Shown here piece after piece: positions 1 through 64,000 of a stretch of 64,000 bases of DNA (position 1 is its first letter; each line of letters opens with the position of its first letter). A model generated the notes under the pieces. That model saw only the letters and a program-made list of their open reading frames with translations. It was not told the DNA's origin and ran no database searches. The position numbers and the translations under genes are program-made. The stretch covers positions 744,001-808,000 of the forward strand of contig NZ_VFRA01000001.1 in assembly GCF_006788895.1 (NCBI RefSeq), written 5' to 3'. Origin of the DNA: Rhodoglobus vestalii (GTDB lineage: Bacteria; Actinomycetota; Actinomycetes; Actinomycetales; Microbacteriaceae).

Positions 1-453
1 GTTATGTGATTCTGAGGGAAGACCGGCGGCAAGTCGGGCATAAAAGTCGTCGAAAAATCCCGCGCTGAGATAGGCGGTGATGAGGGACTCGTACCAGTCG
101 GCGCCGCGCGCGAGACGCTCGAATTCGTCAAACACGTCAGTGTACGGATCCATCACCTCTGCCGGCGATCCGCCCGCTTTCGTGATCTCGGCAACAAGGG
201 CACGATGCTTGCCCAGCGATAACTCGGCAGCTTTGCCAATCGCTGTTTTTGCTGCAGTTGTGGGCGCATTGGTGATTGCCCGTGACAGGTTCTCGAAGAT
301 CATGAGTTGCACGTAGGCGGCCCGCCCCAGAAAGCCGAGGATGTCGGGCGCAAACTCTGCGAGGGCCACTTTTTCGGTCGGCGCATCACCGGCACGTGAC
401 CGAAGGCGAGGCACCTCGATGCGTCCGGATTTGCGCGAAAACCACTTAACCAC
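1..453 (-). CDS. MiaE-like ferritin-fold protein (3' part missing at window edge)
   Basis: An open frame starts at a GTG at 453 and runs off the left edge, so about 151 residues are visible and the C-terminus is missing. The sequence is helical, with glutamate and histidine residues spaced as in a ferritin-like fold (IFENLSRAI, then LGKHRALVAEI). It resembles the actinobacterial family annotated as tRNA-(ms2io6A)-hydroxylase (MiaE)-like, which commonly sits next to a DEAD-box helicase as it does here. An in-frame stop four codons upstream forces a start at or after 453. No clear Shine-Dalgarno is seen. True MiaE activity is not shown by the sequence; 'ferritin-like, possible diiron protein' is the safe call. 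Confidence 0.6.
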   Translation of the reverse strand, partial: MVKWFSRKSGRIEVPRLRSRAGDAPTEKVALAEFAPDILGFLGRAAYVQLMIFENLSRAITNAPTTAAKTAIGKAAELSLGKHRALVAEITKAGGSPAEVMDPYTDVFDEFERLARGADWYESLITAYLSAGFFDDFYARLAAGLPSESHN

Positions 454-628
454 GCCGCTAGCTTAGGGCGTGTTGGCACCACCCGACGCAGCAGCAACTC
501 GCCTCGCCGCTCCAATTTGCGGCTTCAGCCCAGTAGCACACGCTAAACTTTGGGCATCCCCCCGAATCTGGAGGGGGTCCGGCGCCCCAGGTCAAAAAGG
601 GCGCATCGCACCTAGACGGGCTTCATAC

Positions 629-2128
629 GTGACTTTTTCAGAACTCAATATCGATCAGGACATGGTCGATGCACTTGCAACCAAGGGCATCCTCGAACCG
701 TTCCCGATCCAAACTCAAACCATTCCGATGGGTCTTGCTGGCCAAGACATCATCGGTCAAGCAAAAACCGGCACCGGCAAGACGCTGGGCTTTGGCCTTC
801 CTGTGCTGCAGTCGCTGGGCACCGATCCCGAGCCTGGCGTGAAAGCCCTCATCGTGGTTCCCACTCGCGAGTTGTGCGTTCAGGTGGCCGAAGACCTCGT
901 GCTTGCGGCATCCAATCGCTCAACCAAGATCGCCGCCATTTATGGTGGCAAGGCCTACGAAGGTCAGGTTGAACAAATCAAGGCGGGCGCGCAGGTCATC
1001 GTGGGTACGCCGGGCCGGTTGCTTGACCTTGCGAGCCAGCGCATGCTGTCGCTGAAAGACATCAAAGTCATGGTTTTGGATGAGGCAGACAAGATGCTCG
1101 ACCTCGGCTTCCTTGCCGATATCGAGAAACTGTTTGCGCAGACTCCCCCCACCCGCCACACCATGCTGTTCTCCGCCACGATGCCGGGGCCCATTGTCGC
1201 TCTCGCTCGTCGCTTCATGAACAAGCCCATCCACATCCGCGCCACCGACCCCGACGAGGGTCTGACGCAGAAGAACATCAAGCACATCGTTTACCGTGCG
1301 CATAACCTTGACAAAGATGAGGTAATCGCCCGCATTTTGCAGGCTGAGGGCCGCGGCAAGACCGTGGTGTTCACGCGAACGAAGCGTGCGGCAGCAAAGC
1401 TGGTCGAAGAGCTCAACGATCGCGGTTTCAATGCTGCGGCAGTTCACGGTGACCTCAACCAAGAGCAGCGTGAGCGCGCCATGGCGGCGTTCAAGGCTGG
1501 CAAGAAAGACATTCTTATTGCGACGGATGTTGCGGCTCGCGGCATTGATGTCAGCGACGTTACGCACGTGATCAACCACACCATTCCCGACGACCACGAC
1601 ACCTACCTGCACCGCGCTGGCCGTACCGGGCGCGCCGGCAAAACCGGTGTTGCGGTGACATTCGTGGACTGGGCAGACATGCTCAAGTGGACGCACATCA
1701 ATAAGGCGCTCGACATGGGTATCCCCGAGCCGACCGAAACGTACTCGTCGAGCCCGCACCTGTTTTCGGAACTCGACATTCCCGAGGGAACCAAGGGTCG
1801 TCTTCCCGGGTCACACGCACCTGCTGTGCGCGCGGCAGCTCCCGCTAGTGCGGGTGGGCGCGGCGCTTCGGCTGGCGGACGCGGGCGCGACCCGCAGCGC
1901 TCCGGCGATTCGTCTTCGCGACCACCACGCGACCGTTCGCGCTCAACGGGCTCTGATTCGGGCGCGAACGGCGACACCGGCTCTGTTTCCCGCGCACGCG
2001 CCTCGGATGAGAAGGTTCGTCCAGAAGGTGGCGGAACCCACGATGGCGGAGCGCCCTCGCGTCGCAAGCGCACCCGTCGTCGTCGCGGCGGCAACGACGG
2101 GTCACCGAGCGCGCCCCTAAGCGCCTAA
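629..2128 (+). CDS. DEAD-box ATP-dependent RNA helicase (RhlE-like)
   Basis: 499 residues with the complete SF2 helicase set: Q motif (PFPIQTQTIP, about 25-33), Walker A (AKTGTGKT, 45-52), DEAD box (VLDEADK), SAT (FSATMP), and the C-terminal RecA lobe ending in HRAGRTGRAG. The last ~110 residues are a low-complexity Gly/Arg/Ser tail finishing in an Arg/Lys block (SRRKRTRRRRGG), typical of RNA-binding tails of actinobacterial RhlE homologues. It should unwind structured RNA in the cytoplasm, for example in ribosome assembly or cold adaptation. The GTG at 629 is chosen because homology begins there; the frame is open upstream to 470 without homology. The 175-base gap to the divergent MiaE-like gene has a TAAACT hexamer at 544 and a C-run/G-run hairpin near 558-577, suggesting a structured leader. 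Confidence 0.9.
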   Translation: MTFSELNIDQDMVDALATKGILEPFPIQTQTIPMGLAGQDIIGQAKTGTGKTLGFGLPVLQSLGTDPEPGVKALIVVPTRELCVQVAEDLVLAASNRSTKIAAIYGGKAYEGQVEQIKAGAQVIVGTPGRLLDLASQRMLSLKDIKVMVLDEADKMLDLGFLADIEKLFAQTPPTRHTMLFSATMPGPIVALARRFMNKPIHIRATDPDEGLTQKNIKHIVYRAHNLDKDEVIARILQAEGRGKTVVFTRTKRAAAKLVEELNDRGFNAAAVHGDLNQEQRERAMAAFKAGKKDILIATDVAARGIDVSDVTHVINHTIPDDHDTYLHRAGRTGRAGKTGVAVTFVDWADMLKWTHINKALDMGIPEPTETYSSSPHLFSELDIPEGTKGRLPGSHAPAVRAAAPASAGGRGASAGGRGRDPQRSGDSSSRPPRDRSRSTGSDSGANGDTGSVSRARASDEKVRPEGGGTHDGGAPSRRKRTRRRRGGNDGSPSAPLSA

Positions 2129-2245
2129 GCGAAGGCCAGTGGCGGCGGGTTGGGAAAACTCTCAGTCCGCCTCTGGTCTTATCTGCAGAACAGGCGCACA
2201 ATTGGAGAAATGTTCCTCAGCGCACGGTAAGCAAGGAGGAGAGCA

Positions 2246-2959
2246 ATGCCGGTGCATCAGAAGAACTATTCGCCAGAGTTCATACCTGTTCTCGCAGCGG
2301 GGCGTCACCGATCTGCCCGTAAGGGTGGATGCTTCATGGAATTCGCCTCCTACCTTGCGGGAGAAAAATGGAGCGACCACCCCCCATGTACACACCCAGC
2401 GCTGGCCCTTCTGGCCCGTTTGGTCAACGACTGCACCTCTGACGGAGAACGCTCAGAGTTGGCAGAACTGATTCCATCGGTGATCGGCTTGACTAGCTCC
2501 GATCCACGCGTGGAACTCTTGATCGCGTTGCGAGTCGCATCGGCAGCGCTGCCGATTGCCAGCGAGGAGCGTCAACGAGCTCTCGCAGTCGGGATCATTG
2601 CAACACACTCGCAGCTGGCTAACCTTCGGCCGCTTGCCGATACGAATCTCACGCTCAGAGTCGCTTCAGCTTTGGCTCAAGCGCCGCTTGCCGAACGTTG
2701 GGCGCGAAAGTTCGTCGCTGGGAATCCTGCCGACCATCGAGATCGCGCCGTTACGCGAATGACCAATTCAATCATCCGGACTGCTGTGTTGGGCATTGCT
2801 CAGGCGTGCTCACCCGGCACCGACGCGTCCATGCGAGCACTGCTTCGTAGCGCGATCGAGGATTGCCGGCTAGTCGTCGACAGCAACCTCACGGATGTGG
2901 AGCCCCAGACGTCAGGAATCGCCACACCAACCAGTGCCACCTATCGACTCACAGCCTAG
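2246..2959 (+). CDS. Conserved hypothetical protein, actinobacterial
   Basis: 237 residues, no signal peptide, no transmembrane segment and no motif I can name. The middle is Ala/Leu-rich and probably all-helical. The N-terminus (residues 1-45) is rich in Pro, His and aromatic residues, and the C-terminal ~20 residues look disordered. The ATG is preceded by a strong Shine-Dalgarno (AAGGAGG at 2232-2238). It lies downstream of the helicase after 117 bases and its stop overlaps the end of the convergent C-S lyase gene by 11 bases. Codon use matches the neighbours, so there is no sign of recent transfer. Function unknown. Confidence 0.75.
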   Translation: MPVHQKNYSPEFIPVLAAGRHRSARKGGCFMEFASYLAGEKWSDHPPCTHPALALLARLVNDCTSDGERSELAELIPSVIGLTSSDPRVELLIALRVASAALPIASEERQRALAVGIIATHSQLANLRPLADTNLTLRVASALAQAPLAERWARKFVAGNPADHRDRAVTRMTNSIIRTAVLGIAQACSPGTDASMRALLRSAIEDCRLVVDSNLTDVEPQTSGIATPTSATYRLTA

Positions 2960-4127
2960 ACAGAGTCATCGCCGTGGCAAGCTGGGCAACGATGCGCTCA
3001 AGGATAGAACGCGAGGTCGCGACATTCACCCGAATATGGCCCGCGCCCACCGCTCCATAACCGACGCCACCATTAACTCGGATACCCGCCTTCTCTGCAA
3101 GCCACCCAGCGAGCTCTGGCTCGTCCGAATACGCCCGCAGGTCAAGCCACACCAAATAGGTTCCCTGCATGGGAGCCATCACTGCCAGCGGAAGCTGCTC
3201 GGCAAGAGCCTCGCGCATCGAGGTGATGTTTCCCTCGATGTACTCACGAACCTCGGCAAGCCACTGAGCACCGTGCAGATATGCGGCTGTGTTCATGCGC
3301 ATACCTGGGGTGCTCGCGCCGTGCGTGGCAAACATGCCAACCTCAGCCCAGCGTGCGCGGTCAGCATCATTGCTCAAGATGAGCTGTGAACACTTGAGCC
3401 CGGGCAGATTGAAAGCCTTGGAGGTGCTGGTTGCGGTGATCGCAACCCGTGCTCCGGCATCCGAAACACTCGCCAATGGCACGTGCTTATTGCCGAACAG
3501 CACCAGGGGCGCGTGGATCTCATCGCTGAATACTCGCGCTCCATGGGCATCGGCGACATCGGCGAGGGCAGAAAGTTCTTCAGAGGTGTAAACCTTGCCG
3601 GTCGGATTTCCGGGGTTGGCCAGTACGAGCAGGTTGGCGCCGGCGGAGAAGTGGGAGGCGATATCGTCGAGGTCGAGCGCGAAACTGGCGTCCTCTCCCC
3701 GCAGCATGGGCGACTCAATCACGTCGCGACCCAACACCGTCGGCAGCAGCAGGAAGGGCATGTACGCGGGTGTGGGAACGATCACGGGTGCACCGGGCGC
3801 GCTGAACTCGGTGATGGCCAGCTCAAGCCCCTTCAGCACATCGGCGATAGGAGAAACGTCGGCGGGATCGACCGTCCAGCCGTAGTGCTCCCGGTGCCAG
3901 GCGGCGGTCGCGGCTCTCAGCTCGAGGCCGACAGACTCCGGTGGATAACCAAAATCGAGCCGTTCGGTGATGGAGGCCCACTCGGCAAGAACGGCGGGAG
4001 CGGTGCCGAAGTCCATCTCGGCAACACCGGCGCACAGCAGCTCCCCCTCGGGCGCAGTCCACTTGTTGCTCCCACGACTGCGCAACAGCTCAGGCGTCAG
4101 GGCGTTCCACTGTTCGGCATTACTCAT
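2949..4127 (-). CDS. PLP-dependent C-S lyase, MalY/PatB family
   Basis: 392 residues of fold-type I aminotransferase architecture. The N-terminal NKWTAPEGELLCAGVAEMDF region and the PLP-lysine segment TSTSKAFNLPGLK are typical of MalY/PatB cystathionine beta-lyases, as are VLANPGNPTGKV and SDEIHAPLV. It likely cleaves cystathionine or other cysteine S-conjugates to thiol, pyruvate and ammonia, feeding methionine or sulfur metabolism; substrate is not readable from sequence. The ATG at 4127 follows GGAGAAATCATC (revcomp of 4128-4139). It lies 11 bases downstream of the PHP-domain gene on the same strand, so the two are probably co-transcribed. Extension further upstream would run into that gene and lacks homology. 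Confidence 0.88.
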   Translation of the reverse strand: MSNAEQWNALTPELLRSRGSNKWTAPEGELLCAGVAEMDFGTAPAVLAEWASITERLDFGYPPESVGLELRAATAAWHREHYGWTVDPADVSPIADVLKGLELAITEFSAPGAPVIVPTPAYMPFLLLPTVLGRDVIESPMLRGEDASFALDLDDIASHFSAGANLLVLANPGNPTGKVYTSEELSALADVADAHGARVFSDEIHAPLVLFGNKHVPLASVSDAGARVAITATSTSKAFNLPGLKCSQLILSNDADRARWAEVGMFATHGASTPGMRMNTAAYLHGAQWLAEVREYIEGNITSMREALAEQLPLAVMAPMQGTYLVWLDLRAYSDEPELAGWLAEKAGIRVNGGVGYGAVGAGHIRVNVATSRSILERIVAQLATAMTLSRL

Positions 4128-4138
4128 GATGATTTCTC

Positions 4139-5011
4139 CTACTCGGCGGGTGTGCCGTTGGCAATGAATGCTTGTGAGCCGGTACCCCGCGCAATCATTT
4201 TTTCGAGCACTTCTGGTTCGGTCGTGTTCTCGCCGAGCCGGTTGGGTTTGCCCATTCCGTGGTAGTCGCTGGCTCCGGTGGCTTCCAGCCCGTATTTGGC
4301 ACACAGGCCGAGCAAAAATTCGCGCCCCTCTGGCGAGTTGTCGCGGTGGTTTACTTCAAGACCAAAAAGGCCCGCGTCAGCTAACGACTTGATCACTGAG
4401 CCGGTGAGTTGACGATACTTTCCGTGGGCTGCTGGATGCGCGAGCACGGGCACTCCACCGGCGGCAATGATCATCTTCACTCCCTCAAGCGGGCTCGGGG
4501 CGTAGTACTTCTCGTAGTAGCCACCCTGCCAGTGCAGGATGCTCTCAAACGCCGCGCTGCGATTGGCGACGTGTCCTTTGCGCACGAGTGCGTCGGCGAT
4601 GTGGGGGCGCCCGAGGGTGGTTCCATCCGACGATTCGGCGAGCACGTCATCCCAGCTGAGGTCGTAGTCCAGCGAAATTTTTTCGACTATGCGCTCAGCA
4701 CGTCGAAGTCGACCGTCCCGAATGCGGGCAGTTTCGGTGACAATCGTGCGATCGAGGGGGTCGAAGAGGTAGGCAAGAACGTGCACGCTTGCTGGCCCAT
4801 AGTTGGTGCTCAACTCCATCCCCGGAATCACACTGACCCCCGCTGTGGCGGCGGCAGTGATCGCTTCTTGCCACCCCGCGGTGGAGTCGTGGTCGGTGAG
4901 CGCAATCGTGCCTAGCCCTGCATTTGCGGCGGACCGAACCAGCTGGGTGGGCGTTTCGGTGCCGTCGGACACCACACTATGAGTGTGCAGGTCGATCGGT
5001 GTGTTGCGCAT
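4139..5011 (-). CDS. PHP-domain metal-dependent phosphoesterase
   Basis: 290 residues beginning IDLHTHSVVSDGTETP and followed by LTDHDSTAGW, the first two metal-binding motifs of the PHP superfamily; later ligands are in VIPGMELST, VLAHPAAH and GASDYHG. It is most like the stand-alone PHP phosphoesterases (YciV/RNase AM or nucleoside bisphosphate phosphatase type). It probably hydrolyses a 3',5'-bisphosphonucleotide or RNA 5' ends in the cytoplasm. A TAGGCT hexamer (revcomp 5018-5023) ends exactly 6 bases before the ATG, suggesting a leaderless mRNA. It is divergent from the EEP-domain gene and upstream of the C-S lyase gene. Confidence 0.85.
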   Translation of the reverse strand: MRNTPIDLHTHSVVSDGTETPTQLVRSAANAGLGTIALTDHDSTAGWQEAITAAATAGVSVIPGMELSTNYGPASVHVLAYLFDPLDRTIVTETARIRDGRLRRAERIVEKISLDYDLSWDDVLAESSDGTTLGRPHIADALVRKGHVANRSAAFESILHWQGGYYEKYYAPSPLEGVKMIIAAGGVPVLAHPAAHGKYRQLTGSVIKSLADAGLFGLEVNHRDNSPEGREFLLGLCAKYGLEATGASDYHGMGKPNRLGENTTEPEVLEKMIARGTGSQAFIANGTPAE

Positions 5012-5017
5012 TATGCA

Positions 5018-5035
5018 AGCCTATTGCTCTAGGCT
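5018..5035. promoter_or_regulatory. Back-to-back divergent -10 elements (PHP gene / EEP gene)
   Basis: AGCCTA (5018-5023), six bases, then TAGGCT (5030-5035) form an inverted repeat in which each arm reads TAGGCT toward one gene. The left arm ends 6 bases before the PHP ATG (5011). The right arm ends 9 bases before the EEP ATG (5045). This is consistent with two overlapping divergent promoters, each polymerase footprint covering the other. It could equally be a regulator site. Confidence 0.4.
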
Positions 5036-5044
5036 CAGGGCGCT

Positions 5045-6058
5045 ATGTTTCGACGCATCCTCGCAGCGACCTTTATTGTCGCCATCGCCGCCGCCCTCCT
5101 TGTTGCGGCTTGGCCACAGCTATTTTCTCTTGAGCAGGCTGCGGGAGTCGCCCAGGTCGTGTCTCTGCGTGGGCTAGCCGCCGCCGCCGCCTTTGTCGCA
5201 GTGGTGGGGCTCACACTGATTTCGCTCCTGTCGGTCAGCCTCAGACGCTTCGCGGCATCCCTCGCCATCGTTGCTCTCGCGTTCAGCGCCCTGACTCTGG
5301 CGGTGCTGTCAACGCGCGGCTTCGGAAGCCCCGGTTTCGAGACAAAAGCGGAGGGTGATGTCACGGTGCTCTCCTGGAACACGCTTGGCGATGCTCCCGG
5401 TGCTGCAACGATCGCCGAACTTGCACTACTGAATGACGCGGATGTCGTGGCTCTGCCCGAAACTACCCGCGAGTTGGGGTTTGAGATTGCCCAGCTCATG
5501 GCAGATTCTGGGCGGCCGATGTGGGTGCACACGGTGGCGTACGATCAGGTCTCGAAGGCGCGGTCGACGACAATTCTGATTTCCACCGATCTGGGCGAGT
5601 ACACCGTTGATGAGTCGGCTCGCACAACAATGACGCTGCCGAGCCTTGTTGCCGTTCCTCAGAACGGCGAGGGCCCCACTCTTGTTGCCGTTCATGCTGT
5701 TGCGCCAATTCAGGGGGAGATGACCAACTGGCGCAGTGACCTTGAGTGGCTCGCCGAGCAGTGCAGAACGAGCAACACTATTCTCGCTGGTGACTTCAAC
5801 TCCACTCTCGATCACTATGCCACGCTCGCGGACGGCGGCGATTTTGCTCTCGGGAGTTGTGTCGACGCCGCCTCAGCAACCGACAATGCGGCGGTCGGCA
5901 CGTGGCCAACACAATTGCCATCACTGCTGGGTGCCCCCATCGATCACATCATGGCATCCGCCGATTGGACGGTCACGGGGATGCGCGTCATCGAGTCGCA
6001 CGACGGTGACGGCAGCGACCACCGGCCCATTGTGGCCACCCTCACGCCAACGCAATAG
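5045..6058 (+). CDS. Endonuclease/exonuclease/phosphatase (EEP) family membrane protein
   Basis: 337 residues. The first ~95 contain three hydrophobic segments (about 5-23, 38-58 and 66-84), then an EEP catalytic domain facing outside. Active-site motifs are visible: LSWNTLG (Asn), ALPETTRE (catalytic Glu), AGDFNSTLDHYA (Asp/Asn) and DGDGSDHRPIVATL (Asp-His). The topology matches actinobacterial membrane EEP proteins that may act as extracellular phosphodiesterases or nucleases. Substrate unknown. It lies upstream of the Xaa-Pro aminopeptidase gene, 34 bases apart, and is divergent from the PHP gene. Confidence 0.82.
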   Translation: MFRRILAATFIVAIAAALLVAAWPQLFSLEQAAGVAQVVSLRGLAAAAAFVAVVGLTLISLLSVSLRRFAASLAIVALAFSALTLAVLSTRGFGSPGFETKAEGDVTVLSWNTLGDAPGAATIAELALLNDADVVALPETTRELGFEIAQLMADSGRPMWVHTVAYDQVSKARSTTILISTDLGEYTVDESARTTMTLPSLVAVPQNGEGPTLVAVHAVAPIQGEMTNWRSDLEWLAEQCRTSNTILAGDFNSTLDHYATLADGGDFALGSCVDAASATDNAAVGTWPTQLPSLLGAPIDHIMASADWTVTGMRVIESHDGDGSDHRPIVATLTPTQ

Positions 6059-6092
6059 TGCCTTTTTGCCTCGCAAGGGTGACACTAGAGGT

Positions 6093-7571
6093 ATGGCAGA
6101 TTCATCGACCCCCCGCCCCCGCGCGACTTCTAATCGTTCGACGACTCCCCAATCGTCAAGCTTCACTGACTACATCTCGTCGGGATGGGCAGAGCGCTCC
6201 GAAGTCGACGTAGTTGCTCGCGATCAGGCGGCGTTTGCGGCTGACCGGCGCAACCGTCTCTCGCAACGTTTCCCCGGCAAGCGTCTTATCGTTCCGGCCG
6301 GCGCCGCAAAGGTGCGCTCCAACGACACCGATTATCCCTTCCGCACCCACTCCACGTTCGCCCACCTCACCGGCTGGGGTTCGGATGCGGTCGCCGGCAG
6401 TGTGCTCGTGATGGAACCCACCGATGCTGGCCACACCGCCACCCTCTACTTTCGCCCCGCTGCCGGCCGCGACACCAACGAGTTTTACGCCAATTCGGAT
6501 GTCGGCGAATTTTGGACAGGACCGCGCCCATCGCTCAGTAATGTCGCCACCGATCTCGGCCTCGCGACGCTTCCGCTTGCTCAGTTCGAGGCAGTGCTCG
6601 ACCTCGTCGACTCCAGCGCCCTGATCGTTCGCGATGCTGACCGCGACATGACCGACCAGGTCGATGGTCGCCGCCTTCTGATGGCCGATTCCGAAGCTCT
6701 CGAACACGACGGTGACGATGACCTCAGCCGTGACCTAAGCGAGCTGCGTCTCGTCAAGGACTCCTATGAGGTCGGAGAAATGCGCGCCGCGGTGAACGCT
6801 ACCCAGCAGGGCTTCAACGACATCATTGCTGACCTGCCGAACATTGTTGCGCACGCCCGCGGGGAACGACTTGTGGAAGGCACTTTCAACCGTCGGGCCC
6901 GCGCCGAGGGCAACACGGTCGGCTATGACACGATCGCGGCTTCTGGTCCGCATGCCTGCGTGCTGCACTGGACTCGCAACGATGGACCCGTCACGCCGGG
7001 CGACCTCATTTTGATTGACGCCGGTATCGAGCTAGACAGCTACTACACGGCTGACATCACTCGCACCCTTCCTATCCGCGGCAGCTTCACCGAGATTCAG
7101 CGTCGGGTGTACGACGCGGTTCTGGAAGCGGCAGATGCCGCCTTTGCCATCGTGCGCCCCGGAATCAAGTTCCGTGACATTCATGCCGAGGCGATGCGCG
7201 TGATCGCTGAGAAGACCGCCGAGTGGGGGCTGCTGCCGGTCTCTGCCGAAGAGTCGCTGCTTCCTGACAACCAGTATCACCGTCGCTATATGGTGCACGG
7301 TACGAGCCATCACCTCGGCATCGACGTCCACGACTGTGCTGCGGCACGGCGCGAGATGTACCTCGACGGGGTGCTTGAGCCCGGAATGGTATTTACGATC
7401 GAACCCGGTCTCTACTTTCAGCCGGATGACCTCACCGTTCCCGAAGAGTACCGCGGTATCGGTGTGCGCATCGAAGACGACATTCTGGTCACCCAAGATG
7501 GTGCCGAAAACTTGTCGGTCAACATCCCGCGCACCGCGGATGCCGTGGAAGCGTGGATGGCACGCTCTTAG
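6093..7571 (+). CDS. pepP: Xaa-Pro aminopeptidase (M24B family)
   Basis: 492 residues: an aminopeptidase-P N-terminal domain (from about FPGKRLIVPAGA) and a C-terminal creatinase-fold catalytic domain. All five dimetal ligands are present: the two Asp in LIDAGIELDSYYTADITRT, His in HGTSHHLGIDVHD, Glu in FTIEPGLYF and Glu in GVRIEDDILVT. It removes N-terminal residues preceding proline in the cytoplasm. The first ~35 residues (Ser/Thr/Pro/Arg-rich) look disordered. The ATG at 6093 is supported by GACACT (6081-6086) ending 6 bases upstream, a leaderless-type -10; no Shine-Dalgarno is present. The stop overlaps the convergent stress-protein gene by 4 bases. Confidence 0.93.
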   Translation: MADSSTPRPRATSNRSTTPQSSSFTDYISSGWAERSEVDVVARDQAAFAADRRNRLSQRFPGKRLIVPAGAAKVRSNDTDYPFRTHSTFAHLTGWGSDAVAGSVLVMEPTDAGHTATLYFRPAAGRDTNEFYANSDVGEFWTGPRPSLSNVATDLGLATLPLAQFEAVLDLVDSSALIVRDADRDMTDQVDGRRLLMADSEALEHDGDDDLSRDLSELRLVKDSYEVGEMRAAVNATQQGFNDIIADLPNIVAHARGERLVEGTFNRRARAEGNTVGYDTIAASGPHACVLHWTRNDGPVTPGDLILIDAGIELDSYYTADITRTLPIRGSFTEIQRRVYDAVLEAADAAFAIVRPGIKFRDIHAEAMRVIAEKTAEWGLLPVSAEESLLPDNQYHRRYMVHGTSHHLGIDVHDCAAARREMYLDGVLEPGMVFTIEPGLYFQPDDLTVPEEYRGIGVRIEDDILVTQDGAENLSVNIPRTADAVEAWMARS

Positions 7572-8077
7572 CGGGGTGAGTCTCCCGCACTATTGCTGGC
7601 CAAAACGCTCTGCGCTTGAATGATGCGATCGGGCGAGATGATGATCTCGTAGCGGTCAGCGATGAGTTGGGATGTCGCGGCAAAGTCACGACGCTTACGC
7701 ATGATTGAGTAGTTGATCACGCCGAAGATCATTCCGATGCCCGCACCGGTAAGAATCGCCGCAAAGAAGATGCCCACCTGCTGGGGGCTGATCGGCGCAA
7801 TGATGGTTGTGATTAGCCCGAAGAAGAGCCCGAGCCACGCTCCGGTGGTTGCACCTGCCAGGGCTGCGCGGCCGTAGCTGAGACGGGCGGTCACCATTTC
7901 GACCGTGGTGAGGTCGCGGCCGACAATGGCGATGCCTTTGACGTCAAACTCAGCTTTGGCTAGACGGTTGATGACGCTCTGGGCGTCAGCATGGCTGTTG
8001 TAGCTGCCGAGAACGTCTCCGCGGGGCATACTCGTCTGAGCGGCGGCACGGCGGGAAAATCCACTGAAGTTACTCAT
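7568..8077 (-). CDS. General stress protein 17M-like membrane protein
   Basis: 169 residues. Residues 16-70 form a YflT/GSP17M-like domain (LGSYNSHADAQSVINRLAKA, then VKGIAIVGRDL). Two glycine-rich transmembrane segments follow (about 75-95 and 100-122, the second GIFFAAILTGAGIGMIFG), then a basic cytoplasmic tail. This family is common in Actinobacteria; function is unknown apart from the name inherited from Bacillus stress proteins. The ATG is preceded by GGGAGAATGAACCG, a usable Shine-Dalgarno. It is divergent from the MgtE-N/CBS gene with only 36 bases between starts. Confidence 0.75.
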   Translation of the reverse strand: MSNFSGFSRRAAAQTSMPRGDVLGSYNSHADAQSVINRLAKAEFDVKGIAIVGRDLTTVEMVTARLSYGRAALAGATTGAWLGLFFGLITTIIAPISPQQVGIFFAAILTGAGIGMIFGVINYSIMRKRRDFAATSQLIADRYEIIISPDRIIQAQSVLASNSAGDSPR

Positions 8078-8113
8078 CGGTTCATTCTCCCATGCAGGGG
8101 TAGGGTTTTAGGT

Positions 8114-9445
8114 GTGAGCACATCAAGAGTATTCGCAGCCCGGTTGGTGGGCTGCTCGGTCTTCGACCCTAACGGCGACCGTGTCGGCAAGGTGCGCGAT
8201 GTGCTTGTCGTTGAGCGCGCAGATGACAGTCCCCGCGTGATCGGAATGATTGCCGAAGTTCCGGGCAAGCGTCATGTTTTTCTTTCCATCGGGCGCGTCA
8301 CGAGTATCGGTTCTGGCCAGATCATCACCACAGGGCTGTTAAACCTGCGCCGCTTTGAGCAGCGCGGTGGAGAGATTCGTGTGATGGCGGAGTTGTTGGG
8401 CCGCAAAGTTGCCCTTGCTGACGGGTCCGGCGAAGCCCAAATTGAAGACGTGGCTATTGAAGAGGTCGATATTGGCGAGTGGGAGATCAGCCAACTCTTC
8501 CTCCGCCGCCCCAAAACCACCGGGTCGCCGCTGTTCGGCAAGGGACCAACCGACTTCGCGGCATGGAATGAGATTAAACAGAATGTCCGCACCGGTGAGG
8601 CACAGTCGGCCACCCAACTGGCGGCAAGTTTTTCGGACCTGCTGCCCTCCGACCTTGCCAACGCCATGCTCGAGTTGCCCGAGCAGCGCATGATGGAAGT
8701 TGCTGAGGAACTCTCCGACGATCGCCTCGCCGATGTTCTTGAAGAAATGCCTGAAAAGGAGCAGGTTGACCTGCTCAACAAACTCGACGACAACCGCGCC
8801 GCCGACGTGCTCGACCAGATGCAACCGGATGACGCGGCCGACCTCATCGCCCACCTCAGCGATGAGCGCGGCGAAACTCTGCTTGATCTCATGGAGCCCG
8901 AAGAAGCCGAAGACGTTCGCTTTCTCCTCAGCTACGACTCCGACACCGCCGGTGGTCTGATGACGACCGAACCGATCATTGTGTCTGCCGACGCGACGGT
9001 CGCAGAGGGTCTCGCCCTCATCCGTCGTCACGAACTCGCACCGGCACTCGGCGCCGCAATCTGTGTCACGCTTCCTCCCTACGAACCGCCCACCGGTCGA
9101 CTGCTCGGCATGGTGCACTTTCAGCGGATGCTGCGCTACCCACCCAACGAACGCTTGGGTGCTCTGATCGATCAGTCTCTTGAACCGGTGCGCTCGTCAA
9201 CGACGGCCGCAGAAGTTTCGCGCATCCTTGCCAGCTACGACCTCGTTTCTGTGCCCGTGGTCGATGACAACCACCGACTACTCGGGGTGGTGACCATTGA
9301 CGACGTGCTTGATCATCTGCTTCCCGACGACTGGCGAAGTACCACCGACGAGTCGGCGAGTTTCGACGACACCTCTACGAGACCGCTCACCATCGTTCAG
9401 CAGAAAGCAATTCGCGCAGGGAGGTCACCCCGTGGCATCAGCTAA
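8114..9445 (+). CDS. PRC-barrel / MgtE-N / CBS protein without membrane domain
   Basis: 443 residues. Residues 1-~150 contain two PRC-barrel-like stretches (VFDPNGDRVGKVRDVLV and LLGRKVALADGSGEAQIEDVAI). Then comes the MgtE intracellular N domain of repeated helical hairpins (LPSDLANAMLELPEQRMMEVAEEL, split over several repeats of the same pattern) and a CBS pair (DSDTAGGLMTTEPIIVS onward; VPVVDDNHRLLGVVTIDDVLDHL). The transmembrane channel of true MgtE is absent, so this is probably a cytosolic magnesium or nucleotide sensor, not a transporter. The GTG at 8114 follows TAGGGT (8101-8106) by 7 bases, suggesting leaderless expression. Its end overlaps the next gene by 14 bases. Confidence 0.85.
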   Translation: MSTSRVFAARLVGCSVFDPNGDRVGKVRDVLVVERADDSPRVIGMIAEVPGKRHVFLSIGRVTSIGSGQIITTGLLNLRRFEQRGGEIRVMAELLGRKVALADGSGEAQIEDVAIEEVDIGEWEISQLFLRRPKTTGSPLFGKGPTDFAAWNEIKQNVRTGEAQSATQLAASFSDLLPSDLANAMLELPEQRMMEVAEELSDDRLADVLEEMPEKEQVDLLNKLDDNRAADVLDQMQPDDAADLIAHLSDERGETLLDLMEPEEAEDVRFLLSYDSDTAGGLMTTEPIIVSADATVAEGLALIRRHELAPALGAAICVTLPPYEPPTGRLLGMVHFQRMLRYPPNERLGALIDQSLEPVRSSTTAAEVSRILASYDLVSVPVVDDNHRLLGVVTIDDVLDHLLPDDWRSTTDESASFDDTSTRPLTIVQQKAIRAGRSPRGIS

Positions 9446-9968
9446 AAGATCAGCACGATCACAGCGAAACGAGTTGCGGCTCGACACTCCCAAGGGTCTT
9501 CGCAGCGGTTTCGGCATGTTTCAGCGCCGCGATCGCATGGGCCGCTACTCAGAAGCGTTCGCTCGAGGCATGGGGACCCCGTGGTTTCTGGTCGGACTAT
9601 CCGCCTTTGTTGGGGTGTGGTTGATTTACAACACCAGCGCACCGTTCGACGCCCAGTTTGACCCACGTGCCACCAACTTCACGTTGCTGACCCTAATTCT
9701 GTCACTGCAGGCGTCCTACGCAGCTCCCATGATCCTGCTCGCCCAAAACCGTCAAGATGACCGAGACCGCGTTCAGATCGAACAGGACCGCCAGCGCGCC
9801 GAGCGTAACCTCAATGACACCGAATATCTGGCCCGCGAGGTGGTTGCGTTGCGTTTGGCGATGACCGATCTGGCCAGCAAAGACTTTATTCGCGCCGAGC
9901 TTCGTGCCCTGCTCGAAGAGCTGGAAAAAGATGACCAGGCTGACGACGAGAACGTGGCGTCTTCGTGA
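9432..9968 (+). CDS. DUF1003 membrane protein
   Basis: 178 residues. After a basic N-terminus there are two transmembrane helices (about 55-72, FLVGLSAFVGVWLIYN, and 85-107, FTLLTLILSLQASYAAPMIL). A charged helix with coiled-coil character follows (QDDRDRVQIEQDRQRAERN). This is the DUF1003 pattern. The GTG start lies inside the end of the MgtE-N/CBS gene and is preceded by GGGAGG (9419-9424). Its TGA overlaps the GTG of mrp by 4 bases, so the three genes are translationally coupled. The conserved pairing with MgtE-N/CBS proteins suggests a link to cation homeostasis (inference). Confidence 0.85.
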   Translation: MASAKRSARSQRNELRLDTPKGLRSGFGMFQRRDRMGRYSEAFARGMGTPWFLVGLSAFVGVWLIYNTSAPFDAQFDPRATNFTLLTLILSLQASYAAPMILLAQNRQDDRDRVQIEQDRQRAERNLNDTEYLAREVVALRLAMTDLASKDFIRAELRALLEELEKDDQADDENVASS

Positions 9969-11092
9969 CCGCTGACAGCGCCATCGAGGCGGCGGTTCGG
10001 AGGTCGCTTTCCTCCGTGATCGACCCCGAGATTCGTCGACCGGTGACGGAGCTCGACATGATCTCTGAGGTCTCGGTTGATGATGCCGGTGCGGCATCCG
10101 TCGGTCTCACTTTGACGATTGTGGGATGCCCGGCCGCGACAACGATCGAACGCGATGTGCGTGAGGCTACCGCCCGTGTGCCCGGCATCACAGCGGTGAC
10201 GGTAGACGTGTCGATCATGTCTCGCGCCCAGCGCGATGCTCTCACCGAGAAGCTGCGCAAAGGGCGCCCAAAGACGATGCAGTTTGGGCCCGACTCGTTG
10301 ACCCAAATTGTGGCCGTGACCAGTGGCAAGGGTGGTGTGGGTAAGTCGACGCTCACCGCAAACCTTGCTGTTTCTCTCGCTCAGAGCGGTTTGCGGGTCG
10401 GCGTCATTGATGCCGATGTATTCGGTTTTTCGATCCCGGGGTTGCTGGGTCTTCACGGCACTAAGCCAACCCAGGTGGGCGAGATGATTTTGCCCCCCAT
10501 TGCCTACGACGTGAAGGTGATCTCGATCGGCATGTTCGTCGAGGAGAACACGGCCGTGTCATGGCGTGGGCCCATGCTGCACCGCACGATTCAGCAGTTC
10601 CTTACTGACGTATTCTTTGGTGACCTCGATGTGTTGCTACTCGACCTTCCGCCCGGCACGGGTGACGTAGCGATTTCGCTTGGCCAGTTGCTGCCGCACT
10701 CCGACGTCGTGGTCGTCACAACGCCGCAGTCGGCGGCCGCCGACGTTGCTGAGCGCAGCGGACTCGTTGCCCGCCAAACCGGTCAGCGGGTTATTGGTGT
10801 CATCGAGAATATGGCGGGGCTCCCCCAGGCCGATGGCAGTGTGCTGGAACTTTTTGGTTCCGGTGGCGGGGTGGATGCCGCAGCTAAACTCTCAACTCCA
10901 GAGGAGCCGGTCTCGGTGTTGGCGTCGATCCCGCTCAGTATTGCCCTGCGCGAGGGTGGCGATGTCGGGGTACCCGTGGTGATTGCGGCTCCAGCGGATC
11001 CGGCGGCTCAAGCAATCCATGCCCTGGCGGTGACTCTTCGGTCGCACAAGCGCAGCGTTGCTGGCCGCAAGTTGGGGTTGAGCACCAACTAG
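9965..11092 (+). CDS. mrp: Mrp/ApbC-type P-loop iron-sulfur carrier ATPase
   Basis: 375 residues: an N-terminal DUF59/MIP18 domain (1-~85, with SSVIDPEIRRPVTEL) and a SIMIBI ATPase domain with deviant Walker A (TSGKGGVGKST, 119-129), Walker B (LLLDLPPGTGD) and the NMAG loop. It is expected to load or transfer [4Fe-4S] clusters in the cytoplasm. The C-terminal CxxC of many Mrp proteins is absent here (the region reads GLPQADGSVLELFGSGGG), as in other actinobacterial homologues. It is the last gene of a three-gene overlapping operon and is followed by a hairpin. Confidence 0.92.
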   Translation: MTADSAIEAAVRRSLSSVIDPEIRRPVTELDMISEVSVDDAGAASVGLTLTIVGCPAATTIERDVREATARVPGITAVTVDVSIMSRAQRDALTEKLRKGRPKTMQFGPDSLTQIVAVTSGKGGVGKSTLTANLAVSLAQSGLRVGVIDADVFGFSIPGLLGLHGTKPTQVGEMILPPIAYDVKVISIGMFVEENTAVSWRGPMLHRTIQQFLTDVFFGDLDVLLLDLPPGTGDVAISLGQLLPHSDVVVVTTPQSAAADVAERSGLVARQTGQRVIGVIENMAGLPQADGSVLELFGSGGGVDAAAKLSTPEEPVSVLASIPLSIALREGGDVGVPVVIAAPADPAAQAIHALAVTLRSHKRSVAGRKLGLSTN

Positions 11093-11112
11093 CGTGCCCC
11101 GGTTAACGCAAA

Positions 11113-11142
11113 AACACCACAGCACGAGTGTGCTGCGGTGTT
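11113..11142. terminator. Hairpin after mrp, possible bidirectional terminator
   Basis: A stem of AACACCACAGCAC against GTGCTGCGGTGTT with a GAGT loop; 12 of 13 positions pair (one A-C mismatch). It lies 20 bases after the mrp stop and 21 bases before the end of the small convergent gene. There is no T-run on the plus strand; the minus strand reads T-rich after the stem (TTTTGCG). It may terminate both convergent transcripts. Confidence 0.5.
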
Positions 11143-11163
11143 GCGTGTACCGACGGGCGGTGG

Positions 11164-11286
11164 CTACGTCATTTGGTTGTAGCGGCGGGTGGGGATGCGA
11201 CGGTATCCGTCGGTTGCTACGGCGCGCAGGGTTGCGGCAATGCCGTATGCGGACAGGGCCCCAATGATGACGAGTTCGATGTTCAT
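11164..11286 (-). CDS. 40-residue membrane peptide opposite a LysR regulator
   Basis: A short frame from ATG 11286 to TAG 11164-11166. It encodes a hydrophobic N-terminal helix (about 2-20, IELVIIGALSAYGIAA) followed by a basic tail with YRRIPTRRYNQ, ending in MT. The hydrophobic-then-Arg/Tyr layout is that of a single-pass small membrane protein. It is divergent from the LysR gene, 71 bases apart, in a classic regulator-target arrangement. No homologue is nameable. A convincing Shine-Dalgarno is not obvious (GGAATATAGAC precedes the ATG). Confidence 0.6.
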   Translation of the reverse strand: MNIELVIIGALSAYGIAATLRAVATDGYRRIPTRRYNQMT

Positions 11287-11342
11287 GTCTATATTCCATC
11301 GTAATTGATCTGTTAGAACAAGATGATCTTTCTTAGCTGACT

Positions 11343-11359
11343 ATGTAGAATAACTACAT
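11343..11359. promoter_or_regulatory. Palindromic operator / -10 overlapping the LysR start
   Basis: ATGTAG-AATAA-CTACAT is a perfect 6-bp inverted repeat. It contains TAGAAT (11346-11351), which ends 6 bases before the LysR ATG at 11358, and the right arm includes the start codon itself. Binding of the LysR protein here would block its own leaderless promoter. The small-peptide promoter lies just upstream. Confidence 0.5.
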
Positions 11360-12272
11360 GGAAATACGGCGGCTCGAGCTACTGCGTGAACTGGCTGATC
11401 GCGGCAGCATCACCGCGGTCGCGAAAGCCACCATGCGCACGCCATCAGCAGTTTCGCAACAGCTCAAGATCCTCGAACGTGAGGCTGGCATCCCCCTCAC
11501 TGAGCGGGTCGGTCGAGGAATCGCCCTCACCTCCGCCGGGCGTGCCCTCGCCCAGACCGCGGCAGACGTAGCAACCGCAATTGAGAAGGCAGAAGCGCTC
11601 TGGAATGACTTTCGTGAGTCACCCCGAGGTGAGGTGACGATGACCATATTTCCCACGGGTGGGGAGATGCTGCTGCCCGGACTCTTTCACGCTGTCAACC
11701 ATTTGCCCGGGCTCATCCTCTCCTGCAACGATCAGGATTCCATCCTTGAGAATGTTGCCAACCTCACCGCCGACTACGACGTCGTTGTGTCCGACTCCCC
11801 GCACGTACTCCCGTCGTGGACCGAACGCGGGCTGGCTGTTGTTCCCCTCATGCGGGAGTCACTGGATGTCGCCCTACCCGAAGATCATCCCCTTGGCCGC
11901 AAGCCGGCGCTCACTCCCGCAGATCTCATCGATGAAACTTGGATCGGGGTACCCTCGGGACTCCCCTTCGATCGGATCCTTCGACGCATCGAAGCAGCCA
12001 ACGGTGCACCAGCCAAGATCGCGCAGCGGCTCACAGACAACAGCATTGTCGAGGCGGTGGTCGCCGCCGGCCACGGCATTGCGATTTTGCCACGCTTCAC
12101 TACCCGAGACCGCGAGAACGGTCTGGTTACGCGACCCCTCAAGGGCGTACCCTCTTCGCGGCTTATTTCCGCGCTGCTGCGCCCCGACCGCGCCGAACGT
12201 CCGTCAGTGCGCGCGGTGGTGAAAGCGCTCGTTGATGAGGCCAAACGTTTCGAGCTCGAACGCACGGCCTAG
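11358..12272 (+). CDS. LysR-family transcriptional regulator
   Basis: 304 residues: a winged helix-turn-helix (1-60, with ITAVAKATMRTPSAVSQQLKILEREAGIPL) and a periplasmic-binding-like effector domain (from about 88). The first residues (MEIRRLELLRELADRGS) are typical of the actinobacterial LysR subgroup. The effector is unknown. Its start overlaps a palindrome and a leaderless-type -10, suggesting negative autoregulation. The only divergent neighbour is the 40-residue membrane peptide. Downstream it meets the convergent decarboxylase gene after 20 bases, so that gene is not an obvious operon partner. Confidence 0.9.
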   Translation: MEIRRLELLRELADRGSITAVAKATMRTPSAVSQQLKILEREAGIPLTERVGRGIALTSAGRALAQTAADVATAIEKAEALWNDFRESPRGEVTMTIFPTGGEMLLPGLFHAVNHLPGLILSCNDQDSILENVANLTADYDVVVSDSPHVLPSWTERGLAVVPLMRESLDVALPEDHPLGRKPALTPADLIDETWIGVPSGLPFDRILRRIEAANGAPAKIAQRLTDNSIVEAVVAAGHGIAILPRFTTRDRENGLVTRPLKGVPSSRLISALLRPDRAERPSVRAVVKALVDEAKRFELERTA

Positions 12273-12292
12273 CAGAACGGTGTGCAAGCGGT

Positions 12293-13783
12293 TTAAGGCG
12301 TGGGTTCGACTAGCCGCGCGATGAGTTCAGTCAGCAGCCTCTCGGTCAGCGATGCCGGCAGCGCACCGATGAGAGCGAGCAGCGGCGCCATCCGTGCTGG
12401 CAGGCCCTCGCTGGCTTTCTCAAGGCCCATCATGGTCAGAATCGCTGCAGCCTCCTGAGCGCTCAACGGAGGAGCATCCGGGGCCAACAGCGCAGCACCA
12501 ACCTCGGACGGCAACGCGGCGAGCACAACCTCTGCCGACACTGCGGGCGTTCCGCGAACTTCGTCAGCGGCCAAGCGCAGGGCCGCACTCAGCTCGTCGA
12601 GCACACTCTCCGTCACCGGGGTAATAGTGAGGTGGGTCGTCGCGGGAAGTACGGTGCCATCACTCTGAGCCAAACTCGGCTGCAGTTGCAAAAGAAAACC
12701 ATGCGCGCGCACCTGATCAGCCCAGTGGTGCGCGTCAACCCGACGATCAGCCGGCACCGCCTCATCGGAGGCCACCGCAACGAGCGGACCCACCGGGTCA
12801 CCAACAACACGCAAGCCCTCAATCTCGGCGATGACATCACGCACCGCCCGTGTCGACCGGGCACACGACTGCGCAAGCTCGGCTAGCCCTCTAGTGCCGA
12901 GCGCCTGAATGATCGCCCACGCCGCCGCCAATGGGCCCGCAGATTTCGAGCCCAGAATTGTCGGATTCACGACCGGATAGCCCGGCCACTCGGTCGTGGC
13001 AAAAAATTGAGCACGCTGGCGGTCACGACCACGCTGCAACAGCACCGAGACCCCCTTAGGTGCATAACCAAACTTGTGCAGGTCGGCGCTGATGCTCGTC
13101 ACACCGAGCACCGCGAAGTTCCACGGCGCGACACCATCCCAGAACGGCAATACCCAGCCGCCAATACACGCATCGACATGGCAGGCGATGGACTGCTTGG
13201 CCGCAGCGGCAGCAACCTCGGCCACCGGGTCCATCGCCGCGTGCGGATAGCTGGGGGCAGACACCACCACCAGTGCAACATCATCACCGAAGCGCGCAAT
13301 CAGATCACTCGCGACAACGATCCCGTCAGCACCCACCGGCACCAGGTCAAGTTGGAGCCCAAAGTAGTGGGCAGCCTTATGGAACGCCGCATGCACCGTC
13401 ACCGGTGCGAGCAACCGCGGGGTGCCGGAACGGGCCGCGGAACCGACACCGCGCCACACGTCGCGCGCCGTCTTGACGGCCAGCAAACAACTTTCGGTGC
13501 CGCCGGTGGTTACGGTGCCCACAACATCCGAATCGCCACCGAGTAGGTCGCGCGCAAACTCGACCACTTCACGCTCCATGACAGCAACCGAGGTAAACGT
13601 CGTGGGGTCGAGACCATTCACCGGCTGCACCGCACGAATGGCGCTGGCAGCTAACTCGTCGAGCTCGGCAAGCCCAGAGTCGTACACATACGACAGCACT
13701 CGTCCACCATGAGTGGGAGCATCCGCAAGTCGCAGTTGCGCGAGACGTTCCAAGATGTCGGTGGGGTCGTGTTCGAAATTCAC
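12293..13783 (-). CDS. PLP-dependent group II decarboxylase-like enzyme
   Basis: 496 residues of fold-type I PLP enzyme, similar to the tyrosine/glutamate decarboxylase and sphingosine-phosphate lyase group. Visible motifs are TTGGTESCLLAVK (PLP phosphate), HAAFHKAAHYF (ring stacking), HVDACIGGWVLPF (Asp) and SADLHKFGYAPKG (Schiff-base Lys). The C-terminal ~90 residues are a helical extension. It probably decarboxylates or cleaves an amino-acid-like substrate in the cytoplasm. Its start overlaps the stop of the upstream GPH transporter gene by 4 bases. With the divergent semialdehyde dehydrogenase this suggests an amine/GABA-type pathway (inference). It also resembles aminotransferases annotated only as 'aspartate aminotransferase family'. 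Confidence 0.78.
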   Translation of the reverse strand: MNFEHDPTDILERLAQLRLADAPTHGGRVLSYVYDSGLAELDELAASAIRAVQPVNGLDPTTFTSVAVMEREVVEFARDLLGGDSDVVGTVTTGGTESCLLAVKTARDVWRGVGSAARSGTPRLLAPVTVHAAFHKAAHYFGLQLDLVPVGADGIVVASDLIARFGDDVALVVVSAPSYPHAAMDPVAEVAAAAAKQSIACHVDACIGGWVLPFWDGVAPWNFAVLGVTSISADLHKFGYAPKGVSVLLQRGRDRQRAQFFATTEWPGYPVVNPTILGSKSAGPLAAAWAIIQALGTRGLAELAQSCARSTRAVRDVIAEIEGLRVVGDPVGPLVAVASDEAVPADRRVDAHHWADQVRAHGFLLQLQPSLAQSDGTVLPATTHLTITPVTESVLDELSAALRLAADEVRGTPAVSAEVVLAALPSEVGAALLAPDAPPLSAQEAAAILTMMGLEKASEGLPARMAPLLALIGALPASLTERLLTELIARLVEPTP

Positions 13784-15183
13784 TTGCTCTCCTCAGTGCT
13801 GTGTGGTGCGTGACCGCCAACAGGGTCGGTGTCGGCGTGCGCGGTGTCGGCGTGCTCGATGTCATGTCGGCGAAGTGGATAGCGTGCGAACGTGAGCAGC
13901 GAGCCCCCGATAATCACCGCCGGCACAACGCTGAAGCTGATGATGATGCCCGCGATCGCCGAATCGGGCTGGGTTACCTCTTGATTGGCCACCGATTCGA
14001 GGTAGCCGGATGCCGCAAGCACGATAGTCAGCACAGTAGCGCCGAGCGCCATGCCGGTGGTTTCACCCGCCGTCCACACTCCCCCGAAGGTGCCCGCTGA
14101 CGCTTTCCGGTGGCGACGGGCGTCGTGTGAGATCACGTCGGGAAGCATCGACATGGGGAGGGCCTGCATTCCGGCGTAGCCGGCCCCGGCGAGCGCCACG
14201 GGAGCGTAAATCCATTCGCCGGGCCACCACAGTTGCAGCACGATCGACAGGGCGGCAATGCCGAAGAGGGATGAGGCCCACACGAATGCGCGTTCTTTGC
14301 CGATGCGGCGGGAGATCGCGGCCCAGACGGGTGCGAAAATCAGTGCGGGGCCGATGAGCGAGACGAAGAGAATTGCGACGCCGGCACCGAGCACCCAGGT
14401 GGCAACGTATTGGGCTCCGGCAAGCATCACGCCGGTGGCAAGTCCCTGCAGCAGGAAAGTCAGTAGTAGTGCTCGGAATGGCTGGCTGCGATTGAGCGCG
14501 GCAACTCCCACCCGATAGGTGTCAACGAGGGAGACACTGGGTGCCGTGGTCGCAGAGCCGGTCGGTGCAGAGAAAGACGAGATGATGAGCGAGACGCCGA
14601 TGAGGGCGGCAGCCGAGACGGCCATCACGAGGTAGCCGAGCCGTTCATCCGCAAAGGCATCACGAATTTCGGGTGCACCAGCCCCAAACAGCAGGATCGC
14701 AATGGTCAGCACAACAACGCGGGTGGCGAGCAATCGTGTGCGCTGGTCGTAGCTGCTCGTCAGCTCGGCAGGCAGGGCAATGTAGGGAACCTGAAACAGG
14801 CTGAATGCGGTCGCCGCAGCGACAAACGCCACAAACACCCAAATTCCCGAAGCGACCGGGCCAATTCCGGCGGGCACAGCAAAGGTCAGCGCAAAGAGCA
14901 CCGGTAGCACCACGGCACCCAGCAGCATCATCCGCCGCCGTGTGCCGCGGTGGGCAAGGCTGCGGTCACTTCTGGCGCCGATTACCGGATCGATCAGAAC
15001 GTCCCACACCTTAGCGAGCGTCACCAGAATTCCTGCCGCGAGCGCCGCAATTCCCAGGGTGTCGGTGAGGTAGTAGACCAGCACGAGGCCGGGCAGGGCA
15101 GCGAAACCTCCCGTGCCCAGCGAGCCAATGGCGTAAGTGGCGATAGTGGGTCGGGTCAGAGCTCTCGATCCTGCGGTCGTCAT
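13780..15183 (-). CDS. GPH-type (MFS_2) cation symporter
   Basis: 467 residues with about 12 transmembrane segments. It carries the GPH/MelB family hallmarks: an N-terminal GSLGTGGFAALPGLVLVYYLTDTLG and a cytoplasmic loop KVWDVLIDPVIGARSDRSLAHRGTRRR (given in pieces; WDxxxDPxxGxxxDR is the signature). Substrate may be a sugar, an organic acid or an amine; co-transcription with a PLP decarboxylase favours the latter. The ATG at 15183 is preferred over a GTG at 15207 because TAGGCT (revcomp 15191-15196) ends 7 bases before it. It is divergent from the succinate-semialdehyde dehydrogenase gene. Confidence 0.82.
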   Translation of the reverse strand: MTTAGSRALTRPTIATYAIGSLGTGGFAALPGLVLVYYLTDTLGIAALAAGILVTLAKVWDVLIDPVIGARSDRSLAHRGTRRRMMLLGAVVLPVLFALTFAVPAGIGPVASGIWVFVAFVAAATAFSLFQVPYIALPAELTSSYDQRTRLLATRVVVLTIAILLFGAGAPEIRDAFADERLGYLVMAVSAAALIGVSLIISSFSAPTGSATTAPSVSLVDTYRVGVAALNRSQPFRALLLTFLLQGLATGVMLAGAQYVATWVLGAGVAILFVSLIGPALIFAPVWAAISRRIGKERAFVWASSLFGIAALSIVLQLWWPGEWIYAPVALAGAGYAGMQALPMSMLPDVISHDARRHRKASAGTFGGVWTAGETTGMALGATVLTIVLAASGYLESVANQEVTQPDSAIAGIIISFSVVPAVIIGGSLLTFARYPLRRHDIEHADTAHADTDPVGGHAPHSTEESK

Positions 15184-15243
15184 CTTTGTGAGCCTAGCGC
15201 TACCCACAGCAGAAATTGTGACGCCCGGTCGTAGTGTTAACGT

Positions 15244-16806
15244 ATGTCACCTCTCACCGCCGCCACACTGATCGGGGCTCGACGCCGGGACGCACTCGTC
15301 GCACAGTTGAGCTGCACTACCGCCACGACTGCCACCGTCATCGCCCCCTTCACTGGGCAGCCACTGCACGAGCTGCCGCAGAGCTCTGTCGGCGATGTTG
15401 AGGAGGCGGCAGAATCTGCCCGGCTGGCGCAGCCTGCTTGGCGAGCTGCGGGCTTCGCTCATCGGCGCGCGGTGCTGCTGCGCGCCCACGATCTGCTGCT
15501 TGAGCGCCGAGAAGAGCTACTCGATCTGTTGCAAACCGAATCGGGCAAAAGCCGGGGCCACGCCTTCGAAGAGATCTTTCAAGCCGCATCCGTCACTCGC
15601 TACTACGCCGTATCCGCCCAGCGGGTTCTTGCCACTAAACGACGGCGCGCAGGTATTCCGCTGGTGTTGTCGACCCGGGTGAGTTACAGCCCCAAAAAAC
15701 TCATCGGGGTCGTCACCCCGTGGAACTACCCCATCGCGCTCGGCGCCATGGATATTGTGCCGGCGCTCGCCGCGGGCTCGGCCGTCATCCAAAAAATTGA
15801 CAATCAGGGGGCCCTCGCGATGCTTGCCACCCGCGAGGCCTACATTGACGCCGGCGTTCCGGCAGAGCTGTGGCCTATCGTCGCGGGCCCCGGCAACGAA
15901 GTGGGCAATGCTGTCGTCGACAGCTGTGACTACGTCTGCTTCACCGGCTCGACGCCCACCGGTACCAGCGTCGGCAAACGTGCCGCCGGCCGCCTCATCG
16001 GAGCTTCCCTCGAACTCGGCGGCAAGAACCCGCTCCTCGTTCTTGCTGACGCTAACCCGGCCACGGCTGCAGCGGATGCCGTCCACGCCTGCTTCGCCTC
16101 GATGGGCCAGTTGTGTGTCTCCATCGAACGCATCTACGTGCACGAGTCCATCGCCGAAGACTTCACCCGTGAGTTCGCCGCCCGAGTCGCCGACCTCACC
16201 CAGACCGCGGCCCTCGACTACTCCGGCGATGTCGGATCGCTGACGTCTGCCGCCCAACTGCAGCGGGTTCAAGCGCACGTCGACGACGCTCTAGCCAAGG
16301 GTGCGACACTGCTCGCAGGCGGTGCGGCTCGGCCCGAGATTGGACCCTACTTCTTTGCCCCCACCGTGCTCCACGGCGTCACCGAAGAGATGCAGTGCTT
16401 CGCCAATGAAACCTTCGGGCCCGTTGTCGCCATCACGGCGGTCGCGAGCGACACCGAAGCGATTGACCGCGCTAACAATACCGAATTCGGGTTGAACGCA
16501 TCCATCTTCAGTGGGTCTGTTGCGCGCGCTCGTCGCCTTGCCGATCTATTGGATGCCGGGAGCGTGAATATCAACGAGGGGTACCGTGGCAGCCTCTCCA
16601 GCGTCGATGCCCCCATGGGCGGCATGAAGAGTTCGGGTCTCGGCCGTCGTAGTGGTCCCGAGGGAATCTTGCGGTTCGTGCAGTCGCGCACCATTTCACA
16701 GTCGAATGGGATTATTCAGTTGCCGCGCACTGGCACACAGTTCGCCGCTATGGCTGGGCTCATGATCACGCTTCTGGGTGTGCTGAAGGTGCTTCGCCGA
16801 CGCTAA
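15244..16806 (+). CDS. Succinate-semialdehyde dehydrogenase, membrane-tailed
   Basis: 520 residues of aldehyde dehydrogenase. Motifs are VTPWNYPIALGAMDIVPALA, the catalytic Glu in ASLELGGKNP, the catalytic Cys in SMGQLCVSIER and NxxxFG (NETFGPV). Closest in appearance to actinobacterial GabD2-type enzymes, which oxidise succinic semialdehyde to succinate with NAD(P). The last ~25 residues are hydrophobic and end in a basic stub (MAGLMITLLGVLKVLRRR), suggesting a C-terminal membrane anchor. TAGTGT (15232-15237) ends 6 bases before the ATG; no Shine-Dalgarno is present. It is divergent from the GPH transporter/decarboxylase pair. Confidence 0.85.
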   Translation: MSPLTAATLIGARRRDALVAQLSCTTATTATVIAPFTGQPLHELPQSSVGDVEEAAESARLAQPAWRAAGFAHRRAVLLRAHDLLLERREELLDLLQTESGKSRGHAFEEIFQAASVTRYYAVSAQRVLATKRRRAGIPLVLSTRVSYSPKKLIGVVTPWNYPIALGAMDIVPALAAGSAVIQKIDNQGALAMLATREAYIDAGVPAELWPIVAGPGNEVGNAVVDSCDYVCFTGSTPTGTSVGKRAAGRLIGASLELGGKNPLLVLADANPATAAADAVHACFASMGQLCVSIERIYVHESIAEDFTREFAARVADLTQTAALDYSGDVGSLTSAAQLQRVQAHVDDALAKGATLLAGGAARPEIGPYFFAPTVLHGVTEEMQCFANETFGPVVAITAVASDTEAIDRANNTEFGLNASIFSGSVARARRLADLLDAGSVNINEGYRGSLSSVDAPMGGMKSSGLGRRSGPEGILRFVQSRTISQSNGIIQLPRTGTQFAAMAGLMITLLGVLKVLRRR

Positions 16807-16818
16807 CCCAAGCGAAGG

Positions 16819-17202
16819 CTAGGTTGCTTCGCTGTCGAACGGCGCTTTCTCGCCGTCCGCGAACTGACGCTGGCGCTCAGTAAGAGCTGCCTGCCGTTCT
16901 GCATAGGCCGCAGATCGAGGCGGGCGCACAGTAACCGGCGGCGACTCATCTTCCGTCAGTGCGTCACGGATTATGCGGCGCGGGTCATACTGACGGGGAT
17001 CGAGCTGTTTCCAGTCGATTTCGTCAAAGTCGGGGCCCATCTCTTCACGCATGCGGTTTTTCGCCCCGTTAGCCATGTCGCGCAGTGAGCGCACGAGGCG
17101 CGCCAGCTGGGACGCGTAATACGGCAAGCGGTCGGGGCCCAGCAAAAAGACAGCGAGGATCCCAATGATCAGCAGCTTGTCAAATGTGAGACCGAAGGAC
17201 AC
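16819..17202 (-). CDS. tatB: Sec-independent translocase subunit TatB
   Basis: 127 residues: an N-terminal transmembrane helix (about 6-22, FDKLLIIGILAVFLLGP), the Gly-Pro hinge (LLGPDRLP), an amphipathic helix (YYASQLARLVRSLRDMANGAKNR, split at the middle) and an acidic/polar tail. It has the longer tail expected of TatB rather than TatA. It would form the substrate-receptor complex with TatC for export of folded proteins. It is divergent from the O-methyltransferase gene, an arrangement also seen in other Actinobacteria. Confidence 0.85.
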   Translation of the reverse strand: MSFGLTFDKLLIIGILAVFLLGPDRLPYYASQLARLVRSLRDMANGAKNRMREEMGPDFDEIDWKQLDPRQYDPRRIIRDALTEDESPPVTVRPPRSAAYAERQAALTERQRQFADGEKAPFDSEAT

Positions 17203-17264
17203 CCGTTTAGCTTACCGGCGGCATCGGCTGCTGCGTCTACAGTTGTCTCAGCGATGGGAGAAAT

Positions 17265-17897
17265 GTGTCTGACAAGCAGCTGAGCTGGAAGTACGCCGAG
17301 GAGTTCGTTACCGAACGCCCAGAAATTGCTGCGGCACGCGTGCATGCGAGTGAACTCGGCATCGAGGCTGTCTCCCCCGCGGTTGGCGCGCAACTCGCGT
17401 TGTTAGCCGCAGCAACCAGCGCCAAGAGCATCATCGAGGTGGGTACCGGCGTGGGCATTAGTGGGCTCTGGATGCTCTCCGGAAGTCCCACGGCGCTGCT
17501 CACGACAATCGACTCCGAGCTTGACCACCAGCACGTCGCGCGCACTGTATTCGCCAATGCGAACATTGCCGCAAACCGCGTTCGCCAAATCGGAGGCAAG
17601 GCTTCCGAAGTGCTGCCCCGCATGAACGAGTCAAGCTACGACCTAGTGTTTATCGATGCCGACCCCCATTCGGTGATCGAATATGTCGAACATGGGCTGC
17701 GCCTTGTGCGGCCCGGCGGCGTCGTTGCCGTGGCACACGCGCTCTGGCGCGATCGCGTTGCTGACCCCACCCAACGCGATGCGACAGTCTCCAACTTCCG
17801 ATCACTCCTGAGGGAGATTTCGCAGTCTGAGGCAGTGATCAGTTCCCTCATTCCGGTCGGTGACGGGTTGCTTCAGCTGACCAAGCTCAGCGACTAG
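17265..17897 (+). CDS. SAM-dependent O-methyltransferase, family 3
   Basis: 210 residues of class I methyltransferase. SAM motif I is IIEVGTGVGISGLWML; the acidic motif is TTIDSELDHQ; the post-motif SYDLVFIDADPHSVIEYVE carries the Asp metal ligands of catechol-type O-methyltransferases. It would methylate a small hydroxylated molecule in the cytoplasm; substrate unknown. The GTG at 17265 is used because homology starts at SDKQLSWKYAEEF, with GGAG at 17256-17259 upstream. An ATG two bases earlier is in a different frame. Confidence 0.88.
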   Translation: MSDKQLSWKYAEEFVTERPEIAAARVHASELGIEAVSPAVGAQLALLAAATSAKSIIEVGTGVGISGLWMLSGSPTALLTTIDSELDHQHVARTVFANANIAANRVRQIGGKASEVLPRMNESSYDLVFIDADPHSVIEYVEHGLRLVRPGGVVAVAHALWRDRVADPTQRDATVSNFRSLLREISQSEAVISSLIPVGDGLLQLTKLSD

Positions 17898-17944
17898 CTC
17901 CCACTGGCCCCGCCAGCTCCCACCAGCCTGAACTAGCTCCCACT
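17893..17944. repeat. Three phased copies of AGCTCCCAC before the UvrA-like gene
   Basis: ACTAGCTCCCACT occurs at 17893-17905 and again at 17932-17944, with a shorter AGCTCCCACC copy at 17915-17924. The AGCTCCCAC cores are spaced about 20 and 19 bases, i.e. roughly two helical turns, on one face of the DNA. The array fills the 64-base gap between the methyltransferase stop and the UvrA-like ATG. It could be a regulator-binding array or a small tandem duplication. Confidence 0.5.
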
Positions 17945-17961
17945 CAGGGTCGGTACGTAAT

Positions 17962-20436
17962 ATGGAGCCAATGACGGTGAACGACATGGATGGCTGGGTG
18001 CACGTACGTGGCGCCCGGGAAAACAATCTTCAAAACATTGACCTCGATATTCCTCGCGACCAATTGGTTGTCTTCACGGGTGTCTCCGGTTCAGGAAAGT
18101 CGTCTCTCGCATTTGGCACACTGTATGCCGAAGCACAACGGCGTTACTTTGAATCAGTTGCGCCCTACGCGCGTCGCCTCCTCAACCAGGTTGGTGCACC
18201 CGATGTTGGCGAAATTAGCGGCCTCCCCCCGGCGGTAGCTCTGCAGCAGCGCCGCGGAGCGCCAAGCTCGCGATCGACCGTTGGCACGATTACGACCCTG
18301 TCAAACCTGCTGCGGATGCTGTACTCCCGCGCGGGCACATATCCGTTCGGTGTCGATCACCTCTCCGCTGAAGCCTTCTCCCCCAACACCGCGGCGGGAG
18401 CGTGCCCTCGTTGCCATGGTCTCGGAGTCGTGCACGATGTCACGGAAGACCTGCTCGTGCCTGACCCGTCACTGAGCATCCGTGATGGGGCAATTGCGGC
18501 ATGGCCGGGCGCGTGGCAGGGCGCAAACCTGCGCAGCATTGTGAGCGGTCTCGACATTGACATCGAGAAGCCGTGGAACACGTTGAGTCGCACCGACCGC
18601 GAGTGGTTGCTGTACACCGACGAACAACCCTCTGTCCTGGTTAAGCCGGAACGGGATCGAATAGATAACGGCTACTACGGCAAGTTTTGGAGCGCGCGCA
18701 AGCACATCATGAACGTGCTCTCGCAGTCTCAGAGCCAGCGGATGCGCGACCGCGCGTTGCGCTTTGTGCAGAGCATGCAGTGCCCTGACTGTCTCGGCAG
18801 CGGCCTCCAGCCGAGCGCCGGTGCCGTGACCTTCGCCGGGCTCACCATTGCGCAAATGAACGCGGTGCCCTTGGCCGATATTGCCACCCGGTTGCGGCAC
18901 GGAATCGATGCGTCGCCGAACAGCGGCGAGAGCGCACCGGCCGAAACCACCGAAGTTGCCCGCCGAATTACCCACGACGTGATCGCGAGGGTTGACGTTC
19001 TTCTTGACTTGGGACTTGGCTACCTAAGCCTTGGCAGAAACTCCACCACCCTCTCCCCCGGCGAATCACAACGGTTGCGGATCGCCACCCAACTGCGCTC
19101 GGGTCTCTTCGGAGTCATCTACGTTCTGGATGAACCCTCGGCAGGCCTGCACCCCGCGGATGCTCAACCGCTGCTCGACGTTCTCGACCGATTGAAAGCT
19201 TCGGGCAACTCACTCTTTGTCGTCGAACACGATCTCGACGTCATCCGTCGCGCCGATTGGGTGATCGATATTGGTCCCGGTGCCGGTGAGGGTGGGGGCC
19301 AGCTCGTATACTCGGGCCCCGTGGATGGCCTTGCCGCGGTCGAAGAATCGGTGACCGGCCGCTATCTGTTTCCGCGCGCTGCACCGTCTGCGCGCGAGGT
19401 TCGCACGCCCGACTCCTGGCTTCGATTAGCCGAGGCATCCCTCCACAATCTTCGGAATGTCACCGTCGATTTTCCGCTCGGCGTGATGACCGCAGTTACG
19501 GGTGTTTCTGGATCGGGGAAATCGACTCTTGTCACCCAAGTTCTCGCTCAGATAGTGCGCCGGCACCTCGGCGCAACTCCGGATGACCCAGAAGCTGCAG
19601 AGCGACAGGTCGATATCGGCGATGTTTCGGGAGTCGACGCGTTCGATCGCCTCGTTCTCGTCGATCAACGCCCGATCGGGCGGACGCCCCGCTCAAACCT
19701 CGCCACCTACACCGGGATGTTTGATGTTGTTCGCAAACTGTTTGCCGCGACCGACGAGTCGAAAGCTCGTGACTACACGGCGAGTCGCTTCTCCTTCAAC
19801 GTCGCGGGCGGGCGCTGCGAGACATGTCAGGGTGAAGGTTTCGTGTCTGTCGAACTGCTCTTCCTGCCCGGTACCTATGCACCGTGCCACACCTGTCATG
19901 GCGCTCGGTACAACACCGAGACCCTCGAAGTGACTTATCACGACCGGTCGATCGCAGAAGTCTTGGCAATGACCGTCGACACCGCAGCAGGGTTCTTTGC
20001 CGATGTTCCCTCGGCCACTCGCAGTCTCACGGCACTTCGCGACGTCGGGCTTGGCTATCTTCGACTTGGCCAGCCCGCAACAGAGCTCAGTGGCGGCGAA
20101 GCCCAGCGCATCAAGCTGGCAACCGAACTGCAACGCGCCCAGCGCGGTCACGCGCTCTACCTGCTCGACGAGCCGACCTCAGGGCTCCACCCCGCAGACA
20201 TCCGCCTTTTACTCAATCAGCTGCAACAACTTGTTGACGCCGGCAACACCGTGATCGTAGTAGAACACGATCACGCCACGATCACGGCATGCGATTGGGT
20301 CATCGACCTAGGCCCGGGCGGAGGCGATGCTGGGGGTCAGGTTGTCGCTTCAGGAACTCCCGACTCCGTGGCCCAGGGGCCGGGCGCAACAGCCGAGCAC
20401 CTCGCCAAGTGGAAAGCCAGAAACCAGCCCGCTTAA
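17962..20436 (+). CDS. UvrA-like (class II) ABC ATPase
   Basis: 824 residues with two ABC ATPase cores. Walker A motifs are [12 protein letters not shown] and [13 protein letters not shown]; signatures are [15 protein letters not shown] and [15 protein letters not shown]. Zinc-finger cysteines appear in [16 protein letters not shown] and [14 protein letters not shown]. It is ~120 residues shorter than canonical UvrA (about 950), the size of class II UvrA/UvrA-like proteins that lack part of the UvrB-binding region and are linked to drug or DNA-intercalator tolerance. It is probably not the housekeeping UvrA. The ATG at 17971 (MTVNDMDG) is an alternative start with GGAG 4 bases upstream. The stop overlaps the convergent DUF3117 gene. 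Confidence 0.9.
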
Positions 20437-20606
20437 ACGGCGGCTACAACACCTGCAAGAGCATCATGGAGTTCTTTGGCCTCGTCGTCGTTAACAGAAA
20501 CAACGAGACGACCGCCACCTTCAAGGGGCACGCGAACAATGATGAGACGACCCTCTTTGACAGCCTCCATCGGCCCGTCACCGGTTCTCGGTTTCATGGC
20601 TGCCAT
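20433..20606 (-). CDS. DUF3117 small protein
   Basis: 57 residues beginning MAAMKPRTGDGPMEAVKEGR and including VPLEGGGRLVVSV, the conserved core of the actinobacterial DUF3117 family. Soluble, function unknown. The ATG at 20606 is preceded by AAAGGGGACTAGCT, a reasonable Shine-Dalgarno. The frame is open further upstream but that part has no conserved sequence. It ends tail-to-tail with the UvrA-like gene, overlapping by 4 bases. Confidence 0.9.
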   Translation of the reverse strand: MAAMKPRTGDGPMEAVKEGRLIIVRVPLEGGGRLVVSVNDDEAKELHDALAGVVAAV

Positions 20607-20700
20607 AGCTAGTCCCCTTTCATTGGTACTTACTCCCATTATCCCGCATAACAGGTGGATACCGAAACCCAACAGAAGCATCTCTGGATAACTCTTCAGT

Positions 20701-21930
20701 TTATGGCGGAGACCAGTCATAGTTATCCACCCACCACCCAATGTGAATCCAGCCCCACTGACCCGCGATGCAGGCGAGCACAAGCAGAATTCGGTAGCGG
20801 GGAGACTTAGGCTGGGCAAGTATGCCCGCGAGCGGAAACATCGGCATCAGGAGCCGGAAAGTGCTCGACTGCGGAAAAAATACCGCCAGAATATAGAGCG
20901 CGTAACTCACCAACCACAAGCGCAGGTCGACACCCAACCGCCGCGCAGGCCGGGTGAGAAGAAATCCGAAGAAGCCAAGAACCCCGGCAACGATCAGCAC
21001 CGAAAGCAGCCACTGCGGAACATTCCACCAAGCGGCCCAAAAACCGGCAGCTTGAAACCACGCCGCAAATGGCACCAGTTCGACATGGCCGATGTAGGGC
21101 GCACGCCAGGCCAACTCAGTGTCGGTGTAGGCGCTGAGCGACCCCGTTACCGCCGCCGCAATCAACAACCACGCAAACCCCATGACCACGCTAAACACCG
21201 TCGCTGAGACTGCCGCAACCGCCTCTCGACGGGGAAACCCATCACGACCGCGAACCCACCAGCGGTAGACAACGTGTAAGCCGAGCGCGAGCGCGAAGGC
21301 AAGCCCGCTCGGCCTGGTGAGTGACATCACCGCGATGACGGGAAACAGCATCCAGTAGTGACGCTTCATCAGCCAGTAGAGGGCAAGCATGAGCAGAAAC
21401 AGCGACATTGATTCGGCGTAGGCGACCTGCAGAATGGCCGAGAGGGGGGCGAAACAAAAAATCACCACTGAGAACAGAGCAGTGCGTGCCGGGAGCACAT
21501 GATTCATCATCCGGTAAAACACTAGTGCCGCTGCAAGCGCAAACCCCAGCGAGACAATGACGGCCACGACAGCGAAATCGAGTGTCGTCACCGTCATAAA
21601 GAAGCGCACGATGGCCGGATAGACGGGCATGAATGCCCACGCATTCTCGGCAACATAACCCGCATCATCCCGAGGCAACTCGGTCGGATACCCAGTGAGC
21701 GCAATGATGTAGTACCAGTGGCCGTCCCAGATTTTCGCGAACGAGAAGTAGTCCGGCCGCGGTCCCGTCCAGCTATTGGCCGGCTGAATGGATGCGTACG
21801 CCAACAGAATGGATGTCGTGACGACCCGGGAGGCGGCGAAGATCGCGATGACCGCAACCCACCATCGTTCGGGGGCAAGCACCGCCGTTGTTGCCCGGCG
21901 CACCGCGGAGGCTAGCGAGCGGTCAGCCAC
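20701..21930 (-). CDS. PIG-V-like GT-C glycosyltransferase, multi-pass membrane
   Basis: 409 residues with about 9-10 transmembrane segments. The first extracytoplasmic loop holds an acidic GT-C-type motif (WDGHWYYIIALTGYP) and the sequence VAYAESMSLFLLMLALYW resembles PIG-V/mannosyltransferase family proteins. It would transfer a polyprenyl-phosphate-linked sugar at the outer face of the membrane, perhaps to a lipid or protein; acceptor unknown. Its start lies 19 bases inside the end of dapE on the same strand, so it is likely co-transcribed with dapE. Confidence 0.75.
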   Translation of the reverse strand: MADRSLASAVRRATTAVLAPERWWVAVIAIFAASRVVTTSILLAYASIQPANSWTGPRPDYFSFAKIWDGHWYYIIALTGYPTELPRDDAGYVAENAWAFMPVYPAIVRFFMTVTTLDFAVVAVIVSLGFALAAALVFYRMMNHVLPARTALFSVVIFCFAPLSAILQVAYAESMSLFLLMLALYWLMKRHYWMLFPVIAVMSLTRPSGLAFALALGLHVVYRWWVRGRDGFPRREAVAAVSATVFSVVMGFAWLLIAAAVTGSLSAYTDTELAWRAPYIGHVELVPFAAWFQAAGFWAAWWNVPQWLLSVLIVAGVLGFFGFLLTRPARRLGVDLRLWLVSYALYILAVFFPQSSTFRLLMPMFPLAGILAQPKSPRYRILLVLACIAGQWGWIHIGWWVDNYDWSPP

Positions 21931-23009
21931 GCCCTCAGCCCCTGCTCGCAGGCCACAATCTCACGCGTGGCCACCCGTTCATCATCAGCGTGGGCGCGCA
22001 GCGGGTTTCCGGGCCCATAGTTGACGGCCGGCACACCAAGTTCGGAGAAACGGGCAACGTCTGTCCAGCCATACTTGGGCGCGGGGGTACCACCGACAGC
22101 CATAATGAATTCTTGGGCGATCGCTGAATCCAGCCCGGGGCGCGCTCCCCCGGCGAGGTCGGTAACCTCAAAATCGAAGCCAACAAAAATCTCGCTCAGG
22201 TGCGCAATTGCCTGCTCGGGACTGCGGTCGGGGGCGAAGCGAAAATTGACCGTGACGATCGCAGCATCAGGAATCACGTTGCCGGCAACCCCACCCGAGA
22301 TTCCGACAGCATTGAGCCCCTCGCGATATACCAGACCATCCACTTCGTGCTGCTCTGGCTCGTAGGCCGCCAAAATTGCCAGCACCGGCGCTGCTGCGTG
22401 GATCGCGTTCTCGCCCATCCAGGCGCGTGCGGAGTGTGCCCGCAGCCCCGTCAACCGAATATCGATGCGTGCAGTGCCGTTACAGCCTCCCTCGATACTG
22501 GAGTTGGATGGCTCACCGATGATGGCAAAGTCACCAATCATGAGATCTGGTCGATTGCGGGCCAGCCTGCCAAGACCGTTGAGCTCAGCCTCAACCTCCT
22601 CATGGTCATAGAAAATCCAGGTCACGTCGATCATCGGATCGGTCAGTTCCGCGGCCAACTTCAGCGCGATGGCGACCGCACCTTTCATATCAACCGTTCC
22701 GCGACCCATCAGGTGTTCTTCACCATCAAAAATTTCGGTGGTCGTGGGCAAATTTTGGTTCACCGGCACCGTATCGAGGTGGCCGGCAATCACAACACGC
22801 TGAGGCTTCCCGCCACTGGTGCGGGCGACGACGGCATCGGCGTCACGGATCACCTCAAGATGTCCGAATGCGCGAAGAGCAGTCTCGACGGCATCCGCAA
22901 TTCGACGCTCATTGCCAGAAACCGACTCGATATCGCACAACTGGCGGGTGAGGTCGGGGCTGGAGGCACCCAAATCGAGCACGGGAACGGTGGGGTCGGT
23001 CACAGGCAT
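21912..23009 (-). CDS. dapE: Succinyl-diaminopimelate desuccinylase
   Basis: 365 residues of M20 metallopeptidase fold. Metal-binding motifs are VVIAGHLDTVPVN (76-82), MGRGTVDMKGAVA, FYDHEEVEAELNGLGRL (Glu general base) and the C-terminal GPGNPLRAHADDERV. It hydrolyses N-succinyl-LL-2,6-diaminopimelate to LL-DAP for lysine and peptidoglycan. The ATG at 23009 is chosen because the family N-terminus begins there; the open frame upstream would run across the divergent dapD promoter and gene. It is divergent from dapD with 26 bases between starts. Confidence 0.9.
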   Translation of the reverse strand: MPVTDPTVPVLDLGASSPDLTRQLCDIESVSGNERRIADAVETALRAFGHLEVIRDADAVVARTSGGKPQRVVIAGHLDTVPVNQNLPTTTEIFDGEEHLMGRGTVDMKGAVAIALKLAAELTDPMIDVTWIFYDHEEVEAELNGLGRLARNRPDLMIGDFAIIGEPSNSSIEGGCNGTARIDIRLTGLRAHSARAWMGENAIHAAAPVLAILAAYEPEQHEVDGLVYREGLNAVGISGGVAGNVIPDAAIVTVNFRFAPDRSPEQAIAHLSEIFVGFDFEVTDLAGGARPGLDSAIAQEFIMAVGGTPAPKYGWTDVARFSELGVPAVNYGPGNPLRAHADDERVATREIVACEQGLRAWLTAR

Positions 23010-23035
23010 GCACCCAGTGTAGATAATCTGGAAGC

Positions 23036-23977
23036 ATGACTTCGCGCACAGCATGGGGATACGGACTTGCAACAATCGCCGGCGATGGAACAACACTCGA
23101 TGTGTGGTTTCCTGCCCCGCACCTGGGATCCATCCCGCAGGGAACTGACCCGCACTACACCCCGGCCGACCTGGAGCAGCACCTGGGTGACGATCCGCGC
23201 CGCCGAGTGAGCACCCAATTCGTGACGGTAGAGATCGATCTGGATGCCGCACCACACAACACGGCAGACGCCTACCTACGCCTACACCTGCTCAGTCATC
23301 TTCTCGTCGAACCCAACAGCATCAACCTCGACGGTCTCTTCGGCGCCCTCCCGATCGTCGTGTGGACCACGGCCGGAGCGGTGCATCCCGACGACTTTGC
23401 CGAACTTCGATTCTCGCTGCAGCGAGCCGGTATCGCTGTCACCGGTGTCGATAAATTCCCGCGGATGCTCGACTATGTGATCCCTGGGCGTGTGCGCATC
23501 GCCGACGCCTCTCGCGTGCGCCTCGGCGCCTACCTCTCGCCCGGTACCACGGTGATGCACGAGGGTTTCGTCAACTTCAATGCTGGCACGCTCGGCAGTT
23601 CGATGGTGGAGGGGCGCATCTCGCAGGGTGTTGTTGTGGGCGACGGTGCCGATATTGGTGGCGGAGCATCCATCATGGGCACTCTCAGCGGTGGCGGCAC
23701 CGAGCGCGTATCGATTGGTGCGCGTGCGCTTTTGGGCGCCAACTCGGGCATCGGCATTGCGATCGGCGATGACTCGGTGGTTGAGGCTGGCCTCTATGTG
23801 ACTGCGGGAACCAAGGTGACCATCATTGATGGTTCGCCAACCCCTCGCACCGTCAAAGCTGTTGAACTCAGTGGTGTGAACGGGTTGTTGTTCCGCCGCA
23901 ATTCACTCACCGGCGCTGTCGAGGTTTTGCCTCGCAGCGGCAGCGGGGTCGTGCTGAATACCGTGCTGCACGCCTAG
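23036..23977 (+). CDS. dapD: 2,3,4,5-tetrahydropyridine-2,6-dicarboxylate N-succinyltransferase
   Basis: 313 residues. The C-terminal half is a left-handed beta-helix of hexapeptide repeats ([20 protein letters not shown] onward, with [20 protein letters not shown]), as in actinobacterial DapD. It succinylates tetrahydrodipicolinate using succinyl-CoA, upstream of DapC and DapE, both nearby. GATAAT (23022-23027, within TAGATAAT) ends 8 bases before the ATG, with GGAA between, so the mRNA is leaderless or nearly so. The last 4 bases overlap convergent gltA. Confidence 0.95.
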
Positions 23978-25269
23978 CGCTGGGGCCAAGCGCGTGTTTC
24001 GGGCCCCGTGTAGAGCTGCTGCGGGCGACCAATCTTAGTATTCGGGTCTTGGTTCATTTCACGCCAGTTCGCGATCCAGCCGGGAAGGCGACCAATGGCG
24101 AATAGGACGGTAAACATGCGTGGAGGGAACCCCATCGCCTTGTAAATTACTCCCGTATAGAAGTCGACATTGGGGTACAGCTTGCGCTCAACGAAGTAGT
24201 CGTCGGCGAGGGCAACCTCTTCGAGCTCGCGGGCGAGGTCAAGCAGCGGGTCGCTGACGCCGAGGTCAGCAAGAACCTCATCAGCACTCTCTTTCACGAG
24301 ACGGGCTCGCGGGTCGAAGCTTTTATAGACGCGATGGCCGAAGCCCATCAGACGAACACCGTCTTCTTTGCGCTTCACGCGTTCGACAAACTTTTGAACG
24401 CCCTCGCCAGACTGCTGGATTTCACTCAGCATCTTGAGCACCGCTTCGTTCGCGCCACCATGGAGCGGACCGTAGAGGGCGTTGATGCCCGCGGAAATCG
24501 AAACGAAGATGTTCGCCTCGGTCGAACCAACAAGACGCACGGTCGAAGTGGATGCATTCTGTTCGTGGTCTTCGTGCAAGATGAGCAGACGCTCAAGCGC
24601 CTTGCTCAGAACAGGATTGACCTCATACTCCTCGGCCATGTTGCCGAAGTTTAGTTTCAAAAAATTGTCGACAAAGCTCAGCGAGTTATCGGGGTACAGC
24701 AGTGCCTGACCCAGCGACTTCTTATGAGCGTAAGCAGCAATGACGGGCAACTTAGCAAGCAGTCGAATGGTCGAAAGCTCAACCTGCTCAGGGTCGCGCA
24801 CGTCATGTGAGTCTTCGTAATACGTCGACAGCGCCGACACTGCGCTGGACAGCACCGACATCGGGTGCGCACTGTGTGGCAATGCGTCGAAGAAGCGACG
24901 AAGGTCTTCGTGCAGCAGGGTGTGACGACGAATATTCTCATCGAATTCCGCGAGCTGCGAGGCGCTCGGAAGCTCACCATAGATGAGCAACCACGCTACT
25001 TCTAGATAGGTGGACTTGGCGGCAACATCTTCGATTGCATAGCCGCGGTAGCGAAGAATGCCACGATCACCATCGATGTAGGTGATCTCGCTGCGAGTCG
25101 AGGCGGTATTCACAAAACCCTGGTCGAGTGCCGTGTAACCGGTCTGCTTCATGAAGGTAGAGATATCGATGCTGTTGTGACCATCGACTCCATGGACTAT
25201 TGGAAATTCGGCACTGCCCCCCGGAAAGTGGAGGGTGGCCATCTCTGAGTCTTGACGGGCATCATTCAC
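23974..25269 (-). CDS. gltA: Citrate synthase (type II)
   Basis: 431 residues with the citrate synthase signatures: first catalytic His in [11 protein letters not shown], second in [16 protein letters not shown], and Asp in [15 protein letters not shown]. The N-terminal beta-domain (residues ~12-60) marks the hexameric type II enzyme. It condenses oxaloacetate and acetyl-CoA in the TCA cycle. The upstream gap to dapC (99 bases) contains a small hairpin AGCCT-ACA-AGGCT at 25276-25288. ATG 25269 lacks a strong Shine-Dalgarno; a second ATG (MATLHFPGG) lies nine codons in. Confidence 0.96.
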
Positions 25270-25368
25270 TATTACAGCCTACAAGGCTTGAAAGGACAGT
25301 GTCACACCCGCCAAGCAAACTCCTTATGCTTTGGAGGTCGACGACAAGGGGTGAGGCAGTTAGTGCAC

Positions 25369-26475
25369 TTAAGCCAGCAATTCGAGCCGAGCTACCGCAT
25401 CCGCAATCGTGTCATCACTTGCCGTCAGCGCGATGCGCACGTGTCGCGGAGGTGCTTCACCGTAAAAGGAACCCGGGACAACGAGAATGCCTGTCTGAGC
25501 GAGATCTCCGACGGTTTGCCAGGAATCCTCGTTCTTAGTTGCCCACAAGTAGAGGCCCGCAACGCTATCGTCAATGTGGAATCCGGCCCGTTCAAGCGCC
25601 GGAATCAGTTTGGCTCGCCGCGAACGGTATAGCTCACGCTGGTGAGCCACGTGGGCCTCATCGCTCAACGCCGTGACCATCGCCTCCTGCACTGGCCCGG
25701 GAGCGATTAGTCCGGCATGCTTGCGAACCGCCAACAGCTCCGCGATAAGACCGGAGCACCCTGCGACAAACGCGGCGCGATAGCCAGCGAGATTTGACTG
25801 TTTGCTCAGCGAGTAAACCGCCAACACCGATGAGCGATCGTTGCCAACCACCTCGGGATCGAGAATTGAGGGTGTGGGGTCAGAGCCGTTCCAGTTCAGT
25901 TCGGCATAACACTCATCGGAGGCGATCACTGCGCCCAGTTCCCGGGCACGGGCGACCGCCGCGCCTAACTCGACCACATCGGCAACACGACCATCCGGGT
26001 TGCCGGGGCTATTAAGCCATACGAGGGCCGTGTTCTCGGGCCATTCAGCCGGGTTATCTGAGGCGAGTGCCGTGGCCCCGACCAGTGCCGCGCCAATCGC
26101 GTAGGTCGGATACGCCACCGATGGGTGCACCACAACATCGTCTTTGCCAAGCCCGAGCAGCATCGGCAGCAGTGCCACCAGTTCTTTGGAACCGATCGTG
26201 GGCAGCACATTATCGACCGTCAACCCGGTCACACCACGACGGCGCTCAAACCACTCAACAATTGCCTCGCGCAACTGCGCGGTGCCCATTGTCGTGGGGT
26301 AGGCGTGCGCGTCCGTTGCCGCAGCAAGGGTGTCACGAATGATCTGCGGGGTGGGGTCTACCGGCGACCCTACGGAAAGGTCAACGACACCATCAGGATG
26401 CGATTGCGCAATTTTTGCGTAGGGAACGAGAGCGTCCCACGGAAAATTGGGCAAAGACAGCGGCGTGCGCGCCAT
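25369..26475 (-). CDS. dapC: N-succinyl-diaminopimelate aminotransferase
   Basis: 368 residues of class I/II aminotransferase. PLP motifs are LNSPGNPDGRV, SDECYAELNW and the Schiff-base Lys in VYSLSKQSNLAGYR. Its position directly behind a 7Fe ferredoxin, one-base overlap (TGATG), is the typical actinobacterial dapC-fdxA pair. It converts N-succinyl-2-amino-6-oxopimelate to N-succinyl-LL-DAP with glutamate, between DapD and DapE, whose genes are 2.4 kb away. Confidence 0.92.
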   Translation of the reverse strand: MARTPLSLPNFPWDALVPYAKIAQSHPDGVVDLSVGSPVDPTPQIIRDTLAAATDAHAYPTTMGTAQLREAIVEWFERRRGVTGLTVDNVLPTIGSKELVALLPMLLGLGKDDVVVHPSVAYPTYAIGAALVGATALASDNPAEWPENTALVWLNSPGNPDGRVADVVELGAAVARARELGAVIASDECYAELNWNGSDPTPSILDPEVVGNDRSSVLAVYSLSKQSNLAGYRAAFVAGCSGLIAELLAVRKHAGLIAPGPVQEAMVTALSDEAHVAHQRELYRSRRAKLIPALERAGFHIDDSVAGLYLWATKNEDSWQTVGDLAQTGILVVPGSFYGEAPPRHVRIALTASDDTIADAVARLELLA

Positions 26476-26810
26476 CAGTCTGAAGATCCGCCGCCCTCGG
26501 GAAGCGCCGCGACGAGTGGATGATCGATGTCGATAGCCCCCACCTTCGCTGCCCCTCCTGGCGAACTGACTTCGAGGAGGTCAAAGAATTCGACGTTGAC
26601 CTTGTAGTAATCTGCCCACTTATCGGGCGTGTCATCTTCGTAGTAGATGGCCTCGACGGGGCACACGGGCTCACAGGCACCACAATCCACGCACTCATCG
26701 GGGTGGATGTACAGCATGCGGCCGCCCTCGTAGATGCAATCGACGGGGCACTCGTCGACACACGCGCGATCCTTCAGATCGACACAGGGCTGGGCGATGA
26801 TGTACGTCAC
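26475..26810 (-). CDS. fdxA: 7Fe ferredoxin
   Basis: 111 residues with Cys9, 17, 21, 25 and a second set at 40, 43, 46, 50 (DECVDCGACEPVCPVEAI). This is the FdxA layout with one [3Fe-4S] and one [4Fe-4S] cluster. The C-terminal ~45 residues are an extension with VNVEFFDLL. It is a cytoplasmic one-electron carrier. The GTG start overlaps the stop of the upstream PIG-L gene (GTGA), and the gene stop overlaps the dapC start, so translation of the three is coupled. Confidence 0.95.
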   Translation of the reverse strand: MTYIIAQPCVDLKDRACVDECPVDCIYEGGRMLYIHPDECVDCGACEPVCPVEAIYYEDDTPDKWADYYKVNVEFFDLLEVSSPGGAAKVGAIDIDHPLVAALPEGGGSSD

Positions 26811-27808
26811 GGGTTATCCGCACCTTTCACGGGAGAGTTCAACTCAATGCTATCGCGGCTCACCACCGGAGCCTGACGATTCACCTTTGGCCAGCCAACA
26901 ACTACGAGAACGATGAGCACCGGGGCAAAAGTCCACACGTACCCTGAGAGGTTGGAGGGGATCAGAACGGTGCCACCAGGCATCGCTGTCGCCAAGAGCG
27001 CTGACATCAGCAGCACACCGAGGGAGGCAAATCCGGGGGCAACCCGGGTGTCGTAAATGAGGCGCAATCCCAAGATCAGGGCTGTCGTCAACGCAACAGT
27101 GGCGATGATGCCCCAGGGAACTCGCGCACCGGCAATAGTAATAGTGGATTGGTGAACCGCCGTGAGAACGACACCGACCAACGCGCCAACAGCCGTGGCA
27201 ACAATAGCGAGCACCGCACGCTCGAGCCGGCTGCGCTCACCGATGACCAACTCGCGGCGGCGCACCCGACGCAGATACTCAGCCGGCGTCGAAACGCTCT
27301 CTCTCACGGAGGCCCCATCGTTGTACATCTCCCAGGCGCGACGCTTGAAAGCGATCGCCGCCGCCGAAGAAACTGCGACGCCGCGATCAACCTGCACTGA
27401 GGATGCCGCATAGAACGGCACGCCCGCAAGCTCGGTAGCCAGAGCCACCGCCTCGTGCGCGAGCCGCGCGTCAGGCTCGTTGATGCTACCGCTGGCGGAC
27501 GAGGCGTAGCTCACCACGACATCCGGTTTGAGCGCGGAAATGGCGGCCACCAGGTCTGCCGCCAGATCGCGCGCGGTCCGGGTGCCGAACTGGTTTCCGC
27601 TGTCTTGCCGCAAAACATGGTGCGCGGTGATGCCGAGAGTTTCGCGCACACTGGCGTCGAGATCGACTGCCTCGGGAGAACTACTGCAGCTGAGTACGAT
27701 GAGTTCGGTTCCGCGCTGAACCAGGGTTGAGATGGTCGCTCCAAAAACTCTGGCTTCATCTTCGGGGTGTGCGGATACAACAAGTACGCGCTGCGCACGA
27801 TCTTTCAC
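26807..27808 (-). CDS. PIG-L-like protein with degenerate metal site and membrane domain
   Basis: 333 residues. Residues 1-~190 match the LmbE/PIG-L deacetylase fold, and ~195-310 form four transmembrane segments. The zinc motif reads SAHPEDEARVFG (His14, Asp17) where active enzymes have AHPDDE, so the catalytic-base Asp is Glu. The third-ligand motif, normally GHPDHxxxH, reads NEPDARLAH, so both the conserved His before Pro and the zinc-binding His are missing. A normal N-acetylglucosaminyl deacetylase (MshB-like) activity is therefore doubtful. The GTG start is preceded by GGGAGG. It is the first gene of a PIG-L - fdxA - dapC unit. Confidence 0.8.
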   Translation of the reverse strand: MKDRAQRVLVVSAHPEDEARVFGATISTLVQRGTELIVLSCSSSPEAVDLDASVRETLGITAHHVLRQDSGNQFGTRTARDLAADLVAAISALKPDVVVSYASSASGSINEPDARLAHEAVALATELAGVPFYAASSVQVDRGVAVSSAAAIAFKRRAWEMYNDGASVRESVSTPAEYLRRVRRRELVIGERSRLERAVLAIVATAVGALVGVVLTAVHQSTITIAGARVPWGIIATVALTTALILGLRLIYDTRVAPGFASLGVLLMSALLATAMPGGTVLIPSNLSGYVWTFAPVLIVLVVVGWPKVNRQAPVVSRDSIELNSPVKGADNP

Positions 27809-27904
27809 GGTCGCGCCTCCCGATCTGTTTCTAAGTAGACAGGATAAGCACAGCTGGCCAGATTGTGGCTGCCCAATGGTCTGGATGCCTCGTGCTGTGG
27901 CCGC

Positions 27905-28357
27905 CTAGTTGGCCGCAGGGGCAACCGTGTAGTTCGCCGTGTAGCCATCGGCGGTATTCGCGACAATCACTCCACCCGCCCACTCAGCACTGGTAAAAAT
28001 CACGGTGCCCTCGCCGCCAGCACCGCTGCCCTGCAACTGAATATCAAAACCGGCCTCTGCCAACTCCGTCTCAATACCCTCAAGCGGCGACTCAGCGCCG
28101 GCAAGAATGGTGACGTTATATCCACGGTTTTGGGTGTCACCCACGGCAATAGCAAACTGCACGTCACCCGAAACCAGCGGTACTTCCGTCGGGAAGTCCT
28201 CAGGAATCTCGGTGCCGCCCAGATCGATCTGCCCCCCTGTGGCCTGCTCAACCAACCCCTCGATGGGGTTAGCGAAGCAGCCCGACAGCGCAGGGATCAT
28301 GGCCAGAGCCACAACAATGGCAAGGGATCTACGTAGAAATCTTGGGGGGCTGATCAT
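27905..28357 (-). CDS. Putative lipoprotein, secreted
   Basis: 150 residues. Basic start (MISPPRFLRR), hydrophobic core (SLAIVVALAMIPAL) and a lipobox LSGC with Cys at about 27 indicate a lipoprotein exported and anchored to the outer membrane-facing side of the cytoplasmic membrane. The mature part is Gly/Glu/Thr-rich and probably beta-rich; no family recognised. The ATG has a good Shine-Dalgarno (AGGAGAGTAGTC). It lies 30 bases after typA on the same strand, so could be in its transcript. Confidence 0.75.
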   Translation of the reverse strand: MISPPRFLRRSLAIVVALAMIPALSGCFANPIEGLVEQATGGQIDLGGTEIPEDFPTEVPLVSGDVQFAIAVGDTQNRGYNVTILAGAESPLEGIETELAEAGFDIQLQGSGAGGEGTVIFTSAEWAGGVIVANTADGYTANYTVAPAAN

Positions 28358-28387
28358 GACTACTCTCCTGAGGTTACCGGGGTGAGA

Positions 28388-30295
28388 CTATGCGTTTTGC
28401 TTCTTGAGTCGCGACGTTTGACGGGCGCGCGCGTTGGCATCGAGCTCTACCTTGCGGATTCGCACGAACTCGGGGGTTACCTCGACGCACTCGTCTTCGC
28501 GAGCGAATTCGAGGCACTCTTCCAAGGTCAATCGGCGTGACGGTGTCATACGCTCGAACGAGTCCGAGGTCGACTGGCGCATGTTGGTGAGCTGCTTTTC
28601 TTTGGTGATGTTGACATCCATGTCATCGGCGCGTGAGTTCTCGCCAACGACCATGCCTTCGTACACCTCTTGGGTCGGCTCAACGAAGAACGACATCCGT
28701 TCCTGCAAAGCAACCATCGCAAAGGGCGTAGCCACTCCCGCGCGGTCAGCAACGATCGAACCGTTTACCCGGGTTACGATCTCGCCGGCCCACTGGTTGT
28801 ACCCGTGGGAGACGGCGTTGGCGATGCCTGAACCACGCGTGATCGTCAAGAACTCGGTGCGGAAACCGATAAGTCCACGCGAGGGAACAATGAATTCCAT
28901 CCGAACCCAACCGGTGCCGTGGTTACTCATGCCATCCATGCGGCCCTTGCGAGCAGCCAAGAGCTGAGTGATCGCTCCCAGGTACTCTTCGGGCGCGTCG
29001 ATGGTGAGGTGCTCGAACGGCTCGTGTACTTTGCCGTCGATCTTTCTGATGACAACCTGCGGTTTGCCGACGGTTAGTTCGAAGCCTTCACGACGCATCT
29101 GTTCAACGAGGATCGCCAGCGCAAGCTCTCCACGGCCCTGAACCTCCCACGCGTCGGGACGGCCGATGTCGAGAAGCTTCAGCGAAACGTTACCCACCAG
29201 CTCGCGGTCGAGACGATCCTTGACCATACGCGCGGTGAGCTTGTGGCCCTTGACCTTGCCGATGACCGGCGAGGTGTTCGTGCCAATCGTCATCGAGATC
29301 GCGGGGTCGTCAACCGTGATGGTCGGCAGCGGACGAACATCGTCAGGATCACACAGTGTCTCGCCAATGAAGATGTCTTCAAATCCGGCAACGGCAACGA
29401 TGTCACCGGGCCCGGCGCTTTCGGCTGGGTAACGGTCAAGTGCCTTCGTCATCAGCAGCTCGGTCACCCGCACGTTCGCAACGCTTCCGTCGTGTTTGAC
29501 CCAGGCGACAGTTTGGCCCTTCTTGATCGTTCCGTTGAAAACCCGCAGTAGCGCGAGGCGACCGAGGAACGGCGAAGAGTCGAGGTTGGTGACCCACGCC
29601 TGAAGGGGATGTGCGTCATCGTACGACGGCGCGGGAACGTGCTTGAGGATGGCATCGAACAGTGGCTCGAGGTCACCGTTGTCGGGCAGGGTGCCGTTCT
29701 CCGGTTTGTTCCAGCTCGCGGCACCATTGCGGCCCGAGGCGTAAACAACGGGGACGTCAAGGATGGCATCCAGGTCGAGATCGGGAACGTCGTCCGCCAT
29801 GTCGCTGGCGAGACCCAACAGCAGGTCTTGGCTCTCGACAACAACCTCATCGATGCGGGCATCCGGCCGGTCGGTCTTGTTGACCAACAGAATGACAGGA
29901 AGCTTGGCCTCGAGTGCCTTACGGAGCACGAAGCGGGTCTGCGGCAGCGGACCCTCACTGGCGTCAACAAGCAGAACGACACCGTCTACCATGCTGAGTC
30001 CGCGCTCAACCTCGCCACCGAAGTCGGCGTGGCCGGGGGTGTCAATCACATTGATCGTGATGGGTCCCTCAGTGGCGTACTTACCGTTGTAGGAGATCGC
30101 GGTGTTCTTCGCGAGAATCGTGATGCCCTTTTCGCGCTCAAGCTCGTTCGAGTCCATTGCGCGTTCTTCGAGGTGCGCGTGCGCTTCAAACGAGTTCGTC
30201 TGGCGAAGCATCGCATCAACGAGGGTGGTCTTTCCGTGGTCAACGTGGGCAACGATTGCAACGTTGCGCAAGTCGCTGCGAGTGGCCATAGCCAT
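28388..30295 (-). CDS. typA: GTP-binding protein TypA/BipA
   Basis: 635 residues of translational GTPase: G1 AHVDHGKTT, effector region [12 protein letters not shown]3 [12 protein letters not shown]4 NKTDRP, then EF-G-like domains and the TypA-specific C-terminal domain. It binds ribosomes and helps 50S assembly and growth under stress or cold. The ATG at 30295 is selected because AAGGAA lies 7 bases upstream; the next in-frame ATG (30289) is 6 bases on. The 204 bases to the next gene upstream (30296-30499) hold the leader; a TTGTCA at about 30455-30460 (minus strand) is the only -35-like word I see. Confidence 0.95.
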
Positions 30296-30499
30296 AGCAA
30301 TATTCCTTAATTCATTGGAGGCTGTGCGGTCTCTCACCGCAGACGCTGCGCAGAAAATTTCGGCAGCAGATCGGCGGCCTTATGCCACCGGGTAAAGATC
30401 ATGGGAGGTCGCAAGAGATCGTTCAGAGTACCCTGCTCCACCAGTTTACCCTGTTTGACAAGATTTATCGTCGATCGCGCCCTCAGAAGCCCTAAAGGG

Positions 30500-32302
30500 T
30501 TACGGTTTCCACTCCCACACGTTCCACCACAGGCCGGGGTCTAGTGACGAGAGCGAGATATCTGAGACTCGATCCTGGTCGAAAGCTACGGTTGCTGGAT
30601 ACTGGAATAGTGGCAGTCCGTAGTGGTTCTGCCAGAGTGCGGCATCCGCCTCTGCCAGCAATTCGGTGCGAGCGTCGGCCGCAATCGAGGTGTCATTTGC
30701 CTTTTTGAGCAGGGCGTCAACACTGGAGTCGCTGAAATAGTTGAGGTTGGCCTCACCGTTGGTCGTGAACACTCCATGCGCGACGGCAACTCCCGGCCGC
30801 GCAGCGTGCCAGCTGAACAGTGCGGCGTCATAGAGGCCGGGCTCGCCGAGCGTTTCTCGCCAATCTTCGGTGGAGCAGTCACTCACAACAAAACCGGCAG
30901 CTGCAGCAGACGCTGTGATGAGTTCGAACTCGGTCACGCGCATCGGATCACCAGCCGCATAAAGCACGCACACGGCTGGCGCGGTCACGCCCGCTTCGAC
31001 CAGAAGCTCTTGGGCGCCCGCGATGTCTACCCCGGCGAACTCCTCTGAGCCATTGACTGAGGTCACACTGCGGTAGCCGGGGTCATTGGGTGCAAAGAGA
31101 AACGAGTCTCGATCCGAAGCGAGCGGCTGACTGTCGACGAGTGCAGCTAACGCGATTTCTCTGCGCGGTACCGTCTTCAGGAATGCCTCACGCACGAGAG
31201 GGTTATCGAATGTGCCGTTCTTTGACTCCGCAAATTGCAGGTCGAGGTGTTCGAAGCTGTCGGTTACCCCATCAATTATGGTCGCGTCCATAGTTTCGAG
31301 CGCCCCTCGAACCTCTGTGCCCATTTTCGGCCGCGCGATCTGCACGGCACCAACAAGAAGAGCTTGAGCTTGCGCGAGGGGGTCGCTCATAAAGCGAACC
31401 GTGATCTCTTGAAAAGTGGGTTGACGGCCGCCGTCATAGTTTTCGTTGGCGCGCAGTGTCACATACTGATTGGGGATAAACGCAGACACGACGTATGGCC
31501 CGTTCGAGACAACCAGAGCTGTGTTCGCCGGCATTGACTGAAAATTGAATACTGTGTTCCACGTTCGCGCGATCGCCGCGAGAGAAGTCTTGTCATCCTG
31601 GGTAATTGCGGCATACACGCGCTCTTTTGCCTTGAGGGCGTCGTCGCTGGCGAACGACATCGTGCCGACAACGTGCGCGGGCTTCGCGGCGGATCCGACA
31701 CCGAAAAATGCACTCTCCCAATCCGCAAATGGTTCATCAAAGACGAGAGTCAGCGACATCCGATCGCGGCTCACCTGAGGCAACTCAGTCACTAATTCGA
31801 TGCCGGTGTTCTCTGCCGCACCCGAATCGAAGAGCACCCGATTGTCGGCGCGGTCGAGTGGTGCTCCCGTCTCCGGGTCAACGGTGGTTGACGCGTCGGC
31901 CCCCGAGGCGTTGAGGGCACCGGATGTCGCGGCCCACTCTAAGAGAAGGTCAACAGCGTCAACGGCGGTGCCGTCTGACCAGCGCACACCGTCTGCGACC
32001 GTGTACGTCACGGTGAGTGGATCATCTGACACTTTCTCGTAGCGCCCGAAAGACTCGTCTCTCACCAGCTCTGAGTTGTCGTTAAAATAGGTGAACCCGG
32101 TGCCGGTGGCGTACGCAATAGCGGCGTTGGTTTCGCTACCGCCGTAGGATGTGCCCGGGTTGCCAGAGGTGTAGGGCTGAGTGACGGCAACGGTCAACTC
32201 CGACCCATCAATGATCCTCGAGCCCTGAGGCACGCAACCAGCAAGCACAATCGCCGCACCGGTAGCAACCGCGATGATCGCCATGATTCTCGTGGCGCTC
32301 AC
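30500..32302 (-). CDS. Oligopeptide-type ABC substrate-binding lipoprotein (second in operon)
   Basis: 600 residues, family 5 (OppA/DppA) extracellular solute-binding protein. Signal peptide with lipobox LAGC (Cys ~23), family pattern ADGVRWSDGTAVDAVDLLLEW near 100. It would bind a peptide or other large solute outside the cell. GTG start with an ideal Shine-Dalgarno (AGGAGG, 5 bases spacing). It is the last gene of the opp operon, 53 bases after the ATPase gene. It differs clearly from the first binding protein (36121-37731), so it is not a recent duplicate. Confidence 0.9.
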   Translation of the reverse strand: MSATRIMAIIAVATGAAIVLAGCVPQGSRIIDGSELTVAVTQPYTSGNPGTSYGGSETNAAIAYATGTGFTYFNDNSELVRDESFGRYEKVSDDPLTVTYTVADGVRWSDGTAVDAVDLLLEWAATSGALNASGADASTTVDPETGAPLDRADNRVLFDSGAAENTGIELVTELPQVSRDRMSLTLVFDEPFADWESAFFGVGSAAKPAHVVGTMSFASDDALKAKERVYAAITQDDKTSLAAIARTWNTVFNFQSMPANTALVVSNGPYVVSAFIPNQYVTLRANENYDGGRQPTFQEITVRFMSDPLAQAQALLVGAVQIARPKMGTEVRGALETMDATIIDGVTDSFEHLDLQFAESKNGTFDNPLVREAFLKTVPRREIALAALVDSQPLASDRDSFLFAPNDPGYRSVTSVNGSEEFAGVDIAGAQELLVEAGVTAPAVCVLYAAGDPMRVTEFELITASAAAAGFVVSDCSTEDWRETLGEPGLYDAALFSWHAARPGVAVAHGVFTTNGEANLNYFSDSSVDALLKKANDTSIAADARTELLAEADAALWQNHYGLPLFQYPATVAFDQDRVSDISLSSLDPGLWWNVWEWKP

Positions 32303-32355
32303 TGAATCCTCCTGCAGGCAATCACGCTGTGCACGGTGGCACGCTGGTGACGATT

Positions 32356-34107
32356 CTAAGCGCCTAGTTTGATGTTGGCGCCCGGGATAGCTTCGAGCAG
32401 TTCCTGGGTGTACGGGTTGCTCGGATTCTCGAAAACCTCGTCTGTTGTCGCCGCTTCAACAATCCGACCGCCCTGCATGACGCAGACGTTGTCGGCCACC
32501 AGCCGCACGACCGCAAGGTCGTGGGTGATAAACAGATACGTCAGGTCGAGCTCGCTCTGCAGCTCGGTAAGCAGGTTCAGCACCTGCCCCTGCACCAGAA
32601 CGTCGAGTGCCGACACCGCTTCGTCGAGCACCAGCACGTCTGGCTTAAGGGCTAACGCTCGCGCAATCGCGACGCGCTGGCGTTGACCACCGGAAAGCTC
32701 TCCGGGGTAACGGTGACGGGTTGCCTGTGGCAATGACACTTGATCGAGCAGTTCGCTCACTCGGTTGAAACGCTCTTTTTGAGTACCCACCCGATGCGCG
32801 AGTAACGGCTCCGCGATGGTGTTGCCGACGCTGTACTGGGGGTCGAGCGAGCCGTACGGGTCTTGGAAAACGGGTTGAACGCGGCGCCGGAACTTCAGTA
32901 GCTCTTGCCCCTTGATCCCCGCCAGGTCCACACCGTCGAACTCGATGCTTCCGCTCGTGAGTGGCTCCAACTGCAGGATCAGCTTCGCGACCGTCGACTT
33001 GCCAGAACCGGACTCCCCGACAAGAGCGGTGGTGGTGCCCTTCTTGACCCCGAATGAGATGTCGTTGACGGCCAGCAGCTTATCTTTGCGGAACCCCTGC
33101 TTGCGGATCTCGTACATCTTGGTGATGCTCTTGACCGTGATGAGATCGGTGGTTGCAGCAGACTCGCGACTCGCAGCACGCGCGATCAGCGCATCGTCGA
33201 GCGAGCCCTGACCAAAGATCCTCAGATCGTTGTCTGACGCTGTTGAGGACTTGGCCGCTTGAATGCGGCGTGAGGCGAGACTCGGAGCCGCGGCGACGAG
33301 GCGCTGTGTGTATGGGTGCTGCGGATTCTCAAGAATTTCGCGGGACGGACCCGACTCTACAACCTTGCCCTTGTACATCACTACCAGCTGCTCTGCACGC
33401 TCCGCGGCAAGGCCGAGGTCGTGTGTGATGAACAGCACCGACGTACCGTAGTCACGTGTGAGCGTCTGCAGGTGATCCAAGATCTGCCGCTGCACCGTTA
33501 CATCGAGCGCGGAAGTAGGTTCGTCGGCAATCAGGAGTTTCGGACGAGCCGAAAGCCCAATGCCGATGAGTACCCGCTGGCGCATTCCACCAGAGAACTG
33601 GTGCGGAAATTGCTTGAGGCGTTCGCTGGCGTCGCTGAGCCCTGCCTCGTTGAGCACCTCGATGGTGCGCTGACGCGCCTCTTTGCCCTGCGCGACACCG
33701 TTGGCCTTGATGGCCTCTTCTACTTGGAATCCGATGCTCCACACCGGGTTCAGGTTCGACATCGGGTCCTGAGGCACGTAGCCGATTTGGCTTCCACGAA
33801 CCTCAGCAAACTGGGGATCCGAGAACTTGGTGAGGTCGTTGCCTTCGAACTCAATCGAACCGCCGACGATTTTTCCTGTTCCGGGCAGTAGCCCAATCAC
33901 CGCTTGCGCTGTGGTGGACTTTCCCGAACCGGATTCGCCTACGATGGCGAGCGACTGCCCCTGGTAGAGCGTGAGGTCGATACCGCGAACCGCCGGTACA
34001 ACTCCACGCTGGGTTTCAAAACCAACTTCGAGTCCGCGAATCTTCAGCAGCGGAGTCTCTTCGTGTGATGACTGTCCTGTCACGGGAACTGTTTGTGGGT
34101 TACTCAT
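32356..34107 (-). CDS. Fused dual ABC ATPase of peptide transporter (OppD-OppF)
   Basis: 583 residues with two complete nucleotide-binding domains: N-terminal Walker A GESGSGKSTTAQ with signature FSGGMRQRVLIG, and C-terminal GESGSGKSTVAK with LSGGQRQRVAIARALAL. Each half ends with the oligo-dipeptide C-terminal region (NPQHPYTQRL; NPSNPYTQELL). The linker around residues 260-310 is Ala/Ser-rich. It energises peptide import with the OppB/OppC permeases. ATG overlaps the TGA of the permease gene (4 bases). Confidence 0.95.
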   Translation of the reverse strand: MSNPQTVPVTGQSSHEETPLLKIRGLEVGFETQRGVVPAVRGIDLTLYQGQSLAIVGESGSGKSTTAQAVIGLLPGTGKIVGGSIEFEGNDLTKFSDPQFAEVRGSQIGYVPQDPMSNLNPVWSIGFQVEEAIKANGVAQGKEARQRTIEVLNEAGLSDASERLKQFPHQFSGGMRQRVLIGIGLSARPKLLIADEPTSALDVTVQRQILDHLQTLTRDYGTSVLFITHDLGLAAERAEQLVVMYKGKVVESGPSREILENPQHPYTQRLVAAAPSLASRRIQAAKSSTASDNDLRIFGQGSLDDALIARAASRESAATTDLITVKSITKMYEIRKQGFRKDKLLAVNDISFGVKKGTTTALVGESGSGKSTVAKLILQLEPLTSGSIEFDGVDLAGIKGQELLKFRRRVQPVFQDPYGSLDPQYSVGNTIAEPLLAHRVGTQKERFNRVSELLDQVSLPQATRHRYPGELSGGQRQRVAIARALALKPDVLVLDEAVSALDVLVQGQVLNLLTELQSELDLTYLFITHDLAVVRLVADNVCVMQGGRIVEAATTDEVFENPSNPYTQELLEAIPGANIKLGA

Positions 34108-35063
34108 CGGCGTGCTCTCGCTTCCGGGTCAAGGGCATCGCGAACAACGTCGCCAAACATCAAGAATGCAAGCACCGTAATCGAGAGTGCGGCCGAGGGC
34201 AGCAGCAGCGTTTGCGGATGTGTGCGAACGGTGACTTGAGCCTGATTGATCTCATTTCCCCACGACATCACGGTGGGCGGAAGTCCGATTCCGAGGAATC
34301 CGAGCGTTGCCTCCGCCACGATGAAGATGCCCAGTGACACGGTCGCGACAACGATGACGGGAGCGATTGCGTTGGGAATTACGTGGCGAATGAGCGTCTT
34401 GAATCGCGAAACTCCGAGAGCGGCGGATGCGGTCACATAATCCGAGTTGCGAGCTGAGAGCACCGCACCACGCATGATCCGCGCAATCTGAGGCCAAGCA
34501 AACAACGAGAGTACGAGAGACACTGTGACGGCATCGCGAACCGAGATGACGGAGAAGAGCACAATTGCCCCGAGAACGGTAGGCACGGCGAAGAAGACGT
34601 CACCGACACGCGAGACGAAGGAGTCGAGAAGTCCGCCGTAGAAGCCTGCGAGAGCTCCAACGATGCCACCGAATAGTGTCACGAGGACCGTCGTCAAGAG
34701 CCCGATCGTGACCGATGCCTGCGTGCCGAAAATGATGCGCGCATACACGTCGCAACCCTGACGATTGAATCCAAGCGGGTGGCCTGCTTGGGGGTCTCCG
34801 TTGCTGAACTTCAAATAACACTCACGGGGATCCGCGCTCGCGAACAGACCGGGAAATGCTGCCACGATCACGATGACGAAGATGAGACTTGACGAAATCC
34901 AAAAAGTGGGTCGACGGCGCATTGATTCCCACGCGTCGGTCCACGTGCTGCGTGCTTTACCGGTTTCGTCCACCTGATCTATTTCTGCGACCGGGGTATC
35001 GGCAAGTGACGCGATGAAGTGTTCTTGACCGGGCCGATGGCGGCCCATGTTGTTACTTGGCAT
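34104..35063 (-). CDS. Peptide ABC transporter permease (OppC-like)
   Basis: 319 residues. After a ~60-residue cytoplasmic N-terminus (with RRRPTFWISS, the OppC N-terminal motif) there are six transmembrane segments. The binding-protein-dependent EAA loop appears as SAALGVSRFKTLIRHVIPNAIAP. ATG 35063 is chosen: AAGGA lies 6 bases upstream and it overlaps the OppB stop by 11 bases; ATG 35048 is the alternative. It forms the channel with the next permease. Confidence 0.92.
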   Translation of the reverse strand: MPSNNMGRHRPGQEHFIASLADTPVAEIDQVDETGKARSTWTDAWESMRRRPTFWISSSLIFVIVIVAAFPGLFASADPRECYLKFSNGDPQAGHPLGFNRQGCDVYARIIFGTQASVTIGLLTTVLVTLFGGIVGALAGFYGGLLDSFVSRVGDVFFAVPTVLGAIVLFSVISVRDAVTVSLVLSLFAWPQIARIMRGAVLSARNSDYVTASAALGVSRFKTLIRHVIPNAIAPVIVVATVSLGIFIVAEATLGFLGIGLPPTVMSWGNEINQAQVTVRTHPQTLLLPSAALSITVLAFLMFGDVVRDALDPEARARR

Positions 35064-35982
35064 AACGAATCCTTGGGTCGAGCGCGGCATAGAGTAAGTC
35101 GACGAGCAAGTTGGCAAGCACAAAGATGATGACCATCACTGCGACGAACGAGACGACCGTGGGGCCCTCTCCCAATCTGATTGCTCGAAACACGGTTCCG
35201 CCAACACCGTTGATGTTGAAGATTCCTTCAGTGACGATTGCACCGACCATAAGCGAGCCGATATCGACTCCCAGATAGGTGACAACCGGAACGAGGGAGT
35301 TGCGCAACACGTGCACCGAAACCACTCGACGGCGAGAAAGTCCCTTAGCGGTAGCGGTGCGCACGAAGTCCGCACCGAGGTTCTCTGCGACACTCGCGCG
35401 GGTGAGTCGCACGATGTAGGCGAAGGAGACGGATGCCAGCACGATCGCCGGCAAGAGTAGCTCGTCCCACGGTGCGGCGCCACTGACAGTGGTTCTTGCC
35501 CAGCCGAGTTGGATGCCAAAAACGTACTGCAACACGAAACCGACCACGAATGTCGGTACCGAAATAAGCAGCAAGCTGACGACGAGTGCGGAGGCGTCGA
35601 ATAGCTTTCCCTTGCGGAGGCCAGCGACCAGGCCGACGACGATGCCAAAGAAGGCCTCGATAGCCAGTGCGAGTAGCGCGAGTCGGGCAGTGATGGGAAA
35701 GGCTTGGGCCATGACATCGAACACAGGTCTGCCGGAGAAGGTTGTTCCGAGATCACCCTGAAACAGCCCACCAATGTACAGGAGGTACTGAACAATGAAT
35801 GGCTTATCAAGGTTGTACTCAGCTCGAATCACCTCAATAACACCGGGAGCCGGTGGGCGATCTCCGTAGAGCGCAGCAATCGGATCACCAGGCAATGCGA
35901 AGACCATGAAGTAGATCAAGAAGGTCGCGCCGAAAAACACCGGGATCATCTGGAGAAAACGCTTGCCTGCGTACCACAGCAT
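35053..35982 (-). CDS. Peptide ABC transporter permease (OppB-like)
   Basis: 309 residues, six transmembrane segments, N-terminal MLWYAGKRFLQMIPVFFGATF and the EAA loop TAKGLSRRRVVSVHVLRNSLVPV. GDPIAALYGDRPPAP in the first periplasmic loop is typical of OppB/DppB. It forms the membrane channel with the OppC-like subunit. It is separated from the upstream oppA-like gene by 138 bases containing a strong palindrome, which may lower its expression relative to the binding protein. Confidence 0.92.
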   Translation of the reverse strand: MLWYAGKRFLQMIPVFFGATFLIYFMVFALPGDPIAALYGDRPPAPGVIEVIRAEYNLDKPFIVQYLLYIGGLFQGDLGTTFSGRPVFDVMAQAFPITARLALLALAIEAFFGIVVGLVAGLRKGKLFDASALVVSLLLISVPTFVVGFVLQYVFGIQLGWARTTVSGAAPWDELLLPAIVLASVSFAYIVRLTRASVAENLGADFVRTATAKGLSRRRVVSVHVLRNSLVPVVTYLGVDIGSLMVGAIVTEGIFNINGVGGTVFRAIRLGEGPTVVSFVAVMVIIFVLANLLVDLLYAALDPRIRYAK

Positions 35983-36045
35983 CAGATGGTTCCCTCATTG
36001 GAACGAATAAGCATAGGAGTCACAATCGATGAATGAAGATACTCA

Positions 36046-36085
36046 GTGTAATGCCCGGGGCTACTTACGACCCCGGGCATTACAC
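36046..36085. repeat. 15-bp perfect palindrome between oppA-like and oppB-like genes
   Basis: GTGTAATGCCCGGGG (36046-36060), a 10-base loop, then CCCCGGGCATTACAC (36071-36085). In the opp mRNA this folds to a very stable hairpin. No U-run follows on the transcribed strand, so it looks like an mRNA-stabilising or attenuating structure rather than a simple terminator. Both arms are identical to the terminal 15 bases seen at the right end of the IS481-family element at 63352-63366, hence a possible IS-derived remnant. Confidence 0.75.
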
Positions 36086-36120
36086 GTTGAGAGTGGAAAC
36101 TGGGTAAAACTAGGAGCTAA

Positions 36121-37731
36121 TTAGTCCTTGGTTACCTCGTGGTACAGCGGGACAGAGTCCCAACCGAAGACCACGTTGTCGACGGTGTCCGCGTAGACAC
36201 CGGTGACGTTCGAGTACCACAGCGGCACCGAAGGCAGGTCAACCAGGAGAATTTCCTGAGCTTCCTGGTACTTCGCCGTTGCTTCTTCTACAGTCGCTGC
36301 GCTTGCACCCTCTGCGAGAACACTTTCGAACTCGGGGCTTGAGTAGCCTTCCTTGTTTGAGCCAGCGCCATCAACGTAGAGCGGGCCGAGGAAGTTGTAC
36401 AGCGACGGGTAGTCAGCCTGCCATCCGGCACGAGTTGCACCGGTCAGCAGCTTGGCATCACGGTCGTTGAGTGCATCGGCGAACGTGGGGTATGCCTTAC
36501 CAACAGCCTCAATGCCGAGCGTGTTGCTGATGCTGTTTACTACCGCATCAACCCATGCCTGGTGGCCACCATCCGCGTTGTAGGCGAGGTCAAACACGGT
36601 GTCGCCGTACGGGGCGATCGCGTCGGCTTCAGCCCACAGGCTCGCAGCTTCTTCGGGGTTGAACTCAAGAACTTCAGCACCGGCAAGGCTGTCCGAGTGA
36701 CCAGCGATTACGGGTGACGTGAAGTCGGTTGCCGGAGTGCGGGTGCCCTGGAAGATGACGTCCGTGACTTCCTGACGGTCAATTGCCATCGAGATTGCTG
36801 CACGACGCAGCTCTCCCTCTTCCCCGGACCAGTGGTCAAGGTAGTAAGGCATATTGAATGCTTGGAAGATTGCCGCTGGCTGGTTGACCGAACGCTCGGG
36901 GAAGTCCGACTCGTAGGTCTCGAATGCAGAGTCAGGGACAGCATCGAGAATATCGAGGTTGCCACCGAGAGCGTCAGCATAAGCCGCGTCCTGGCTGGTG
37001 TAGAAGATAATCGAGACACCACCGTTTACGGGCGTACGGACACCGTCGTAGTCGGGGTTCGTGACGAGGTCGATCTGAACGTCATGCTGCCAGGCGCCTT
37101 CGCCGTCGAGCATGTACGGACCGTTACCGATGGGGTTCTCGCCGAAAGCATCAAGGTCTTCCCATGCAGCCTCAGGCATCGGCATGAATGCCGAGTAGCC
37201 GAGACGCAGCGGGAAGTCTGCCTCAGGGTTGATCAGGTTGACGGTGAACTCGGTGTCGCTGACGACCTCAAGACCGGTGAGTTCTGATTCTTCGTCATAG
37301 CTGAAGCCTTCGATGTTGTCGAAGAAGTACGACGAGCTTTGCGCGTTGCTGAGCAGAGCTCCGTACTGCCATGCCGTGACAAAGGAGTCAGAGGTGACGG
37401 GCGTACCGTCGGTGAATTCCCATCCTTCTTCGAGAGTCACGGTCCACGACTGTGCGTCTTCGGACTCGATGGATGCCGCAACTTCGTTCTCTACATCGCC
37501 ATCAGCGGTGTAGGAAACAAGTCCAGCAAAGATCGAAGTGATGACCTTGCCGCCACCGGTTTCGGTGGTGTTTGTGGGAATGAGCGACTGCTGTGGCTCA
37601 CTACCGTTGGTGGTGATGATCGCAGCCGTGTCGCCGTCGGCGGCCGGCTCGCTCGCCGCGCAGCCCGCGAGAGCGAGCGCTGAGGCCGAGAACAGCGCGA
37701 TTGCGCTGATTCCTATGCGTGATCTTTTCAA
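36121..37731 (-). CDS. Oligopeptide ABC substrate-binding lipoprotein (first in operon)
   Basis: 536 residues, family 5 solute-binding protein: signal peptide (LKRSRIGISAIALFSASALA) with lipobox LAGC (Cys ~23), then EGWEFTDGTPVTSDSFVTAW, the family signature. It delivers peptides to the OppBC permease. A TTG start at 37731 is assigned because a perfect AGGAGG lies 5 bases upstream and the signal peptide begins there; open frame further upstream has no signal character. The 247-base region upstream (37732-37978) has a G-run/C-run hairpin at 37807-37824 and GTTAC-6-GTAAC at about 37846-37861; no convincing promoter consensus. Confidence 0.93.
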   Translation of the reverse strand: MKRSRIGISAIALFSASALALAGCAASEPAADGDTAAIITTNGSEPQQSLIPTNTTETGGGKVITSIFAGLVSYTADGDVENEVAASIESEDAQSWTVTLEEGWEFTDGTPVTSDSFVTAWQYGALLSNAQSSSYFFDNIEGFSYDEESELTGLEVVSDTEFTVNLINPEADFPLRLGYSAFMPMPEAAWEDLDAFGENPIGNGPYMLDGEGAWQHDVQIDLVTNPDYDGVRTPVNGGVSIIFYTSQDAAYADALGGNLDILDAVPDSAFETYESDFPERSVNQPAAIFQAFNMPYYLDHWSGEEGELRRAAISMAIDRQEVTDVIFQGTRTPATDFTSPVIAGHSDSLAGAEVLEFNPEEAASLWAEADAIAPYGDTVFDLAYNADGGHQAWVDAVVNSISNTLGIEAVGKAYPTFADALNDRDAKLLTGATRAGWQADYPSLYNFLGPLYVDGAGSNKEGYSSPEFESVLAEGASAATVEEATAKYQEAQEILLVDLPSVPLWYSNVTGVYADTVDNVVFGWDSVPLYHEVTKD

Positions 37732-37806
37732 TGTGTCCTCCTGTGCAGAATTTGCTAACGATACGAAATTTTTGGTGCCGCACCGCGCGTGATAATTCAC
37801 CCTAAA

Positions 37807-37824
37807 CGGGGGGGGTGCCCCCCG
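37807..37824. other. GC hairpin in the leader of the opp operon
   Basis: CGGGGGG, loop GGTG, CCCCCCG. It lies about 75 bases before the TTG start of the oppA-like gene, within the 247-base gap to the DCC-family gene. On the opp strand it is followed by TTT only. It may be part of a structured leader; function not shown. Confidence 0.35.
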
Positions 37825-37978
37825 CAAAACTGTACGGACAAACGTTACACACTGGTAACGCCCGTGAAGATTATGCGCAAAGTTTGCAGCTTTTTCCCGC
37901 GAAAAGATGGAGTTTCACACAAATGCTGCGCAACACCCCCCACGCCCAGAGCACAGCATCGTGAGTTAACATCGGTCT

Positions 37979-38380
37979 ATGGGTGAAAAGGTTTCTCCGG
38001 GTACTCGAGAAAATATGGTGCTGATCTTCGATGGAGACTGTGCATTCTGCAGCCTGTGGGTCGAGCGACTCCGCGCAATACTTCCCACTTTTCCTACGAG
38101 CACACCGTGGCAGTGGGTCAACCTCGATGACTACGCGCTCACCCGAGACGACGTTGACAAAGCGGCCTGGTTCGTGACTCCCACTCGACAGTTTGTCGGT
38201 CACCTTGCGTTCTCCGCGATCCTTCGAAGCCAGCCAGCGATCGGGTTGCGGTTCCTCGGCAACCTCATCGCCACCGAACCATTCAGTTCCCTGAGCGCAC
38301 TCGCCTACCGATTCATCGCTCGCTACCGCCATCGCCTTCCGGGTGGAACCCCTGCCTGCGCGGTGCGACGCCCCGAGTGA
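37979..38380 (+). CDS. DCC-family thiol-disulfide oxidoreductase-like protein (DUF393)
   Basis: 133 residues with the family motif FDGDCAFCSLWVERL near the N-terminus, thioredoxin-like fold predicted; the CxxC of some members is reduced to CAFC. Function of the family is poorly known. TAACAT (37967-37972) ends 6 bases before ATG 37979, a leaderless-type promoter; a second ATG at 38015 is nearer the motif. Its TGA overlaps the GTG of the next gene, a CPBP protease, so the two are translationally coupled. Confidence 0.8.
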   Translation: MGEKVSPGTRENMVLIFDGDCAFCSLWVERLRAILPTFPTSTPWQWVNLDDYALTRDDVDKAAWFVTPTRQFVGHLAFSAILRSQPAIGLRFLGNLIATEPFSSLSALAYRFIARYRHRLPGGTPACAVRRPE

Positions 38381-39167
38381 CCGCGTCGCCTCCGCTCGGG
38401 CAGTCGCGGGGCAGACTGTGGGCAGAAATATCTCTCGTTCTTGCGCTGTCGCTGGGGGCATCCGCAATATATTCGGTCGTGTCGATAACCAATCGCCTCA
38501 CGCGCAGTGAACCGCTGTCCCAGCAGACTGCGACCCTAAACGCATCGCTGAGCTCGCGGCCCACATTCGACCTGATCTATCAAGTGCTGGGCATCAGCTT
38601 CGATCTTGCCCCGGTGGCGCTCGTCGCGTTTCTGCTGTGGCGCACAACACGACCGCGACTGGCACGCCTCGGAATCGACTTCACCCGTCCGGGCCGCGAC
38701 AGCCTCAGCGGCATCGCCCTTGCACTCGCAATCGGCATTCCCGGCATCGTTGTCTACCTCGTTGGGCGCAACCTCGGGCTCACCGTGAACGTGGTGCCGG
38801 CAGCGCTTGATCAGTACTGGTGGACCGTACCCGTGCTGCTGTTATCTGCACTGCGCGCTGGCGTCACCGAAGAAGTGATCGTGATCGGCTACCTTTACGC
38901 GCGACTCGGCGATCTGGGGTGGGGTCGGTGGCAGATCATCATCTCAACCGCCCTCCTGCGCGGCACCTATCACCTTTATCAGGGCATCGGCGCATTCATC
39001 GGCAACATTGCGATGGGGGTGCTCTTTGGTTGGCTTTACACCCGATACGGTCGGGTGCTCCCGCTCGTGATCGCGCACACGCTCATCGATGCCGCAATTT
39101 TTGTGGGCTACGGATGGGCGGCCGCAACCTTCCCCGACATTATTGGCCCACGCACCGAAAGCACCAC

Positions 39168-39171
<4 letters not shown>
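38377..39171 (+). CDS. CPBP-family intramembrane metalloprotease
   Basis: 264 residues, about seven transmembrane segments. The Abi/CAAX-protease motifs are present: EE in [15 protein letters not shown], His in [13 protein letters not shown] and His in [11 protein letters not shown]. It is a membrane glutamic/metal-type protease of the CPBP family; substrates unknown, some members give bacteriocin immunity. GTG start, overlapping the DCC gene by 4 bases. It ends tail-to-tail with gcvP (4-base overlap). Confidence 0.88.
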
Positions 39172-42091
<2,920 letters not shown>

Positions 42092-42092
<1 letters not shown>

Positions 42093-42463
42093 TACTCGCC
42101 TGTCAGTGTGGTGTATTCGTCGAGGCTGAGCATCGACGGGAGATCGGAAAACTCGATTTTTACGAGCCAACCCTCACCAAAGGGATCGCTGTTGACGAGT
42201 TCGGGGCTGCCAGCGACAGCATCATTGGCCTCAACGACCGTGCCAGCGACGGGGGCGAAGAGCTCGCCCACCGATTTGGTGGACTCGATCTCACCAACAA
42301 GTTTTCCGGCAGTGACCGTGTCGCCCACTCTGGGCAGCTCAACGAAAACGATGTCGCCGAGTTTTTCTGCCGCATAATCGGTGATTCCGATAGTCGCAAT
42401 GTTTCCCTCAACAAGCACCCACTCGTGCTCGGCGGTGTACTGCAGTTCGCTCTTCTCAGCCAT
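42092..42463 (-). CDS. gcvH: Glycine cleavage system H protein
   Basis: 123 residues with the lipoylation site [12 protein letters not shown] (Lys63) and the biotinyl/lipoyl fold. It shuttles the aminomethyl group between P, T and L proteins. It starts 2 bases after the gcvT stop and its TAA overlaps the gcvP ATG. Confidence 0.96.
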
Positions 42464-42465
42464 GA

Positions 42466-43704
42466 TCAGGCCTCTCTCTTGTAGAAGGGTAGGGAAATGA
42501 CGGATGCAGCAATGCGACTGCCCCGCACATCAAGGTGGAGTTCGGTGCCGACGTCACTGACATCAGCGTCGACGTACGCCATAGCAATCGGGTGACCCAG
42601 CGTGGGAGACAGCGCGCCAGAAGTGATCACTCCCACCTCGGTGTCACCGTGATAGATGGCGTAGTCCGCGCGACCGGCGCGGCGACCCTCGGCGGCGAGT
42701 CCGACGAGAACGCGAGCACCAGCATCCGGACCCGCCTCTATTGCGGCACGACCGACAAAGTCACCCTCCTTGCTGAGAGCAACAACGCGACCCAGACCGG
42801 CTTGCACCGGGAACGTTGTGAGGCCCAGCTCGTGACCGTACAGCGGCATGCCCGCCTCGAGTCGCAGAGTGTCTCGACAGGCGAGACCGGCAGGCACGAG
42901 ACCGAGGGGTTCGCCGGCAACGGTGAGCGCCGCCCAAAGGTCGGCGGCGGCATCCACCTGAATGTAGAGTTCGAAACCATCTTCGCCGGTGTAGCCGGTG
43001 CGCGCGATGATGAGGTCGTGCCCGATGAAAGTGGCGGCGGTTTCACGGTAGTACTTGAGTTCATCAAGCGGGGTGGCGAAGTCACCGAGCCCCGCGGTTG
43101 CTTCGAGAATGGCGCGCGATACCGGCCCCTGCACCGCGATGAGCGCGTAGTCGTCACTCTCGTCGGTGACCGTGACATCAAAGCCTTTAGCGCGTTCGCT
43201 GAGCGCTGTCGCCGCCGCGAATCGGTTGCCAGCGTTCGCGACCACTAAGAAGTGATCGTCGGCGAGGCGGTAGGCGACGAGATCGTCGATGATTCCGCCT
43301 GTCTCATTCAGGATCAGGCTGTACTTGGCTTGCGCGAGAGCCATCGCCGAAAGCTTGCCGGCAAGTGCGAAGTCGAGGTAGGCGCCGGCATCCGCTCCAC
43401 GCACATGGATTTCGGCCATGTGCGAGATGTCGAAGATTCCCGCGGCCGTGCGAACCGCATGGTGCTCGGCGAGGTCGGAGCTGTAGCGCACCGGCATCAT
43501 CCAGCCGGCAAAATCGGTGAACGCGGCCCCAAGCTGTTCATGAATGCCGTGAAGTGGCGAATACCTCATCGCGGAGGGCGGGGTCGCGGTCACTGCGGCG
43601 GTGGATATTGCTGCGGCGGTGGATATTGCTGCGGCGGTGGATGTTGCTGCGGCTGTCGCTGCGGCGTCAGCGGGGGAAGCTGCAGGCGTTGTTGCATCGA
43701 TCAC
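42466..43704 (-). CDS. gcvT: Aminomethyltransferase, T protein, with repeat-bearing N-terminus
   Basis: 412 residues from a GTG at 43704. The T-protein fold is clear ([45 protein letters not shown]). It transfers the methylene group to tetrahydrofolate and releases ammonia. The start is fixed by AGGAG 6 bases before the GTG. The first ~45 residues are an Ala/Thr/Ser-rich extension containing three near-identical hexapeptides (ISTAAA type), encoded by an 18-bp tandem repeat; other T proteins begin at about MRYSPLHG (ATG 43569), which here lacks a Shine-Dalgarno. First gene behind the glycine riboswitch. Confidence 0.93.
43595..43648. repeat. 18-bp x3 tandem repeat inside gcvT
   Basis: Three in-frame copies of GCGGCGGTGGATATTGCT at 43595-43612, 43613-43630 and 43631-43648; the third has a single A-to-G change. 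Because the unit is a multiple of three, copy-number change would keep the reading frame and only alter the N-terminal extension of GcvT. Confidence 0.85.
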
Positions 43705-43739
43705 GGAGTTCTCCTGGCACATGGCTGGTGAATAGAACT

Positions 43740-43946
43740 CCCCCTCTGTGATGAGCCTGAGAGCTTCACGCACTTTTAAGCTAGTGCGCTTTCACCGTCG
43801 GCGGAACCTCCTGATGTTTCGAGATTCTCTTTCCAGAGTGGCCAGTGCGATGCGGTACATGAACCTGAGAGATTGGCGGGGAGGCTTGCTCCTTCGGTGC
43901 CGTGCTCGGAGTCATGATGACACCGGATGCTCGGCTCTCCCGCATC
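43740..43946 (-). ncRNA. Tandem glycine riboswitch
   Basis: Two aptamers precede gcvT. Aptamer 1 (about 43830-43946 on the minus strand) opens with GCGGGAGAGCC, has CACCGAAGGAGCAA (43886-43899) and CTCTCAGG (43864-43871), and closes with CTCTGGAAAGAG. Aptamer 2 (about 43740-43828) has CGCCGACGGTGAAAG (near 43790-43804), CTCTCAGG (43756-43763) and closes with CACAGAGGGGGAG. These are the class consensus blocks. Binding of glycine is expected to turn on gcvT-gcvH-gcvP. The ribosome-binding site of gcvT lies ~30 bases beyond aptamer 2, so control could act on translation; no separate terminator is apparent. Confidence 0.93.
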
Positions 43947-44005
43947 GTGTTGCGGCCCGATGTTCAGTTATTAGCTCAGCATAGCAATGAGCGGGGTGTA
44001 TCGGC

Positions 44006-44437
44006 CTACAGCATGGCCGAACTGAGCAGCAGGCTGGTCTCACTATTAACTACGCCGTCGACGTTGCGCATGCGGGCGAGGACTCGATCAAAGTTGCTGA
44101 GACTGTCAGTGCGGATGTCGGCCACGAGATCCCAGGCGCCGTTGGTGGTGTGAAGTGCGTGGATCTCTGGCAAGCCTCGCAGCTTGCGAATCACGGCATC
44201 CGTTGACCTCCCCTCCACCTCGATAAAGGAGATGGCCCGAATGATCGAGGGGTCACGATCTTCGCGAACGCGCACCGAAAAACCGAGCACCGTTCCGCCG
44301 CTGACGAGGCGGTCGATGCGACTGGTGACAGTGGCTCGGGTGACGTCGAGGCGGCGCGCTAGGCTCGCTACAGACTCGCGGCCATCGGCCCGGAGTGCGG
44401 CGAGAAGGCGGCGGTCCAGATCATCCAATTGAGCCAT
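44006..44437 (-). CDS. Lrp/AsnC-family transcriptional regulator
   Basis: 143 residues: helix-turn-helix (LDDLDRRLLAALRADGRESV, ARRLDVTRATVTSRIDRL) and a RAM effector-binding domain (VRKLRGLPEIHALHTTNGAWD region). The ATG at 44437 fits the family start, and TACACT (revcomp 44444-44449) ends 6 bases upstream. It faces ornithine cyclodeaminase and CtlX, so it probably senses an amino acid such as arginine, ornithine or citrulline and controls those genes and itself (inference). Confidence 0.9.
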   Translation of the reverse strand: MAQLDDLDRRLLAALRADGRESVASLARRLDVTRATVTSRIDRLVSGGTVLGFSVRVREDRDPSIIRAISFIEVEGRSTDAVIRKLRGLPEIHALHTTNGAWDLVADIRTDSLSNFDRVLARMRNVDGVVNSETSLLLSSAML

Positions 44438-44504
44438 GCACAAAGTGTACAGCGGTGCTCTCAATTATGCACAGTCGCTGGCTAAAAATCGCGTCTATTG
44501 GGTG

Positions 44505-44534
44505 TTGTGAGTGCATAGTGCACATTCGTAGCGT
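44505..44534 (+). promoter_or_regulatory. Promoter of ornithine cyclodeaminase with operator in the spacer
   Basis: TTGTGA (44505-44510) and TAGCGT (44529-44534) are 18 bases apart and resemble -35/-10. The spacer contains GTGCA-TAG-TGCAC (44511-44523), a perfect palindrome. A related imperfect site, TGCAC-AAA-GTGTA (44437-44449), overlaps the Lrp start and -10. Both fit one divergently acting regulator, most likely the Lrp protein. Confidence 0.55.
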
Positions 44535-44568
44535 GGGGAGTAGTAATACTGCAACGAGAGGAGTGACC

Positions 44569-45600
44569 ATGGTCAACTACGTGGACGTCAACAACATGCG
44601 ACGCTGGATTTCTGACACCGGAATTGAGCCCATCATTATGGGCATCGTGGGCTACCTTGAGCAGGATTATGCCAAGTGGCCCCAGTTCGACAAGACCCCT
44701 CGGGTTGCGGCTCACTCCGCTGAGGGAGTAATTGAACTCATGCCCACGAGCGATGGCGAAACGTATGCCTTTAAGTACGTCAACGGCCACCCCTCTAACC
44801 CCGGCAACGGTTTTCAGACCGTCACCGCTCTCGGCATGCTCGCACGCGTCGACAACGGTTACCCCACCTTCCTGTCGGAGATGACACTGCTGACGGCACT
44901 CCGCACCGCCGCGACCTCGGTGCTTGCTGCCCGTGCACTCGCCCGCCCAGACTCGAAGGTGCTCGCCCTCATCGGCACCGGAACCCAGTCGGAGTTTCAG
45001 GCTCTCGGATTCCGTGCTGGCCTCGGTATTACGCGGCTGCGGGCGTGGGACACCGATCCTGCCGCTCTCGACAAGTTCATCCGTAACGTTGAGCCGCTCG
45101 GTTTCGAGGTTGTGCGCGCGACCTCGGCCGCGGATGCCGTTGCTGGCGCCGACATCGTCACCACCTGTACCGCAGACAAGGCAAACGCGAAGATTCTGAC
45201 CACCGGCATGATCGAACCCGGAATGCACCTCAACGCGATCGGTGGAGACTGCCCCGGCAAAACGGAGCTCGAAGCCGACATCGTTCGCAACTCGACCGTG
45301 TTCGTTGAGTTTCCCGAGCAGACCCGTATCGAGGGTGAGATTCAGCAGCTTGAGGCCGACTCCCCCATCACCGAACTCTGGGAGGTGCTCGCCGGGCGCG
45401 CCGCAGGCCGCACGTCGGTCGACGAAGTCACCCTCTTCGACTCGGTGGGTTTTGCGATCGAAGACTTCTCGGCATTGCGCTACGTATTTGACGCGGTTCG
45501 TGGCACCGACTATGCCACCGACCTTGATCTGATTGCCGACCCAGCCGACCCCAAGGACCTGTTCTCGCTCGTGTCGCGCGCACCCGCGCTGCTCGCGTAG
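44569..45600 (+). CDS. Ornithine cyclodeaminase / mu-crystallin family
   Basis: 343 residues with the family NAD-binding motif ALIGTGTQSEFQALGF and the conserved SEMTLLTALRTAATSVLAARAL (in pieces). It should convert ornithine to proline and ammonia; some family members act on other amino acids. ATG 44569 has GAGAGGAG upstream. The next gene, CtlX, starts 8 bases after its stop; together they indicate citrulline/ornithine catabolism to proline. Confidence 0.9.
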   Translation: MVNYVDVNNMRRWISDTGIEPIIMGIVGYLEQDYAKWPQFDKTPRVAAHSAEGVIELMPTSDGETYAFKYVNGHPSNPGNGFQTVTALGMLARVDNGYPTFLSEMTLLTALRTAATSVLAARALARPDSKVLALIGTGTQSEFQALGFRAGLGITRLRAWDTDPAALDKFIRNVEPLGFEVVRATSAADAVAGADIVTTCTADKANAKILTTGMIEPGMHLNAIGGDCPGKTELEADIVRNSTVFVEFPEQTRIEGEIQQLEADSPITELWEVLAGRAAGRTSVDEVTLFDSVGFAIEDFSALRYVFDAVRGTDYATDLDLIADPADPKDLFSLVSRAPALLA

Positions 45601-45607
45601 GTCGCCG

Positions 45608-46600
45608 GTGAGCGTTCAGGCCCCCTCGGCCGCCGTACTGATCCGACCCCATCTGTTCACGCCGAATGGTCAGACCGCCAGTGACAACGCCTTCCAGTCG
45701 ACCGATCCCACCCGCACCCCGGATGAGATTGCTCGCGCCGCGTACGACGAGTCGACGATGGTGGCAGAAACGTTGCGCGACGCTGGCGTCAGCATCCACG
45801 TGTTTGATGACACCGAGAGCACTCGCCCTGACAGCGTGTTCCCGAACAACTGGTTTTCGACGCACAGCGGCGGGCGCGTTGCCGTGTATCCGATGTATGC
45901 ACCAAACCGGCGCACGGAGCGTCGCACCGATGTAATCGAGATGCTGAAGCACGATTTTCGGGTGCAGGATGTTGTCGACTATTCGGGGCTTGAGCACGAC
46001 GGCATCTACCTTGAGGGCACCGGGGCAATGGTCATCGACCACACCAACCGTGTGGCGTATGCGGCGGAATCTCACCGCGCCAACCCGCTCGCTCTCGAAC
46101 GCTTTTGCGCGTCATTTGGCTACGAGCCGATGATGTTTGAGGCGCGCGACAGCCATGGCGTGCCGATCTATCACACCAATGTGATGATGTGCATCGCAAC
46201 CGACTTTGCGATGATCGGGCTCGACCTGATTGCCTCCGGTGATCGTCGCATGGAGATTGCTGAGCGCTTGACCGCGCCTGGCCGCACCCTGATCGATCTC
46301 ACCGCCGACCAGATCGCCAATTTTGCGGGCAACGCTTTGGAACTGAAGGGTTCGAACGGTCGCGTTTTGGCGCTGTCGAGTCGTGCGCTCAAGAGTTTGA
46401 CGGCCGCGCAGCGTTCGGTCATTGAGCAGAGCTGCCAGATTGTGCCGCTCGATATTCCGACGATCGAGCTGGCCGGGGGGTCGGTGCGCTGCATGGTCGC
46501 GGGAATCCACCTCGATCGCCGTTCGCGGATGGCAGCGGATGTTGCTGCCGGCGTTCCCGCCGCCGGTACTGCAGAGTCGGCGCCGACGGCTGGCGCGTAG
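45608..46600 (+). CDS. ctlX: Citrulline utilisation hydrolase CtlX
   Basis: 330 residues, amidinotransferase/guanidino-modifying (GME) fold: PDSVFPNNWFSTH near 75, YLEGTGAMVID, His in HTNVMMCI and the catalytic Cys in GGSVRCMVAGIHL. CtlX converts citrulline to ornithine, which the preceding enzyme would cyclise to proline. GTG 45608 is used because the family N-terminus (AAVLIRPHLFTPN) follows; spacing of 8 bases from the upstream stop suggests coupling. The last ~20 residues are Ala-rich. Confidence 0.88.
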   Translation: MSVQAPSAAVLIRPHLFTPNGQTASDNAFQSTDPTRTPDEIARAAYDESTMVAETLRDAGVSIHVFDDTESTRPDSVFPNNWFSTHSGGRVAVYPMYAPNRRTERRTDVIEMLKHDFRVQDVVDYSGLEHDGIYLEGTGAMVIDHTNRVAYAAESHRANPLALERFCASFGYEPMMFEARDSHGVPIYHTNVMMCIATDFAMIGLDLIASGDRRMEIAERLTAPGRTLIDLTADQIANFAGNALELKGSNGRVLALSSRALKSLTAAQRSVIEQSCQIVPLDIPTIELAGGSVRCMVAGIHLDRRSRMAADVAAGVPAAGTAESAPTAGA

Positions 46601-46684
46601 CGCGGTCTGCTGCGCGCGGTAAGGCGGCGGGTCGATAGCGCGGCAGCGCGATAGTTCGGCCGTTCGATAGCGCGGCAGGCCAGC

Positions 46685-47074
46685 TTAGGCGCGCAGCTCT
46701 ACGGCCACGGACTGCGCTGCTGATCCGCGCACTTTTTGCGCGAGGCGAATGGCCAGGTACTTGGCACCGTACTTTTTCTTGAGTGCGGCATCCATTGCTG
46801 TGAGGGTTTCGTCATCGGTGCGCACAGCGGCGGTGGCGGTGACCGGCACAGCGCCGTCAGCGAAGTTACCCCGCATGTCGCACGCGATCAGCTCGACACG
46901 GTCGGTGCGACGGATGCGCTTAACCTTGCCGGAGGTGGGGGCGGTGGTGACGAGCAGGCGGTCACCGTCGGCGACAACCCACACCGGGGTCGGTACGGAC
47001 TCACCAGATTTGCGGAAGGTGATCAGCGAAACGTAGGGCTCGGAGGAGAGTGCGGAAAGTTCGTGGGGCATCAT
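46685..47074 (-). CDS. PPOX-class flavin/F420-dependent oxidoreductase
   Basis: 129 residues, split-barrel fold. Motifs SLITFRKSGESVPTPVWVV and TTAPTSGKVKRIRRTDRVEL fit the Rv1155/Rv2061-like PPOX family that binds F420 or FMN. Cytoplasmic; substrate unknown. Two consecutive ATGs (47074, 47071). GATAAT (revcomp 47081-47086) ends 6 bases before the first, supporting leaderless expression from 47074. It is 7 bases downstream of ppx on the same strand. Confidence 0.82.
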   Translation of the reverse strand: MMPHELSALSSEPYVSLITFRKSGESVPTPVWVVADGDRLLVTTAPTSGKVKRIRRTDRVELIACDMRGNFADGAVPVTATAAVRTDDETLTAMDAALKKKYGAKYLAIRLAQKVRGSAAQSVAVELRA

Positions 47075-47081
47075 GGTTCCA

Positions 47082-48077
47082 TTATCTGCTGGGCAGCTTG
47101 GTATGCGCGCCGAAGTCATCCGGTGCAAGTGACAGGGCGACTCCATCGAGGATGTCGTGCTCACTGGTCGTGACCCACTTGAGCGGTCTGCCGGTGGCGG
47201 CCGTGGCATCCGCGACCCGCTGCAGGATGGTCGACCAGATGACAGCACCGGCGGTGATGACGTCGACCCGACCCGGGTGCATGTACGGCAGAGCTGCCCG
47301 TTCGGCGCGGGGCATTCGGCTGAGGGCGTCGCAGGAGCGAAGCACGTCGGCCAGCGGTAGGCGGCTACCGCTGATGACCTCCGGGTCGTAGGAGTTGAGG
47401 CCGAGCGCGTGGGCCGTGACCGTGGTTACGGTGCCGGCCACTCCGATCACCTCTGTGGCCAGCGAGAGGTTGACGGTGGCTGTGGCTACGTCGAGGACTT
47501 CGGTAACGTCACGGCGGATGTCGGCGAGCTCCGTCTCAAGGGGCGGGTCACTGTGGATGTTTCGCTCAGCTAGGCGCACGCATCCGACATTCATCGAGTA
47601 GGCGGAGTCTGGGGTGCTGTTGCCGAGTACCAACTCGGTGGATCCCCCGCCGAGGTCGATCACGAGGTGTTGGGGTGTGGGTTCTTCGGGAGCGGGTTCG
47701 GCTAGGGCAGTGAGTGCGCCGCGGAACGATAACGCTGCTTCCTCGGTGCCCGGGATCACTTCGGCGGGGACACCGAGAATTGTGTGCACTGCGTCGGTGA
47801 ACTCTTCCCGGTTGGCAGCATCCCGGGTCGCTGATGTTGCTACGAAGCGGATGCGCTCCACATCGTGCTCGCGACAGAGCTCGGCAAACTTCTGGGTAGC
47901 GGCGAGTGTGCGTTCGAGCGCAGCCTCACTGAAGCGACCGGTGCGGTCGACGCCCTCTCCCAACCGAACCAGCTCGAGCGTGCGCACTACGTCGCGGAGC
48001 CCACCCTGCCCGTCAAGGTCAGCAATGAGCAGGCGGATCGAGTTCGTTCCACAATCAAAAGCGGCAACACGGGTCAT
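47082..48077 (-). CDS. ppx: Exopolyphosphatase / guanosine pentaphosphatase (Ppx/GppA)
   Basis: 331 residues of ASKHA fold: FDCGTNSIRLLIAD phosphate-1 motif, FVATSATRDAANR, catalytic region PGTEEAALSFRG and second phosphate motif VIDLGGGSTELVLG. It hydrolyses polyphosphate or pppGpp. About the shorter (single-module) length of actinobacterial Ppx. A frameshifted fragment of a second copy lies at 48825-48985, about 750 bases upstream of its start. Confidence 0.93.
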   Translation of the reverse strand: MTRVAAFDCGTNSIRLLIADLDGQGGLRDVVRTLELVRLGEGVDRTGRFSEAALERTLAATQKFAELCREHDVERIRFVATSATRDAANREEFTDAVHTILGVPAEVIPGTEEAALSFRGALTALAEPAPEEPTPQHLVIDLGGGSTELVLGNSTPDSAYSMNVGCVRLAERNIHSDPPLETELADIRRDVTEVLDVATATVNLSLATEVIGVAGTVTTVTAHALGLNSYDPEVISGSRLPLADVLRSCDALSRMPRAERAALPYMHPGRVDVITAGAVIWSTILQRVADATAATGRPLKWVTTSEHDILDGVALSLAPDDFGAHTKLPSR

Positions 48078-48126
48078 GGGGCTCCTTCGGAGAGAACTTG
48101 GTGTTCACGGGGAACGTTAGCGTCAA

Positions 48127-48474
48127 TCACGGCAGCGCGAGAAAGTCGCGAAGCCAAACGTCAACCTCGCGCATGGTTGCCGCATCCACAGTGCCCGCAA
48201 CTTCATGCAGACGCTCACGCGTAATCACCCGCGGTTGTTCAGTCATCGCGTATGTGGTCTGCTTTAGCACGAGATTGGGACCCCGCATCGGCACGTGATT
48301 TGGCCACGCCCGATCAGAGGTGGTCGCCGGGACGATGATAGCGAGGGTGTCTGCTTGTTGGAGGTAGAGATCGCTGGCAATAACAAGTGCGGGGCGACGC
48401 CCAGCCTGTTCGCGTCCACGCGCAGGATCGAGTTCCGCCCAAACGACCATCCCCCGCCGGAGTTCATTCGCCAT
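48127..48474 (-). CDS. MazF/PemK-type toxin
   Basis: 115 residues of CcdB/MazF fold: RRGMVVWAELDPARGREQAG, RRPALVIASDLY, and TLAIIVPATTS. Predicted sequence-specific endoribonuclease. Its start overlaps the antitoxin gene by 11 bases. It lies at the left edge of the accessory island next to ppx. Confidence 0.88.
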   Translation of the reverse strand: MANELRRGMVVWAELDPARGREQAGRRPALVIASDLYLQQADTLAIIVPATTSDRAWPNHVPMRGPNLVLKQTTYAMTEQPRVITRERLHEVAGTVDAATMREVDVWLRDFLALP

Positions 48475-48691
48475 CGCGTATATCTCTCACCAGCACATCC
48501 CATGTCTGGAATTCATCCCAATACTCTTGTTCCGCGCCGCGAAACGCGCGCCCAAACGACTCCATGCGCCGGCGCCGTTCGTGCCCGTCGAGAAGCCCTT
48601 CGATCAGACCGGCCGCCGTCACCCCACGCTCCTGCGCATCCCGGTTAATCCGGTCGCGGAGTTCAACCGGGACCTTAATCGTCGTAGCCAT
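48464..48691 (-). CDS. Ribbon-helix-helix antitoxin partner of the MazF-like toxin
   Basis: 75 residues beginning TTIKVPVELRDRINRDAQERG, a ribbon-helix-helix strand plus helix, followed by a charged C-terminal tail (GAEQEYWDEFQTWDVL) expected to wrap the toxin. TATACT (revcomp 48698-48703) ends 6 bases before the ATG, so the mRNA is probably leaderless. A 24-bp palindrome lies directly upstream. Confidence 0.85.
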   Translation of the reverse strand: MATTIKVPVELRDRINRDAQERGVTAAGLIEGLLDGHERRRRMESFGRAFRGAEQEYWDEFQTWDVLVRDIRDGE

Positions 48692-48707
48692 TACGTCAGT
48701 ATACCGA

Positions 48708-48731
48708 ATGGTAGCCCGAAACGGCTACCAT
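48708..48731. promoter_or_regulatory. Operator palindrome of the MazEF-like operon
   Basis: ATGGTAGCC (48708-48716), six bases, GGCTACCAT (48723-48731): a perfect 9-bp inverted repeat. It starts 4 bases upstream of the TATACT -10 and therefore covers the -35 region. Such a site is where an antitoxin/toxin complex normally autorepresses. Confidence 0.75.
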
Positions 48732-48774
48732 CGGTTTCGCGCTCGAAGGACTTCGCCACGCTTCTGCAAAGTTC

Positions 48775-48985
48775 ACTAGTTGCTGAAGGGGACGTCCACC
48801 GCGTCGCCGCCGTTCATGACGTACGCTGTGGAGCCCCCGCCGAGGTCAACGACAAGGTAATGAGCTGTCGACTATTCGGGGCGGCTGCGGTGACGGCGGT
48901 GAGTGCGCCCCGGAACGACAGGACCGCCTCCTCCGTGGCCGGAATGACTTCGGCGCGGCAACTTCGAGAATGCTTGGGGCGTTAA
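48775..48985 (-). pseudogene. Frameshifted ppx fragment fused to a ychF-like 3' end
   Basis: On the minus strand, 48985-48825 is related to codons for about residues 100-155 of Ppx: one frame reads EVIPATEEAVLSFRGALTAV, another reads LVVDLGGGST, so at least one frameshift separates them and an extra base precedes EVIPA. At 48824-48775 the frame goes straight into YVMNGGDAVDVPFSN-stop, which matches the YchF C-terminus (YVMTDGDVVEFRFNN-stop). The last 50 bases match the 3' end of ychF at 39 of 50 positions. The divergence from ppx at 47082-48077 shows an old or foreign copy, not a recent duplication. Confidence 0.8.
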
Positions 48986-49422
48986 AACGACGCCTTATCG
49001 ACCAGGGCCCGCGCTGCCTTCTCGGCGCGCGCAAGTTGTGACTTGCTGATGGGGTCATGGCCATACCCAGCGCGAGTTTTCATTCCCAGCAAAACATTGA
49101 GCGAACTCGATGCTTGTTTATCGACGGATGCGAGCAATGTGACCGCATCTTGGTGGCTGTGCCCTTTGGCATGTTTCCCGACTGCAGCTGCGCAGATCGC
49201 GTCTGCCGCTGCGATTCCCGCGTGAACGTAAAGAGTGACGACGGCATTTCTCACGTCCTCTTCGTCTGATAGCTCACGGACATCCTCTGTGACGCGCAAG
49301 AACTGCTTGGCTTTAGCGCGTCGCCCTTGTTCAACGGCTTTGTCGGCCGTCAGCGTTGTGACCTTGTCAGCCTTGGATTCACGCGCGCTCCCTAACTTTT
49401 TCGAAGCCGCTTTCGCAACCAC
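48982..49422 (-). CDS. Helical HEPN-like partner of a nucleotidyltransferase
   Basis: 146 residues, all-helical. After a Lys/Ala-rich N-terminus the core reads VRNAVVTLYVHAGIAAADAI, GKHAKGHSHQDAVTLL and GMKTRAGYGHDPIS, the layout seen in HEPN proteins paired with MNT-type nucleotidyltransferases. The RNase motif RxxxxH is not obvious, so toxicity is uncertain. GTG start 31 bases inside the upstream gene, indicating tight coupling. Its end touches the ppx fragment. Confidence 0.55.
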   Translation of the reverse strand: MVAKAASKKLGSARESKADKVTTLTADKAVEQGRRAKAKQFLRVTEDVRELSDEEDVRNAVVTLYVHAGIAAADAICAAAVGKHAKGHSHQDAVTLLASVDKQASSSLNVLLGMKTRAGYGHDPISKSQLARAEKAARALVDKASF

Positions 49423-50003
49423 GAGTGGTCTCCGGCTATCTCGATTCCATAAGCGAGGACGGAGTCAAAAATCGCGGCAGGCTGCACCTCTGAATCGCGG
49501 TACACCAAAGGGCGCACATCATTGCCGGTCCACACAGTAACTTGGGCAGCAAATTGCCGCACGGACTCTTCCACAGCATCTTCGGCTTCAGCGTCGGGCA
49601 CAACGATCAAGACGTCGATGTCACTGTCCGTGCGCATTTCGTTGCGGGCAGCCGAACCGAAAAGAGTGACCGCGAGTGGCTGAAATTGCCAACCCGAAAT
49701 GGTGTGAGCCATCCGGGCGATCAGCTCACGCTTGGCATCAGCAATTTGCGCAATGGCGCCGGCCAATAAGTGTTCTCGATTGAAGGCGAACGCATAGCCG
49801 CGGCCGGTAATACGCTGCACAAGAATGCCTTGTTCAACGAGTCGTCCCGCGGAAAGCCGCACTCCCTGGTGGGAGCCGACTTCGGGCAGCAACTGATGGA
49901 TCTCTCTAATGGTGAGATATTGCTCACTGCGCACGAGCACCGTGAGCACCTGCGAGTCGATGCCCGTGGTACTTATTGCTGAGAATGGGTTCTGCAGTCG
50001 CAT
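49392..50003 (-). CDS. Winged-helix plus MNT-type nucleotidyltransferase
   Basis: 203 residues. Residues 1-~80 are a winged helix (LTIREIHQLLPEVGSHQGVR, LVEQGILVQRITGRGYAFAF). Residues ~105-180 are a nucleotidyltransferase with LFGSAARNEMRTDSDIDVLIV (Gly116-Ser117, Asp128, Asp130). With the helical partner this fits a HEPN-MNT (type VII) toxin-antitoxin module in which the transferase AMPylates the toxin. The winged helix may bind the repeat array upstream. Shine-Dalgarno GGGAGG precedes the ATG. Confidence 0.8.
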   Translation of the reverse strand: MRLQNPFSAISTTGIDSQVLTVLVRSEQYLTIREIHQLLPEVGSHQGVRLSAGRLVEQGILVQRITGRGYAFAFNREHLLAGAIAQIADAKRELIARMAHTISGWQFQPLAVTLFGSAARNEMRTDSDIDVLIVVPDAEAEDAVEESVRQFAAQVTVWTGNDVRPLVYRDSEVQPAAIFDSVLAYGIEIAGDHSWLRKRLRKS

Positions 50004-50040
50004 GGCGCCTCCCTCGAATGCTACCGAACTGCATTAGCTT

Positions 50041-50100
50041 TACATAAAAATAGACGACTGTCTATAAAAATAGACGGACATCTATAAAAATGGATACCGC
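50041..50100. repeat. Three 20-bp direct repeats (AT-rich operator array)
   Basis: Units at 50041-50060, 50061-50080 and 50081-50100, sharing TxTATAAAAATxGA with exact 20-base periodicity (the first unit has TACATAAAAATAGACG). On the coding strand of the nucleotidyltransferase gene each unit reads ...CTATTTTTATAGA.... The array is 38 bases upstream of its ATG in otherwise GC-rich DNA. It probably contains the promoter and operators of the module. Confidence 0.8.
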
Positions 50101-50257
50101 TCCGATGGCAGCTGATCCGAATCAGCTCCTTGCTAGCACTTGATAGCGAAACTCGATCTGAGACGCTGCTCACCGCGTCGATGCTAACCATTCCTCCCGT
50201 GCTCGTCGTTCTTTTCGAGGGTCTACCGGTTGTGCCTCTTGTCGTTGAAGCGGAGCG

Positions 50258-50932
50258 CTACTCCCTGCCGTCTTCGAGCGGGATGAGCATGGTGCGGAAG
50301 GGTCCGGCGGCGGAGTGGATCTCCCAGAGGCGAGAAGCGACGTCGTCAATGCCGTTGGGCAGCTGAAGCTTGGGAATGCCTCCCGGGATGACGAGCTGAC
50401 GGACGCGGATGCCCTCCCCCTCGAGCGCTTCATAAAGCATCTCGCCGTAGGCGCTCTCGGCCGGGAAGGCAAGCGATGTTCCGGCGAAACCGGCGCGGGC
50501 CTTCACCGAGGTTCCGCCGTTGATGAGGATGATGCTGCCGTCACCCGTTTCGCGCATTGCGGGCAGCACCGCACGCACCGCGTGGATGAGGCCGAGCGCG
50601 GAGAACTGCAGCGCTTCCAGCGCCAGCTCTGGCGTCAGGTCGAGCACCGGCTTCAGGTAGTCGCGCGACGGGAGCGGGCTGTACTGCAACGTCGTGATCG
50701 GACCCAACTCGGCGGCGGCGCGCGCGAGCGCGGCCTCAAGCTCTGCCGGCTCCAGCACATCCGCAGCGTAACCGCGCGCGGTCACATCAACCGCTTCGAG
50801 TTCCGCAGCCAACGCATCGAGCTTCGACTGATCCCTTGAGATCAGGGCAACCGCGAAGCCTTCGCGTCCGAACTTGCGAGCTACCGCTGCTCCGAGTCCC
50901 GGTCCGGCTCCGATGATGGCGATGACAGGCAT
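50258..50932 (-). CDS. Short-chain dehydrogenase-like protein with altered active site
   Basis: 224 residues, Rossmann fold with IIGAGPGLGAAVARKFGREG (cofactor loop) and SRDQSKLDA. The usual YxxxK catalytic pair is replaced: aligned on GIRV, the segment reads GFAGTSLAF, i.e. Phe for Tyr and Ser for Lys; the NNAG motif is also absent (TLQYSPLPS). It may bind NAD(P) without standard oxidoreductase chemistry or use other residues. ATG 50932 with AAGGAG upstream. It is a single-gene unit between the MNT module and a ychF-tail repeat. Confidence 0.8.
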   Translation of the reverse strand: MPVIAIIGAGPGLGAAVARKFGREGFAVALISRDQSKLDALAAELEAVDVTARGYAADVLEPAELEAALARAAAELGPITTLQYSPLPSRDYLKPVLDLTPELALEALQFSALGLIHAVRAVLPAMRETGDGSIILINGGTSVKARAGFAGTSLAFPAESAYGEMLYEALEGEGIRVRQLVIPGGIPKLQLPNGIDDVASRLWEIHSAAGPFRTMLIPLEDGRE

Positions 50933-51050
50933 TGTGAACTCCTTCGGTCGAAGATGACCATGGGGAGGGCCGGTCGAAAGCCTATCAAGACGCGGTCGAG
51001 CGGCCGCGTGGGGCAACCATCGCATGCATCATCGCGTCGCCCGCCAAGGC

Positions 51051-51084
51051 GCTAGTTGTTGAAGCGGAACTCCACCGAGTTCCG
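51051..51084 (-). repeat. ychF 3'-end-like repeat, copy C
   Basis: First 26 bases match the ychF 3' end at 53636-53661 at 25 positions, including the stop codon, and encode the same end (VEFRFNN-stop) on the minus strand. The core CGGAACT-CCACC-GAGTTCCG forms an inverted repeat (51066-51072 with 51078-51084). It lies between the SDR gene and the ParDE module. Confidence 0.85.
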
Positions 51085-51119
51085 GCACACAGCAACCTCT
51101 CGACCGGCCGTCGACACGC

Positions 51120-51410
51120 CTACACGTGCCGGGTCGGATCCATCTGTTGGTGCAGGATGCGGATCACGTCCACGCTTTCGGCCCTCTCGACATAGAAGAC
51201 TGAATGGCTGCCGATGCTGTAGCGACGGTATCCCTCAAGAATGTCGTCGCAAGCACGTCCGCGACGAGGGTCAGCAGCGATCCGCTCGATCGCTGCCCTC
51301 AACTCGGATATGTAGATCTCCGCCTGAGTCTTATCCCAACGCTCCTGAGTGAAGTCCCAGATTTCTGAGAGGTCTCGCTGCGCAGCCGGCGTGAGGCGGT
51401 AGCTCTTCAC
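51120..51410 (-). CDS. ParE/RelE-type toxin
   Basis: 96 residues of RelE/ParE fold: YRLTPAAQRDLSEIWDFTQE, IAADPRRGRACDDILEGYRR, and HSVFYVERAESVDVIRILHQ at the end. ParE members poison gyrase; the family can also be ribonuclease-like, not decidable here. Start overlaps the antitoxin stop by 4 bases. Confidence 0.9.
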   Translation of the reverse strand: MKSYRLTPAAQRDLSEIWDFTQERWDKTQAEIYISELRAAIERIAADPRRGRACDDILEGYRRYSIGSHSVFYVERAESVDVIRILHQQMDPTRHV

Positions 51411-51640
51411 TGCTTCTTCGACGCGACGAAGGCGTCGAAGTCGAAATCTTCCGGCGCGCCACTGTCTTCACCCGCAATGAGCGCAGCCCTCAACGCCGCC
51501 ATCTGCGTCTCCTGATCTTCCAGCAACCGGAGCGCAGCACGAACTACTTCGCTGGCGGAGCGGTACCGTCCGGCCTCAACCTCTCGGGAAAGGAATCGCG
51601 CGAAGTGGTCGTCCAGACTGATCGAAGTGTTCTGAGCCAT
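51407..51640 (-). CDS. ParD-type antitoxin
   Basis: 77 residues: ribbon-helix-helix N-terminus (NTSISLDDHFARFLSREVEAG, RYRSASEVVRAALRLLED) and an acidic C-terminal tail (GAPEDFDFDAFVASKKQ) that would bind the toxin. TATTCT (revcomp 51647-51652) ends 6 bases before the ATG: leaderless, as for the MazE-like gene. Confidence 0.9.
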   Translation of the reverse strand: MAQNTSISLDDHFARFLSREVEAGRYRSASEVVRAALRLLEDQETQMAALRAALIAGEDSGAPEDFDFDAFVASKKQ

Positions 51641-51650
51641 GCGCTCAGAA

Positions 51651-51665
51651 TACCAAAGATTGGTA
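51651..51665. promoter_or_regulatory. Operator palindrome of the ParDE operon
   Basis: TACCAA-AGA-TTGGTA, a perfect 6-bp inverted repeat just upstream of and touching the TATTCT -10 (51647-51652). Likely autorepressor site of ParD. Confidence 0.7.
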
Positions 51666-51698
51666 ATTTTGCGTGCAACAATACTAGATCGGCACGAC

Positions 51699-51732
51699 GC
51701 TAGTTATTGAAACGGAACTCCACCGCGTTCCG
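51699..51732 (-). repeat. ychF 3'-end-like repeat, copy B
   Basis: Matches copy C at 31 of 34 positions and the ychF 3' end at 23 of 26. It keeps the stop codon and encodes the same YchF C-terminal residues on the minus strand. CGGAAC and GTTCCG form an inverted repeat around the centre. It separates the ParDE module from the AbiV-like gene. Confidence 0.85.
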
Positions 51733-51811
51733 AACCCGATACACATTAGGTTTTCTGGACTCGCAAAGGGTCGCCCGTGCCTTTATTTCAGTCATGCAGG
51801 ACACTAGAGAC

Positions 51812-52660
51812 ATGGGCCGTTCACTACCGCTTCCCGGCGATCTCTCCCCCGCGCAGGTCATCGCAGTTCAGGATGCCTTACTATCCAACGCGGATCGCCT
51901 GTTGCAGGCAGCCTTAGCGATGCTTGAGAGAGAGAACGTGCCGCTCGCGCGGTCGCTGGCAATCCTCGGTATGGAGGAATCGGGCAAGGCCATCGCGCTG
52001 CACGAGCGCCGGGTCCAAATCGCGCACGCACCCGAAGGCGCGGCGTTTGTCGATCAGCGGCTCCAAGACCTCTGGGGGCAGCATGGGCGAAAGCTCGAAG
52101 TCGTTCACGAGTTCTTAGTCACCGAGGAGTACTGGTTCGACGTCGAGCCAGCGAACCCGGAAGAGAACGCGCGCGTACTCGGGACGATCGAGGCGTGGAA
52201 GCGTGACCACAACCTCATCAAGCAGCGCGGCTTCTACGTGGACGTCACCGCCGATGGTGATCCGGTCACTCCCCAGGAGGTTGCTGACGCGGATGCCGTG
52301 CGCGATGTAATCAGCCATGTGCACCAGATCGGTTGGCAGCTCAGGTCGGGTGAACACATCGAGGGCAAGCGACAGCTCCAGCACGAGCAGGACGTCCCAC
52401 CGGCGACCGAGGAAGAGATCGAAGGTGTCCGACGTACAATGCGGAGCGTGGATCCCGAGGTTGTCGAGGGCTTCGTGGGGTCGATGCGCGAAGGCACCAA
52501 AGGCGAGAAACTCAACAACAGGGCGCACGCCTTCGTTCTGCCAGCGAGCCCATTCAACACCGTCGGGCAGCCCGGGTACGAGGCCCAGGACCGCGAGCTA
52601 TGGGCGCTGGCGCAAGAGGGCCTAGAGAACACCGGAGAGGTGCCCGACAGCACGCCATGA
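51812..52660 (+). CDS. AbiV-family abortive infection protein
   Basis: 282 residues. The N-terminal helical domain carries the AbiV hallmark LARSLAILGMEESGKAIALH (Glu55-Glu56-xx-Lys59), a HEPN-like arrangement; the rest is helical and charged. Lactococcal AbiV interferes with phage translation; family members are often in defence islands. Start 51812 is favoured over 51794 because GACACT (51800-51805) ends exactly 6 bases before it, as at other leaderless genes here. It is on the plus strand, opposite to the three toxin-antitoxin pairs. The 235 bases to the next gene (52661-52895) contain nothing I recognise. Confidence 0.75.
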   Translation: MGRSLPLPGDLSPAQVIAVQDALLSNADRLLQAALAMLERENVPLARSLAILGMEESGKAIALHERRVQIAHAPEGAAFVDQRLQDLWGQHGRKLEVVHEFLVTEEYWFDVEPANPEENARVLGTIEAWKRDHNLIKQRGFYVDVTADGDPVTPQEVADADAVRDVISHVHQIGWQLRSGEHIEGKRQLQHEQDVPPATEEEIEGVRRTMRSVDPEVVEGFVGSMREGTKGEKLNNRAHAFVLPASPFNTVGQPGYEAQDRELWALAQEGLENTGEVPDSTP

Positions 52661-52895
52661 TTTACCGGCGGGGTTCAGCCTTAGGCTGCGTCGAACCAGG
52701 TGAACAGATGCGTCGATTAGAGGAGCGTAGGTAGCATCGGAGAACCGTTCCGGGTGGGCAATTCCCACTCATTCCAGCGACACTGCTCGTCGAAGCCATT
52801 ACTGACCGCGCCGCACAAAGCACCGCGCCCCTGCGTGCAAGACTAGACGCGTTACGAGTCGCGCCAACCCGAGGCGGGGCCGATCGGGGAGAAAC

Positions 52896-53558
52896 TTGAC
52901 GAACGCTACAAAGGACGAAATCGAACCATCTCGACTCCAGAAAGCGGTCGAAGCGATCGCCATCACACCGGCCTCGGCCGCGATCCTCGTTGACGGTTAC
53001 CGTGAGAACTTCGAGACAAAGTTCAACCGAGCACCCGAGTCCGCGGAGGACAAGAGTCAGATCGCCAAGAAGATTATTGGCAGATACTCCAAGCTTGCGG
53101 CGACAGCAGGGGCTGTAACTGCACTGCCAAGCGTGATCCCAGGGGTAGGCACAGCCATCGCTGTCGTTGGGGGCGGGGTCACAGATCTAGCACTAGCGCT
53201 CAAGCTTCAAATCGATATGTGCACGTGTCTCGTAGAGGTTTACAACGCCGAATTCAGCGACGAGGATAAAAAGCATCTGGCGTTCGTGCTCGCATTGGCA
53301 GGTTCGGTAGAACAGCTTGCGGCGAACGGAGGCAAGGCTGCCGTTCAAAAAGTCGCCCAGAAGCTCGTTTACCAGTACCTCAAGGGCCCGGCTTTGGTAA
53401 CCATCAAACAGTTATTCGCCCGATTCTCCATCGTTTTCACGCAAAAGGCCATGGCTAAAGCGATACCAGCGGGCGTGGGTGTTGTTTTCAGCGGTTCGAC
53501 TAACTACGTTCTCACCACGATTGTGGGCAAAGTCGCGGTAGCGGTCCTAGCCAAGTAG
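52896..53558 (+). CDS. EcsC-like hydrophobic helical protein
   Basis: 220 residues. A charged helical N-terminus (1-~60) precedes a hydrophobic stretch (AATAGAVTALPSVIPGVGTA, then VVGGGVTDLALALKLQIDM) resembling the EcsC family. A second hydrophobic region is near the C-terminus (AIPAGVGVVFSGSTNYVLTTI). Probably membrane-associated. TTG start with GGGGAG upstream. It lies between AbiV and ychF in the island; a role in defence is only suggested by position. Confidence 0.6.
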   Translation: MTNATKDEIEPSRLQKAVEAIAITPASAAILVDGYRENFETKFNRAPESAEDKSQIAKKIIGRYSKLAATAGAVTALPSVIPGVGTAIAVVGGGVTDLALALKLQIDMCTCLVEVYNAEFSDEDKKHLAFVLALAGSVEQLAANGGKAAVQKVAQKLVYQYLKGPALVTIKQLFARFSIVFTQKAMAKAIPAGVGVVFSGSTNYVLTTIVGKVAVAVLAK

Positions 53559-53635
53559 TCGATCAGCAGCGGCCACCAAAGCTGCTGCCGAATCGGTGCT
53601 CGTCAACGCCTAACACTCGATCGCGCGTGCAGTTT

Positions 53636-53685
53636 GCTAATTGTTGAAGCGGAACTCCACCACGTCGCCATCGGTCATGACGTAG
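53636..53685 (-). repeat. ychF 3' end, parent sequence of the island repeats
   Basis: This is the functional copy inside ychF. Related copies lie at 48775-48824 (39 of 50 identical), 51051-51084 and 51699-51732. All are in the same orientation and include the stop codon. Confidence 0.85.
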
Positions 53686-54713
53686 TCCTTGCCCTCAACG
53701 CGAGCCTTGCCCTTGGCTCGAGCCTCTGCGATGGAGCCGGTGGCGACGAGATCCTCGAAGCCGATGACCTCAGCCTTGATGAAACCCTTTTCGAAGTCCG
53801 TGTGAATAACACCGGCAGCCTGGGGTGCCTTGGCACCCTTCGGGATAGTCCAGGCGCGCGACTCTTTCGGGCCGGCAGTGAGGTACGTCTGCAGGCCGAG
53901 AGTGTCGAAACCGATGCGAGCGAGCTGGTCGAGACCGCTCTCTTCTTGGCCGGTGCTGGCAAGCAGTTCGGCGGCATCCTCTTCGTCGAGGTCGATGAGT
54001 TCGGCCTCCAACTTGGCGTCGAGAAAGATGGCCTTCGCGGGGGCAACCAGAGCCGCCAATTCGGCGAGCTTTTCGGTGCTGCCGAGCACCTCTTCATCCA
54101 CATTGAACACGTAAATAAAGGGCTTGGAGGTGAGCAAGCCCAGTTCGCGGATCGGCTCGAAATCAAGCTTTGTCGCGGAAGACAACGGCTTACCCTCGTT
54201 CAGCACAGTCTGCGCCGCGAGCGCAGCCTCAAGCACAGCAGGCTCGATACGCTTGGTCTTGAGCTCTTTCTCGTAGCGAGTAATCGCCTTGTCGAGAGTT
54301 TGAAGATCAGCCAGAATCAGCTCAGTGTTGATGGTCTCCATGTCGGAGGCGGCATCCACCTTGCCATCAACATGAATAACATCGGGGTCGCTGAAGGCGC
54401 GCACCACCTGCGCAATAGCGTCAGCCTCGCGGATGTTTGCCAAGAACTTGTTGCCCAGGCCTTCACCCTCGCTGGCGCCCTGCACGATACCGGCGATATC
54501 AACGAAGGAGACCGGAGCAGGCAGAATGCGCTCACTCTTGAAAATCTCCGCCAGCACCTTCAGGCGCGGATCAGGGAGGTTGACGACGCCCACGTTCGGT
54601 TCGATGGTTGCGAAGGGATAGTTCGCGGCGAGCACCGAATTCTTGGTCAGAGCGTTAAAGAGAGTGGACTTGCCGACATTCGGGAGTCCAACGATTGCAA
54701 TAGTGAGAGCCAC
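53637..54713 (-). CDS. ychF: Redox-regulated ribosome-binding ATPase YchF
   Basis: 358 residues: Obg-like P-loop (VGLPNVGKSTLFN), FVDIAGIVQGASEGEGLGNKF, NVDEEVLG, and a C-terminal TGS domain ending VMTDGDVVEFRFNN. It is ATP- rather than GTP-specific in this family. GTG 54713 has AGGA 9 bases upstream; a TTG three codons earlier is unsupported. Its last codons are the parent sequence of the repeats in the adjoining island, marking this gene end as the probable insertion site. Confidence 0.95.
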   Translation of the reverse strand: MALTIAIVGLPNVGKSTLFNALTKNSVLAANYPFATIEPNVGVVNLPDPRLKVLAEIFKSERILPAPVSFVDIAGIVQGASEGEGLGNKFLANIREADAIAQVVRAFSDPDVIHVDGKVDAASDMETINTELILADLQTLDKAITRYEKELKTKRIEPAVLEAALAAQTVLNEGKPLSSATKLDFEPIRELGLLTSKPFIYVFNVDEEVLGSTEKLAELAALVAPAKAIFLDAKLEAELIDLDEEDAAELLASTGQEESGLDQLARIGFDTLGLQTYLTAGPKESRAWTIPKGAKAPQAAGVIHTDFEKGFIKAEVIGFEDLVATGSIAEARAKGKARVEGKDYVMTDGDVVEFRFNN

Positions 54714-54786
54714 GGGGGTCAATCCTACCGGCGATAGCGGCCCCCAGGAACGAGACCGCTATCGCAAGCAAAAAACGAGCCAGACG

Positions 54787-56283
54787 TTAGCCGTTAGTTT
54801 GCGGGAAGCCCAGGTTGATTCCACCGTGGCTGGGTTCGAGCCAACGACTCGTTACCGCCTTTTGGCGAGTGAAGAAACGGATCGCGTCGGGGCCATACGC
54901 CTTAGCGTCACCGAACATCGAATCCTTCCACCCACCAAACGAGAAGTACGAAACGGGAACGGGAATCGGCACATTGATACCGACCATGCCAACCTGCACT
55001 TCGCGTTGGAAACGGCGAGCCGCCCCCCCATCGCTCGTGAAGATCGCGGTGCCATTGCCATACTGCGAAGCGTTGATCAGGTCGAGACCCTCGTCATAGC
55101 TGGCGACGCGAATCACCGCAAGCACCGGCCCGAAAATCTCGTGCTTGTACACGTCAGAATCGGTTGAGACACCATCGATGAGTGTCGGGCCCAGCCAGAA
55201 GCCGTTCGCGTCGCCATCGATCTCGATACCGCGGCCATCAACAACAACTGTGGCGCCATCCGTCTCCGCCAATTCAATATAGCTGGCAACCTTGTCACGG
55301 TGCTGCTGCGTAATGAGCGGTCCCATGTCGCAGGAACGGGTTCCATCACCGACCGTGAGGCCAGACATCCGCTCCCCAATCTTTGCAATCAAGTCGTCGG
55401 CAACCGGTTCGACCGCCACAATAACCGAGATGGCCATACAGCGTTCGCCCGCAGAACCGAACCCCGCGTTGACAGCCGAGTCAGCAACGAGATCAAGGTC
55501 AGCGTCGGGCAGCACCAGCATGTGGTTCTTCGCGCCACCGAGAGCCTGCACACGCTTGCCGTGGTGGGCTGCGGTCTCGTAAATGTACTTAGCGATCGGG
55601 GTGGAGCCAACAAACGAAACGCCGGCAACATCGGGATGCTCGAGCAGGGTATCGACGGCGAGCTTGTCACCGTGCACCACATTGAACACACCGTCCGGGA
55701 GCCCAGCCTCGGTGAAGAGTTCGGCCATCCAGATCGCCGAGGAGGGGTCCTTCTCGCTCGGCTTCAACACGACAGTGTTACCCAGGGCAATCGCCAGCGG
55801 GAAGAACCAGAGCGGCACCATTGCCGGAAAGTTGAACGGGCTGATGATTGCGGTCACACCGAGCGGCTGCTGCAACGAATACACGTCAACGCCCGTCGAC
55901 ACGTTCTCGCTGTACTCACCCTTGCTCAGCGTGGAGATGCCACACGCATACTCGATGACTTCGAGCCCGCGAGCAATCTCGCCGGCGGCATCCGACAAGA
56001 CCTTGCCGTGCTCGGCCGTGATGATCGCGGCAAGCTCATCCTTGCGAGCATTGAACAGCTCGCGGAACGCAAACATTACGCTCGTGCGCTTCGCCAGCGA
56101 CGTGTCGCTCCACTCGCCAAGAGCGGCCTTCGCTGCGGCAACACCAGCGTTAACGTCGTCAGCGGATGCCAGCGGAACGGTGCGAGCAACAGCGCCGGTT
56201 GCAGGGTTGAAGACGTCGCCCCGGTTGGGCGATTCGCCCTCGGTGGCTGAGCCGTTGATCCAGTGCGGAATCGTGGAGTACAT
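54787..56283 (-). CDS. mmsA: Methylmalonate-semialdehyde dehydrogenase (CoA-acylating)
   Basis: 498 residues of aldehyde dehydrogenase in the MMSDH subgroup: INGSATEGESPNRGDVFNPA, ISPFNFPAMVPLWFFPLA, FVGSTPIAKYIYETA, catalytic Cys in GSAGERCMAIS. It converts (methyl)malonate semialdehyde to propionyl- or acetyl-CoA in valine, inositol or pyrimidine breakdown. ATG 56283 fits the family start and GGAGGTGA lies further upstream. A LysR gene is 109 bases upstream on the same strand and is a likely regulator. Confidence 0.92.
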   Translation of the reverse strand: MYSTIPHWINGSATEGESPNRGDVFNPATGAVARTVPLASADDVNAGVAAAKAALGEWSDTSLAKRTSVMFAFRELFNARKDELAAIITAEHGKVLSDAAGEIARGLEVIEYACGISTLSKGEYSENVSTGVDVYSLQQPLGVTAIISPFNFPAMVPLWFFPLAIALGNTVVLKPSEKDPSSAIWMAELFTEAGLPDGVFNVVHGDKLAVDTLLEHPDVAGVSFVGSTPIAKYIYETAAHHGKRVQALGGAKNHMLVLPDADLDLVADSAVNAGFGSAGERCMAISVIVAVEPVADDLIAKIGERMSGLTVGDGTRSCDMGPLITQQHRDKVASYIELAETDGATVVVDGRGIEIDGDANGFWLGPTLIDGVSTDSDVYKHEIFGPVLAVIRVASYDEGLDLINASQYGNGTAIFTSDGGAARRFQREVQVGMVGINVPIPVPVSYFSFGGWKDSMFGDAKAYGPDAIRFFTRQKAVTSRWLEPSHGGINLGFPQTNG

Positions 56284-56361
56284 GAGCCTACTTTCGATCG
56301 GAGGTGACCCCAGTCTGCAACGTTCGCCATCTGCAATCAAGACCTATTAGCGCACGTTCAA

Positions 56362-56377
56362 TCTGCGAAAACGCAGA
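56362..56377. promoter_or_regulatory. TCTGCG/CGCAGA inverted repeat upstream of mmsA
   Basis: TCTGCG-AAAA-CGCAGA, a perfect palindrome between the LysR stop and the mmsA start. The same half-sites make GTCTGCGCAGAC at 57367-57378, on the other side of the LysR gene. Candidate operator of that LysR protein. Confidence 0.55.
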
Positions 56378-56392
56378 CGATGCGTCGCCGCG

Positions 56393-57313
56393 CTACTCCA
56401 GCGGCAGCAACTCCGAACAGCGACGAGCAACCTCACGGTGCAGGGCAGCACGTACCAGCTGCACCGCCTCAACATCCGCAGCCTCTTTTCGCACCGAGAG
56501 CGCAAATTCCAGCCGGAAACTCACCTCATCGGGCAACACCGCCACCAGTCCGGCATCGTGCTCGGCCATGAACGCGTGCAGCAGCCCAACGCCGGCTCCC
56601 CGACGGGTGGCCTCCAGCTGCGCAAACACACTCGTAGAACCAAACCCCACCCGCATACCGCCGAGCACCGGAGCCAGGTCGAGCTCGCGAACCGTGAGCA
56701 GGGCATCCACATAAAACACCAGCGGGTGGCTGTCGAGATCGGCGACGGAACGGATCGGCGGACGCCTCGCCACATAGTCGGGCGAGGCATAGAGTCGCAG
56801 CGCGTAGGCGGCGAGAGGTTCAGAGGCCAGACGCGATGTTGCCGCTGAGCCGATAGTGATCGCCAGATCGAACCCGGCACCGCGCAGGCTGAGTGGCCGG
56901 GTCGATGTGACCAATTCGACGGTGATGGCCGGATGCTCCGCCTGCACCGCCGCGAGCGCCGCGGTAACAAAGGTGGCCCCGAACCCATCGGGCGCAACAA
57001 TGCGCACGGTGCCCCGCACCTCGTCCGCGCCACCGCTCGTTGCCCCCACCACGTTTTCGACAATGTTTTCGAGTCCGGCGGCCCGGGTGGCGACTTCGCG
57101 GCCGATGGCGGTGAGTTCCCAACCGTCAGCGCCACGGTCGAGGAGGCGCACACCCAGCGCGGCTTCGAGCCGGTCAATGCGGCGCCGCACCGTGGTGTGA
57201 TCGACGCCGAGCAGGGTTGCCGCCGACACCATTCGGCCGGCTCGGGCCACAGCAATGAGGTACCGCAGATCGTCAGTACTCACCTCGAGCGGATGCACGG
57301 AATCGCTGGCCAT
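56393..57313 (-). CDS. LysR-family transcriptional regulator next to mmsA
   Basis: 306 residues: helix-turn-helix (MVSAATLLGVDHTTVRRRID) and an effector domain from about 95. TAGGCT (revcomp 57320-57325) ends 6 bases before the ATG, suggesting leaderless expression. Palindromes with shared TCTGCG half-sites flank the gene. Probable regulator of mmsA and itself. Confidence 0.88.
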   Translation of the reverse strand: MASDSVHPLEVSTDDLRYLIAVARAGRMVSAATLLGVDHTTVRRRIDRLEAALGVRLLDRGADGWELTAIGREVATRAAGLENIVENVVGATSGGADEVRGTVRIVAPDGFGATFVTAALAAVQAEHPAITVELVTSTRPLSLRGAGFDLAITIGSAATSRLASEPLAAYALRLYASPDYVARRPPIRSVADLDSHPLVFYVDALLTVRELDLAPVLGGMRVGFGSTSVFAQLEATRRGAGVGLLHAFMAEHDAGLVAVLPDEVSFRLEFALSVRKEAADVEAVQLVRAALHREVARRCSELLPLE

Positions 57314-57366
57314 TGCCCCAGCCTAGAGCCGCGAACCGTTCGCCCTCCCGCACTGGTCCCCACAAT

Positions 57367-57378
57367 GTCTGCGCAGAC
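57367..57378. promoter_or_regulatory. GTCTGCGCAGAC palindrome between LysR and rmuC
   Basis: A perfect 12-bp palindrome in the 80-base divergent gap, 41 bases upstream of the LysR -10 and just before the rmuC -10 (CACACT, 57382-57387). It shares half-sites with the palindrome upstream of mmsA. Confidence 0.5.
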
Positions 57379-57393
57379 TGACACACTGGCGGA

Positions 57394-58701
57394 ATGGATC
57401 CCCTCCTCGCACTCATCATCGGCCTCCTCCTCGGCGCTGTTCTCGGCGTCGTTATCGGGATGCTTGTCGCTCGCGTTCGCGCGACAGCACCGAGCGATCG
57501 CGTTGACCCCGAAGTGCTTGAGGCACGCCACCAGGCGGCGATCGCGCAGGTGACTGCCACCGAGAAGGAGCAGCAGTCGCGGCTCTCGGCCGAGCTGGCA
57601 TCCATTACCGCTCGCGCGAGCGCGCTGGGCGAGCAGGTCGCGTCACTGCAACAGCAGTATAAGGAGACCATCGACCGCCAGCGCGATGAAGCTCAGGCTC
57701 TCGCCGAGCGCGAGCGCCGCGAATCGAAAGTTCTTCAGGCGCTTACTCCCGTGCAAGAGACCTTGCGCACAATGCAAAACAAGGTCACCGAGTTGGAGTC
57801 GCAGCGCAGCCTGCAACACGGCGAGCTGAGCCAGCAGCTGAAGTCGGCCACAGAATCCGAAGAACGTTTGCGCAGCACCGCCGAATCTTTGGCATCGGCG
57901 CTACGCAACAACTCCACCCGCGGGGTGTGGGGCGAGACGCAATTGCGCAACGTCGTGCAGGCTGCCGGGCTCATCGAACGGGTCGACTTCGATGTGCAGT
58001 CAAGCATCAATTCGGATGCCGGCGCCGGCCGCCCCGACATGGTCGTGCACCTTCCCGGCGGCAAAAACATCGCCGTCGACGCCAAAGTTCCGTTCACCGC
58101 CTTCTTAGAGGCCAGCCAAATCTCGGTCACCGCCACCGGCGAAGAGGGCGCCCGTCGTGAAGCACTAATTAAGCAACACGTGAAAGTGATGCGCGGCCAC
58201 ATCGACACCCTCGCGAGTAAGGCCTACTGGGCGGGGCTCGACGCCTCCCCCGAACTCGTGATCGCGTTCATCCCAAGCGAATCGCTCGTGTCATCGGCGA
58301 TGGAAGCCGACCCCTCGATCATGGATTACGCCTTCGGCAAACGGGTCGCGCTCGCCTCCCCCGTGACCCTGTGGTCTGTGCTGAAGACCGTAGCATTCTC
58401 GTGGCAACAAGACGTGCTCACTGACCAAGCTAAAACCCTGTTCGACCTCAGCAAAGAGCTGTACCAGCGGCTTGCCACCCTCGCCGATCACGCCGACAAA
58501 CTGCGCCGCTCAATAGACACCACCGTCAACAGTTACAACCAGTTCGCGAACTCACTCGAGACACGCGTGCTCGTGACCGCTCGCAAACTCAACGCCCTCG
58601 ACGAGTCAAAAGTTATCGGCACCACCAACACGGTAGAGGGAACGCCCAAGCACATCACCGCAGTCGAAATGGAACTCGAACTCCCCGAAGAGAACGGCTA
58701 G
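57394..58701 (+). CDS. rmuC: DNA recombination protein RmuC
   Basis: 435 residues: N-terminal membrane anchor (LLALIIGLLLGAVLGVVIGM), a long coiled coil (about 40-150) and the RmuC nuclease-like domain (GVWGETQLRNVVQAAGLIER; VDAKVPFTAFLEA; DVLTDQAKTLFDLSKELYQR). RmuC limits inversions between short repeats and can act in phage restriction. CACACT ends 6 bases before the ATG. It is convergent with glpX, 10 bases apart. Confidence 0.92.
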   Translation: MDPLLALIIGLLLGAVLGVVIGMLVARVRATAPSDRVDPEVLEARHQAAIAQVTATEKEQQSRLSAELASITARASALGEQVASLQQQYKETIDRQRDEAQALAERERRESKVLQALTPVQETLRTMQNKVTELESQRSLQHGELSQQLKSATESEERLRSTAESLASALRNNSTRGVWGETQLRNVVQAAGLIERVDFDVQSSINSDAGAGRPDMVVHLPGGKNIAVDAKVPFTAFLEASQISVTATGEEGARREALIKQHVKVMRGHIDTLASKAYWAGLDASPELVIAFIPSESLVSSAMEADPSIMDYAFGKRVALASPVTLWSVLKTVAFSWQQDVLTDQAKTLFDLSKELYQRLATLADHADKLRRSIDTTVNSYNQFANSLETRVLVTARKLNALDESKVIGTTNTVEGTPKHITAVEMELELPEENG

Positions 58702-58711
58702 CGGCTCGGAG

Positions 58712-59701
58712 TTAGTGGTCGAGCCACTTCGCCGCAAGATGGTCGGCCGAAACACGACGGATCGTGCCCGAGTGTGAACGCAACACGATCGACTCGGTGC
58801 GAATAATGGGCCCCATGCGGCGCACACCCTTCACCAGACCACCATCAGTTACTCCGGTCGCGACAAAGAACGTGTTATCGCTGGCGACCATCTCATTGGC
58901 CGTATAAACATGGTCGAACTTGAGGCCAGCATCCATCCCCCGTTGGCGCTCATCGTCGGTCTGCGGGTACAGGATCGTCTGAATCTCACCGCCGAGCGCC
59001 TTGATAGCGCACGCCGTCGCGACGCCTTCGGGGCTGCCACCGACACCAACACACATATCAATGCGAGTGCCGTACAGGGCCGCGTTGATTCCCCCCGCGA
59101 CATCACCGTCAAGCATGAGCCGTGAACCCGCACCGCTGGCACGGATATCTTCAATGAGTTGGGCGTGCCGAGGACGGTCAAGCACGGCGACCACCACATC
59201 CTCAACAGGCTTACCCTTCGCTTCGGCAAACGCACGAATGTTCTCACCAATTGGTTTACGGATATCGACAACGCCGACGCCCTCGGCCCCGGTAACGATC
59301 TTGTCCATATAGAACACGCTGGAAGCATCAAGCATCGTGCCGCGGTCAGAAACAGCGATCATCGAGATCGCGTTCTGCCGCCCGGCAGCGGTCAGCGAGG
59401 TGCCATCAATCGGGTCGACCGCGATATCGCAGGCGGGGCCACGGCCGGTACCAACATGCTCGCCGTTGAACAGCATGGGGGCGCTATCCTTCTCGCCCTC
59501 ACCAATAACAACGAGGCCGTCAAAATCGACGGTGCCCAAGAACTTGCGCATCGCATCGACCGCCGCGCCATCGGCGCCGAGCTTGTCGCCCTTACCGATG
59601 AAAGGAACGGCGCGAATGGCAGCCGCTTCAGTAGCCCGCACAAGCTCGAGAGCGAGGTTGCGATCGGGGTGGAGAAAAAGCGTGCCGGTTTCTGTAGTCA
59701 C
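58712..59701 (-). CDS. glpX: Fructose-1,6-bisphosphatase, class II
   Basis: 329 residues with GlpX motifs: VIGEGEKDSAPML, AVDPIDGTSLTAAG (metal site) and MLDGDVAGGINAAL. It is the gluconeogenic FBPase of Actinobacteria. GTG 59701 follows AAGGA by 7 bases; a TTG immediately upstream is possible. Confidence 0.95.
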   Translation of the reverse strand: MTTETGTLFLHPDRNLALELVRATEAAAIRAVPFIGKGDKLGADGAAVDAMRKFLGTVDFDGLVVIGEGEKDSAPMLFNGEHVGTGRGPACDIAVDPIDGTSLTAAGRQNAISMIAVSDRGTMLDASSVFYMDKIVTGAEGVGVVDIRKPIGENIRAFAEAKGKPVEDVVVAVLDRPRHAQLIEDIRASGAGSRLMLDGDVAGGINAALYGTRIDMCVGVGGSPEGVATACAIKALGGEIQTILYPQTDDERQRGMDAGLKFDHVYTANEMVASDNTFFVATGVTDGGLVKGVRRMGPIIRTESIVLRSHSGTIRRVSADHLAAKWLDH

Positions 59702-59784
59702 CAAGGCATCCTTCGTAGATCGTGTTCGACTGGGGACGCGCCGGTGGTGGTCAGCGCGGACCCAGTCTATCGGAGACGAAGGTG

Positions 59785-61257
59785 CTAGATTCCGGCCGCG
59801 CTTACGATGAACCACAGCACGCTGACGAGCAGGAAGCCCGCAACACCGAGAACAGTGGTCAGCACTGTCCAACTGCGTAGGCCATCCGCGACACTCAATC
59901 CGAGGTAACGCGTAACGACCCAGAAGCCGGAGTCGTTGACGTGCGAGAGACCCAGCGCACCGAACGCGATCGCGAGCGTAATGAGCGCGATCTGAACGGG
60001 CGAGTAGTCGGTAGCTGCGACGGTTGCCGCGAGCAGTCCACCGGTGGTCAGAATGGCGACTGTAGCCGAGCCCTGCGAGGCACGCAGCGTGAGCGAGATC
60101 AGGAATCCGAGCAGCAGAATAGGCAGCCCGGTGGCGGTCATCGTTTCGGCGAGCGCTGTGCCCACACCACTTTCTGTGAGCACGCGAGCAAATGCTCCAC
60201 CAGCACCGGTAACCAGGATCACGATGGCTGCTGGCGGCAGAGCGGCTTCCATGACTTCACCGGTGTGTGAGAGTGACCATCCACGACGAACTGTGAGCAG
60301 GAAGAACGCGAGAATCAGCGCAACGAGGAGCGCGAGCACGGGCGAACCGATGAATGCAAACAAGGGGCGCATGGGGTCGCCTGCAGGCAGAACTGTCGAC
60401 GCGATGGTTCCCGCCATAATCAACGCGAGAGGAACAAGGATGAGCGTCATGATCGTGCCGGCTGTGGGCGGTGCCTCTTTTTTGGTGAGGGTTCCCGTGC
60501 CACCCTTGCCACTGTTTTCAGCGTTGCCAGTGTTGCCACCGGACGCATTGTCGTCTCCGCGCGAACCGAACGCTGAAAAGTCGCGCGCCGTTGCCGGCAG
60601 CATCGTGAATTCGCGACGGTTGATGATCTTCGCGACGAAGTGAGCAAGCACACCGAGCGGGATCGCAACGGCAAGTCCAAGGATGGTGACCCATCCGAGG
60701 TCTGCACCGAGCAGAGCAGCACCGCCGACAATGCCGGGGTGGGGAGGAACAGCCACGTGCACGGCGAGCATGATGCCGGCAACGGGCAGACCGAACTTCA
60801 CGGGGTTGACGCCCGCAGCCTTGCAGAAGCCGTAAATGATCGGCACAAGGATGATGAATCCGACATCGAAGAAGACGGGGATCGCGAGCACGAGAGCAGC
60901 TGCGGTGAGAGCTGCCGAAACGCGCTTGGGTCCGAGCATGCTCGTGAAGCGACCGGCGAGACTGGATGCTCCACCGGAAACTTCAATGAGGCGGCCTAGC
61001 ATGGCGCCGAGGGCTACCAGCACGGCGACCGAACCGAGGGTGCCACCCAGCCCTGCTGTTATGGCTTGGATGACACCCAGCTTTTCGGGTGCATCATCGG
61101 TGGCAGGAATAGTCGTCAGCGGAATGCCGGCAGCGAGGCCGACCAAGATGCTGACCAACAGCAGAGCGACGAACGCCTGGACTTTGAACTTGATAATCAG
61201 CACAAGCAGCAGGGCTATGCCCGCTGCGGCAATCGCTAGTAGTACCGGGGTTTCCAT
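59785..61257 (-). CDS. GntP-family gluconate/sugar-acid permease
   Basis: 490 residues, about 12 transmembrane segments; KFKVQAFVALLLVSILVGLA, and ALGAMLGRLIEVSGGA are GntP hallmarks. A ~40-residue Gly/Asn-rich cytoplasmic loop is near residues 225-260. In this setting it most likely imports a four-carbon sugar acid such as threonate. It is 43 bases downstream of the LtnD-like gene. Confidence 0.92.
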   Translation of the reverse strand: METPVLLAIAAAGIALLLVLIIKFKVQAFVALLLVSILVGLAAGIPLTTIPATDDAPEKLGVIQAITAGLGGTLGSVAVLVALGAMLGRLIEVSGGASSLAGRFTSMLGPKRVSAALTAAALVLAIPVFFDVGFIILVPIIYGFCKAAGVNPVKFGLPVAGIMLAVHVAVPPHPGIVGGAALLGADLGWVTILGLAVAIPLGVLAHFVAKIINRREFTMLPATARDFSAFGSRGDDNASGGNTGNAENSGKGGTGTLTKKEAPPTAGTIMTLILVPLALIMAGTIASTVLPAGDPMRPLFAFIGSPVLALLVALILAFFLLTVRRGWSLSHTGEVMEAALPPAAIVILVTGAGGAFARVLTESGVGTALAETMTATGLPILLLGFLISLTLRASQGSATVAILTTGGLLAATVAATDYSPVQIALITLAIAFGALGLSHVNDSGFWVVTRYLGLSVADGLRSWTVLTTVLGVAGFLLVSVLWFIVSAAGI

Positions 61258-61300
61258 GGGGTGTCTCCTTTGACCTTAATGATGGGGTGTTGTTGGTGAA

Positions 61301-62200
61301 TTAGTTGTTGCGAGGGGCGAGAACGGTGATGATTGCGGAATCGTCGTCGGCTGCCTTGCCCTGGGTTGCGCCCAGAAGGTAGAGCTGCTCGGCGGCTGAG
61401 GCGATAGGGGTGGGGAGGCCAACGCTGCGGGCAGCACTCGTGACAATTCCCATGTCCTTCACGAAAATGTCGAGGCGACTGAGCACTTCGGCGCCACCCT
61501 CTGCGTAGGCGTCGAGCATCCGGGGCCCGCGGTTGGCGAGCATGAACGAACCGGCTGCTCCCGCTGAGAGGGTGGTGAGAGTGGTTTCGACATCGAGGCC
61601 GAGCTTTTCCGCTAGGGCGAGCGCTTCGGCTGCTGCTGCGATGTGGATTCCACACAGTAATTGATTGACAGTCTTGAATGCTTGACCGTCGCCGGCATTG
61701 TCACCGAGCACGGTGAGGGTGGAGGCGAGGAGTCCCAGCACGGGCTGGGCGGTTTCGCGTGCGGCAGGTGACGCGCCGACGACGATGAGGAGGTCACCCT
61801 CCCCCGCGCGAACGGGGCCACCGCTGAGCGGCGCATCGACCAGTTCGATGTTACGGGGTGCGAGCTGAGCGGCGACAGCCTTCACATCATCGATGCCGAC
61901 AGTGCTCGTCACAATGACAACTGAACCGGCCGAGAGCGCAGAAACGATTCCGTTCTCGCTGAACAGAACATCACGCAATTGCTGGCCATTGCGTACTGCG
62001 AGCAGAACGGCATCAACCCCCTCAACGGCGGCGGCGGCGGAGTTGAAGGGGATGATGCCAGCTTCGGCTGCGAGCGCGAGCCGAGGTTCCGCGATATCGA
62101 AACCGTGGACGGTCAACTCGCTCGCGAGTCGGGTCGCCATGGGTAACCCCATCGCTCCGAGCCCGAGAACTGCAACGGTGTACGTGGTCTTCGTTGGCAT
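61301..62200 (-). CDS. LtnD-like sugar-acid dehydrogenase (beta-hydroxyacid family)
   Basis: 299 residues: Rossmann motif AVLGLGAMGLPMATRL, substrate-binding DAPLSGGPVRAGEGDL and catalytic Lys in GDGQAFKTVNQLLCG. It resembles LtnD (L-threonate 2-dehydrogenase) and 2-hydroxy-3-oxopropionate reductase. With the kinase and permease it fits threonate/erythronate breakdown (LtnD-OtnK pathway). ATG 62200 with AAGGA upstream. An IS481-family element has landed 43 bases before this start. Confidence 0.88.
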   Translation of the reverse strand: MPTKTTYTVAVLGLGAMGLPMATRLASELTVHGFDIAEPRLALAAEAGIIPFNSAAAAVEGVDAVLLAVRNGQQLRDVLFSENGIVSALSAGSVVIVTSTVGIDDVKAVAAQLAPRNIELVDAPLSGGPVRAGEGDLLIVVGASPAARETAQPVLGLLASTLTVLGDNAGDGQAFKTVNQLLCGIHIAAAAEALALAEKLGLDVETTLTTLSAGAAGSFMLANRGPRMLDAYAEGGAEVLSRLDIFVKDMGIVTSAARSVGLPTPIASAAEQLYLLGATQGKAADDDSAIITVLAPRNN

Positions 62201-62248
62201 GAGGGTCCTTCGTGATTCTGAGTGGTTGTTTGGGCAGCGATGCCTAGG

Positions 62249-62273
62249 TGTACTGCCCAGGCAGGTTGGTTGA
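62249..62273 (+). repeat. IS481-family left terminal inverted repeat
   Basis: 25 bp starting TGTACTGCCC; mismatches to the right end at positions 5, 11, 14, 20 and 24. Confidence 0.85.
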
Positions 62274-62313
62274 GTTTGTGTGGTGACACGCCCTGAGCTT
62301 TGGGCGTTAGGAA

Positions 62314-62368
62314 GGCCTCCGGTTGTGGAGTGGAGATGTTCATGTAACCACTTCACCTACCGGAGGCC
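62314..62368 (+). promoter_or_regulatory. Hairpin hiding the transposase ribosome-binding site
   Basis: GGCCTCCGGT (62314-62323) pairs with ACCGGAGGCC (62359-62368); inside it GTGGAGTGG (62325-62333) pairs with CCACTTCAC (62348-62356) with one G-U. The GGAGG Shine-Dalgarno (62362-62366) is in the stem, 5 bases before the GTG start. Long transcripts entering from outside would have the site blocked. Confidence 0.6.
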
Positions 62369-62371
62369 CTC

Positions 62372-63370
62372 GTGTCCCACGCTAATGCTGAACTGACCCC
62401 GCGCGCCCGTCTGCGGCTGGCGCGCCTGATCGTCGAGGAAGGGTGGAGTATCGCGTCGGCGGCGAGGATGTTCCGGGTCTCGTGGCCGACCGCGAAACGG
62501 TGGGCCCAGCGTTTCACCCAGCATGGCGACGCGGGGATGCAGGATCGCAGCTCCCGCCCTCGTCACTCGCCGAACAAGACGCCGGAGTCCCTCAAGCGCA
62601 AGATCATCGCGTTGCGGTGGCGTAAACGTCTGGGACCGGTTCAGATCGCCGGCCAGCTGACAATCGCCCCGTCGACCGTGCACGCCGTGCTGGTGCGGTG
62701 TCGGGTCAACCGACTCTCGTTCATCACCCGGCAGACAGGGGAACCGGTGCACCGTTACGAGCACGAGTATCCCGGCTCGATGATCCACGTTGATGTGACA
62801 AAGTTCGGCAACATCCCCGACGGGGGTGGCCATCGTTACGTGGGACGCCAGCAAGGAGGCGCGAATCGTGCGGCGACCACTCGCCGCACAGGCATACGGG
62901 CCGCGGACCGCACCGCGCGGCTGGGCACTTCGTTCGTGCACACCGTCATCGATGACAACTCCCGCGTCGCCTACGCGGAGATCTGCTCAGATGAGAAAGC
63001 CGATACTGCCATCGGGGTGCTGCAACGCGCGGTGCTCTGGTTCGCCGAACGCGGAGTGGTCGTCGAGCGTGTGCTCTCCGACAACGGGTCCGCTTACAAG
63101 TCGCACGCCTGGCGAGACGCCTGCACCGAACTCTCGCTCACGCCGAAACGGACCCGGCCCTACCGGCCTCAGACGAACGGGAAGATCGAACGCTTCCACC
63201 GCACCCTCGGCGGCGGCTGGGCCTACGGACGCTTCTACGGCTCCGACACCGAACGACGCGCCGCACTGCAACCATGGCTGCACTACTACAATCACCACAG
63301 GCTCCACTCCGCAATCGGAAACAAGCCACCCCTCAGCCGGTTAACTAACCTCCCCGGGCATTACACCTAG
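62372..63370 (+). CDS. IS481-family transposase
   Basis: 332 residues: N-terminal helix-turn-helix (RLIVEEGWSIASAARMFRVS, WPTAKRWAQRF) and a DDE integrase core: Asp in MIHVDVTKFG, Asp in VIDDNSRVAYAE, Glu in YRPQTNGKIERFHRTL. GTG start with GGAGG upstream. The reading frame runs through the right inverted repeat, and its TAG (63368-63370) lies in the flanking CCTAGG, i.e. the target site supplies the stop codon. Confidence 0.93.
   Translation: MSHANAELTPRARLRLARLIVEEGWSIASAARMFRVSWPTAKRWAQRFTQHGDAGMQDRSSRPRHSPNKTPESLKRKIIALRWRKRLGPVQIAGQLTIAPSTVHAVLVRCRVNRLSFITRQTGEPVHRYEHEYPGSMIHVDVTKFGNIPDGGGHRYVGRQQGGANRAATTRRTGIRAADRTARLGTSFVHTVIDDNSRVAYAEICSDEKADTAIGVLQRAVLWFAERGVVVERVLSDNGSAYKSHAWRDACTELSLTPKRTRPYRPQTNGKIERFHRTLGGGWAYGRFYGSDTERRAALQPWLHYYNHHRLHSAIGNKPPLSRLTNLPGHYT
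63341..63365 (-). repeat. IS481-family right terminal inverted repeat
   Basis: 25 bp; outermost bases TGTAATGCCCGGGG on the minus strand, exactly the arm sequence of the palindrome at 36046-36085. Confidence 0.85.
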
Positions 63371-64000
63371 GCAGCGATGCTGGAAAGAGTCGTGACAACC
63401 TCGGTGAGCGATTCGTCGCCGCCGACGTTGCCCGCAAACACGATGTAGGGAATGCCCTGGGCTGGACCATCAACGGGCTCCCACAGCGAGACCAGGCCAG
63501 GCAGCATTGGGCCGCGCACAATCGCATGGCGGATGCCAAGGCCGTGAGAGGCGACGTCGCTTGACGTGATTCCACCCTTCGCAATCACGAAGCGCGGAGG
63601 CCGAGCAGCGAGAATCTGCTGTACAAGCTCAACCACGGCTGCGGATACCCGACGGGAGATGTCTAAGCTTTCATCGGCGTCGTCAGCGCTATGCAGCATC
63701 CGGCTGGTGTGGATGACAACGTCGCCTTCAGCGAGACACGCAACGGCAGTCTCAACGAGCGCTGCTAGGTGAACTTTTGCCGTGTCTGCGCCGAGGACTT
63801 GTTCGATGTCGAGTTCGAGCACGGCGGCCAGTGGTCGGCCCGCGATGAGCGAACTGAGCTGGCGAGTAGTCAGACCAACGTGCGAACCGACGACGATAAG
63901 TCCTCCGACTGCCGCAGAACCGTCTGCGCCAAATACTTCGAGGGAGTCGAGCGGTGCTCGCTGAGCTTGGCCGATGCGGGCGCGTACGAATGGCGGGCCG
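63367..64000 (-). CDS. Four-carbon acid sugar kinase, OtnK/DUF1537-like (5' end beyond window)
   Basis: About 210 C-terminal residues are visible and the frame is open to the right edge. The nucleotide-binding domain shows GGLIVVGSHVGLTTRQLSSL and FVIAKGGITSSDVASHGL, typical of the DUF1537/OtnK family that phosphorylates threonate or related acids. The TAG stop lies within the CCTAGG next to the IS, so the coding region is intact to its end. It would be the first of the three visible operon genes; the IS now separates it from the dehydrogenase and permease. Confidence 0.85.
   Translation of the reverse strand, partial: GPPFVRARIGQAQRAPLDSLEVFGADGSAAVGGLIVVGSHVGLTTRQLSSLIAGRPLAAVLELDIEQVLGADTAKVHLAALVETAVACLAEGDVVIHTSRMLHSADDADESLDISRRVSAAVVELVQQILAARPPRFVIAKGGITSSDVASHGLGIRHAIVRGPMLPGLVSLWEPVDGPAQGIPYIVFAGNVGGDESLTEVVTTLSSIAA

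Follow-up and report, generated by a model that had tools for sequence, protein, structure and literature searches.

Genes and ychF-tail copies in the window

The window, a 64-kb stretch of Rhodoglobus vestalii DNA, carries ychF (53637..54722, minus strand), which encodes the GTPase/ATPase YchF (Pfam YchF-GTPase_C, E 9e-38) and ends VVEFRFNN. On its downstream side lie, on the plus strand, genes for an EcsC-like protein (52896..53558; PF12787 E 2.9e-5, below the cut-off; PADLOC PDC-S29 E 1.9e-6) and an AbiV-type HEPN protein (51812..52660; PF18728 E 2.3e-31), followed on the minus strand by genes for a ParD antitoxin (51407..51640; PF03693 E 2.3e-35) and a ParE toxin (51120..51410; PF05016 E 4.9e-22). 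Farther on, all on the minus strand, are an SDR-family gene (50258..50932), the nucleotidyltransferase of an MNT/HEPN-like pair (49392..50003; PF01909 E 1.1e-8) and its partner (48982..49422), an internal fragment of a ppx-like gene (48823..48958; 74-77% to 47633-47769), a ribbon-helix-helix antitoxin-like gene (48464..48691; PF23807 E 1.7e-5, just under the cut-off), a PemK/MazF-like toxin gene (48127..48474; PF02452 E 3.2e-22) and a resident gene (47082..48077) that we take, by eye, to be ppx/gppA-like and that has a relative in 7/21 loci. The gene names given in an earlier note on this DNA held for AbiV, ParE, ParD and the nucleotidyltransferase; the EcsC call is weak, and nothing in Pfam matched the HEPN-like partner.

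As that note had claimed, copies of the ychF tail recur among these genes in the orientation of ychF. A site model trained without the window gave five high scores across it (60.9, 53.6, 49.5, 24.9 and 21.0), the next best being only 7.1, and all five places read on the minus strand. The 3′ end of ychF itself (53637..53661, score 49.5) would be the integration target, or attB/attL side, and two displaced tails of attR type follow it: site 1 (51700..51724; 22/25 against the ychF tail, score 53.6) and site 2 (51052..51076; 24/25, score 60.9). At three or fewer mismatches to the ychF tail, 0.00 matches are expected from window shuffles, and three places in the entire genome (a single contig of 2.84 Mb) come that close, namely ychF and the copies at 51052 and 51700; the genome-wide search that the earlier note had suggested thus returned no further copy at that threshold. 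The weak candidate that it placed at 50239-50253 does rise above background, as a decayed half-site (50238..50262, score 21.0) inside which the homology of the SDR region to genome G306 stops (~50255).

Sites 1 and 2 also bear a ~24-bp arm that is absent from ychF, TAATGTGTATCGGGTTCGGAACGC beside site 1 (51725..51748, minus strand) and AGAGGTTGCTGTGTGCCGGAACTC beside site 2 (51077..51100, minus strand), scoring 12.4 and 11.4 in the arm-only model described below, which both pass. The first reading had missed that every true copy makes up half of a longer site and that large serine recombinase (LSR) genes lie beside such sites elsewhere.

Judged from their sequences, then, two attR-type sites survive in the window, one ending an AbiV/EcsC-like cassette and the other a ParDE cassette. 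The latter has a strong site at either end, as in cis-mobilizable elements; no tyrosine integrase was found with it, and no LSR remnant within 1.5 kb. The start of the AbiV/EcsC-like cassette is not clean, which counts against an insertion origin: the ~56 bp directly after the ychF stop (53581..53636) align with the ychF-proximal flank of the close relative G145, and are the 3′ end of a gene placed after the SDR gene in other relatives.

The earlier note had divided the whole block into small cassettes, each with a ychF tail, a division that stands for AbiV/EcsC-like and ParDE and fails for the rest. The SDR gene was ruled out as a cassette and is resident chromosome beyond the array, since a related gene occurs in 8/21 loci; in G052 the SDR gene follows ychF directly, and additional genera have such a gene downstream of ychF or of an array. 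The nucleotidyltransferase/HEPN-like pair is common to G145 at a resident position, with 88% DNA identity over the nucleotidyltransferase. The copy near 48775, taken before as an insertion scar, is a ychF fragment of ~50 bp (48776..48824, minus strand, score 24.9; 80% over 54 bp at 48770-48823) fused to the ppx fragment, and for this copy alone the ychF duplication that the note had raised against its own reading is what we find.

A single mobile AbiV cassette was considered and rejected: 5/398 genomes, the window's own included, have an AbiV relative, and among the four others a weak site lies nearby only in G096 (18.6), with none in the other three. A plasmid search with the island returned only separate gene homologues and ychF ends.

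Related sites and serine recombinases in other genomes

Similar arrays are present at other Microbacteriaceae ychF loci, where the earlier note had proposed to look, and at least one further site was found in 39/102 loci, a count that includes the window and comes from a locus set enriched for arrays. Downstream of ychF, 48 tail copies were found in 30/89 loci, while the reversed sequence gave 0 and the other strand none among the matches listed. L098, whose site is chance-like, was dropped before the counts, and L200, L064 and L097 (tyrosine-integrase ends), together with sites having a ychF-like left side, were dropped from the site and arm models. The intervals between sites have a median size of 1,134 bp (60 intervals), most with one or two called genes and one site each. 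Comparison of G306 with G082 provides an empty-site counterpart, and in three genera one cassette, named by eye as HigA-type, begins immediately behind the tail, at the very next base. In outline, the earlier proposal that DNA was inserted site-specifically at the 3′ end of ychF is borne out.

The left side was close to ychF in 7/70 sites, and the other 63 were used for arm motifs. CGGAAC, with at most one mismatch, lies at exactly -8 in 23/63 sites (shuffle maximum 3), and AGGTTG at -22 in 15/63. An arm-only model was built from seven arms that adjoin LSR genes, with out-of-register controls of which 99% score ≤0.4. At the 1%-of-controls level, 32/57 other cassette arms pass and 25/57 fail, as against 0/90 ychF arms; three arms already among the seven were left out of this test.

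A likely candidate for the co-occurring recombinase that the earlier note had advised seeking was found in other genomes. In five Microbacteriaceae genomes an LSR gene begins 24-60 bp from such a site, counted from the first matched LSR residue, and ychF lies upstream on the LSR contig in four of these and on another contig in one. When 30 LSR loci chosen by protein similarity were scanned, 5/30 had a site scoring 47-65 and the other 25 had none above 7.4; the training set included the G141 site but not the G076 and G260 ones. Adjoining sites were also found in other actinobacteria and in viral contigs, with 2/25 LSR loci of an order-wide sample, 15/80 from named genomes (two of the 15 being repeats of G260 and G141) and 7/36 from viral contigs. 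Most LSR relatives thus had none (65/80 named-genome and 29/36 viral loci), although in 13/116 the sequence ahead of the LSR was no longer than 250 bp. The site label clusters on a tree of 55 LSRs (3 changes; 0/500 shuffles as low), although the G330 LSR sits inside a site-bearing clade and has no site nearby. The G076 and G260 enzymes have Resolvase and Recombinase domains over the cut-off (PF00239, PF07508), and the solved-structure relatives of these LSRs include the TP901-1, YokA and A118 integrases. Within the literature searched, a single paper mentioned both ychF and serine recombinase, and its subject is pneumococcal phages.

Several LSR elements carry the native YchF ending at their far end while YchF itself carries another. 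Native endings VEFRFNN/FNV are displaced behind LSR elements, and in G335 the LSR element is followed by a VapC/PIN-like cassette, named by eye. Against a role of LSRs in this swap speak native endings that lie next to LSRs in G335 and Rothia aeria, and changed endings at ychF genes with no LSR in sight (G039, G106, G179, G201). In G645 and G604 no ychF turned up in the vicinity. A palindromic attP is suggested by arms that match at 14/19 (viral contig L394) and 15/22 (G034, G076, G260) and more weakly, at 11/19, in L385, all as raw counts. The marks of LSR integrative elements, namely Resolvase and Recombinase domains, an adjoining site, a palindromic attP and a displaced native ychF half, are thus present in other genomes, whereas neither the enzyme nor its gene beside a site is in the window itself.

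Alternative explanations and known systems

Tyrosine-integrase elements also target the ychF 3′ end, and it was conceivable, if unlikely, that they had set down the cassettes. In G132 an intact 383-aa integrase abuts ychF in an element that also has a phage tape-measure gene (the phage collection held one distant relative of this integrase, at 30%), broken or partial integrases adjoin ychF in G295, G257, G218 and G347, and one lies 6 kb off in G174. However, such integrases or remnants were found in only six of ~100 loci, mostly in long intervals of 5-12 kb, and in three genomes the far-end boundary is different: the ychF match begins only at ~GTTCCG, and the site model finds no site, at the far ends of G132 and G257 and, of the far copies in G295, at the nearer one. 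The G218 far copy matches from GGAGTTCCG and scores 25.0, and is therefore not clearly distinct from a cassette site. We rejected a tyrosine integrase as the cassette recombinase.

That the copies are remnants of ychF duplication or homologous recombination, with no site-specific recombination, is very improbable as a general account. It is true of 48776-48824, with its extra upstream ychF sequence and ppx fragment, and the seven sites with a ychF-like left side speak for it, but in many of the remaining 63 the arm is foreign to ychF and keeps a fixed spacing, 32/57 arms match those adjoining LSRs, native tails are displaced behind LSR elements, and the two main window copies are contradicted as duplicates by their own arms. 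An integron-like system, in which an integron integrase of its own would act on sites folded from single strands, would suit the small size and gene content of the cassettes, but we give it scarcely any credence and rejected folded sites, since folding barely exceeds that of shuffles (29% of sites at z < -1 vs 7% of ychF tails), the recombinases beside such sites are serine recombinases, no tyrosine recombinase was found in the small-cassette arrays, and G260, G306 and G197, all of them array genomes, each show just two tyrosine-recombinase matches, presumably XerC and XerD.

Among known systems, SCC and pseudo-SCC elements are similar in that serine recombinases act on the 3′ end of rlmH, likewise a conserved gene, where elements stand in tandem, some without recombinase genes. 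All seven LSRs match the CcrA and CcrB models weakly, and XisF also, but the Ccr match is far under the cut-off (CcrA 34 vs 700 bits for the LSR listed), the target is ychF and its cassettes are mostly ~1 kb, so that these elements do not qualify as SCC. Integron cassettes, too, hold one or two genes, end in a single recombination site and stand in arrays, whereas the ychF sites have serine recombinases and a palindromic att site, and no integron integrase was found. Similar in layout, as described in parts of PMC3146451, are the ssrA islands of Dehalococcoides, which have a CcrB-like serine recombinase, DsiB: they stand in tandem downstream of a single conserved gene, a short repeat of whose 3′ end bounds each of them, with a conserved motif beside the repeat that is absent from the gene itself, and an LSR at one edge of some islands and absent from others. 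They differ in their target (ssrA, the tmRNA gene, rather than a protein gene), their six-gene integration module and their phylum; the same parts of that paper mention no altered host-protein ending, whereas here the YchF ending changes. Cis-mobilizable elements (CIMEs), according to parts of PMC5704250, similarly lack integration genes, keep their att sites and stack at a gene end, but derive from ICEs or IMEs, whereas the ychF cassettes would come from serine-recombinase elements. Among the cassettes examined, a single one, in G147, showed a trace of a former recombinase, with an LSR remnant of 32 codons at its site, and none was seen in the window.

Proposed mechanism and cargo

We therefore favor, with a probability of roughly 0.8, the reading that the ychF 3′ end is the target of an LSR family and that the window cassettes are decayed inserts or passengers that have kept their att sites. 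An incoming circle would carry an imperfectly palindromic attP of ~50 bp with GYGGTGGA at its centre, and the LSR would cross it with ychF at GGTGGAGTTCCG, common to both. The crossover would leave the element's own half-site at ychF and move the native last ychF codons to the far end of the insert, where attR would consist of the element's other arm and the ychF tail. In cases where the half-site brought in by the element is similar to the ychF tail, this would restore the target for further use, and inserts would thus pile up.

No recombinase was found among the array genes, in agreement with the earlier note, and mobilization in trans or decay is the likely explanation. No LSR of the site-bearing clades was found in the window's genome, the nearest (35%) belonging to another clade and having no site, and we therefore read the cassettes as decayed inserts or as trans-mobilized passengers, as in SCC and the ssrA islands; cis-mobilization is a further route by which passengers may still move.

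With regard to cargo, 67 small-cassette proteins matched 14 PADLOC families and 67 downstream proteins matched 4, but a single system accounts for eight of the 14, each of these models being matched by one protein, and some others are regulators, and we therefore make no claim of defence enrichment. The cassette set includes at least one resident gene (the LON-domain gene of G285), and the sets were compiled without L062, L064, L097, L098, L200, the third interval of the window, intervals >2,750 bp, proteins <50 residues and, for L056, L059 and L060, duplicates within a genus.

It is possible, though we think it rather doubtful, that the region behind ychF in actinobacteria serves as an integron-like reservoir of one- and two-gene defence and toxin-antitoxin cassettes, shuffled in trans by the LSRs of phages and islands, whose visits would rewrite the last residues of YchF, a conserved protein linked to translation, perhaps to the benefit of the element. 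The analysis connects a recurrent actinobacterial insertion hotspot with a family of recombinases, their site and the gene that they would target, so that ychF cassettes may be mined for defence and toxin-antitoxin genes, including unknown proteins, and the site-LSR pairs are candidate integration tools. Mobile elements that swap the ending of YchF also raise the question of why such changes are tolerated or favored.

Tail copies and the structure of the site

A pattern search of the window confirmed the positions that the earlier note had assigned to copies of the ychF tail (the last codons and stop, 53637-53661, of the minus-strand gene at 53637-54722). The search of the full 2.84-Mb genome that it had suggested gave, at up to 3 mismatches, three places, ychF and two copies, all in the window; the shuffled window sequence gave zero matches within 3 mismatches. 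A 49-bp model of the site (displaced tail copy plus an arm foreign to ychF), trained only on sequences from genomes other than the window's, scored 60.9 at 51076 (51052-51076, arm 51077-51100), 53.6 at 51724 (51700-51724, arm 51725-51748) and 49.5 at 53661, which is ychF itself, with two weaker matches of 24.9 at 48800 and 21.0 at 50262. All five share the orientation of ychF; the best other score in the 64-kb window, on both strands, was 7.1, and control maxima were 11.1 over 2.82 million positions of reversed and complementary locus sequence and 11.2 over 238,711 unrelated bases.

The tail pattern, at up to 3 mismatches, is present in 132 of 299 sampled Microbacteriaceae genomes and matches at least twice in 23 of them, the window's own included. 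Regions behind ychF were fetched for many matching genomes, multi-copy genomes being favoured, and 48 further tail copies lie downstream of ychF in 30 of the 89 loci with ychF located; the reversed sequence of these 89 loci contained none. Where the fetched site was not beside ychF (11 genomes), the gene was found 1.2-24 kb away, on the side expected, in 10 and on a different contig in the remaining one. The final set of 102 loci is enriched for arrays and gives no estimate of prevalence; 39 of its loci have one or more extra sites with a score of 20 or above, and 19 have two or more. Such sites total 72, a figure that takes in the window's four, a number of ychF copies with extended matches and a single tyrosine-integrase end.

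To the right of the core, the cassettes (small gene blocks ending in a tail copy) have only the ychF tail in common, with little conservation past its stop codon. The left arm is common to many sites and absent from ychF: of 63 sites, 23 carry CGGAAC (up to 1 mismatch) precisely at -8, where shuffles give 0.39 on average and 3 at most, and 15 carry AGGTTG precisely at -22. Because these motifs resemble inverted repeats of the tail's GTTCCG and CAAC, the whole site is roughly palindromic, about 47 bp long, around GYGGTGGA. The left side is close to ychF itself in 7 of 70 sites, and clearly extended ychF fragments occur at three other loci (L080, L088, L062) as well as at 48776-48824 in the window. 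The 60 site-to-site intervals, among which the window's resident one and L098, a doubtful case, are counted, have a median length of 1,134 bp, and 52 of the 60 are 2,701 bp or shorter.

Recombinases beside the sites

The earlier note had proposed a search for a co-occurring recombinase, and genes for large serine recombinases (LSRs) were indeed found beside such sites in other genomes; searching the window's own genome found no LSR of the site-bearing clades. An LSR is present in 14 of 34 array genomes searched, and those of G260 and G076, 43% identical to each other, adjoin a strong cassette-type site. The G076 enzyme has homologues in 71 of 398 genomes, and in 5 of 30 fetched loci (G076, G034, G335, G260, G141) a site scoring 47-65 lies 24-60 bp from the first matched LSR residue, the other 25 having no site score above 7.4. 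G034 and G335 are outside the array-genome set and were found through the LSR, with sites 12.7 and 7 kb downstream of ychF, respectively. In an order-wide sample of 376 genomes, 2 of 25 LSR loci have adjacent sites (G645 and G604, another family), ychF not being in the stretches examined. In a 55-member LSR tree, the presence of a site requires 3 changes, below every one of 500 shuffles, a clustering that near-copies among the 55 favour; one member of a site-bearing clade, from G330, has no site.

A scan of named genomes found a site no more than 200 bp from where the LSR begins in 15 of 80 loci (14 contigs, two of them those of G260 and G141), among them loci of Jiangella, Pseudonocardia, Sinomonas, Mycolicibacterium, Nonomuraea, Cellulomonas and Pauljensenia, and an LSR lies within about 130 bp of ychF in 8 of the 80. 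In viral contigs (L382-L417), 7 of 36 loci have a site beside the LSR (L383, L385, L386, L388, L389, L393, L394), two of these sites scoring weakly (26.2 and 15.8); the arms of the L394 site match at 14 of 19 positions, and it looks like an unintegrated attP. In the 24-kb stretch behind the G260 ychF, an OLD-like gene with AAA and TOPRIM domains (L232:688-2715) lies beside the LSR. L325 and L326 come from a single contig and share an LSR match, in opposite orientations; the contig looks palindromic and is perhaps an assembly artefact.

Elements with tyrosine integrases at or near the ychF 3' end (L200, L062, L064, L097, L193, L203) form a separate group. The integrase of G132 (L200, 17445-18596) is intact and adjoins ychF, with phage genes including a tape-measure gene; four others beside ychF are broken or fragmentary and the sixth is 6 kb off. 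At the far ends of G132 and G257, and in G295 at the nearer of its far copies, the match to ychF starts only at about GTTCCG, a boundary from which the G218 far end departs. No tyrosine integrase was found in arrays of small cassettes.

Displacement of the YchF ending

YchF ends in FRFNN (48), FRFNV (41) or FRFNT (1) across 90 loci, which were largely picked by the tail pattern, so that the counts are no free sample. Among 15 further loci, 8 have other endings: RHS in G076, G034, G260 and G039, FSK in G201, FSN in G106, FAR in G179 and FQATSGQK in G141; an LSR lies near ychF or a displaced tail in four of these (G076, G034, G260, G141). At 17 of 19 LSR loci read (L224, L295, L302, L303, L315, L323, L347, L374 and others) the ending is neither FRFNN nor FRFNV, examples being RHS (M. 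hominis, Curtobacterium, C. uda) and, elsewhere, RSGLTSGGKK or RHNTTSPQKK; FRFNV is retained at the LSR loci of G335 and Rothia aeria. At LSR loci whose far site fell on the fetched stretch, that site still encodes the native VEFRFNN or VEFRFNV (L295, L224, L315, L374, L347, L311) or VKFRFNV (L323); the weak far match of L344 (15.2) does not encode a native ending. No stronger sign of conservative site-specific recombination was seen than this displacement, which places the crossover at or before GGTGGAGTTCCG.

Small cassettes and the history of the window

Cassette sites were gathered by core alone, and a model of the arm was built from seven LSR-adjacent arms only. Of 57 other arms, it passes 32 at the 99% level set by out-of-register controls and likewise 32 at that set by shuffles; the window's two arms, at 12.4 and 11.4, clear both thresholds (0.4 and 1.8), and none of 90 ychF arms passes. 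The remaining 25 of 57 cassette arms fail, through decay or the action of other enzymes. In G335 an LSR element is followed by a VapC/PIN-like cassette (named by eye) with its own site, and a G147 cassette retains 32 LSR codons beside its site (56% identity, E 1.5e-4); the remnant search gave no other LSR-less cassette below E 0.1.

Comparison of relatives points to insertion behind ychF. G306 has GGGTTTTCTGATTCGGG after the ychF stop codon and then an amidotransferase-like gene (named by eye), and in G082 ychF is followed by at least two cassettes, each closing with a perfect copy of the 25-bp tail; beyond them come GGTTTTCTGATCCGGG and the amidotransferase-like gene again, at 96% identity. 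A decayed site (score 17.4) lies within the first G082 interval. In three genera (L073, L225, L230) a HigA-type cassette (by eye), 81-89% alike over about 600 bp, starts at the first base past the tail, which is ychF's own in two of the three. A LON-domain gene lies close behind ychF in four genomes (L106, L109, L110, L111), and in G285 transposase-like (by eye) and Abi_2 genes stand between the two.

Outward from ychF, the window carries EcsC-like and AbiV genes, the site at 51700-51724, ParDE, the site at 51052-51076, an SDR gene, a decayed half-site, a nucleotidyltransferase pair, ppx and ychF fragments, a PemK-like pair and ppx. About 56 bp immediately behind ychF are similar to the flank in G145, which does not agree with the AbiV cassette having inserted cleanly there. 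The ParDE cassette is probably old; its orthologue in G306 has a decayed site visible by alignment, below the reach of the site model, whose counterpart in G082 scores 19.4. The SDR gene also occurs behind ychF or arrays in other genera, directly after ychF in G052 (L114), and its region is homologous to G306 only as far as a point within the weak candidate half-site. G145 has the nucleotidyltransferase block at 88% identity; just upstream of the nucleotidyltransferase gene in the window, two head-to-tail 20-bp AT-rich repeats (50044-50083) are possibly an operator. Fragments of ppx and of the ychF end are fused at 48776-48958, with the PemK-like pair beyond, and we infer that their order is the one a tandem duplication would leave where ychF meets ppx. 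A GC-rich 32-bp tandem repeat, two copies 81% alike, lies at 46614-46677.

The arrays would arise by integration that separates the target halves, the restored target being used again, and cassettes without an enzyme would be decayed LSR elements or, alternatively, captures by LSRs acting in trans. A pneumococcal prophage attB flanked by ychF is reported (PMC8637289). A literature search, with most subscription papers and preprints outside its reach, found neither a description of an effect of insertion on the YchF ending nor a report of a serine integrase with its attB in Microbacteriaceae; on ychF and integration it turned up three pneumococcal papers, a mycobacterial transposon-tool paper and an S. 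aureus screen. The closest described systems found are SCC elements, the ssrA islands of Dehalococcoides (PMC3146451) and CIMEs (PMC5704250). We conclude that the system is real and recurrent, a variant of serine-recombinase gene-end islands whose passengers are unusually small.
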